Position numbers and translations under genes: made by a program
The notes under the pieces: model-generated
What the model was told of the DNA's origin: nothing
The model's input: only the letters and a program-made list of their open reading frames with translations
The model's database searches: none
NCBI GenBank assembly: GCA_030266915.1
Contig: JAJDIZ010000009.1
Location: 1 to 38,461, forward strand
Reading direction: 5' to 3'
DNA length: 38,461 bases
Source of the DNA: Ruminococcaceae bacterium OttesenSCG-928-D13
Lineage (GTDB): Bacteria > Bacillota > Clostridia > Oscillospirales > Ruminococcaceae
In this document: positions 1-38,461 of the stretch, piece after piece
Position numbering within the stretch: the stretch's first letter is position 1
Layout: every line of letters begins with the position of its first letter

Positions 1-1
1 C

Positions 2-124
2 ATCACGCTGTGTATGTTCCTGGGCAGGCTGTCTCCCGTAACCGTGGTGGTGGCGCTGAACATGAAAATGCGGGCAACCGACGACAACATCGGCTACCCA
101 GATGAAAAAGTGATTATCGGCTGA
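2..124 (+). CDS. TrkH/KtrB-type potassium transporter, C-terminal fragment (starts before window)
   Basis: Frame from nt 2 reads ITLCMFLGRLSPVTVVVALNMKMRATDDNIGYPDEKVIIG*, a typical TrkH C-terminus; directly followed by a TrkA-type gene. Confidence 0.8.
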   Translation: MTLCMFLGRLSPVTVVVALNMKMRATDDNIGYPDEKVIIG

Positions 125-143
125 TGCCGGAAAGGAATACAGG

Positions 144-785
144 ATGGATAAAGAAAAATGTGAGTTGCAGTTTGCCGTGTTGGGCCTTGGGCGGTTCGGC
201 ATGAGTATTGTGAAAACCCTGGCGGAGTATGACGCCAACATTCTGGCCTGCGACCGGGACCCCGCCCGGCTGCATGAGGCTACGGAATATGCCGCCCATG
301 TGGTGCAGGCTGATGCGGCAGATGAGGACGCCATGCACAAGCTGGGCCTTGGCAACTTTGATGTGGTTGTGTTGGCAATGGGCGAGGATTTCGAGGCGTC
401 CGTCATTGCTGCTATGTTGGCCAAGGAGTTGGGAGCTGGAAAAGTGGTGGCCAAGGCCTTCGGCACCAGGCAGAAAAAGATACTGGAGAGCATCGGGGTA
501 GATCAGGTGGTTTTGCCGGAAGTGGAAATGGGCGCCAAGGTGGCCCGCAACCTGGTGAACCCCAACGTGCTGGATGTGCTGGAACAGACTGGCCGGCAAA
601 CTATAGCGGAAATGTGCCCCAGGGATGAATGGGTGGGAAAGACTATCGGAGAGGCCGATATCCGAAAACGTTACGGCTATACCATCCTGGCTATTGTTCG
701 GGGAGAGGAGACAATCATACCGGTGACCACCGACATTAAGATACAGAAAGAGGATATATTGGTAACGCTGAGCAAGCACGAGTGA
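144..785 (+). CDS. trkA: TrkA/KtrA-type potassium uptake regulatory subunit (NAD-binding RCK)
   Basis: 213 aa; FAVLGLGRFGMSIVKTL Rossmann motif, TrkA_C-like C-terminus; follows TrkH. Confidence 0.9.
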   Translation: MDKEKCELQFAVLGLGRFGMSIVKTLAEYDANILACDRDPARLHEATEYAAHVVQADAADEDAMHKLGLGNFDVVVLAMGEDFEASVIAAMLAKELGAGKVVAKAFGTRQKKILESIGVDQVVLPEVEMGAKVARNLVNPNVLDVLEQTGRQTIAEMCPRDEWVGKTIGEADIRKRYGYTILAIVRGEETIIPVTTDIKIQKEDILVTLSKHE

Positions 786-1088
786 CCTGTCCAGGAATGC
801 ATGGGGCGGCGGTTTTAGCGCAATCCATCGGGCTTTACCCGCCCTGAAGGTACATACAAAAGGCACCACTTTTGTCCAAATAGGTAGAGGGTGTGCCATT
901 TTGCACCAGCAACTTTCTGCAATAGTTTAAGATTCTTTAAGTTTGCTTGTGGATACGGTTCGGGGTGCTTGGTGTGTTGGGAATACCATGTTAGTCGCTT
1001 TCCTTGCCATGCGGGGGAACAGGCGGAGCGCTTAGAGCATTGGCATTTTTTCCTCGGTTATGTTATGACCGCGTATTATTGATACACC

Positions 1089-1121
1089 ACGAAGGACGGG
1101 GCTGTTAGCCCCGTCCTTCGT
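1089..1121. terminator. Hairpin, probable bidirectional terminator
   Basis: Perfect 14-bp arms ACGAAGGACGGGGC / GCCCCGTCCTTCGT with 5-nt loop, between converging genes. Confidence 0.75.
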
Positions 1122-1230
1122 ATTTCATGCCCATCAAAAACAACGGTAATACAAGTCAGCCCAAGGGTGCATTCTTTGCGAATGATGGGTTCGGGTTTGT
1201 CGTTTGCTCTATGATGGGGCAGCGACATTT

Positions 1231-1362
1231 TCATATATACAGGGCCGAATCATCCTTGCCATGCAGAACATCTGCAATTTTCTCCCGATTCAGCCAGGCG
1301 GCCAATCCACATATTGCCACCGTTACAACTGCGAACAACACGCCCAAAATTGTGTGCCTCAT
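1231..1362 (-). CDS. 43-aa single-TM small protein
   Basis: MRHTILGVLFAVVTVAICGLAAWLNREKIADVLHGKDDSALYI; GGGGGG stretch upstream of ATG; directly downstream of the radical SAM gene. Confidence 0.5.
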   Translation of the reverse strand: MRHTILGVLFAVVTVAICGLAAWLNREKIADVLHGKDDSALYI

Positions 1363-1373
1363 AATTCCCCCCA

Positions 1374-2753
1374 CTATACGGCAGTGTGCACTTGTTCCAT
1401 TTTGCATCCGACACAATGCCCGCTGCACGCCCATAACTCGTCCGCCACCGGCGCCCAGTTTTCTGCCGTCCCTTGGCTTTTGGCCGTGAAATCCCGTACA
1501 TCCTCGGGGCTTTGCAGGTCGGTGCTGTGGGCGCCGCTGGTTTCTACCATCTCTACAAGGGCGTCGGGGTTGTCCAGCATGGGGCATGGGCGCAGGTGGT
1601 TTTCGTTGAAGGGCTGGCCCCTATAGTACGCCTGGAACAGCGGGGACTTAAGCCCTTCCAGAATGGTTTTGTCGTAGATGCTGGAGTCTGAATAGTGTAT
1701 AAACGCGCAGGGCTCCATATCCCCGTTGGCGTTGATGTGCAGGTACCTACGCCCACCGGCAAGGCAGCCACCGGAGTATTCACCGTCGTTCCAAAAGTCC
1801 AGCGTGAACAAGGGCTTTGTTTCTCTGAAGGCGCGCACTTGCTGGTACATCCATGCCCGCTGTTCGGCGCTCACCATTAGTTCAGGCACGGCGGCATTAC
1901 CCACGGGCATGTAGGTGAAGAACCAGCAAAACTTGGCACCCCACTCAATCATCTGGTCAAAGTATTCCTCGCTGCCAATGGTGCCCACATTTTGGCTAGT
2001 GTAGCAGCAGGAGATACCAAAGGGTAGCCGCTTTGCCTTCAAAAGCTGCATGGCTTTTTTCACCTTGTCAAAGGTGCCCTTGCCGCGCCGGAAGTCTGTA
2101 TCGGCTTCAAAGCCTTCAACACTGATGGCTGGGATGAAGTTTTTCACCCGCAGCATTTCTTCAGCAAAGGCCGGGTCGATAAGGGTTCCGTTGGTGAAAG
2201 CGGTAAAGGCACAATCCGGGTGCACCTCGCACAGGCGTATCAAATCCGCCTTGCGCACCAGCGGCTCACCGCCGGAGTACAGGTAGAAATAGCATCCCAG
2301 CGCCTTGCCCTGGGTGATGATGCTGTCCAGCGTCTCATAGCTCATATTCAGCTGATTTCCATACTCCGCCGCCCAGCAGCCCGTGCATTGCAGGTTGCAG
2401 GCCGAGGTGGGGTCAATCAGCATGGCCCAGGGGATATTGCAATCGTATTTCTCCCGGTTTGCCTGCTGCTGGGGAAAGCCAATGACACTGGCGTTAAGAC
2501 CGAAATTTCGGAAGGTGGTTTTGAGAACGTCATTGTCGATGTCCTTCCACAAATCCATGATGAAACGATACCAGTTGTTTTGCGGGTCATCCAGAATTTG
2601 ATGGAATACCTTGCTTTGCGGTGCAAAGCCTTTGCCCCAGGGGGAGTTGTCCAGCATATTCAGCAGCTTTGGCAGGTTCTTTTCCGGGTTGCCGGAGATG
2701 TAATTCACGGCGCGATCAAAGGCAAATTCCTGTAGCTTGTATTGTAAACTCAT
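1374..2753 (-). CDS. Radical SAM/SPASM-like protein
   Basis: 459 aa; CNLQCTGC (CxxxCxxC), C-terminal Cys cluster (GGCLAGGRRYLHINANGDMEPC...CSGHCVGC). Confidence 0.88.
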   Translation of the reverse strand: MSLQYKLQEFAFDRAVNYISGNPEKNLPKLLNMLDNSPWGKGFAPQSKVFHQILDDPQNNWYRFIMDLWKDIDNDVLKTTFRNFGLNASVIGFPQQQANREKYDCNIPWAMLIDPTSACNLQCTGCWAAEYGNQLNMSYETLDSIITQGKALGCYFYLYSGGEPLVRKADLIRLCEVHPDCAFTAFTNGTLIDPAFAEEMLRVKNFIPAISVEGFEADTDFRRGKGTFDKVKKAMQLLKAKRLPFGISCCYTSQNVGTIGSEEYFDQMIEWGAKFCWFFTYMPVGNAAVPELMVSAEQRAWMYQQVRAFRETKPLFTLDFWNDGEYSGGCLAGGRRYLHINANGDMEPCAFIHYSDSSIYDKTILEGLKSPLFQAYYRGQPFNENHLRPCPMLDNPDALVEMVETSGAHSTDLQSPEDVRDFTAKSQGTAENWAPVADELWACSGHCVGCKMEQVHTAV

Positions 2754-2789
2754 TGATTGTATACGTCCTTTCCCAATGCTTCAAATGGT

Positions 2790-2894
2790 TTAGTGCGCTT
2801 TGCGCCTGTACTTGATGTGCTCATAAACGGCGATTACAAGAGCGCCCAAGAAGAATCCGACAATGGTGATAAGTAGCCGCCCCAAAATCATCAT
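2790..2894 (-). CDS. 34-aa small membrane protein
   Basis: MMILGRLLITIVGFFLGALVIAVYEHIKYRRKAH read on the minus strand between the radical SAM gene and the next small ORF; not in the ORF track (short). Confidence 0.5.
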   Translation of the reverse strand: MMILGRLLITIVGFFLGALVIAVYEHIKYRRKAH

Positions 2895-3103
2895 ATTTTC
2901 TCTCCCTCATCGCTTTTCGGCGCGTCCTCTGCGGGCGTCTCGTTAAGGAAGGCATCGACAAACCGCTTCTCCGCCTTTTTGTACCCGCTTACCACACCTT
3001 TCTCGATGGCCTCGTAGCAGGCCACCGTCCCATTTTCAATTTTCTTGTAGGTGTCCACCACTTTTTTGCCCACCTTGCCTGTCTTTAATTGATACTCAGC
3101 CAT
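2891..3103 (-). CDS. Small repeat-containing protein
   Basis: MAEYQLKTGKVGKKVVDTYKKIENGTVACYEAIEKGVVSGYKKAEKRFVDAFL...; GGAGGG RBS; start moved inward from the 96-aa ORF. Confidence 0.6.
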   Translation of the reverse strand: MAEYQLKTGKVGKKVVDTYKKIENGTVACYEAIEKGVVSGYKKAEKRFVDAFLNETPAEDAPKSDEGEKI

Positions 3104-3116
3104 TTTGCCCTCCTGT

Positions 3117-3614
3117 TTACACTGCCAATAAGGCGTTTGCTTTTTCGCATATGTTGTACAGTTCATCGTGCTTTTGCTCAAGCAGAGGTGTTATTTGCTC
3201 CGTTGTGGCTTTGCCAAACCTCCGGTAAACGAGGTATGGCAGCGCCCAGCCGGCAAAGCCGGGAATGGCCAGAACGATGCTCAGCGGGAGGATTCCCCCC
3301 ACAATGGCAAATACCGCGCCTGCCATAAAAGCCGTACCCACCACGCCAATCACCATTGCGGCAATCATGGCTTTGCTGGTTTTGGTCGCCTCCAGCCGAG
3401 CCACTTCCTTCAGCTCCCCGTCAAACTGGCGTTGCAGCCGTGTCAATTCCGCCTTGTTGCGCAGTTTGCGGTCCCGCTTGAACCGCAGTGCGACATGATC
3501 TATCCGCTCGATAGGGTAGGAGGTGCCTTCCAGCGTCCACCCGAAATTCTCGTAGCCGTCCACACACATGGATGCGACGCTTTGCTTCACCGAAACCTCC
3601 AGGTACACTGGCAA
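3117..3614 (-). CDS. Hypothetical membrane protein with hydrophobic hairpin
   Basis: 165 aa; two hydrophobic segments MIAAMVIGVVGTAFMAGAVFAIVGGILPLSIVLAIPGFAGWALPYLVY; colinear with small genes downstream. Confidence 0.6.
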   Translation of the reverse strand: MPVYLEVSVKQSVASMCVDGYENFGWTLEGTSYPIERIDHVALRFKRDRKLRNKAELTRLQRQFDGELKEVARLEATKTSKAMIAAMVIGVVGTAFMAGAVFAIVGGILPLSIVLAIPGFAGWALPYLVYRRFGKATTEQITPLLEQKHDELYNICEKANALLAV

Positions 3615-3635
3615 ATGTAGGCTAAATCAGCTCCG

Positions 3636-3661
3636 CCCCGGACTCATTTTTGAGTCCGGGG
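3636..3661. terminator. Hairpin 1 in divergent intergenic region
   Basis: CCCCGGACTCA tttt TGAGTCCGGGG followed by TTTTC. Confidence 0.6.
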
Positions 3662-3677
3662 TTTTCACGTTCGCCAG

Positions 3678-3713
3678 AAAGGCCGAGTGCATCTTTTGCA
3701 CTCGGCCTTTTTT
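3678..3713 (+). terminator. Rho-independent terminator-like hairpin
   Basis: AAAGGCCGAGTGCA tctt TTGCACTCGGCCTTTTTT with T-run. Confidence 0.75.
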
Positions 3714-3780
3714 ATTGGCGAAAGTGGTGCATCACCTTGTCTTACCGCTGCACGGCAGCCGGCTGCCGCTCACCTCCGAG

Positions 3781-3815
3781 ATTTTCAAATTCCGCCTACC
3801 CACGAATTTGAAAAT
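3781..3815 (+). promoter_or_regulatory. Inverted repeat just upstream of RBS of sigma-like gene
   Basis: ATTTTCAAATTC ... GAATTTGAAAAT (12-bp perfect arms). Confidence 0.5.
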
Positions 3816-3831
3816 TTTGGAGGACAGCACA

Positions 3832-4308
3832 ATGAATCCATTTTTATATAGAAGCGAATATCGCCTTAACGACGACAGCGATGATATCGTGTACTATTCT
3901 GAGGCGATGGATGCATATATCCGAGTGACCAAAGCACAATTTCTTGCCGATAACCCCACCCTTACGGAGCAAGACTTCGAATATTACAAGAAGTGGTCTG
4001 ATGACAGTTGGCATGAAATCTATAAAAATGATCGAAGTCAAGGTCGTAGACGCTCGCATAGTAACGAAGCGGCAGATAGTATTGAGAACCTCATTGACAG
4101 AACTGCCGTGGTCGAGAACGATGATGTCGCTTCTGTTCTGAAAACCATACTGACACCCACACAACACAGGCGCTTTATTCTCAACGCTGTTTACGGCTTT
4201 AGCACAGTAGAGATTGCCGAAATGGAAGGCTGCAACCAGAGCGTAATATCGCGTAGTATTTCGGTTGCCAGAAGCATACTGAAAAAATATTTTTCTGGCA
4301 TAGCATAA
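3832..4308 (+). CDS. Sigma-70 region 4-like regulatory protein of a mobile element
   Basis: 158 aa from MNPFLYRSEYRLND..; C-terminal HTH RFILNAVYGFSTVEIAEMEGCNQSVISRSISVARSILKKYF; GGAGG RBS. Confidence 0.7.
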   Translation: MNPFLYRSEYRLNDDSDDIVYYSEAMDAYIRVTKAQFLADNPTLTEQDFEYYKKWSDDSWHEIYKNDRSQGRRRSHSNEAADSIENLIDRTAVVENDDVASVLKTILTPTQHRRFILNAVYGFSTVEIAEMEGCNQSVISRSISVARSILKKYFSGIA

Positions 4309-4389
4309 ATCGGCCTCTCCCGTGGTCTATATATGAGGGCGCTTTTTTATTGGACCTTGCCCTGCAAGAAGAATATCCGGCATCACAGG

Positions 4390-4800
4390 CACACTAACCA
4401 ACGTGCTTTGCGAGGAAGGACCTCGCAGGGTAAGCGACACCGGGAGAAGCGCGATGACCTCCTGCGGCGGGCATGACCCGCCGTGAAAGTCGGCCAAAGT
4501 GGGTAGCGGCGCGGCGGGGTTTCCCGCGGCGCAGTGGCCCCAAAGGTGCGAGCGCCACCCTTCTGCCCGGAAGACAGCCCACGGCGGGTTGTTTTGCCAT
4601 AACAGCGTTGGGGCTAACGAGACTTCTGTCCAGCGACAGCACACACGCAATCGGGGCAGCCGGCAGAGAACCTGGCGGGGGTGAAAATCCCATGAGCGGA
4701 ACCAGCCACTCCGCTGCCTGTGAAAAGGTTGGCATCAAGTCAACCGAGCCGCCCTGGAACCCAGCTTTGCTGGGCGCCAGCCTTTGGGGAAGTAGTGTCA
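4390..4800. other. Hairpin-rich noncoding block, candidate structured RNA or DNA processing site
   Basis: Many strong GC hairpins (CGGCGGGcatgaCCCGCCG, GCGGCGGGGtttCCCGCGGCGC, CCCAGCtttGCTGGG); only unconvincing overlapping ORFs on both strands. Confidence 0.4.
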
Positions 4801-4830
4801 AATACAAAGGCAAATGCAAATATACGTAAC

Positions 4831-4866
4831 TCTACCAAGGGGCAATTTTGCTCCGTTGATGGTAGA
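4831..4866. repeat. Two-tier hairpin
   Basis: TCTACCA...TGGTAGA outer arms with GGGGC/GCTCC inner arms. Confidence 0.5.
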
Positions 4867-4872
4867 TACCAC

Positions 4873-4930
4873 GGAGCCATTCCGGCATTCATGTAGTACA
4901 TCTATTCAATGTTTCTGGAGGGATGGCTCC
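4873..4930. repeat. Inverted repeat
   Basis: GGAGCCATTCC (4873-4883) / GGGATGGCTCC (4920-4930), 10/11 complementary. Confidence 0.5.
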
Positions 4931-4979
4931 GTTCATGTATCATCAAAAATGCAATTATTTTGAATATAGCGGGTGAATT

Positions 4980-5165
4980 ATGAATTTAACAAATAGGTCA
5001 ATATCATCCAGCAGAATCCGAAAAGTCGAATTTGAGTATGATGGATCCGATGAATCATTTAACAAATTCTTAACTGCGTTAGCCTTTGATTATCTCCAGA
5101 AAGAGGAAAGTATGAAAAGTGCCGCTGATTCTGTTCAATCCGTAGAAGTTGACGCAATTGCGTAG
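4980..5165 (+). CDS. Small element-encoded protein upstream of serine recombinase
   Basis: 61 aa MNLTNRSISSSRIRKVEFEYDGSDESFNKFLTALAFDYLQKEE...; positional analogue of TnpW-type small genes. Confidence 0.45.
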   Translation: MNLTNRSISSSRIRKVEFEYDGSDESFNKFLTALAFDYLQKEESMKSAADSVQSVEVDAIA

Positions 5166-5285
5166 AATATGCCAAATCCAGTGGATAAGCACCCCGCTTT
5201 GTGGTAGGGTTCGGTTTGGCAGCACGAGGTGACATAACAACCAGTTAGCGCGGCTGCCGACTAACTCAAAGAAAGGACAACGGCA

Positions 5286-5720
5286 ATGAATCAAACACAA
5301 AAACTGCCAGAGGGAGCGAATGTACTGGATTATGGCCGCCTATCCCGTGATGAGGATAAGGACCTCAACTCACTGAACAACCAGATGGATATCCTACGCG
5401 AGTACGGTGTCTCGAACGGCTACAATATCGTGGGTGAGTTCTACGACGACAATGTGAGCGGCATGACCTTCGACCGGGAGGGATTGGAAAAAATGCTGGA
5501 CACAATTGAAGAACATGGTAATATCCATGCTATTCTGGTCAAAGACCTCTCCCGCCTGGGGCGGCACAGAATTAAAACCCCGCTGCTCATTGAACAGTTG
5601 GAACGCAAAGGTGTGCGGGTCATCTCAGTGACGGAGGGGATTGACACTTCCAATGAGGATCATGACCTGGAAATAGCGATAAAGCAAATGATGAAGGACA
5701 AATGCTACCATGGAAGGTAA
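5286..5720 (+). pseudogene. Serine recombinase, N-terminal catalytic domain only (truncated)
   Basis: LDYGRLSRDEDKD (catalytic Ser), VKDLSRLGRHRIK; terminates at ...IKQMMKDKCYHGR* where large recombinases continue. Confidence 0.75.
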
Positions 5721-5765
5721 AGCCCCTACACCCAAGTCCAGCAGAAAATCGTGCGGATAGAACAC

Positions 5766-6179
5766 CTACCCATTTTGCGACAGCCCCGCCTTGAAACGTA
5801 CAGCATCCGCGCACAGCGTCATGAAGTCGGTCGAAAACGGAATGCCGGGGGCATCCATGGAGATAAAGCCGATGCCCTTTTTTGCGAGGCCATTCAGCCA
5901 TGGAACCACATCCAGGTATCGCCGCCCAATGCGTGAAAGATTGCGGGTAATCACCACATCAATTGCACCAGCCTGGATATCGGCATTCAGTTGACGAAAC
6001 CCCGGCCGGCTTTCGAATCGCAAACCACTGTAGCCATTGTCCCGGTAGATTCTCAGATTGCGGTAATGGTTTTTTATGGCGTATTCCTTCATCAGCATTT
6101 CCTGCATCTCTATAGCTGGGTCATCCTCATGATTTACTCGGCAGTAAATCGCCACTCTCAGTTCGCCCATCAAGTTCAC
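5766..6179 (-). CDS. Small serine-recombinase-like protein lacking the catalytic serine
   Basis: 137 aa; VAIYCRVNHED (Ser replaced by Asn), VITRNLSRIGRRYLDV; overlaps the upstream recombinase ORF. Confidence 0.75.
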   Translation of the reverse strand: MNLMGELRVAIYCRVNHEDDPAIEMQEMLMKEYAIKNHYRNLRIYRDNGYSGLRFESRPGFRQLNADIQAGAIDVVITRNLSRIGRRYLDVVPWLNGLAKKGIGFISMDAPGIPFSTDFMTLCADAVRFKAGLSQNG

Positions 6180-7812
6180 CCCCCATCTGCCCGACGAATC
6201 GGTAAGTTATGCGTACATCCTGAACTCTGTTGCTAAAGTCACCCACACGTTCGCCAATCTCGATTGATTCAATCAACTCATGCAGGGTATTACGATCCGG
6301 CTGATCCAGCGCAAGATATGCCCGTAGGCGCTGTATCCACTCGTCCACGTCATGCGCCACCTGTTCTGCTGCCGCCAAGGCTTTGGACAACTGCCTGTGT
6401 TTTGCTTGCTTTTCCGCCCGTTCGGTGTCGGCGGCGGCAGTGAGTGACTGAAAGGTCTCGGGCGATATTTTTCCAGCCAACCTGTCTTCGTAGAGCGACA
6501 TGCCCAGGCCATCCAGTTCATGCATACGATCCGAGAGCTGTTCCAGCTCTTTTTTTGTATCCAGCAACGCCGGCAGCGAATGCCTGCTGCGCAGCCTGTC
6601 CACGACACCTTCCTCGTCTATTTCCGCCATAGCAAGCTGTGATTGAACATCTGCCTGCACCAGCTTCAAAAGCACTTTCTCAGAAATGGTGTGCCAGGAG
6701 CATTCGGCGCCACCAGTACGGCTGTGCAGGCTGCAATAGTAACGCGGGTAGCGAACCACCCTCCCATCCGTTTTGCGCCGCTGTACGGTCGAGGTGCAGA
6801 CCATCGAATGGCCATTGGAGCACACCAGCAGCCCAGCAAACAAACTACGCTCCGGTTTTTTTACATCCGCGGGGTTGCAGCGACTCAATGATATTCTCTG
6901 CACAGCGTTCCACATTTCCTGCGAAACAATTGCCTCGTGGGTATTGTCAGCCCTGGCCCACGCCTCCTCGGGCCGATGCACAGTGGTTTTGTCTTTGTAG
7001 GAGCGCGTCCCGGTAATCAGTTTTACTGTATGGCCGAGATAGACCTCGTTGTGGAGCATGAGTTTCACGGTGCGGTCAGTCCAGACGGTGACATGCCGAT
7101 AGGGATTCTCCCGCCCCTCCCGCTGGAACCAGTAAGCCCGTGGAGGGAGTATGCCGTCGTTGTTGAGTGCTGCCGCTATTTTGGCGTAGCCGGTCTTTTG
7201 TGCCCTGAGTGTAAATATCCGCCTTACGATATCGGCAGCATAGGGGTCCACGGCCAGCCGGGCAGGATGATCCGGGTTCTTTATGTACCCATACGGCGCA
7301 TAAGAACCGATGTACTCCCCGGCATGGGCCTTGGCGTGCAGCACGGACCGTATTTTCCGGCTTAGATCTCGAAGATGGTAGTCGTTCAGCAGGGAGCGGA
7401 AGGGCAGTAGGTCGTCGTTGCCCTCGCTGTCGATGTCATCCATCAAAGCGATGAACCGGCAGCCAAGCCGCGGGAATACCTCATCGGTGTAGCGGCCCAC
7501 CTCAATGTAATCACGCCCCAAGCGGGAAAGGTCTTTCACCAGAATCAAGTCAATTCGCCCAGCCTCGGCATCCGCCACCATCCGCTCAAAACCGGGACGG
7601 TGGAAATTGCCCCCACTGAAACCATCGTCGGTGTAGGTGTCCACCACGTTCCAGCCCCGCAGCAGAGCATACTCCCGGAGCATAACCTTTTGGTTTTCGA
7701 TGCTGGTGGAATCGCGCTGGAAGGGGTTGCCCTTCCGCTTGCCCTTGGCGCTGTTGGCGGTATCCTCCACGCTCAACCGGGTATAAATGCCTACATCATA
7801 CCGCCTGTTCAT
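6127..7812 (-). CDS. Large serine recombinase
   Basis: MNRRYDVGIYTRLSVEDTAN..., LVKDLSRLGRDYIEVG, recombinase and zinc-ribbon domains (CSNGHSM...CSLHSRTGGAEC). Confidence 0.93.
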   Translation of the reverse strand: MNRRYDVGIYTRLSVEDTANSAKGKRKGNPFQRDSTSIENQKVMLREYALLRGWNVVDTYTDDGFSGGNFHRPGFERMVADAEAGRIDLILVKDLSRLGRDYIEVGRYTDEVFPRLGCRFIALMDDIDSEGNDDLLPFRSLLNDYHLRDLSRKIRSVLHAKAHAGEYIGSYAPYGYIKNPDHPARLAVDPYAADIVRRIFTLRAQKTGYAKIAAALNNDGILPPRAYWFQREGRENPYRHVTVWTDRTVKLMLHNEVYLGHTVKLITGTRSYKDKTTVHRPEEAWARADNTHEAIVSQEMWNAVQRISLSRCNPADVKKPERSLFAGLLVCSNGHSMVCTSTVQRRKTDGRVVRYPRYYCSLHSRTGGAECSWHTISEKVLLKLVQADVQSQLAMAEIDEEGVVDRLRSRHSLPALLDTKKELEQLSDRMHELDGLGMSLYEDRLAGKISPETFQSLTAAADTERAEKQAKHRQLSKALAAAEQVAHDVDEWIQRLRAYLALDQPDRNTLHELIESIEIGERVGDFSNRVQDVRITYRFVGQMGGELDGRTESGDLLPSKS

Positions 7813-9454
7813 AGGTTTCCACCTCCAGGCCAGCCAGCGAATTGCTGACATCGCCCACAAAACGATAGACGATGTTGACATGGCACTCACGCTGGCCATT
7901 CACCACCACCGGCGCCGAGATGTCAATGTGGTCGATTAATTCCAGCAGAATAGCCTGGGATAGTGTTTCCAGCGCCGCGTATTTGCGGATGGCTTTCGCC
8001 CAGGCGTCCACATCGCACCATTGCTGCTCCCCTTGCTCCACCTTATCCCGCAGGATTTTCAAGCTGTCGGTCTTGTCGGTGCGCTCCCGCTCGTACTTGG
8101 GCATTAGGCTTTGGAACATGGATTCGGTCACAACGCCCCGCACCCGGTCCTCATAGAGCGTTTGCATGATGCGCTCAAGTTCCACCAAACGGGTTTCCGC
8201 AGCCTTTAGTTCCTGCCGGTAGGTTGTAAGGTAGGCCAGCCCCTCCCGGTTTTTGGTGTCCACGATACGCCGCATGACCCGATGCTCGTCCCACTCCACC
8301 CGCTGCGCGTTGGCTCGGATATCGTGGAGAACCAGTTCAGTGAGCACCGCCTCGGAAATGCTGTGGACGGTACAGGCACTCTTGCCGCTGCGGGCGTAGT
8401 TGCCGCATATAAAGTAGACACGTTTCCATGGATCACCATTTTTGTAAACGCCTTTTTCGGTGGAACATTTCATGGTGAAACCACAATCGGCACAGCGCAG
8501 CAGGCCGACAAACTTGCTCTGCGGGCCATCCGCGCATTTGCGGGGCATGTAGCCCTTCTCGTCCAGCAAGCGTACCGTCTCCCAGGTTTCGGGATCAATC
8601 AGTGGCTCGTGGGTGTTTTCCACCCGCACCCACTGCTCCTCCGGCTTGCCCACCAGCTTGTGGTTTTTGTAGGACACGGTGCCTGTTTTGCCCTGCACCA
8701 TATGCCCGGCATAGACCTCATTGCGCAGAATCACCTTCACGCTGCTCATGTTCCAGATGCCGTTTTCCTTGCGGGGATTTTCCCTGCCATTGCGGCGGTA
8801 ATAGATTTGCTTGGGCGAGGGCACCTTTTCCTCGTTGAAGGTGGTGGCGATGGCCCGAAAACCGATGCCCTGACTTCGCATGGCGAACATCCGCCGCACG
8901 ATGGGCGCGGTCTCCTCGTCAATGACCAGATGGTGTTTGTCCTGCGGGTCCCGCATATACCCTATGGGGGCATAGGTGCCCATGAATTTTCCCTGGGCCA
9001 TGCAGGCCCGCTTGACCGCCCGCACCTTCTTGCTGGTGTCTTTAGAGTAAAATTCGTTAAATAGGTTACGGTACACCGCCATATCATTGTCGCCCATCAT
9101 GGTATCAACCGAGTCGTTCAGGGCGATGAAGCGGCAGCCCAGGGCAGGCAGGGTCTCTTCGGTGAGCTTGCCCACCTCGATGTAATTACGTCCCAGGCGG
9201 GACAAGTCCTTGACCACAATCACGTTGATGCGGCCATCCCGCACGTCCTGCATCATTCGCTGAAACGCAGGCCGTTCAAAATTCGTGCCGGTCCAGCCAT
9301 CATCGATATAGATGTCTCTGATTTCCCACCCCTCTTCCTCGGCATATTTCGTCAGCAAAAGCCTCTGGTTTTCTACGCTGACGGATTCGCCCGCGCGCAG
9401 GTCGTCCTTAGACAGCCGCACGTAGAGACCGGCCATGTAATCGGTTTTGCCCAT
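7796..9454 (-). CDS. Large serine recombinase
   Basis: MGKTDYMAGLYVRLSKDD..., VVKDLSRLGRNYIEVG, zinc ribbon CADCGF...C; overlaps the next gene by 17 nt. Confidence 0.93.
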   Translation of the reverse strand: MGKTDYMAGLYVRLSKDDLRAGESVSVENQRLLLTKYAEEEGWEIRDIYIDDGWTGTNFERPAFQRMMQDVRDGRINVIVVKDLSRLGRNYIEVGKLTEETLPALGCRFIALNDSVDTMMGDNDMAVYRNLFNEFYSKDTSKKVRAVKRACMAQGKFMGTYAPIGYMRDPQDKHHLVIDEETAPIVRRMFAMRSQGIGFRAIATTFNEEKVPSPKQIYYRRNGRENPRKENGIWNMSSVKVILRNEVYAGHMVQGKTGTVSYKNHKLVGKPEEQWVRVENTHEPLIDPETWETVRLLDEKGYMPRKCADGPQSKFVGLLRCADCGFTMKCSTEKGVYKNGDPWKRVYFICGNYARSGKSACTVHSISEAVLTELVLHDIRANAQRVEWDEHRVMRRIVDTKNREGLAYLTTYRQELKAAETRLVELERIMQTLYEDRVRGVVTESMFQSLMPKYERERTDKTDSLKILRDKVEQGEQQWCDVDAWAKAIRKYAALETLSQAILLELIDHIDISAPVVVNGQRECHVNIVYRFVGDVSNSLAGLEVETYEQAV

Positions 9455-9561
9455 TGTCAATCCTCCAGTTCTATGGGCAACCACGCCGGTGGGCGATACG
9501 ATCTCTCCAGCTTTAGGTTACCTTGGAATGCAGCCTGTTTACAAGGCCCCAGACGCTCTTT

Positions 9562-9768
9562 TCAGCTATTCTGTAGAATGTTTTTTGCACGCTTGTCCAT
9601 TTCCGTGAGCACCTGCTGTGCGGCCAAGCGCTCCAGGGCAGGCCCCAGTTTCTTTTCGCCGGTGTACACACTGGTAACTCGATAGAGTGTCCTGCCCATT
9701 TTTACCTCCCGGTAAGAGCTGACTTGCGGGTGGGCGGGATGCTGTGTATTGCTTGTAGTATTGCTCAT
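9562..9768 (-). CDS. TnpW-like small transposon-encoded protein
   Basis: MSNTTSNTQHPAHPQVSSYREVKMGRTLYRVTSVYTGEKKLGPALERLAAQQVLTEMDKRAKN; location between DinG-like gene and recombinases; family call from memory. Confidence 0.6.
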   Translation of the reverse strand: MSNTTSNTQHPAHPQVSSYREVKMGRTLYRVTSVYTGEKKLGPALERLAAQQVLTEMDKRAKNILQNS

Positions 9769-9796
9769 AATAGGTGCCTCCATGGCCAAAATGAAA

Positions 9797-9821
9797 ACCG
9801 GGCTACTCAAAGTAACCCGGT
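9797..9821. terminator. Hairpin overlapping the 3' end of the DinG-like gene
   Basis: ACCGGGcTACTcaaAGTAaCCCGGT followed by GCTTTTTT on +; T-rich also on minus. Confidence 0.5.
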
Positions 9822-12145
9822 GCTTTTTTCGTTCGCAGAAATGTGCCGACATCTTGCATATTGCCGGTCACCCGGCAACTCGGCAGTGCGCGGAGCACCT
9901 GTTCCCGGTAGGGAGCACCCTCGCGGGCTCGACAATCCAGCAAAGCCACCACACCGCTGTCGGTCTCGGTGCGGATAAGCCGGCCAAAGCCCTGTTTTAG
10001 TTTCACCAACATATCTGGCAGTACCACACTATCCTTATAGGCAGCCATGTTTGGGTAGAGAGACTGCTCATACTCGGTGATGGGGTCGGGCACAGCGAAG
10101 GGGAGCCGCACGATGATGAGCATGGAGAGGGCATCTCCGGGGATGTCGATACCCTCCCACAGCGCACCAGAGGCGAACAGGACGCCATTGCCACTCTCCT
10201 TGAACTGATTGATGGCGGTGGTGTCACCCCGTCCCATGCGAAACATGGGGAACGGCAGATCTCTATGCAGTAGTGTTGTGTACACCAACCCCATCGCATT
10301 GTAGGAAGTGAACAGCACTGCCGCATGGGCATGCGATGCAAGGATAAGCCGTTCCACTTCGTCTGAAATGGCATCCAGATATTCACGGTTGTGGTTGTCG
10401 GGGAAGGGTGTTTGCTCACTGATGTACAGCAGGGTGTTGGCATGATGATCAAATGGCGAGGGCTTGCTGGTTTCCATCTGGTACGCTTCGGGCAGCCGGT
10501 GCAGACCGAGCGTCTGCTTGATGCGGCTGAAATCCCCGGCTGCCGACAGGGTGCCGGAGGTAAGCACGATGGGCAATCCCTTGCTCCAGAAATCCTGCAA
10601 GAGCAGCTCGTCCAGGTTTTTCGGGATGGCACAAAGAGCAGTATCAGCGCCACGCTCTTCCGTCCAACAGATGAGGCTGGTATGCTTTTCCAGTATGGAG
10701 ACACGTTTCAGGATACTGGTCAATTCCCACAGGATGTGGGAATGCCGGCCCCTATGCCGGGCAGAAACCCGCTGCTCGTGCAGCGCGGCCATCAGGTCAG
10801 AGCAAATGCACCGTATGTTGCGCAGATGTCGGGTAGAGTCTTTGTCCAAAAAAACAGTGAGTTTGTCCGCATCCTCTTCAATTTCCCCGATGGCTGTACC
10901 GGCCAGTAGGTGCTTGGTCAAGCGGCCATTCTGCCCGCGCAGTTTTTTTGCATTGGTTCGGATGGTTTCGGCGGATTCGCCGGACCGCATGGTCAGCGTG
11001 TAAATTTCCTCCGTCACAAGCGGAATCTCAGCAGCTGCCAGTTCCACCCCGTACAACTGACGCGCGGCGGCAAGAAACTTGTGTCCCTCATCGATGATGA
11101 CGGCCTGGTAATGCGGAAGCAGGGGCTTTTGCTTGTCCCGGCGGCGGTGGATATCCGCCAGCAGGAACTGATGATTACAAATCTGAAAATCATGCCGGTT
11201 GGATTGCACATGCGCCAGATGGCGGCGGTGCCGACAGATTTCGCGGTGGGGGCAGTTGTAGTCGCACCGGCCCGATACACCGATCCGCCGCTTCATGTAG
11301 GGCGTGAGGTTCTCCACGCTGGCCAAATCGACAGCGGCTGTTTGTTCCAGCAGGGGAAGGAGCAACGCTGCGGTTGCTTCGTCCGCATCCATAAGGTAGG
11401 TACGCAGGCGGCGTTCGCAGAGGTAGTGCTCCCGGCCTTTGCGCAGCACCGCGGTCAGCGGTTCACGGATGATACCACCTTCCATCAGGATACGCGACAG
11501 TTCGGGGATGTATTCGCGCACCAGGGCGTTCTGAAGGGCGATGCTGGAGGTGGATACCACCACAGGCATCCGGGCGCTGTCGGCCCAATTCTGGCCGGGA
11601 AACGCGCCCCGGTACCAGAAGTCGTTGGCCCGGCCCCGCTTCACAAGTGTGGCGGAGGTCAGGTAAGCAAGGGTCTTTCCAACGCCCACCTCGGCCTCGG
11701 ACAAAGAAACACGGCGCCTGCACAGGGCGTCTAAAGTGTGGGCGGCCAGCTCTGCCTGGGACCGGCGTAAAGTATAGCCGTGGGCGGGTAGCAGTTTGTG
11801 GAACACATGCTCCAGTATCTGTGCAAGCTCTTCCTCGGACAGTTTTTCGCCCGGCGTCCTGTCGGCCTCATAGCGGCTCCGCCCAGTTGTGAACAATGTG
11901 CGTATCTTGGCTGCTGCCTTGCCGAAGTCCTCGTCCCCCAGGGGATTCTTTCGGCGGGAGATGAGCTGGGAACGGTTGGTTTTTAGATCATAGGCGCAAT
12001 AGCGATAGCCATTGGACATTTCTTTCTCGAACAGGACACAGCCGTAGGCGGTGAACAGCGGCTTGCCCTCATCATAGGTGTGGCCGAGCAGGCCGAAAGG
12101 AATATTAAAGTCAATTTCGTGGGTATTGGGGTTGTATATATGCAT
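9803..12145 (-). CDS. DinG-family ATP-dependent helicase
   Basis: 780 aa; SEAEVGVGKTLAYL, VIIDEGHKFL, GALWEGIDIPGD, QGFGRLIRTETDSG motifs. Confidence 0.88.
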   Translation of the reverse strand: MHIYNPNTHEIDFNIPFGLLGHTYDEGKPLFTAYGCVLFEKEMSNGYRYCAYDLKTNRSQLISRRKNPLGDEDFGKAAAKIRTLFTTGRSRYEADRTPGEKLSEEELAQILEHVFHKLLPAHGYTLRRSQAELAAHTLDALCRRRVSLSEAEVGVGKTLAYLTSATLVKRGRANDFWYRGAFPGQNWADSARMPVVVSTSSIALQNALVREYIPELSRILMEGGIIREPLTAVLRKGREHYLCERRLRTYLMDADEATAALLLPLLEQTAAVDLASVENLTPYMKRRIGVSGRCDYNCPHREICRHRRHLAHVQSNRHDFQICNHQFLLADIHRRRDKQKPLLPHYQAVIIDEGHKFLAAARQLYGVELAAAEIPLVTEEIYTLTMRSGESAETIRTNAKKLRGQNGRLTKHLLAGTAIGEIEEDADKLTVFLDKDSTRHLRNIRCICSDLMAALHEQRVSARHRGRHSHILWELTSILKRVSILEKHTSLICWTEERGADTALCAIPKNLDELLLQDFWSKGLPIVLTSGTLSAAGDFSRIKQTLGLHRLPEAYQMETSKPSPFDHHANTLLYISEQTPFPDNHNREYLDAISDEVERLILASHAHAAVLFTSYNAMGLVYTTLLHRDLPFPMFRMGRGDTTAINQFKESGNGVLFASGALWEGIDIPGDALSMLIIVRLPFAVPDPITEYEQSLYPNMAAYKDSVVLPDMLVKLKQGFGRLIRTETDSGVVALLDCRAREGAPYREQVLRALPSCRVTGNMQDVGTFLRTKKAPGYFE

Positions 12146-12181
12146 AGGAATCTCTCCTTGATTGGTTCGGTAGCACGATGG

Positions 12182-12223
12182 TGCGGCCGGATTCGGGCGC
12201 TAGGCCCGATGCATCCGGCCGCA
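12182..12223. promoter_or_regulatory. Very stable hairpin in DinG-gene leader
   Basis: TGCGGCCGGAT-TCGGGC ... GCCCGA-ATCCGGCCGCA, 11 + 6 bp arms, about 37 nt upstream of start codon. Confidence 0.6.
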
Positions 12224-12257
12224 ATAGTCCTGCCGCCAAACCTGTTCTGGTTTATTC

Positions 12258-12288
12258 GCAATGGAACCGCCTTGTCCGGTTCCATTGC
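12258..12288. repeat. Perfect 12-bp inverted repeat in DinG-gene leader
   Basis: GCAATGGAACCG / CGGTTCCATTGC, 7-nt loop. Confidence 0.6.
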
Positions 12289-12361
12289 TTGGGTAAATAC
12301 CCCGCGGCTTACCGCGCTTCCTTAATGCCCTTGAAATCCTTGGAATAGCAGAAAGCCGAGG

Positions 12362-12397
12362 GATACCCCGCAGTCTCTGCTGCGGGGAGACTTCATT
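12362..12397. repeat. REP-like imperfect palindrome copy A
   Basis: GATACCCCGCAGTCTCTGCTGCGGGGAGACTTCATT; related to 37277-37313. Confidence 0.45.
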
Positions 12398-12770
12398 GGC
12401 GCAATGCTGTGTTTATGGCTTTTCACCAGGCCGGGCAGTAATCTGCCCGCGCGAAAGCCCACCCCAGCCTTTTTCAGCCAGGTCGGTGCTTTCCCCGCTT
12501 CCGCAGGTTCCCCTCTTCGGGGAAGGGTATCCTTATCCTTCTATGCCTTGTGTCTGCCCATGATCTCATATCGAGAGGGGCGCTGTGCCCAGCCCCTGAA
12601 TGGGGCCGGGCAGTCCTCGCGCGTGGCATGGAAGGGAATGTACCCGGTGATGCCTGATATGGCCGATGGCGCTGGCGTTTTTCAAGGTGCGGCAGAGGTG
12701 AAAATCTGAAAAACTCGATTTTCCCCTTCACTTACTTCTCCGCCAAAGTGGCATTTTGAGTACCGAAAAA

Positions 12771-13232
12771 TCAAAACTTCACAAATATCTTTTTAAGTTT
12801 GACCAATACACGTCGTTTTCTTTTGTTGACTGCTTTTTGGCAGAGTCCAGTCTGGGCAGCGTATTCGCGCTCAGTTAGTTTGTCGTGGTACAGTGCATGG
12901 ATAAGGTTAAGTTCCTGCTTATCCAGTAATGAAAGGCAGCGGTGCAATTCCTTTCGGCGCTCATTGATGAAAAAAATATCCTCCGGAGATAGAGCAGTAC
13001 CTATGAAGTGCTGGTTTTGCTCATGAAGCTGTTCCAGAGAATGCTCTCTGGGCGGTATGATGCGGGTGATTTCGCCTTTTCGGTTGCGCCGTACCCGCGC
13101 ATGTTTCAGCTCCCATTCAATATATTCCATTTTTCGATCGCTCTTTTTCAGGACATTCATCACGGAGGGGGAAATAGGGACGTCAGAATACAGGACACGA
13201 TAGTCAGGATGGTATTGCTTATTAAGCGGCAT
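12771..13232 (-). CDS. Sigma-70 region 4-like protein
   Basis: MPLNKQYHPDYRVLYSDVPIS...LDKQELNLIHALYHDKLTEREYAAQTGLCQKAVNKRKRRVLVKLKKIFVKF; start moved inward with AGGAGGAGAG RBS. Confidence 0.65.
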   Translation of the reverse strand: MPLNKQYHPDYRVLYSDVPISPSVMNVLKKSDRKMEYIEWELKHARVRRNRKGEITRIIPPREHSLEQLHEQNQHFIGTALSPEDIFFINERRKELHRCLSLLDKQELNLIHALYHDKLTEREYAAQTGLCQKAVNKRKRRVLVKLKKIFVKF

Positions 13233-13255
13233 TGCTCTCCTCCTCAAAAAGAAAA

Positions 13256-13284
13256 GCGCCGAATCCCCAAAGGGATTGCGGCGC
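13256..13284 (-). terminator. Terminator-like hairpin in leader of the sigma-like gene (possible attenuator)
   Basis: On minus: GCGCCG-C-AATCCC tttg GGGATT-CGGCGC then TTTTCTTTTT, just before RBS. Confidence 0.5.
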
Positions 13285-13412
13285 TGGCGCAATATATGAA
13301 ATACTGAATCACCTGTCTGTGACAGTGAGGGCCGCAAGGAGATATGCTACACCCCAAACCTATTCTAAATCTATTTTCAATCTATTACTTTTCTATTTTC
13401 GCAGTGACATCA

Positions 13413-14150
13413 TCAAGCTGATTTGTCCTTAGTGTACTGTGGTGAAAATACATATCCCTTGCCACGTTTTGTCCAAATGTATTTTGGCAAGGAATCATTC
13501 CATTGTATTTTCTTGCGGATATTCTTCATGTGGTTGTGGATGAGATTTGCGGGTGCGTCTGAGTATTCCGAACCCCACACATGCCTATATATTTGCGAAT
13601 GGCTGAGATATATACCACGATATTCCATCAGTAAGCTCAGTATGTCAAATTCCACCACGCTTAACTCGATTTTCAGGTCATCAACCACAGCACAGCATGT
13701 CCCGGAATCCAATGTGATTTTGTAATCAACATACAGTGTAAGTGGTTTTTTCTGCTTCTCTTTCTCATCTGCATATGTGTTGACAATTTCAATGCATTTT
13801 TCAATGGCCCAGATCATGTTTACCGGCAATGCTATCATTTGGATGTCATTCTCATGAACAACAGCCTCTGCACTTTTGTTGGCATTATCTTCATACGGAA
13901 AAAGGACAATGGGTGTGTTTGAAAGTGAACGTAGAAGCTTGACGTATCTATGAAATTTCGAGTTAGAGCTCTGGTTAAGCGTCAGTGCAATCATATGGTA
14001 GTCTTCCAGGTTATTCTCTAGCAAGGCAGCCGAAATTGGTTTGTCCACAAGAATAAAATCCCTCTGGGCCCAGGCGGCACGAGCGTTCTCTACATAGTGT
14101 TGACCGCCTTCATCGGAGATAGTGAGTATTCTTTTTTTCAAAATCATCAT
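13413..14150 (-). CDS. OmpR-type winged-helix regulator with atypical receiver-like N-terminus
   Basis: C-terminal Trans_reg_C-like region (LSVVEFDILSLLMEYRGIYLSHSQIYRHVWGSEYS...IHNHMKNIRKKIQ...WTKRGKGYVF); no clear phospho-acceptor Asp context. Confidence 0.75.
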   Translation of the reverse strand: MMILKKRILTISDEGGQHYVENARAAWAQRDFILVDKPISAALLENNLEDYHMIALTLNQSSNSKFHRYVKLLRSLSNTPIVLFPYEDNANKSAEAVVHENDIQMIALPVNMIWAIEKCIEIVNTYADEKEKQKKPLTLYVDYKITLDSGTCCAVVDDLKIELSVVEFDILSLLMEYRGIYLSHSQIYRHVWGSEYSDAPANLIHNHMKNIRKKIQWNDSLPKYIWTKRGKGYVFSPQYTKDKSA

Positions 14151-14193
14151 TTCCTTTATCAACATTTAATGGGTGACTCGACATAATATGCGG

Positions 14194-14200
14194 TAAGATA
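14194..14200. repeat. Target site duplication, left copy
   Basis: TAAGATA; identical to 14964-14970. Confidence 0.8.
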
Positions 14201-14963
14201 ATGCCTACCGAACAGGCAAAAACAAACGGATGGTCGCAAGGATCTGTCCCGATATGGTATAATAGGTGCAAGGGAAAAGGTGGAAATGTGCAAAAACCCT
14301 TGCAGACAGAGCAAGTATGGGGTGGTAATGTGTATGCACCAGCAACAAAAGCAGATGTATGATACAAAAACCCACACCGTGGAGAACCGGGTTGTCAGCT
14401 TCTCACGGTCATACCTGCGTCCTATCGTTCGGGGCAAAGCCAAAGCGCAGGTGGAGTTTGGCGCCAAACTGGACATTAGCGTGGCAGACGGATTCACCTG
14501 GCTGGAGACATTCAGCTTTGAGGCATACAATGAGGCCACTTTTCCGATAGAGGTGATTGAACGATTCCGTCAGCGAACCGGCAAATATCCTCAACGGGTG
14601 CTGGCGAGCAAACTCTACCGCAACAGGGAAAACCTCCGATTCTGCAAGAACCACCATATCCGGCTTTTGGGCCCGGCGCTTGGCAGGCCCAAGAAGGATG
14701 CCGCGCCTGATAAGCGGCAGGACTATGCCGGCATTTGTGATCGCGTGGAGGTTGAGCGATGCTTCAGCCTGGCCAAGCGCAAATGTGGCCTGGGCCTGAT
14801 TACCACAAGACTTGAAGAAACCACTGCCAGCGCCATCGCGCTGAGTATTGTTGTGCTGAATCTCAGGAAACTCAGTGCACATTCTTTAACTGCCTTCGGC
14901 TTTTGCTGCTCGCAAACGCTTTCTTCCGATTTTGGCGAAAACCGGTGTCTGTTCGGTAGACAT
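14201..14963 (+). mobile_element. Internally deleted IS (IS1182/IS5-type transposase remnant) with intact terminal inverted repeats
   Basis: IRL 14201-14218 ATGCCTACCGAACAGGCA; IRR 14946-14963 TGTCTGTTCGGTAGACAT (16/18 complementary); flanked by 7-bp TAAGATA on both sides. Confidence 0.85.
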
Positions 14964-14966
14964 TAA
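14280..14966 (+). pseudogene. C-terminal part of DDE transposase (IS1182/IS5-like)
   Basis: RSYLRPIVRGKAKAQVEFGAKLDISV...VLASKLYRNRENLRFCKNHHIRLLGPALGRPKKD...VEVERCFSLAKRK; N-terminal part missing. Confidence 0.85.
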
Positions 14967-14970
14967 GATA
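14964..14970. repeat. Target site duplication, right copy
   Basis: TAAGATA. Confidence 0.8.
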
Positions 14971-15053
14971 GAAGAAGCGGGTGAAACCAGCTCACCCGCT
15001 CAATCGGCACTCATTTCTTGGACAAGATTTTCTGTGGAATAAAGACTGTGCGA

Positions 15054-15713
15054 TCAGGGAGTTATTGGACAGAGGGATTTACTAATAATCAGCGTTGCCT
15101 CAGTTGCAGCCCGTATTTCTTCTATAGTAAAATCGGGATTGTATTCCACCAGTTCCAACCCATCTTCGGTAAGTTGGATCACGCCCATTTCGGTAATGAT
15201 GATATCAACACATTTTACCGCTGTTAGTGGCAACCTGCATTTGTGCAGAATTTTGGGATTACCTCTTGCCGTATGCTCCATGGCGATGACCACCTTTTTC
15301 GCACCAGCTACCAAATCCATTGCTCCACCCATCCCCGGCACCTTCTTGCCGGGGATAATCCAATTAGCTAGGTTGCCTTCCTGGTCCACTTCCAAAGCGC
15401 CCAGTACAGTGCAATCGACGTGACCGCCACGAATCAGGCCAAAGGAAGTGCAGGAATCGATGAAGCAGCCACCCGGCGCCACCGACGCTGGCTGGCCGCC
15501 GGCATCTGTGACATAATTGGGTTCGGCGTGCTCTGAATCCGGTTTTGGCCCGGTTCCCACGATACCGTTCTCTGATTGCAGAATGATATGCACGTCGCGG
15601 GGTAAAAAGGACGGGATCATTGTTGGCAGCCCTATACCGAGGTTCACTACGTCACCATCACGCAGCTCCTTTGCCACGCGGGCAGCAATATATGCCTTCG
15701 GCGTTACCTGCAT
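15054..15713 (-). CDS. 3-oxoacid CoA-transferase subunit B
   Basis: GIGLPTMIPSFLP, SENGIVGTGP (catalytic Glu), MGGAMDLVAGAKKV. Confidence 0.92.
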   Translation of the reverse strand: MQVTPKAYIAARVAKELRDGDVVNLGIGLPTMIPSFLPRDVHIILQSENGIVGTGPKPDSEHAEPNYVTDAGGQPASVAPGGCFIDSCTSFGLIRGGHVDCTVLGALEVDQEGNLANWIIPGKKVPGMGGAMDLVAGAKKVVIAMEHTARGNPKILHKCRLPLTAVKCVDIIITEMGVIQLTEDGLELVEYNPDFTIEEIRAATEATLIISKSLCPITP

Positions 15714-16402
15714 TATTGATTCCCCCCCTTGCTCACGATATAGTCCACCAAAACACCGGGTGTCATTACATTTTCTGGAACAATATCACCAATCGCAACG
15801 AGGTTATCCGCTTCAGCAATGACGGTGTCTGCTGCCGTAGCCATCACCTGATTGAAGTTTCGTGTGGTTCCTTTGTACCAGATATTGCCAGTCTGATCGA
15901 TGAAATGTCCGCTGATGATGGCGTAATCTGCACGCAAGGGAAGCTCAACAAGGTAAGTTTTACCGTTGATGTCAATGGTTCCGTGCACATGCATGCCCCC
16001 CTGTACTGGTGTACCATACCCGGTTGTAGTAAGTACGCCTCCGAGTCCCGCACCGCCGGCCCTGATCATTTCAGCCATACTGCCTTGTGGAATCAGCACC
16101 ACCTCCAAAGTCCCGTCGTTCATCTGTTCTGCCACCTCAGGATTTAATCCAACATGGGTAGCAATCAACTTCTTGATTTGGCGGTTATGTACCAACTTGG
16201 CCAGTCCGTAGTATTCTTCACCATTCGGTCCATTAAGCATGGAAGCATCATTGCTGATGACAGTGAGATCACCGGTCTCAGCCTCAGCTAAAGCGGCCAA
16301 TACAGCATGGGCGTTGCCGCAACCCATGAAACCGCCAACCATAACGCTGGCACCCGCAGGAATCAACGCGGCCGCATCTTGTGGTGATATTACTCTTTTC
16401 AT
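15713..16402 (-). CDS. 3-oxoacid CoA-transferase subunit A
   Basis: IPAGASVMVGGFMGCGNAHAVL, GAGLGGVLTTTGYGT; overlaps subunit B. Confidence 0.92.
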   Translation of the reverse strand: MKRVISPQDAAALIPAGASVMVGGFMGCGNAHAVLAALAEAETGDLTVISNDASMLNGPNGEEYYGLAKLVHNRQIKKLIATHVGLNPEVAEQMNDGTLEVVLIPQGSMAEMIRAGGAGLGGVLTTTGYGTPVQGGMHVHGTIDINGKTYLVELPLRADYAIISGHFIDQTGNIWYKGTTRNFNQVMATAADTVIAEADNLVAIGDIVPENVMTPGVLVDYIVSKGGNQ

Positions 16403-17604
16403 TGTTCACACTCTCCTTCTCGGCTGCACTTTTCAAATACTGTCGCAATACCCATGCCGCCACCTATGCACAGGGTAGCCAGTCCATGTTTGGTATTAGG
16501 GCGACGCGCCATCTCGTGCAGCAAAGTCACAATGATACGTGCTCCAGAAGCACCGATTGGATGCCCCAGCGCGATAGCGCCGCCATTCACATTGGTAGTA
16601 TCTGGGTCCAGCGTGAGTTCCCGCATCACAGCTAGGGATTGTGCCGCAAAGGCTTCGTTTGCTTCTACAAGATCAATATCATCTACTACAAGTCCGGCTT
16701 TCTGTAGCGCCCTGCGGCTTGCCTCAACGGGTCCGATACCCATGATGGCCGGGTCAATGCCGGATTGGCCCCAGCCGGTAATTTTGAAAGCCGCCTCGAT
16801 TCCATATTTCTTTAATGCGTTTTCTGAAACAAGGATTAACGCAGCTGCACCGTCATTGATGCCGGAAGCATTGCCTGCCGTGACCATGCCACTGTCTTTT
16901 TTGAAGGCTGGTCGTAGAGATGCAAGTTTTTCCAGGCTGGTTTCCCTTGGATATTCATCAGTATCAAACAGTACAGTTTCTCGCTTCTGCCTTATCGCCA
17001 CAGGAACAATCTCATCACGGAACCGGTCATGTTTAATTGCGTCCGCAGTCTTTTTTTGTGATTGGAACGCAAACTCGTCCAATTCTTCTCGCAACAGGCC
17101 CCACTTTTCGCAAACGTTCTCCGCTGTTATTCCCATATGGTAGTCATTGAACACATCCCACAATCCGTCCCTTACCATGCAGTCAACCAAATTGACATCC
17201 CCCATGCGGGAACCGAATCGCATTTGCCCAGAAAGGTATGGAGCTGCTGACATGTTCTCGCAACCTCCAACAGCGACAATATCTGCGTCCCCACTGCGAA
17301 TGGCCCGCATGCCCTCAACCACTGTCTTCATGCCGGAGCCACATACCATGTTTACTGTCGTCGCAGGCACAGCTTCGGGTAGCCCAGCGGCCAAAGCAAC
17401 TTGTCGTGCCACATTTTGTCCGAGTCCTGTCTGGAGCACGCAGCCGAAATATACTTCGTCGATACTGGCTACCTCGATGCCTGCGCGCTTCACAGCTTCT
17501 GAGAGGACCACCGCCCCCAACTGCGGCGCCGGAACAGCGGCCAGACTACCACCAAACGAGCCAATCGCCGTACGGCAGCTGGACGCCACATATACATCCC
17601 GCAT
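16399..17604 (-). CDS. Acetyl-CoA acetyltransferase (thiolase)
   Basis: MRDVYVASSCRTAIGSFGGSL; VNMVCGSGMKTV; GHPIGASGARI; CIGGGMGIA; GAGGAGAAG RBS. Confidence 0.93.
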   Translation of the reverse strand: MRDVYVASSCRTAIGSFGGSLAAVPAPQLGAVVLSEAVKRAGIEVASIDEVYFGCVLQTGLGQNVARQVALAAGLPEAVPATTVNMVCGSGMKTVVEGMRAIRSGDADIVAVGGCENMSAAPYLSGQMRFGSRMGDVNLVDCMVRDGLWDVFNDYHMGITAENVCEKWGLLREELDEFAFQSQKKTADAIKHDRFRDEIVPVAIRQKRETVLFDTDEYPRETSLEKLASLRPAFKKDSGMVTAGNASGINDGAAALILVSENALKKYGIEAAFKITGWGQSGIDPAIMGIGPVEASRRALQKAGLVVDDIDLVEANEAFAAQSLAVMRELTLDPDTTNVNGGAIALGHPIGASGARIIVTLLHEMARRPNTKHGLATLCIGGGMGIATVFEKCSREGECEQ

Positions 17605-17678
17605 TTGCTTCTCCTCTTTCATTATAATGAAGATGCAGGACGAATCCCGCATCTTCATAGTTGTTCAATCTTGTTGAT

Positions 17679-19007
17679 TCAGGCCATTGCTTCTGCACCT
17701 TTTGACTCGGCTGCCTTTTCTGCCTCTGCCTTTTGTTCGGCAAGATATGCCATGTTCATCTTGGTACCCGGCTTATCATAGGCGCCGTTGTAGGCAACAT
17801 AAATCATCAGGACGCTGACTGCAATCAGCCCCACTGTAATTAGGAATGGCATTGTATAACTGCGATTGGCGTCAAAGAAGATGCCGGCCATCACCATGCC
17901 AATTGCAGGCAAGATTGCCGAAAAAGCACCTGAGATGGATGAAACCTGGCTGTAGCTACGAACGCCGCACACCTTTCTGCGAACCACGGCCAGCGCCACC
18001 TGCATAATAGACGCGGCACAGCCGATCAATACGCTTGCCACGATAATCATGGTGTAGCTGGTTCCGAGGGCAACGCCGACCCAGCCGGCACCACCAAGAA
18101 TCGCCAAAATCGTAATCACGATTCTATGGTCGAACTTGTCCATTAATACGCCGGTCAGCAGCTGGGAGACGGCCGTACCGAACATGAGGGCGGACATTAC
18201 AAACGAAATCTGCGTTACGCTGAATCCATTTTCAGTCAACTGCGGGGAGATCATTTGCTGCATTGCGAGGCTAAGAGCCATAAAAGCGCTGACGGCAACG
18301 ACCAATACGAACGGAAGCGTTTTGGAAACCGCCTTGTAACTTGGTCCAGGCAATGTCTGTGCCGATGCTTCCTTGCCGTCTTTTGCATTGGCATCTTTTT
18401 TTGCCCCATAAGGACGTTCGTTTTTTCCTGGCGCAAACCGCATTACAAACAGGCCCAGCAACAGCGCCACACCAAAAATGATGAAGGCGTTGATCATCAT
18501 GGCGGTGCGCCAACCAAAATTGTTGATTAAGATACCGACAATGGGGTTCCAGACGACGCCTCCAAACCCGGTACTGGCAGCCATGATGCCGGTGGCCAGA
18601 CCCATTTTTTCCTGGAACCAGTTTGCCAACAGGATATAGGTGAGCGCCCCGCCAAGAAATGCCGATCCGATGGCATACATCACAGCGGCAATCACCCACA
18701 TGGTCATATTGGTCGCTTGGGAGCGGAGAAAAATGGCGCCGCCTTCGATAAGACCCGCAACTATCAGTATCTGCTTAATTTTGCCGGTGGCGAACAGCCT
18801 GCCCGCAATGGCCATGCCAACGGCCAGCAACAGGGTCTGCACCATGATGATGGCGGTGTAATTAGTCATGCTCAGGCCCACATCCTGCAGTATAAAGGGG
18901 ATGAACAAGCTGTTGGTGTTGGTAATCAAGCCCATTTGAATGAATGAAAGCAAGCAGCACCCAATGAGAATTACCCACGCATAGTGAAACTTTTTCTTTT
19001 CCATCAT
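17679..19007 (-). CDS. MFS transporter, OFA-like
   Basis: MMEKKKFHYAWVILIGCCLLSFIQMGLITNTNSLFIPFILQDVGLS...; 12-TM pattern. Confidence 0.85.
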   Translation of the reverse strand: MMEKKKFHYAWVILIGCCLLSFIQMGLITNTNSLFIPFILQDVGLSMTNYTAIIMVQTLLLAVGMAIAGRLFATGKIKQILIVAGLIEGGAIFLRSQATNMTMWVIAAVMYAIGSAFLGGALTYILLANWFQEKMGLATGIMAASTGFGGVVWNPIVGILINNFGWRTAMMINAFIIFGVALLLGLFVMRFAPGKNERPYGAKKDANAKDGKEASAQTLPGPSYKAVSKTLPFVLVVAVSAFMALSLAMQQMISPQLTENGFSVTQISFVMSALMFGTAVSQLLTGVLMDKFDHRIVITILAILGGAGWVGVALGTSYTMIIVASVLIGCAASIMQVALAVVRRKVCGVRSYSQVSSISGAFSAILPAIGMVMAGIFFDANRSYTMPFLITVGLIAVSVLMIYVAYNGAYDKPGTKMNMAYLAEQKAEAEKAAESKGAEAMA

Positions 19008-19136
19008 TCTCTCCTCAAATTGGTTTTTGGCAAAACTTAATACAATCCCATGCCCGCGCATGAAATCAGCTACCAATGCCCGATGGCACTTAGATTTTTG
19101 TCTTCTTCACCCCATTCCCCTTATCAAGCTACGGTT

Positions 19137-19925
19137 TTACACGAAAACCGTTGTGTTCATAAATTTCAAAATAACCTTTGCGGCAGTTTCCCACTCTGGG
19201 TCCAACATCATGTCATGGCAAATGCCTTCCAACACTACCGGCTTGGTGCCATAGCAGACCGCAATTTTGTCCTGATGTTGAAGGGTTGAGCACACGTCCA
19301 TATCGGAGGCGATCACCAGCATTGGGACCTCAATAGCCTTCCAGTCCACTGAGAGCTTCATCTCTATCGCATTGGGTGGTTCGGTCCTTAAAAGTGCCCG
19401 CCATTTCTTGGCGTCCTCCGGACTAATCCGTCCGCTGAAAAAGCCGGAATCGCGAATGACCTCAGGGCTTTCGGGAATTGATTTGCTCATCATACCAGCT
19501 ACCTGCCGAAATTGTGGTTTTGTCATCGCCTTCATAGTTTCCTGCATCGCGCCAGGCAGCCAAGTGGCGATTCCGGTTGCCATTAACACGCCCGCCTTAG
19601 CAACTCCAGAGTTGTCCGCCAAAACCTTCTGGGCGATGGAGCCACCCAGAGAATGGCCAACCAACACAGCTTCGCCCCCATAATGGTTCAGCACCTCCCG
19701 TACGGCAGCGGTGTAGTCGGAGAAGCGGATCGCATTCAGGTCCTCATGGCCCCAGCTCTTCCCGTGTCCCGGCAGACTGAGTGCACAGCTTTCATAACCA
19801 TACTGTGGAAAATAGTCAAGGAAATACTCCCAACACCATGCGGCGTGGCAGGCGCCGTGCAGGAATACGACCGCACCTTTGCGCTCGCCTTCGGGCATCT
19901 TTACGATGACTTCCAGACCTTTCAT
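19137..19925 (-). CDS. Alpha/beta hydrolase
   Basis: VVFLHGACHAAWCWEYF, VGHSLGGS nucleophile elbow, C-terminal His GICHDMML. Confidence 0.88.
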   Translation of the reverse strand: MKGLEVIVKMPEGERKGAVVFLHGACHAAWCWEYFLDYFPQYGYESCALSLPGHGKSWGHEDLNAIRFSDYTAAVREVLNHYGGEAVLVGHSLGGSIAQKVLADNSGVAKAGVLMATGIATWLPGAMQETMKAMTKPQFRQVAGMMSKSIPESPEVIRDSGFFSGRISPEDAKKWRALLRTEPPNAIEMKLSVDWKAIEVPMLVIASDMDVCSTLQHQDKIAVCYGTKPVVLEGICHDMMLDPEWETAAKVILKFMNTTVFV

Positions 19926-19943
19926 GTTCTGCCTCCAGCTGCA

Positions 19944-20753
19944 TTACGGCTTTACACCCATCTCTTTCAACTTTTGCTTCATCAGCACAGTCCAAGCATT
20001 ATGCCCCTCTTGGTTAAGATGCAGGCCGTCTTTCACAAAGTATTCAGGCCGGAAATCTCCGTCTGGCTTTGTCATCACAGCTGTGGCATCGATGAATTCC
20101 ATATTCTCCTGACTGTCGCAATAGGATTGCAGGAACTGATTTACCGCTTGGATATCTGGCCAGAACTGCGGACGCGCCGGTACCGGCAGGCCGGACATGA
20201 TGATGAAACGTGTGTACGGCAGATTTTTCCGGTATTCCGCAAACAGTGCTATCTTATTTTGCTTGATCTGCTCCAGCTGCAACCCACGCGCATTGTCGTT
20301 GGAGCCTGTCTGGATGAAGACGATAGACGGCTTATAAGGGTATAGCATTCTACTGGCGTTGTCCCGCATCAGATCATCGGTGGAGCCGCCGAAGCCGTGA
20401 TTCTGCGTGACATAGGGTTTCATGTCGTTGTCCGACGTTTTCCAGAAGGTGAAGTTTGAGGCACCATAGAAGATGATCTCTCCCTTGGGTCTTGCGCCGT
20501 ACTTTTTCTTCATTCGGTTCGAGCTGATGGTCATGCCAGCATTAGCGAAGGGACCGATGCAGCCGATGATACCTAAGTGCAGCATGAATCCCACCACAGC
20601 GGCCACCACCCCAACAAGCGCAAGCACAAACAGCCAGATGTTGATCCACATCGCCAGCGCAAGGATGGCTGCAACTAATAGCAGCACGACCAAAATCAAA
20701 GCTCGGTAATTTAGACCTGCCTTTTTCTTTTTCTCGTTTTCCAATCCTCTCAC
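19944..20753 (-). CDS. SGNH/GDSL hydrolase, membrane anchored
   Basis: FYGASNFTFW, FGGSTDD, IQTGSNDNARG, DGLHLNQEGH; two N-terminal hydrophobic segments. Confidence 0.85.
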   Translation of the reverse strand: MRGLENEKKKKAGLNYRALILVVLLLVAAILALAMWINIWLFVLALVGVVAAVVGFMLHLGIIGCIGPFANAGMTISSNRMKKKYGARPKGEIIFYGASNFTFWKTSDNDMKPYVTQNHGFGGSTDDLMRDNASRMLYPYKPSIVFIQTGSNDNARGLQLEQIKQNKIALFAEYRKNLPYTRFIIMSGLPVPARPQFWPDIQAVNQFLQSYCDSQENMEFIDATAVMTKPDGDFRPEYFVKDGLHLNQEGHNAWTVLMKQKLKEMGVKP

Positions 20754-20785
20754 CTCTCAAATGTTTCCCTGATATTTCAGTATTC

Positions 20786-21094
20786 TCAGATATCCAGTTC
20801 CAGCATCAGACCACTGAGGGACTTTCCATGGGTGTCCAGTGCAAGTGAGCAGGTGACGCCGCCGCCTAGCGTGTTGGCCAGTACGAAGTTCAAGGCGCCG
20901 ATAGAGGGAACTTCGTAGCGATCGACCTTGGTTGCTCCAACCGGGCGGAACCATTCCAGAACCTTCTCCGGCGTCACACCGTCCTTTAGACGCTTATAAT
21001 CTTCTTCCTTGTAAGCGATAACGGATATGGTAGATACGTTTCCCTTGTCACCCGTACGGGAGTGGGCAATCTCATACAGTTTCATGTTTTCCAC
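20786..21094 (-). CDS. AtuA-associated small domain protein
   Basis: LYEIAHSRTGDKGNVSTISVIAY...NFVLANTLGGGVTCSLALDTHGKSLSGLMLELDI, overlapping the AtuA-like gene. Confidence 0.75.
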   Translation of the reverse strand: MENMKLYEIAHSRTGDKGNVSTISVIAYKEEDYKRLKDGVTPEKVLEWFRPVGATKVDRYEVPSIGALNFVLANTLGGGVTCSLALDTHGKSLSGLMLELDI

Positions 21095-22439
21095 CCTCCC
21101 AGCAGATGGCGATGTTTAAGTCCTCTTCTGGAACCAACACCGACGCCACTGTCACAACTTTTGTGGTCGTTTTCCTTACGCCTCCTCCTCCTGCGGGTCC
21201 GTTGACATAGAGGGCTTCCACTTCACGACCGATTGCAGCCGCATGCTCTTCGTTCTGTGCGCGCACAGCGATGCGCAGGCGTACCTCGGATGGTACGTTA
21301 GCGTCAAAATGCAGGGCGGCATCACCGTAAAGACTGTTCACGCCAATGTGGTCTGTTCGCACCTCCCGATAAGGAAGGCCAAGAAGTTCAATGCGCTTTG
21401 TGATAATCTCTGCGGCGAGACGCGCACGGGGCAGGCAGTTGTGACCGCCATAACTGATCTCAGCTTCACCAATATAACCATCTACATAACCGACACTCAC
21501 CTTCAATGTCCCTGTTTTTTCTTTGCCGGTGGCATTTAAAATGCTGACAGTGCCATCACCGTTTTCGCGCACAGCCACATTGGAGAAATCCGCAACGGTA
21601 TCCGGCGTCGTGTAGTTGGCAGGGTCTTGGATCTCATATAGCAACTGCTCTTTTACGGTGGCCTCATTCAGAAGGCCGCCTGTATTCGGCAGCTTTTCAA
21701 TCGCCATACTACCATCTTCGTTGAATGTGAGGATTGGGAACGGGACGTCCCACAGCGCCTCAACGTCTTTGTGTCCGGGGTCGGCGAAATAGCCGCCCGT
21801 CACCTGGCCGCCACACTCCAGCAGATGACCGGCCACGATTGTCTTGCCAAGAAAGTTGTAATCGTCATAGCTTTTGCCAAACTCATGCATGATGGGACCA
21901 GTGAACAGGGAAGGGTCCGCCACCCGCCCGGTAACCACAATATCCGCCCCGGCCGCCAGCGCTTCGGAGATTGCGCGACCGCCGATATATGCGTTGGCAG
22001 AGATGATTTTATCCTTCACTGTCTCCAGCTTTTCACCGGTCTCCATGATATCAAGACCATAGTAGGATTCGATGCTTTCAAGGATGTCATCTCCTACCAC
22101 TGCCGCGATGCGCAGGTCTGGCATATTGTTAGCCAATGCGATTTCATTGATCTTCTGCGCGGCAGCAATGGGATTCGCAGCTCCCATATTGGTGATCACC
22201 TTGACCGGGTGGTCTTTCAGCAGTGGGATTACCTTTTCCATCCGATATTCCAGCAGGTGGTTGTACCCCTTGGATGGGTCCTCCAGTTTATCCTTTTGTG
22301 CCAAGGCAATGGTGCGCTCGGCCAAACACTCAAAAACGATATAATCCACGTTTCCGTGGACTATATTTGCCAGCGCCGGTTCGATACGATCCCCGGCATA
22401 ACCTGCCCCAGATGCGATACGTAGTTTCTTCAAACTCAC
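21072..22439 (-). CDS. AtuA-like (DUF1446) acyclic terpene utilization family protein
   Basis: RIASGAGYAGDRIEPA, ITNMGAANPIAAAQKI, GADIVVTGRVADPSLF. Confidence 0.85.
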   Translation of the reverse strand: MSLKKLRIASGAGYAGDRIEPALANIVHGNVDYIVFECLAERTIALAQKDKLEDPSKGYNHLLEYRMEKVIPLLKDHPVKVITNMGAANPIAAAQKINEIALANNMPDLRIAAVVGDDILESIESYYGLDIMETGEKLETVKDKIISANAYIGGRAISEALAAGADIVVTGRVADPSLFTGPIMHEFGKSYDDYNFLGKTIVAGHLLECGGQVTGGYFADPGHKDVEALWDVPFPILTFNEDGSMAIEKLPNTGGLLNEATVKEQLLYEIQDPANYTTPDTVADFSNVAVRENGDGTVSILNATGKEKTGTLKVSVGYVDGYIGEAEISYGGHNCLPRARLAAEIITKRIELLGLPYREVRTDHIGVNSLYGDAALHFDANVPSEVRLRIAVRAQNEEHAAAIGREVEALYVNGPAGGGGVRKTTTKVVTVASVLVPEEDLNIAICWEGGKHETV

Positions 22440-22495
22440 CGTCTCTTTTCCATTATTATGATTTTGATTGCTGCTTGTTTGGCATGGTGTTGTTG

Positions 22496-22532
22496 CTATT
22501 GTCTAGTTTTGAAGATACATTTTGACCAATAG
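22496..22532. promoter_or_regulatory. Dyad CTATTG...CAATAG in the LysR/AtuA divergent region
   Basis: CTATTG 22496-22501 and CAATAG 22527-22532; placement fits a LysR binding region. Confidence 0.3.
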
Positions 22533-22554
22533 TTCTTGTCTTTCTGCCGGCTAA

Positions 22555-22583
22555 TTGTATTTTAACAACAAAGTGGGTATAAT
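22555..22583 (+). promoter_or_regulatory. Sigma-70 type promoter for LysR gene
   Basis: TTGTAT - 17 nt - TATAAT. Confidence 0.55.
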
Positions 22584-22635
22584 GCTAATAGTTCATATTG
22601 ATAGAGGGTATACGTTCATTCTATGGGGTGAAAAC

Positions 22636-23538
22636 ATGATTGACTGCAATCTGGAGTATTACCGCGCTTTTTACTATGTTGCCCAACTTGCCAGCATTTC
22701 CAAGGCAGCCAACGCCCTTTACTTGTCTCAGCCTTCAGTAACACGTTCTATAAAAAAACTGGAGGAATATCACGGCGTTTCACTTTTTGCCCGCGACTAT
22801 AAGGGTGCCCATCTAACCACCGAAGGCGAGCAGCTATTCCAAAACGTGGATATTGCCTTCTCCAGTCTCATAGAAGGCGAAAAACTGCTAAAGAAAATTG
22901 CCGATTTTGAAATGGGGAAACTCTCCATCGGTGCCACTGAAACTGCCCTCAACTTCTACCTGCTGCCAAAATTGGAGGCGTTCCGTGAGCTATACCCTCA
23001 AATTCTCATCCATGCCTCTGGCAGTTCCACCCAGGACACGGTGCGTATGCTGAACGAAGGCCAGGTAGATTTGTCGTTGGCGGTGTCCCCGCTGGAGGAT
23101 GTCGGGCTGGGCGAGGACGTCCAAGTGACGCCCATTTTTGATTTCCAGGATATTTTTGTGGCTGGCCCGTATTTCTCAAAGCTGGAAGGTTGCGTTTTGA
23201 CGGCCCGGGAACTGAGTGAACAGCCGCTGGTGATGGTGGAACGCGGTACCAGCGCCCGTAAAAATATTGACCTCTGGTTTGAGTCCCAGGGTGTCCTATT
23301 CGAGCCGGATTACAGTGTGAGAACCACCAGCAACGTGGTGCCGTTCGTACAGCGCAACCTCGCTATCGGCATCATGCCGTCCATGTTTGCCCATAATCTG
23401 CTGGAACGGGAGGGGTTCTTTCGGGTACAAACGGAAGGGAACATCCCCAAAAGAGAGGTGGTTCTGATGGTCCAAAACGCGAAGGCCATGTCACACTTGT
23501 GCCGCGTGTTTATCGAGTTCATGAAAACACATAATTGA
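22636..23538 (+). CDS. LysR-family transcriptional regulator
   Basis: MIDCNLEYYRAFYYVAQLASISKAANALYLSQPSVTRSIKKLEEYHGVSLFAR. Confidence 0.92.
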   Translation: MIDCNLEYYRAFYYVAQLASISKAANALYLSQPSVTRSIKKLEEYHGVSLFARDYKGAHLTTEGEQLFQNVDIAFSSLIEGEKLLKKIADFEMGKLSIGATETALNFYLLPKLEAFRELYPQILIHASGSSTQDTVRMLNEGQVDLSLAVSPLEDVGLGEDVQVTPIFDFQDIFVAGPYFSKLEGCVLTARELSEQPLVMVERGTSARKNIDLWFESQGVLFEPDYSVRTTSNVVPFVQRNLAIGIMPSMFAHNLLEREGFFRVQTEGNIPKREVVLMVQNAKAMSHLCRVFIEFMKTHN

Positions 23539-23623
23539 TGGAATGCACATCGAAAACCAATCGCATCTAAAAAAACGCTTGGAAAGACCCAAGTAGATCT
23601 AGCAGGAAAACTGGATTACAAAA

Positions 23624-23659
23624 CGGAAGCCCATTGATTACGATATCAGTGGGCTTCCG
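23624..23659. terminator. Bidirectional terminator hairpin
   Basis: CGGAAGCCCA ... TGGGCTTCCG between convergent genes. Confidence 0.7.
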
Positions 23660-23693
23660 CTTCTTGATTCTTGATCCTCGGCTATGTCGTGAC

Positions 23694-25529
23694 TTATGGT
23701 TTCGTAATCTCTTTTTGATCAAAGAATCGACGACCAGACTCATCCATAGTAATCCTTCCGAAATAATCCTCCCAAATCAAATCACATTCGGAGGGCACAT
23801 AGGTATGCGGGCAATCCGCTACAGTCGCATACCTAAAAACAGGGATATCGCCAGTACCATTCGTCCAATTTCGAATATAGTATCGCCCGGTCGGGTCATT
23901 CTTGGCAGTGAGCATCGACGGATCAAACCCGTTCCGTCCAGCCCAATAATGCAGCGTCAGGTCGTTCATCCCGCCCTGTTTGAAATCATCGGCGCCGGCA
24001 CCGTCGTACCGTCCCATAAAGACAAACACCGGCAATGGCACATCATCCGCGGCTTTTTGGGTGGGATCGGCGTTTTCAGACGCTTCCATTCCAAAAAGAA
24101 TTTCGGGTGAGAGCACTTGAATCGGGAACGACCCAAGGGTCAGGCCGGCGGGGGCAATCGCTGTGAAAGATTGCGGTGCGTCGAGCACCAGTCGCCAGGT
24201 CATGCCCGAACCATTTGAATGACCGGTGGCGAAGACCCTACCTGTGTCGATGTTGTAATCCTGCTTTGTTCGCTCCAATACCTCGAGGATAAAGGCCACA
24301 TCATCAGCCGCATCGGGAACCGTCAGGCCATACTGGTTCCAGCTCGGCAGAGGCATCCACCCCAGCGCATTCGTCGGGTTCACATAAGCGTGCGGGAAAA
24401 CAACGATAAGACCGTATTTTTCTGCCGCTTCATTCCACAGGGAATCCCAAACAAAGGAAGTCGGGGTAGCAGCGCCTCCATGAATGGCAAATAACAATGG
24501 ATATGAGTTTTCCCCAGTATAGGTGGAGGGCACATAAGTGATCCACCTTCGCAGATACCCATCCACCTCTGTCTCGGTGAAAAAGTATCCCTTCCCATCT
24601 TGATTTGAGTATTCCAGGGTCCAGCGCATGATTCCACCGGGTTCTGAGATGTCCCGTTTGGCTTTGATGAAGAACTCGGTGTAGATGATTTCCGGGGTGA
24701 TGCCGCCTGCGGCGTCTCCGGCCGCCACCCAAATGCGCGACGCACCATTCTCATACACCTCGCTAGCGAACTCATTCGGCTGCCCGGCTTCGGCTTTGGC
24801 GGCAGACACCCAGTAGTCGCGCACAGCCTCCCCATTTTCTGTCAGGCCGGACTGCGCGACAAGCCAGACCGGTAGCGGGATGGTGTTGTTTGCCAGGCGC
24901 AGGGCCTCACGCCCATCCGAGTTCTGCGTCAAAACAAAAGGAAACGCCATTTTATTGCCATAGGTTGTCATGATGGAACTCTGGATGGCGCCACTGTCAA
25001 AACTGGCAATGCCGGCAAACAGCTGCGGCCACAGCATGGCAAACTTGTGCGCCGCGGCGCCACCCTGCCCATAGCCAACGAGATACAGCGCTTTGTCATC
25101 CAAATCGAACACGGCAGGAATTTGAGGGGTTTTGTCCCGAATGGTATCATAAAGGCCCTTCAAATAGGCGTCGTCATCACGCATCAAGGCCACGTTCCCG
25201 GTATTCCATTCACCAGACTGATATGCCTCCGCAGTCACCAGTGCGGCGCCATAGGAATCCGCCACGGCGAGCCACGCTTGCCCGGTTTCTCCCTCCAGGA
25301 AAAGCTGTGCGCTGGTATTATCCGGCGGAAGCAGCACAATGGCCGGTGAATACGGTTCAAAGTTGTCAGGGATGTAGACAGAATATTGGCCGATAGCTGT
25401 ATAGTTGCCGGCTAAGCTTCCATCGAACGGTATCTGATTGTGGAACACCCCTTTTACGGGAGGTGAGTATGGGTATTCGGGGTACGGGGGATTTGCCTGC
25501 TTGTTTTTGGTGTACATGGTCCCAAACAT
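23694..25529 (-). CDS. Tandem-domain esterase related to PHB depolymerase / feruloyl esterase family
   Basis: 611 aa; C-terminal half ATGHSNGSGMTW nucleophile elbow, MGRYDGAG, DCPHTY; N-terminal half has GYGQGG in the equivalent position. Confidence 0.8.
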   Translation of the reverse strand: MFGTMYTKNKQANPPYPEYPYSPPVKGVFHNQIPFDGSLAGNYTAIGQYSVYIPDNFEPYSPAIVLLPPDNTSAQLFLEGETGQAWLAVADSYGAALVTAEAYQSGEWNTGNVALMRDDDAYLKGLYDTIRDKTPQIPAVFDLDDKALYLVGYGQGGAAAHKFAMLWPQLFAGIASFDSGAIQSSIMTTYGNKMAFPFVLTQNSDGREALRLANNTIPLPVWLVAQSGLTENGEAVRDYWVSAAKAEAGQPNEFASEVYENGASRIWVAAGDAAGGITPEIIYTEFFIKAKRDISEPGGIMRWTLEYSNQDGKGYFFTETEVDGYLRRWITYVPSTYTGENSYPLLFAIHGGAATPTSFVWDSLWNEAAEKYGLIVVFPHAYVNPTNALGWMPLPSWNQYGLTVPDAADDVAFILEVLERTKQDYNIDTGRVFATGHSNGSGMTWRLVLDAPQSFTAIAPAGLTLGSFPIQVLSPEILFGMEASENADPTQKAADDVPLPVFVFMGRYDGAGADDFKQGGMNDLTLHYWAGRNGFDPSMLTAKNDPTGRYYIRNWTNGTGDIPVFRYATVADCPHTYVPSECDLIWEDYFGRITMDESGRRFFDQKEITKP

Positions 25530-25542
25530 TATTCTGACTCCT

Positions 25543-26940
25543 TTACACTACAGTTTTCTCGGCCGCATCTTTTTCACGCTTTTGAATCTCGGCAATTACG
25601 ATCGGGTATTCTTTGTCCAGCCTGTAGAACCACAGTATGGTAAATTGCAGCAGTGCCATTATAATGGGGACACCTATCATACAAAATTTCATGGCGAAAA
25701 TCGCTGAGTCGGGTTGTACGGCGAGATCTGCATTGAATCCTCCCATAGATAGTATCCAGCCCAGCAGACCGGTTCCGAGCCCCATGCCGACCTTTGTGCC
25801 AAACCCGACGGCACTGTTGACAAGCCCCTCGCATTTTACGCCACTTTTCCAATAGCCATAATCGCTCACATCCGCAATCATGGCAAAGCCTACGGCGGTG
25901 ATGGGGGCCATGAAAAGTCCGTTCAGCGTAGAGCGGAGGATAACAATACCCATACTCTCCGGGTTAATCAGCACAACCAGAGGGCCCGCCAGTGCGCCGA
26001 TAGCCGATATGCGTGCAAGCGTTCCCTTTGGAACTTTTTTTGCAAGTAGCGGTACCAAGATTAGCAGCACCAGCATGGGCAGTGCCAAAGCAATTCCAGC
26101 AAGGCCAACGCTGTTCTCGTTACCCAGAATATACTTGAAATAGTAGATGTTGATACCGTTCCCCGCCGCCTGAAGCGCATAGTTGATAACCAGCGCAAGT
26201 GTCAGAATAATCCAATATTTGTTTTTCAACAGGTGTTTGAAAGAGTCTTTTAATGACCGCTTTTCTTTTTCCTCTGTACCAATGTCACCGCTGTACCGCT
26301 CCCTTACAAGCAAACCGCAAACTATAATGCAGACGCCCATGAAGATGCCGACAATGGTAGCCCATGTTGACCAGGCGCCCTTGGTGCCGCCCATGCCATT
26401 GATGACTGGAAGCGTTATTGCGCTCACGATGGTACTGGCCAGAATTCCGAGCAGCATGCGTGTTGCACCCAGCCGAACACGGCTTTGAGGGTCGCGTGTG
26501 ATGAGGGGCGTCAATGCGTTGTACGGGACATTTACCGCAGTGTAGAAAATCGTGACGGTAATATTGTAGAGAATGATAAACCACAACAGCTTTCCAGTCT
26601 CACTGAAATCAGGTACTGAAAACAGCAAGATGAAAGTTATTGTGAGGGGAAGGGCACCGTAAATCAACCAGGGCCGCGCTTTGCCAAAACGGCTTTTGGT
26701 GCGATCCATTGCGCTGCCGACGATTACGTCGCTGAAAGCATCCATGAACCTGGAGACCATGATAACCATACCGGTGATTCCAATCGGGATGCCGACGTAG
26801 TTGGTCATGTAGAAGGTTACATAGCCACTTAAAAAACCCCAGCCGATGGTCTGCCCCAAATCACCGATAGCATAGCTCATTACACCTCCAAAACCTACCC
26901 TGTCAGACGCTCCCGTCTTCACTTTTGCCGCTCTTGCCAA
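25543..26940 (-). CDS. MFS transporter, GPH (MelB-like) cation symporter family
   Basis: YAIGDLGQTIGWGFLSGYVTFYMTNYVGIP...SDVIVGSAMDRTKSRFGKARPWL. Confidence 0.88.
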   Translation of the reverse strand: MARAAKVKTGASDRVGFGGVMSYAIGDLGQTIGWGFLSGYVTFYMTNYVGIPIGITGMVIMVSRFMDAFSDVIVGSAMDRTKSRFGKARPWLIYGALPLTITFILLFSVPDFSETGKLLWFIILYNITVTIFYTAVNVPYNALTPLITRDPQSRVRLGATRMLLGILASTIVSAITLPVINGMGGTKGAWSTWATIVGIFMGVCIIVCGLLVRERYSGDIGTEEKEKRSLKDSFKHLLKNKYWIILTLALVINYALQAAGNGINIYYFKYILGNENSVGLAGIALALPMLVLLILVPLLAKKVPKGTLARISAIGALAGPLVVLINPESMGIVILRSTLNGLFMAPITAVGFAMIADVSDYGYWKSGVKCEGLVNSAVGFGTKVGMGLGTGLLGWILSMGGFNADLAVQPDSAIFAMKFCMIGVPIIMALLQFTILWFYRLDKEYPIVIAEIQKREKDAAEKTVV

Positions 26941-27781
26941 TATTCCCGCTCCTTTCCTCCAGCCATAAGTATATGTCGTTCATAACTGCATCCGGGTCCT
27001 TTCCACCCAGCAGTTCATGACCGGTCTCAGAATATTCAATATAGGTATAATCCTCTGTACCGATTTTCTCGGCGATTGAAGAATCCGGCAGAGTAATGGA
27101 GTCATCCATTCCCTGCTGGTGCAGTACCGGGATTGTGAGGTACTGGAGTTCGCCCGCCAATTGTTTCTGTCGATTGAACAGGCGGTATGTAAACCCCATC
27201 GTGATGTGCCTTGGGCAAAGGGGATCATGCCATAGCGTCGTACCCGCCATTTTTTCTGCTGCTCCTTGGAAAGACGGCTGAAGATCTCCATCCACTTTTT
27301 TCTTTGGCATCAACCTTCCTATCACGCTCATGACCTTCAATGCTGCCAGCGGAATATTGACTGGCCTTGTGGAAAACGAAGCTGCAATAATGCCGTCAAG
27401 CAAATGTGGCGACACGATGGCCTGATCGATTACCTGGCAGGCGCCGAAGCTGATGCCGTAGGCAAAGACAGGTTTTCCAGGTTCAAGGGTACGGACCAGC
27501 CGTAAGAAACTGGCAAAATCTCCGCGGAAATCATCCCAGCAGTCCATGTGCATCCGATGTCCTTCACTTCGTCCAAAGCCACGTTGGTCAAAACTGTACA
27601 CTGAATACCCTTTGGACACCAATAAACAGGCCATGTCGTCGTATGCCTGCATATCGCAGTGGTTGATGCCACCGTGCATGATGATCAAAATTGCTTTACC
27701 ACTACCATTGTCGGGATTCCAACTCTGCATACAAAGCCGGATACCAGCAAGTCCTAAAAATTCTCTAATTTCTTTGTGCAT
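26903..27781 (-). CDS. Alpha/beta hydrolase (monoacylglycerol lipase-like)
   Basis: MHKEIREFLGLAGIRLCMQSW...LIIMHGGINHCDMQAYDDMA, FDQRGFGRSEGHR, YGISFGACQ; GAGGAGG RBS. Confidence 0.85.
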   Translation of the reverse strand: MHKEIREFLGLAGIRLCMQSWNPDNGSGKAILIIMHGGINHCDMQAYDDMACLLVSKGYSVYSFDQRGFGRSEGHRMHMDCWDDFRGDFASFLRLVRTLEPGKPVFAYGISFGACQVIDQAIVSPHLLDGIIAASFSTRPVNIPLAALKVMSVIGRLMPKKKVDGDLQPSFQGAAEKMAGTTLWHDPLCPRHITMGFTYRLFNRQKQLAGELQYLTIPVLHQQGMDDSITLPDSSIAEKIGTEDYTYIEYSETGHELLGGKDPDAVMNDIYLWLEERSGNIGKSGKSEDGSV

Positions 27782-27799
27782 AGTTACCTCCTCATTTGC

Positions 27800-27830
27800 T
27801 ATAATGGTAAAGAGTGAGTCTGACTCACTC
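27800..27830 (+). promoter_or_regulatory. -10 element and TetR operator candidate
   Basis: TATAAT at 27800-27805 and perfect palindrome GAGTGAGTC-T-GACTCACTC at 27812-27830 between divergent hydrolase and TetR genes. Confidence 0.7.
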
Positions 27831-27935
27831 AAATAGAAGATTACAGGCATTCTTTGTCTAAAATGCCCCATAAACGTGCTTTTAAAAGAGAGTAAAACCG
27901 GAACGCCCTTTCCTTTAGGCATTGAGGTGAGTAAA

Positions 27936-28517
27936 ATGCGAAGCAAGGCTGACACAACAAGAGAGCATATTATCCGCGTTGCGACGGATATGTTCTTCAA
28001 AAATGGGTATGAGAACACCTTTACAAAAGAGATTGCTGCTGAAGCCGATATCAGTGAAGCTTTGCTTTACAAGTATTATTCGTCAAAAGAAAAGCTGTAT
28101 ATCGAAGTCTTTCAAAGTGTTATAGAAGCCCATACCGAAGAAACCGAGAACTATTTTTCCCCAGAGCAGCCATTGGAATGGCTGTATACCTTCGCCAAGG
28201 ATCTGATTCAGCCAGATGATAATACACCGAGAGTCGCAATAATGTTCGCCCAGGTCATGCGGATCCAGGCCAAGCATTTCGTCATGTGGGCCATCGAGAT
28301 GGGCGAGTTCCATCCTATACTGACCGATATTTTTGTCAAAGGACAAAAAATTGGGCAAATCACCACTTGCGATTCACCTGATAGACTTGCCTACGTCTAT
28401 TATCGCTTTCTCGTTGGCTTGATTATTGACGATATGTTCTTCCCAAAACAGCAGCCGCTAGACAGTATCAAGGCTGTATCAAATCTATTTTCAGCGCAGA
28501 AATGTGATTTTGAATGA
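27936..28517 (+). CDS. TetR-family transcriptional regulator
   Basis: MRSKADTTREHIIRVATDMFFKNGYENTFTKEIAAEADISEALLYKYYSSKEKLY. Confidence 0.9.
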   Translation: MRSKADTTREHIIRVATDMFFKNGYENTFTKEIAAEADISEALLYKYYSSKEKLYIEVFQSVIEAHTEETENYFSPEQPLEWLYTFAKDLIQPDDNTPRVAIMFAQVMRIQAKHFVMWAIEMGEFHPILTDIFVKGQKIGQITTCDSPDRLAYVYYRFLVGLIIDDMFFPKQQPLDSIKAVSNLFSAQKCDFE

Positions 28518-29048
28518 CGATAAAAAGCAAGCCGGAAACCACTGGTACAGAGCGATAAATAAAGAGATGCCAGCGTGCTTTTTTTCGTGCTGTAGTTTTT
28601 TGTTCTCCATCAATCTTGCCGACACTCATAATAGGACGATCACCGCTCCCTATCCATCTGCGGTTCCAGCAACATAACTGTTTGACTCAAATGTTCATCG
28701 TGAAAAAAATCTCCTCGTCGGGGACCAGCCCCGAATTGCTTAGTTTGGAAATCAGCAACGCACTGCCAGATAGCTGGGTCAGTCGCTTCGACTCCAGCAG
28801 GATAATGTCGAGGTAGTCAAAATGGCAGCTAGGAGCTCCGCATGAAGACAATTCTTTGGTTTTGTTGCGTTTGCCCGGGCGGGCCTTGCCGCGCTGTTTG
28901 TGTGGAAACTCCCCGGCATGAAACGGATGAGATTGTGGACAACTTGCGTTACTGGGACGTCTTCTTGCTCAATATGTGATGGTGCAACCAAAGAGGAAAT
29001 AGACATAGCTTCACCCATTGACCGATTCGGTTATTTGCGGGGATGGTG

Positions 29049-29654
29049 ATGACAATAAAAATGTATGAAAAGCTGCCCGAGGAAAAGCGACACCAAATAT
29101 TACTGGCCGCCTTTTCCTGTTTTGGTAATGGAGGCTACAGGAAAGCTTCGATAGCAGACATTGCTAAGACCGCAGGCATTTCCAAGGCATCTGTGTTCCA
29201 GTATTTTGGCACAAAGAAGTAGCTTTACCAGTATCTCTACCGCTTTGCCATCAGCGCATTCAACGAGGAGCTACAGCCAGGAAGCGAGGAGTTTTTTGAT
29301 TGCCTTAAGGCCGCAGCGGCCGCAAAAATTCAGATCATGAGTCGCTTCCCTGGAATGTTCGATTTCCTAGCTTCCACCGCTGGCGAGGATGACTGCGAGG
29401 CGTGCAGCATGTTGGAAAATGAGCAGGCTAACAGTGTCACGATAGCTCAGGAAAGCTACTTTGCTCATGTTAACTGGGCAAAATTAAAACCCAGTGTTGA
29501 CCGGGTGATGCTGATGAATCTTCTTGACTGGGTAATCGAGGGATACCTGCGCAACACGCCATCAGGACGCAGCACACAGGACAATATATCAGAAGGGCTG
29601 CTTTATTTAAACATGGTGAGGGAAATCGTTTATAGAGATGAGTACTTATTATAA
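29049..29654 (+). pseudogene. TetR-family regulator interrupted by an in-frame TAG
   Basis: MTIKMYEKLPEEKRHQILLAAFSCFGNGGYRKASIADIAKTAGISKASVFQYFGTKK*LYQYLYRFAISAFNEEL...; TAG at 29220-29222 in frame, downstream ORF continues to 29654. Confidence 0.8.
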
Positions 29655-29714
29655 GAAGCTGGTTTGAGGCGGAGGCGGATAGTTAAGCAATTATTATAAG
29701 TGTATGGAGGAAAT

Positions 29715-30569
29715 ATGAGTAGTCAAAATGTTTGGGGGAAACAACTGATTGATGCGATATCCTATCGCCATTCGGTGCGGACTTTCCTGCCTGGGCCGCT
29801 GGACAGCAAGATACCAGAGAAAATCAACGATTTTTTTGGCAGTCTGGAGCTACCGTTTCCCAATGATACAAAATTGCAGGTATTCAATGCTGAGCCTGGA
29901 AAGAAACTGTACAATAACGGGGTCAATCCAGTGGACAACCTTGCCTTTATCTCCCAAACAGATTTGGTATCCATTTCAAAGACAGGCTTTACTGGCGAAA
30001 TCGTCATGCTGTATGCTGTCAGCCTTGGCCTTTCAACCTGCTGGTTTGGCCACTACAAGCTCTCCGAGGTCGGCAGGTATATCCCCGGTATCGCCATCCC
30101 GCAGAGACTCAAAGAATCCACGCTTGGATATGGTTATGGAAAACAGGTGGATGTAGGCGAAAGGGTTATTTGCTGTATGCCTTTTGGTACCGGCAACGAT
30201 TCCTCAACGCGCCTTATTGACAAAATCATGAAGAAGAAGGGGGGAAACAGAAAGCCGCTGGAGGAGCTTTTGGAATCCTCTGTTCGTATAAATGATGTGC
30301 CGCAGGATATCAAGGATGCATTGGAACTGGCGAAGCGGGCGCCCTCCGCCGGCAACAGCCAAATGTGGCGCTTTGGCTATGACAAAGATGCCAGGCGCAT
30401 CACATTGGCAAAACCCATTGGATACAAGCATTTCAAGTGGGAGCATGCCGATGTGGACATCGGCATGTGCGCCGCTCACCTTTGGTTGGGGCTGCTGGAC
30501 AAGGGCTATTCTCCCAAGGTCGAGGTATACCAGGATGTTGACCGTGCTTTTTGGAGCTTTCTGCTTTAA
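29715..30569 (+). CDS. Nitroreductase-family protein
   Basis: LIDAISYRHSVRTFLPGPL, GFTGEIVMLYAVSLGLSTCWFGHYK, LAKRAPSAGNSQMWRF. Confidence 0.8.
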   Translation: MSSQNVWGKQLIDAISYRHSVRTFLPGPLDSKIPEKINDFFGSLELPFPNDTKLQVFNAEPGKKLYNNGVNPVDNLAFISQTDLVSISKTGFTGEIVMLYAVSLGLSTCWFGHYKLSEVGRYIPGIAIPQRLKESTLGYGYGKQVDVGERVICCMPFGTGNDSSTRLIDKIMKKKGGNRKPLEELLESSVRINDVPQDIKDALELAKRAPSAGNSQMWRFGYDKDARRITLAKPIGYKHFKWEHADVDIGMCAAHLWLGLLDKGYSPKVEVYQDVDRAFWSFLL

Positions 30570-30672
30570 TCACAATGCTTTCCGCAAAATATAATACTGT
30601 GCAAAGAATTTTTGTCGTCGTGATTACGGAATCACTGGGACAACGGACTTTATCATCAGATGATGATAAGTT

Positions 30673-30719
30673 CGGCAAGCAAGGGGTGGAGCATGCTTTG
30701 CGCTCCACCCTGCTTGCCG
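30673..30719. terminator. Long hairpin downstream of relaxase gene
   Basis: CGGCAAGCA..GGTGGAGC / GCTCCACC..TGCTTGCCG. Confidence 0.5.
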
Positions 30720-30796
30720 GGGAGTGCCCCGGACCCCCGCAACCCCACGCTACGGCGCGGGGTGCTGAAGCGGCCTTGCCGCTACTTGGGCCATTG

Positions 30797-32230
30797 CTAT
30801 CGCTGCTGGCCTTGCTCCTGTGGAGCTGGAACAGCACGCAGGAGCTGGTCGGTATTGGCCTTGGTAACCTGAAGTGAACGCATGTCCTCTCGCGCCTGCC
30901 GGTACTCCCGGTACAGGCGCTTTTTCTCTGTTCGCAGTTTGGCATATTCTGTTTGCAGGGCCTTGATGCCGGGGAGCTTCTGCACACCCAAGGCATCAAA
31001 TGCTTTCTTGGCCGCCTGGTGCAGAAGGATAGCACCCTCATGCTCGGCCCGGAAGGATTTGCTGTATCGGGATGCCTTGTACTGCTGGTAGACCTGTCGG
31101 GTGCGGTTGTAATTACCAATATGCTTTTGCAGTTCGTTTATTTCTGCCATCCGGCCCTCCACCGTTTTAATCTGCTCTGACAGGCTGCGGAAGGTGGCGG
31201 TGGCTGAGGCAACCTGTTCCTCCAGCGTGGTGTATTGGGTAAGGTTGTGCTCCTGCAAATAGATAAGAGTCTTGGCCATTTCTTTCAGGTTGTATAGCTT
31301 TGCCCACCGCTCGTATCCGGCGCCCTTGCCGGCCAGCATGCGGGCCTGTATGTCAATGAGCAGATTGGGCGCCGCATCCTTCTGCACATGGGGGCCTACC
31401 GGCGGGAGAGAAGAATGGCCCGGCGTGCGCTGCCGCACACCAGCAATGCGGTCGCGGATCGCCTGCTCGGTGTAATCACCTTTGAGGGAATCACAGCGGG
31501 TGTACTGCACCTGGGCGGGCCCGTGGTCGTCTGCCAGAGCGCGGAGCCGCAAATGCTTGCCGCGCCGGGACACCTCAATGCCCAGTTTCTCAAGCGCGGC
31601 GATAAAGGCATCAAAGTCAGCGGGTTTCTGCTCCAGGGTGGCATCAATGGCCAGCTTGAGCCGAACCTTGAAGTTAGGCTGCCTTTTCTCACCGAGCCAT
31701 GTACCGTAGTGCCCGCGGCTGGGCTTTGGATCATCAATCACCGACAGACCATGCTCTAGGCATATCTGATCCGAGAGCCGGCGCACTGCGAAGGTCGACC
31801 CCTTGAAGTCCAAAAACTTACGCGTACAATCCAGCGTGGTGGAATTGTAGATGATGTGGTTATGGATATGGGAACGGTCGATATGGGTGGCAACGATAAA
31901 GGCGTGGTTGCCCTTTGTCCAGCGCATGGCCAGTTCCCGGCCCAGGCGGTTAGCCTCCTCCGCAGTGATCTCGCCGGGCTTGAAGGACTGGCGGATATGG
32001 TAGGCCAGCACATTGTGCCGCCCCTGATCGCGTCCGGTGATGTACTTGTACTGCCGCTTGCTAAGAAGGAACTCGGCATCCACAGTGCGTGGGTCGCACT
32101 CGTAACCGGTGACCAACTCACCCTTATCAGTTTTATCAGGGTTTCCAGCATAATCGGTTCGCTCAGCAATGGTCTGCGCAATGCTTTTGCCCTTGTTCAC
32201 ATGCAAGGGTTTGATCCATGTTGCTGCCAT
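30797..32230 (-). CDS. Relaxase / mobilization nuclease (MobA/VirD2-like)
   Basis: ATHIDRSHIHNHIIYNS three-His motif; YKYITGRDQGRHNVLAYHIRQSFKPGEIT; coiled C-terminus. Confidence 0.92.
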   Translation of the reverse strand: MAATWIKPLHVNKGKSIAQTIAERTDYAGNPDKTDKGELVTGYECDPRTVDAEFLLSKRQYKYITGRDQGRHNVLAYHIRQSFKPGEITAEEANRLGRELAMRWTKGNHAFIVATHIDRSHIHNHIIYNSTTLDCTRKFLDFKGSTFAVRRLSDQICLEHGLSVIDDPKPSRGHYGTWLGEKRQPNFKVRLKLAIDATLEQKPADFDAFIAALEKLGIEVSRRGKHLRLRALADDHGPAQVQYTRCDSLKGDYTEQAIRDRIAGVRQRTPGHSSLPPVGPHVQKDAAPNLLIDIQARMLAGKGAGYERWAKLYNLKEMAKTLIYLQEHNLTQYTTLEEQVASATATFRSLSEQIKTVEGRMAEINELQKHIGNYNRTRQVYQQYKASRYSKSFRAEHEGAILLHQAAKKAFDALGVQKLPGIKALQTEYAKLRTEKKRLYREYRQAREDMRSLQVTKANTDQLLRAVPAPQEQGQQR

Positions 32231-32256
32231 GGGCGACTCCTCTCCAATAGAAATGG

Positions 32257-32280
32257 CGGCGGGGATTTGTGTCCCCGCCG
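32257..32280. repeat. Hairpin upstream of relaxase gene
   Basis: CGGCGGGGA tttgtg TCCCCGCCG. Confidence 0.55.
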
Positions 32281-32298
32281 TCGATGTACGGTGTTATG

Positions 32299-32598
32299 TC
32301 AGCTTGCGATGAAGGCTCGAAGGCTGAAGTTGATTCCGGCCATCCCATCCAGCAGCCAGTTGGCCAGTTTCGGTAGCTCGAATGGACTGATGAGGAAAGC
32401 ACCGGCGATAATCAGCAGGCCCGCCACCGGGTCGGTAAGGATGGCTACACCCGCACCCAACAGCGCTGCTGGAATTGAAAGAAATTTGAGTACCGCTGTA
32501 ACGCATACGGCCAGGAAGGACAGAATCATCACCGAGATACTCAGTGCCGCGACAAGCGGCAACGACAGGATTTTTAACACAAAACGCATGGTGGGCAC
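32299..32598 (-). CDS. CD1845-like small membrane protein
   Basis: MPTMRFVLKILSLPLVAALSISVMILSFLAVCVTAVLKFLSIPAALLG...; position upstream of relaxase; family call from memory. Confidence 0.6.
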   Translation of the reverse strand: MPTMRFVLKILSLPLVAALSISVMILSFLAVCVTAVLKFLSIPAALLGAGVAILTDPVAGLLIIAGAFLISPFELPKLANWLLDGMAGINFSLRAFIAS

Positions 32599-32746
32599 CT
32601 CCTCAAGGTAGTGGTAGCGTTGGTTGAGTATACCTTGCGTGAGGATACTTTACAAGGCCCTGAACCACATAAATATGTAGAAAATATAGGAGCGTCATTG
32701 TAGGTATTGTGGTGCGATGTCGTGGTTCTCATGCGGTGGTTTAACG

Positions 32747-32775
32747 TTGCGATTCCGGTTCGGATGCGATATAAT
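32747..32775 (+). promoter_or_regulatory. Sigma-70 type promoter
   Basis: TTGCGA - 17 nt - TATAAT upstream of the 32860 gene. Confidence 0.6.
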
Positions 32776-32859
32776 GTAACACAGGTTTTGGAGACGACTC
32801 GGCGCCGGCCGGGTCGTTTCTTGCGCCTGAGACATACTATTCATCAGGAGGATGCAAAT

Positions 32860-33804
32860 TTGGATACCAAAACACTGACAGAATCGCTCCGCTCGTTGGA
32901 CGTGGCCTCACTCACATGGAAGTTCGCCCTTTACGGCACTCGCAAGAGCCGGGATGGGCTGGAATTGGAATGGAACCTGTGCAATATGCGCGGTATCAAC
33001 GCCCAGGTGGAGGCGTCGCGGGAATACCTTCTTAAAAAGCCCGTGGCCGACAAGCCGGTGGCAGCCTATACCCCATTCTTGTCAGATAAGGAAAACATTG
33101 GCGCCGTGGAAAAAAATGACGAGATGATTCGTGAGCAGGTTGCTGATATTCTCTTAAATATCGAAAAGGGCCAGGCGTACCCACCGGAGGACTTCCTTTC
33201 CGGCGTGTTGCCCAAAACGGTGGGCTACGCTTTCTATGGGGATCGCAAGGACGAAAGCGGACAGGTCCAGGAACAAGTGCTCTTCATGCGCCGGGGCAAC
33301 CCCTTTCTGTCGGGCACCGCGGCGCGGCTGTTCACAGGGAATGGTGATGAAATAGCACCAAGCAACAAACCTATCCTCAAGTTCACCACGGCGGTGGATT
33401 TCCTGCTCGTCGGAAATGTCGGCTATTTTCTCTCCTCCTCCATTGAGAAGGACTTCGCTTTGGAGAACCGCCACTTTGCCATCGCCGAAAAGTGCATGGG
33501 CAATATTGCCGATGCGTCTATCGTCAGTGATTACGAGCGGCTGGAGCAGACTGTGATGACAGCCAAAAATGCTCGAAAATTTATCGACTTTGACAAGCGT
33601 ATTCTGGAACATATCACCCGCCTGCCAATTGTGGAGCGTCAGGACTTTCTAAGCACCTACGGGGTGACCATTGATCATGAGGGCTGCATGGATACCTTCG
33701 ACCCTGAACAGTGTGAACTGATCATTGACCTGCTGTGCGGTCGGAGCTGCCTGGATGCATTGGGCCGCCTTTCTGTGGGCAGCAACATTACGCCGAGGGA
33801 GTAA
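32860..33804 (+). CDS. Hypothetical protein of mobilization module
   Basis: TTG start with AGGAGG eight nt upstream; LDTKTLTESLRSLDVASLTWKFALYGTRKSRDGLELEWNLC...; colinear with RecD2-like gene. Confidence 0.65.
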   Translation: MDTKTLTESLRSLDVASLTWKFALYGTRKSRDGLELEWNLCNMRGINAQVEASREYLLKKPVADKPVAAYTPFLSDKENIGAVEKNDEMIREQVADILLNIEKGQAYPPEDFLSGVLPKTVGYAFYGDRKDESGQVQEQVLFMRRGNPFLSGTAARLFTGNGDEIAPSNKPILKFTTAVDFLLVGNVGYFLSSSIEKDFALENRHFAIAEKCMGNIADASIVSDYERLEQTVMTAKNARKFIDFDKRILEHITRLPIVERQDFLSTYGVTIDHEGCMDTFDPEQCELIIDLLCGRSCLDALGRLSVGSNITPRE

Positions 33805-33849
33805 CCCCACCCCGCACATCCGCCTGCGAGTGATGCAAGGAGCTTTGGC

Positions 33850-35988
33850 ATGGAACACCTGCGCTGCGTTGTGGAACGGATCACCTACGCTAACGAGGAT
33901 AACGGATTTTGCGTTATCAAGGTCAAAGCGAAGGGATATCTGGAACTGGTGACCGTCGTCGGGAGCATAGCGGCGGTCAACGTCGGCTCTGTGCTGCTGT
34001 TAAGCGGCGAGTGGCGCATGGATGCAAAGTATGGCCGCCAGTTTTCGGTCACGGCGTGGGAGGAAAAGCTGCCGGCCACCGTCATGGGTATAGAACGGTA
34101 CCTGGGCAGCGGCATGATTAAGGGCATCGGGCCCAAGTTTGCGCGCCGAATTGTTGAGAAGTTTGGTACGGATACCTTGGATGTGATAGAAAAAACACCG
34201 GACCGTCTCATTGAGGTGGGCGGCATTGGGGACCGGCGGGTTTCCGCCATCAAAAAGGCATGGGAGGACCAGAAAGAAGTCAAAAATATCATGCTTTTTT
34301 TACAGGAGCATCAGGTGAGCACTACCCACGCCGTTAAAATCTTTAAAACCTACGCCGGCGAAAGTATTTCGGTGGTTAAGGAAAACCCGTATCGCCTGGC
34401 GGATGATATCTGGGGGATTGGATTCAAGACTGCGGATACCATTGCTATGAAAATGGGATTCGGGAAGGACAGCCCCTACCGGTGCCGGAGCGGCCTGATG
34501 TATGTTCTGAACGAATTCTCCAATGCAGGGCATTGCTATGTCCCGCGGGAGGAACTGCTTGAAAAAGCGGCCAACATGCTGGAGGTCGAGCAGACAAAAC
34601 TGTCCGAAGCCATTGACAGTATGCTGAAGGATGATGACCTGCATTGTGAGGCGCCGGACAAAATATACCTGATGCCATTCTATTTCAGCGAAAAGGGTGT
34701 GGCCCAGCGGTTGCGCGCCATCATGGCCGCACAGGCACCGGAACCGGATGAAGGACTGGAAAGCCACGTCGAAGTAGCTGAGCGGGAATCCGGTATACGG
34801 TATGACGATATCCAGCGAGGCGCCATTCGGAAGGCCATTGCCTCCAAGGTGATGGTGCTGACGGGTGGGCCGGGTACCGGCAAGACCACAACTACCAGGG
34901 GAATCATCGCCCTGCTTGCTGCATCCGGCCAAAGGATACTTCTGGCCGCGCCCACAGGCCGCGCCGCGAAGCGCCTATCAGAAGCGACCGGCATAGAGGC
35001 GAAAACCATTCACCGGCTGCTAGGCTTCAATCCAAAGGGTGGCTATGAGATGACGGAAGAAAACCCGCTGGACGGAGACATATTGCTTGTGGACGAATCC
35101 AGCATGATTGACGTCATCCTTATGTACAATCTACTGAAAGCCGTGCCCGACACAATGAAGTTTATCCTGATTGGCGATGCCGACCAACTCCCCAGTGTGG
35201 GCGCTGGTAATGTGCTGCGGGATATCATCGAGTCGGAGGTTGTGCCGGTGGTTCAGCTGGTTACCATATACCGTCAGGCACAGGCCTCCAATATCATAAT
35301 GAACGCACACCGCATCAACCAGGGCGAGTTCCCGGTGTTGAGGGGTGGTCGCCAATCAGACTTCTTTTTCATTGAGGAAGATGATACCGCGAAAATTCCA
35401 GAGATAATCTGTGGCCTGTGTGCGAAACGGCTGCCTGCCTATTACAAGGTTGATCCCATCGGCGGCATCCAGGTGCTGAGTCCCATGCAGCGCGGTGAAA
35501 CCGGTGCGGCCAACTTGAACGCACTCTTGCAGGAAGCTCTGAATCCCGGCAAGGAATGCCTGCGGCGGGGCGATACGGAGTACAGGCGTGGCGATAAGGT
35601 GATGCAGATCAAAAATAACTATGACAAGGAAGTATTCAACGGCGATATTGGCCAGGTGAGCTCCATTGATCTTGAAGAACGAGAACTGACCGTCCTTTTT
35701 GATACAGTGCCCGTAGTATATGATGTTTCCGAACTGGATGAACTGGTGCTGGCATACGCCACAAGCATTCACAAGGCACAGGGAAGCGAGTATCCCATCG
35801 TGGTGATGCCCTTTACCATGCAACACTATATGATGTTACAGCGAAATCTTCTTTACACCGGCGTAACACGGGCCAAGAAAGCCCTTGTGTTAGTGGGAAC
35901 AAAAAAAGCAATTGGATATGCCGTGCGCAACAACACTGTTTCCAAACGAAACACCTGCCTTGTGGAGCGGCTAAGAGCCATGGCCTAA
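33850..35988 (+). CDS. RecD2-like ATP-dependent DNA helicase
   Basis: 712 aa; helix-hairpin-helix region, VLTGGPGTGKTTTTRG, LLVDESSMID, YATSIHKAQGSEYPIV, LLYTGVTRAKKALVLVG. Confidence 0.92.
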   Translation: MEHLRCVVERITYANEDNGFCVIKVKAKGYLELVTVVGSIAAVNVGSVLLLSGEWRMDAKYGRQFSVTAWEEKLPATVMGIERYLGSGMIKGIGPKFARRIVEKFGTDTLDVIEKTPDRLIEVGGIGDRRVSAIKKAWEDQKEVKNIMLFLQEHQVSTTHAVKIFKTYAGESISVVKENPYRLADDIWGIGFKTADTIAMKMGFGKDSPYRCRSGLMYVLNEFSNAGHCYVPREELLEKAANMLEVEQTKLSEAIDSMLKDDDLHCEAPDKIYLMPFYFSEKGVAQRLRAIMAAQAPEPDEGLESHVEVAERESGIRYDDIQRGAIRKAIASKVMVLTGGPGTGKTTTTRGIIALLAASGQRILLAAPTGRAAKRLSEATGIEAKTIHRLLGFNPKGGYEMTEENPLDGDILLVDESSMIDVILMYNLLKAVPDTMKFILIGDADQLPSVGAGNVLRDIIESEVVPVVQLVTIYRQAQASNIIMNAHRINQGEFPVLRGGRQSDFFFIEEDDTAKIPEIICGLCAKRLPAYYKVDPIGGIQVLSPMQRGETGAANLNALLQEALNPGKECLRRGDTEYRRGDKVMQIKNNYDKEVFNGDIGQVSSIDLEERELTVLFDTVPVVYDVSELDELVLAYATSIHKAQGSEYPIVVMPFTMQHYMMLQRNLLYTGVTRAKKALVLVGTKKAIGYAVRNNTVSKRNTCLVERLRAMA

Positions 35989-36030
35989 TGCACGGGTTGC
36001 CTTGTTTGCATTAAAACGGACAGCACATTA

Positions 36031-36064
36031 GTAGGGGTGGTTACCACGGGTAACGCGCCCCTAC
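36031..36064. repeat. Palindromic repeat
   Basis: GTAGGGGtgGTTACC acg GGTAACgcgCCCCTAC. Confidence 0.55.
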
Positions 36065-36160
36065 AGGTGCATAAAAATTGTGTCTGTGTACTGCCGCCTA
36101 ATTTGTTTCATATTGGTTTTTATGCGAGATATCTCCGCAATGGGCACTACTATCATTCGT

Positions 36161-36190
36161 CAAAACCGGCCCAAAACAGAGCCGGTTTTG
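36161..36190 (+). terminator. Terminator-like hairpin after RecD2-like gene
   Basis: CAAAACCGGC ccaaaacaga GCCGGTTTTG followed by CTTTTG. Confidence 0.6.
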
Positions 36191-36439
36191 CTTTTGGCAT
36201 GCTTGAATATTGGGATTGAAAAATATCCAGGCTAATGGATTGGTTTATCAAATGCCAGAGGTTAGACCTGACGAAATATTACATCAATTTTGCTGCCTTC
36301 TCTCAGGTGCCGGCGGCTGCGTGCATTCTATACAGCACATCGATGCCCCAAGCATTGAAAAGTGGCGTTGTTTATGATAACACCTGTTCTACTATTACGC
36401 CTCTTTCTGCCTGTAGAACTGTCCAAGAATATTTTTTAC

Positions 36440-37120
36440 TCAACCCCAAATGGATTCATCAGTGCTCTCCAATAAGCTTTTGACATCCACTAGGCTATGA
36501 AATGAAAAATCCACACACCTTTGCTGTTCTTCCTCGGACGAAACCGCCAAATCGGGAATCAATACTGTGGTGTAACCCGCAGCCTTTGCGCTTCGTACAC
36601 CCTTGAGAGTATCCTCCACTGCCAAGCAGTCCTGTGGAGCCACGTCCAACAGCTCCGCCGCTTTCAAATATATGTCCGGGAAGGGTTTACCCCTTGATAT
36701 CATGTCCCCGCAGATAATGCCGCTAAAATACTCTCTTATTCCGGCTTTTTCCAGATAATCAAGTGTTCTACTTTTGCGCGTGGCGGTGACGATTGCCAGT
36801 TTATAGTCATTGGCTATCAGATAATCCAGCAAGACTCGAAGGCCCGGCTTTTCCGGCAATGGGCTCAAAGCCAGCAAGGCATCCATTTTCGTGTAGCTTT
36901 CCTTCAAAAAAGCCTGCAGATCAAATGCATCTCCATACATGTCTCGCATCTTGTGAACAAATTCCTCGTCCGTTCCAGCCAGCAATTCAGCATAATATGC
37001 CTCTGTCATTTCGATTCCCATGTCCTTCAGCACGGCGATGCTGATTTCCATACCCAGGCGTTCAGTATCAAAAAGTGTTCCGTCCATATCAAACATAATA
37101 GCAGCAAAAGTGTTATTCAT
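36440..37120 (-). CDS. HAD-family hydrolase (beta-phosphoglucomutase-like)
   Basis: IMFDMDGTLFDTERLG, ICGDMISRGKPFPDIYLKAAELL, CLAVEDTLKGVRSAKAAGY. Confidence 0.92.
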   Translation of the reverse strand: MNNTFAAIMFDMDGTLFDTERLGMEISIAVLKDMGIEMTEAYYAELLAGTDEEFVHKMRDMYGDAFDLQAFLKESYTKMDALLALSPLPEKPGLRVLLDYLIANDYKLAIVTATRKSRTLDYLEKAGIREYFSGIICGDMISRGKPFPDIYLKAAELLDVAPQDCLAVEDTLKGVRSAKAAGYTTVLIPDLAVSSEEEQQRCVDFSFHSLVDVKSLLESTDESIWG

Positions 37121-37216
37121 GGCTTTAACCTTTCCCGTGCAAGTGGTGTGTGTGGTTGATGGTTTCCGGAGCGAAACTGCTGTTTGTATTAATAACAGTT
37201 GTTGTGGAACAGTTTT

Positions 37217-37236
37217 GAATCCCCCTGAGGGGATTC
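37217..37236. repeat. Hairpin
   Basis: GAATCCCC ctga GGGGATTC. Confidence 0.5.
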
Positions 37237-37276
37237 ATTCCCCGCCCCTTGGGGCAGATGTGTAACCCAAGCGTCA

Positions 37277-37313
37277 GATACCCCGTAGCTTGCTGAGGGG
37301 AGTGCGCTTCATT
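37277..37313. repeat. REP-like imperfect palindrome copy B
   Basis: GATACCCCGTAGCTTGCTGAGGGGAGTGCGCTTCATT. Confidence 0.45.
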
Positions 37314-37381
37314 TCAATATCTCCGTGCCGCACAAAATGCCATTTTCCCATGCAACAAAGTGCTACCAACAAAAAAACAAG

Positions 37382-37410
37382 CCGCTGCAAAACATACGTT
37401 TTGCTAGCGG
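37382..37410 (-). terminator. Hairpin with T-run on minus strand
   Basis: CCGCTgCAAAAC atac GTTTTGctAGCGG; A7 run to the left on +. Confidence 0.55.
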
Positions 37411-37615
37411 TCTTGCCTTTATAGTCACAATCCACTTTATCTCTTCAGTTGCCCGCATTCTATCACAGGATATCTTTCTTGTCCAGCACAAAATCATTTG
37501 CATTTAGCACAAACAGATGTCTGGTTTTTTGTCACTACAACCAATCTTGCGGCAGATATATTGACTTGATAAATGGCCCGTGCTACAGTGAGTTAAACTT
37601 GAATATTGCATCAGG

Positions 37616-37648
37616 GGGCGTTACCGTCAAGGGCACTGACCTGAACTA
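37616..37648 (+). promoter_or_regulatory. RAT-like RNA antiterminator candidate
   Basis: GGGCGTTACCGTCAAGGGCACTGACCTGAACTA upstream of a LicT-like gene, with ATTATTTTTT further downstream. Confidence 0.3.
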
Positions 37649-37730
37649 AATCGAGCTTAGAGAGGCTTGGTTGGTTCGGGGCTTTATTATTTTTTGGGTC
37701 TTTGTCCGTGTGGCACAGGGAGGTGGAAGG

Positions 37731-38461
37731 GTGAGAATCAAGAAAATCCTGAATCACAATATCGTGGTTGCTATCGATGACAAAAACAGGGAATGTGTTC
37801 TCACTGGAAAGGGCATCGCCTTTGGAAAAAAAGCTGGCGAAACCCTCGACATGGCCCTGGTTGAAAAGAAATTCACCACGAAGGAAAAGGGTACCGCAGA
37901 TAAGCTTAGCCGCATTCTGGAGGCAATCCCGCCGGAGTATATCCGGGTAGGCGACGAAGTCATCAATATGGCGAAGGCAGAACTAAGTCAGCCACTGAGT
38001 GAGAAAATCTACCTAACCTTAATCGACCACATCTATTTTGCAGTAGACCGACACAAGGATGGCGTGGACATCACAAACTCCCTGGCATGGGAAATGCAGC
38101 AGTTTTACCTGGAGGAGTACAGCGTTGGAATTAAAGCGCTGGACATAATCGAAAAACGGATGGGCGTGCGGCCGCCCGATGACGAAGCCGCTTACATCGC
38201 TTTTCATTTGGTCAACGCGGGCTCATCCTCGGGACGCACCTATATTCCCATTCAGGACAGCCTGAAAATGATACGGGACATCCTGGAAATTGTGGAGAGG
38301 GAGCTTGATGTCACCTTCGATAAAAGCACGCACAACTACAATCGCTTTGTTAACCACCTAAAATTCTTCTCTCTGCGCGTGTTCGAGTTCGGGAATGGCG
38401 CCAATGCTTCGGAAGTAAAGTTGGATGCAAGCAACCCCATTTTTCGCCTGCGCTACGAGTT
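37731..38461 (+). CDS. BglG/LicT-family transcription antiterminator (runs off window end)
   Basis: GTG start; VRIKKILNHNIVVAIDDKNRECVLTGKGIAFGKKAGE; PRD domain HLVNAGS. Confidence 0.92.
   Translation, partial: MRIKKILNHNIVVAIDDKNRECVLTGKGIAFGKKAGETLDMALVEKKFTTKEKGTADKLSRILEAIPPEYIRVGDEVINMAKAELSQPLSEKIYLTLIDHIYFAVDRHKDGVDITNSLAWEMQQFYLEEYSVGIKALDIIEKRMGVRPPDDEAAYIAFHLVNAGSSSGRTYIPIQDSLKMIRDILEIVERELDVTFDKSTHNYNRFVNHLKFFSLRVFEFGNGANASEVKLDASNPIFRLRYE

What the first reader, a model, noticed from the sequence alone, without database searches (positions are those of the whole stretch)
4390..4800. Hairpin-dense 400-nt noncoding block, candidate structured RNA
Sequence between the sigma-like gene and the small ORF is packed with GC-rich stem-loops, while overlapping ORFs on both strands have compositions unlike real proteins. 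Could be a large element-encoded ncRNA, a regulatory leader, or a DNA processing site such as oriT or single-strand origin.
Basis: partly seen in the sequence, partly recalled or inferred. Interest (0 to 1): 0.62.

Follow-up and report, generated by a model that had tools for sequence, protein, structure and literature searches.

The report
Antiterminator-type leader RNA in mobile element
The 400-base hairpin-rich block encodes a real structured RNA, related to the one that lets the conjugative transposon Tn916 read through transcription stop signals, and it shows that a widespread Rfam family filed under a toxin's name probably has that same job.

Summary
Window 4356-4811 (+) is a noncoding structured RNA leader in a mobile-element remnant, between a sigma-like gene and a truncated serine recombinase. 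Its middle (4614-4695) matches Rfam RF02913 'pemK RNA' (60.5 bits; cut-off 34.8). RF02913 also matches inside canT of Tn916 (55.0 bits), a published 452-nt RNA shown by others to act in cis as a processive transcription antiterminator. The inactivating canT(S3) mutation falls on the first three positions of the RF02913 match.

About 140 relatives show that the Rfam model covers only the middle of a longer RNA: an rRNA-operon-type boxA, a closing stem P1, an inner stem P2, the core, P6 and a 3' hairpin P7. The stems are supported by own-versus-swapped tests, and P7 by 61 double-changed cells (shuffled mean 21.7). Window and nearest relative break frame and spread substitutions evenly over codon positions, so it is not coding.

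Best explanation: a canT-type antiterminator. The window copy has an enlarged middle and a disrupted boxA, and its element is decayed, so its own activity is uncertain. I found no paper linking RF02913, canT and boxA, but the library searched is incomplete.

The parts
3832..4308 (+). small sigma-70-like protein (158 aa) upstream of the RNA; orf7 of Tn916, upstream of canT, is also annotated as a sigma factor
   Evidence: TIGR02937 E=4e-5, below its cut-off; Pfam none; Tn916 annotation
4356..4378 (+). site that replaces boxA in this copy: CTTG-CCCTG-CAAG-AAGAATATCC, boxA interrupted by a small hairpin
   Evidence: 60 of 71 relatives have C(T)TTGA[AC]AA 110-290 nt upstream of the core, 0.68 expected; this genome's own 16S-23S spacer has ACCTTGAAAACTGAATAA; relative L034 has the same interruption
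4383..4391 (+). P1, 5' strand (TCACAGGCA), closing helix
   Evidence: pairs with 4715-4723; own-vs-swapped P1 score 20.3 vs 14.4 sd 0.47 over 64 loci
4398..4404 (+). P2, 5' strand (CCAACGT)
   Evidence: pairs with 4605-4611; P2 19.4 vs 14.2 sd 0.33
4407..4429 (+). optional hairpin (TTTGCGAGG-AAGGA-CCTCGCAGG) before the conserved AAGCG/AGCC
   Evidence: in the minimum-energy fold; position variable in relatives by eye
4449..4554 (+). enlarged P3 domain, between GCGCGATGACC and AAGGTGCGAGCG; the corresponding hairpin in Tn916 is about 17 nt
   Evidence: 5'-domain profile trained without this copy aligns both ends with a long insertion
4573..4598 (+). P4 hairpin region (GACAGCC...GGTTGTT)
   Evidence: register shared with relatives such as L007 by eye; not tested statistically
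4605..4611 (+). P2, 3' strand (GCGTTGG)
4614..4695 (+). conserved core = RF02913 'pemK RNA'; begins with the box that reads ATAATGATACT in Tn916 and CTAACGAGACT here
   Evidence: 60.5 bits, E=1.3e-8, gathering 34.8
4695..4715 (+). P6 hairpin (AGCGGA...TCCGCT)
   Evidence: own-vs-swapped 14.3 vs 9.8 sd 0.31 over 64 loci; compensatory change to AGCGAA/TTCGCT in L034
4715..4723 (+). P1, 3' strand (TGCCTGTGA)
   Evidence: in L034 the outer T-A pair is G-C
4780..4811 (+). P7 hairpin: stem GCCTTTG/CAAAGGC with conserved loop GGGAAGTAGTGTCAAATA
   Evidence: 61 double-changed cells vs 21.7 shuffled, covariation 0.659 vs 0.267, 0 of 500 shuffles; loop pattern alone found 77 of 81 places with a core just upstream
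4980..5165 (+). small ORF (61 aa), first gene after the RNA
   Evidence: no Pfam or NCBIfam match; start of a similar ORF in L034
5286..5720 (+). serine recombinase cut after about 140 aa: the element is a remnant
   Evidence: PF00239; 34-41% identical only to the N-terminal parts of 540-640 aa recombinases

Best explanation
The block is the template of a canT-type antiterminator RNA, the leader of a mobile-element operon. When an upstream promoter is active, the nascent RNA folds between P1 and P7 and stays with the RNA polymerase that made it; the polymerase then ignores intrinsic terminators downstream and transcribes across the recombinase end of the excised circle into the transfer genes. 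In most relatives the RNA starts with the boxA sequence of rRNA operons, so I infer that NusB/S10 load first and the structured part stabilises the complex. Shown here: the RNA exists as a family, its architecture, and homology to canT. Shown by others for Tn916 only: cis, orientation-specific, processive antitermination. Inferred: the role of boxA/NusB, contact with RNA polymerase, and activity of this copy, which has a disrupted boxA and a broken recombinase gene.
For: RF02913 matches this block and Tn916 canT at L035:3323-3423. canT is a 452-nt region between orf8 and xis that is sufficient for antitermination, acts in cis, only in one orientation and on unrelated terminators (PMC11658703). 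The paper places canT(S3) (ATA to TGC) 283 nt after the orf8 stop, which is L035:3323 = position 1 of the RF02913 match; it leaves <5% activity in the 452-nt construct and lowers conjugation about 100-fold (reading-frame check). The Tn916 RNA has the same P1 and P2 in the same places (L065, identical stretch). A 5'-domain profile trained without the window, its nearest relative and the core hits only the right place in both (E=1.4e-3 and 1.5e-4). boxA is upstream of the core in 60 of 71 members and is that of the same genomes' rRNA operons. Downstream genes fit element ends: serine recombinase cluster 56, tyrosine integrase cluster 23, PemK/MazF 17, ParA 7 of 130. In 17 downstream gene runs, 18 between-gene terminators point along the operon and 4 against it.
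Against: No activity was measured for this copy or for any member outside Tn916. The window's boxA is interrupted, its box differs from ATAATGATACT at 3 of 11 positions, no strong promoter was found just upstream and the recombinase is truncated. The published 452-bp fragment starts inside boxA, so an intact boxA may not be needed. In a 400-bp canT fragment the S3 mutation had little effect. Tn916 canT lacks P7. The terminator count has no control set of operons without the RNA. Two other Tn916-like ends (L036, L038) showed no match.
Confidence: 0.76

Rival explanations
1. A cis-regulatory leader of the next gene (riboswitch or attenuator), as Rfam's 'Cis-reg' label and the name pemK imply: it changes expression of one adjacent gene by termination or translation control.
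For: Rfam classes RF02913 as Cis-reg; the RNA precedes a gene in the same direction, PemK/MazF in 17 of 130 loci.
Against: Downstream genes are of many unrelated kinds (25 clusters over 130 loci), unlike a ligand-specific riboswitch; no terminator-like site just after the RNA in the window; the canT member acts on unrelated terminators and processively (PMC11658703).
Confidence: 0.13
2. A discrete trans-acting ncRNA or ribozyme of the element.
For: Size and an ornate conserved structure closed by P1.
Against: canT is reported to act in cis, tested with wild-type canT expressed elsewhere (PMC11658703); boxA and the leader position speak for action on the same transcript.
Confidence: 0.06
3. A DNA processing site (oriT, single-strand origin or recombination site) whose hairpins work as DNA.
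For: Lies in a mobile element next to a recombinase gene.
Against: Strand-specific RNA family; in Tn916 oriT and sso are mapped as separate sites from canT and canT mutants excise normally (PMC11658703); the relaxase gene found is 26 kb away.
Confidence: 0.03
4. A decayed copy with no function left (compatible with the family as a whole being antiterminators).
For: Truncated recombinase, interrupted boxA, altered box, one copy in the genome.
Against: P1, P2, P6 and P7 all still pair; L034 at 77% identity keeps the same features including the boxA replacement, which suggests selection on this subtype.
Confidence: 0.25

Closest known systems
Tn916 canT antiterminator (PLoS Genet 2024, PMC11658703)
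   Same: RF02913 core, P1 and P2 in the same register, boxA-to-P1 layout in Tn916, place between a sigma-like regulator and the recombinase
   Different: window has an about 100-nt P3 domain instead of a short hairpin, a P7 hairpin that Tn916 lacks, an interrupted boxA, and a serine rather than a tyrosine recombinase
Rfam RF02913 pemK RNA
   Same: window 4614-4695 scores 60.5 bits
   Different: the Rfam model holds only 61 positions in the middle of the RNA; the label ties it to PemK, which follows in 17 of 130 loci
boxA of bacterial rRNA operons
   Same: most members start with the sequence found in the 16S-23S spacers of the same genomes
   Different: to my knowledge rRNA operons have no such structured core after boxA; the window copy's boxA is broken up
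conAn2 RNA of pLS20
   Same: RNA antitermination of a conjugation operon
   Different: no RF02913 match in pLS20 1-40000 and no match to my core profile anywhere in pLS20; works together with the protein ConAn1
EAR of B. subtilis eps and put of HK022
   Same: RNA-based processive antitermination
   Different: no Rfam family other than RF02913 reaches its cut-off in the block; other hosts and operons

Membership tests
Rfam RF02913 pemK RNA | covariance-model score at or above the gathering cut-off of 34.8 bits | tested here: met
   60.5 bits, E=1.3e-8; also in the whole-genome search
canT-type antiterminator | same RNA core as Tn916 canT | tested here: met
   RF02913 in both
canT-type antiterminator | P1 closing stem and P2 in the same places | tested here: met
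   window TCACAGGCA/TGCCTGTGA and CCAACGT/GCGTTGG; Tn916 AGTAATCGAATA/TGTTCGATTGCT and CGATAAGAA/TTCTTATCG
canT-type antiterminator | 5' domain homologous outside the core | tested here: met
   profile without this copy: E=1.4e-3, single hit at the right place
canT-type antiterminator | conserved ATAATGATACT box hit by the canT(S3) mutation | tested here: inconclusive
   window reads CTAACGAGACT, 8 of 11 identical
canT-type antiterminator | rRNA-type boxA at the 5' end | tested here: not met
   60 of 71 relatives yes; window has an interrupted version. boxA is common in the family but not shown to be required, so I do not treat it as defining
canT-type antiterminator | read-through of terminators in cis | not testable with these tools
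   needs a reporter assay
conAn (pLS20) | similarity of the RNA to conAn2 | tested here: not met
   no RF02913 match in pLS20 1-40000; no core-profile match in all of pLS20
EAR antiterminator | match to the Rfam model | tested here: not met
   no Rfam family other than RF02913 reaches its cut-off in the block
oriT / DNA processing site | adjacent relaxase gene | tested here: not met
   relaxase PF03432 found at 30797-32230 only (not every ORF was scanned)

The most novel reading that the evidence does not exclude
The orphan Rfam 'pemK RNA' is the core of one of the commonest antitermination systems in gut Clostridia: a boxA-plus-structured-RNA device that element operons use to borrow the rRNA antitermination machinery. 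The window belongs to a subtype that has replaced boxA and gained a large extra domain, and may have become independent of NusB.
Probability: 0.45. Interest if true: 0.82.

Novelty: new variant of a known kind. Interest (0 to 1): 0.7.

Why it matters
RF02913 was in 55 of 149 genomes of one family under a name that says nothing of its job. If it is the canT class, mobile elements over a wide range of gut Clostridia share one way of switching on long operons after excision, the element boundaries become easy to annotate, and the open question of how canT works gets an alignment of about 140 sequences, a defined structure, an essential box and a candidate host partner (NusB/S10 at boxA) that can be tested in B. 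subtilis.

Tried and rejected
(1) Plasmid and phage collections by DNA similarity: no match. (2) Direct DNA search in 61 relatives: only one close relative. (3) RNAalifold on a plain MAFFT alignment of 46 long sequences found only two short hairpins because P1 and P2 slip by a few nt; I therefore used own-versus-swapped stem tests. (4) A profile of the 3' part alone was not significant (E=0.42), because P7 is short and loop types differ; the loop-pattern search settled it. (5) Coding: rejected. (6) conAn2: rejected by search. (7) Promoter scan just upstream: nothing convincing. (8) Terminator counts downstream agree with the model but have no matched control, so they carry little weight.

Full report
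What was checked. The block lies between a small sigma-like gene (3832-4308) and a 61-aa ORF (4980-5165), followed by the first 144 codons of a serine recombinase. GC content reaches 0.63-0.64 here against 0.37-0.46 in most of the sequence around it. Folding energy is better than shuffled sequence but not dramatically so (z -2.29 on +, -2.17 on -; -2.91 for 4383-4723), so energy alone would not have settled it.

Not coding. The similarity starts in the intergenic region at about 4314: the sigma-like gene is not upstream in L034. Substitutions are even over codon positions (46/38/34) and gaps of 1 and 5 nt break every frame.

Family. Rfam gives RF02913 'pemK RNA' at 4614-4695, 60.5 bits. It is in 55 of 149 genomes of the same family, up to nine places in one genome, and in 0 of 14 control genomes. 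The decisive step was to scan Tn916: RF02913 matches L035:3323-3423 at 55.0 bits, inside canT. PMC11658703 shows that canT is required for transcription past terminator T1, is sufficient in a reporter without other Tn916 genes, acts in cis, works in one orientation only, and acts on unrelated terminators. Its methods place canT(S3) at nucleotide 283 after the orf8 stop. In L035 the orf8 stop ends at 3040, so S3 changes 3323-3325, the first three positions of the RF02913 match. Independently, the paper says S3 was made to change an orf5 tyrosine; orf5 has two tyrosine codons and both lie in this ATAATGATACT box. The 162-nt deletion (229-390) removes the whole core. The caveat in the same paper, that S3 had little effect in a 400-bp fragment, stands.

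Architecture beyond Rfam. Reading about 70 relatives around the core shows more: a boxA-like CTTGAAAACTGAATA, then a strand P1, a strand P2, two variable hairpin regions around the motifs GCCATGACC and GCGAG, the second strand of P2, the core, a hairpin P6 and the second strand of P1. To test P1 and P2 without trusting an alignment, I compared the best stem of each sequence with that formed when the 3' strand is taken from another member: P1 20.3 against 14.4 (sd 0.47), P2 19.4 against 14.2 (sd 0.33), 64 loci including the window. P6 gives 14.3 against 9.8 (sd 0.31). There are 29 distinct P1 and 32 distinct P2 stem sequences. Many loci go on to a hairpin P7 with one of two conserved loops (GGGGAAGTAGTGTCRAATA or GGGGTGTCGAGGACAAATA): 16.6 against 7.3 (sd 0.6). 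The window has P7 at 4780-4811.

Independent test of P7. The first loop, used alone as an 18-base pattern over 84,980 genomes, gave 81 places in the 80 loci returned; 77 have the core 35-113 nt upstream and P7 pairs (15.6 against 10.5 swapped, sd 0.40). The four exceptions are one that still has the stem but starts near the edge of the stretch held, and three in Bradyrhizobium, a Deltaproteobacteria bin and an Alphaproteobacteria bin, which also lack the stem. On 40 distinct P7 sequences every one of the seven pairs changes on both sides, with 61 double-changed cells (21.7 in shuffles), 89% of cells paired, and a sharp fall when the register is slid by one.

The window copy outside the core. 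A profile of the 5' domain trained without the window, L034 and the core finds L034 at E=1.5e-4 and the window at 1.4e-3, each in the right place and strand and nowhere else in the two contigs searched.

boxA. The motif C(T)TTGA[AC]AA lies 110-290 nt upstream of the core in 60 of 71 members, 0.68 expected. The 16S-23S spacers of five of the genomes, the window's own included, carry the same ACCTTGAAAACTGAATA or close variants. That this is a NusB/S10 binding site is established knowledge of rRNA antitermination, not tested here; the Tn916 paper does not mention boxA, NusB or Rfam. In the window and L034 the site reads CTTG-CCCTG-CAAG-AAGAATATCC and CTTG-CTCTG-CGAG-AAGAATATCC, a boxA split by a tiny hairpin kept in both.

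Context. Downstream of 130 distinct copies the clusters are: serine recombinase 56, tyrosine integrase 23, PemK/MazF 17, ParA 7 (representatives identified by Pfam); the largest upstream cluster (49 of 133) has a sigma-like representative. This explains Rfam's name and argues against a riboswitch for one gene. In 17 runs of same-strand genes after the RNA I count 18 between-gene intrinsic terminators pointing along the run and 4 against it, for example several in the 19-kb run after L164's RNA; this fits antitermination but any long gene run may hold terminators, and I had no matched control.

Verdict. That the block is a member of the RNA family that contains canT is close to certain (about 0.93). 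That the family acts by antitermination is likely, resting on one experimentally tested member. That this particular copy is active is an open question, since its element is a remnant and boxA and the box have changed. What is new, as far as the papers and tools here show, is the link of RF02913 to canT, the full architecture with P1, P2 and P7, and the shared rRNA boxA; I did not find the original RF02913 paper and the pLS20 conAn paper was not held, so priority cannot be claimed.

Noticed in passing
window 4872-4933: Inverted repeat (CGGAGCCATTCC...GGGATGGCTCCG) between the RNA and the small ORF; in L034 it is changed on both sides at two pairs (AGAGCCGT/ACGGCTCT), so it too looks like a conserved hairpin; no T-run follows.
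   Followed up: partly
window 12453-12534 (-): Rfam RF03082 'dinG RNA' (54.7 bits) just upstream of a gene with a helicase C-terminal domain (PF13307) at 9803-12145 (-).
   Followed up: no
window 5766-9484 (-): Three consecutive serine recombinase reading frames (137-aa fragment, 590 aa and 562 aa) face the truncated recombinase on the + strand; a second element appears to abut or interrupt the first near 5720.
   Followed up: partly
window 4328-4341: TATATATGAGGGCG is identical in L034 although the upstream genes differ; it may be part of the promoter of the RNA.
   Followed up: no
L120:5487-5576: Two P7 loops 72 nt apart behind one core (Oscillibacter sp. CAG:155); only the second has a good stem.
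   Followed up: no
L035:1874-2103: Tn916 carries a second Rfam element, RF03532 SQ2397, overlapping the start of the minus-strand helix-turn-helix gene.
   Followed up: no
window 30797-32230 (-): MobA/VirD2-type relaxase gene (PF03432): another mobilisable segment lies at the far end of the window.
   Followed up: no
G168 (9 places): One genome carries nine RF02913 places, so the element class can be present many times over in one cell.
   Followed up: no
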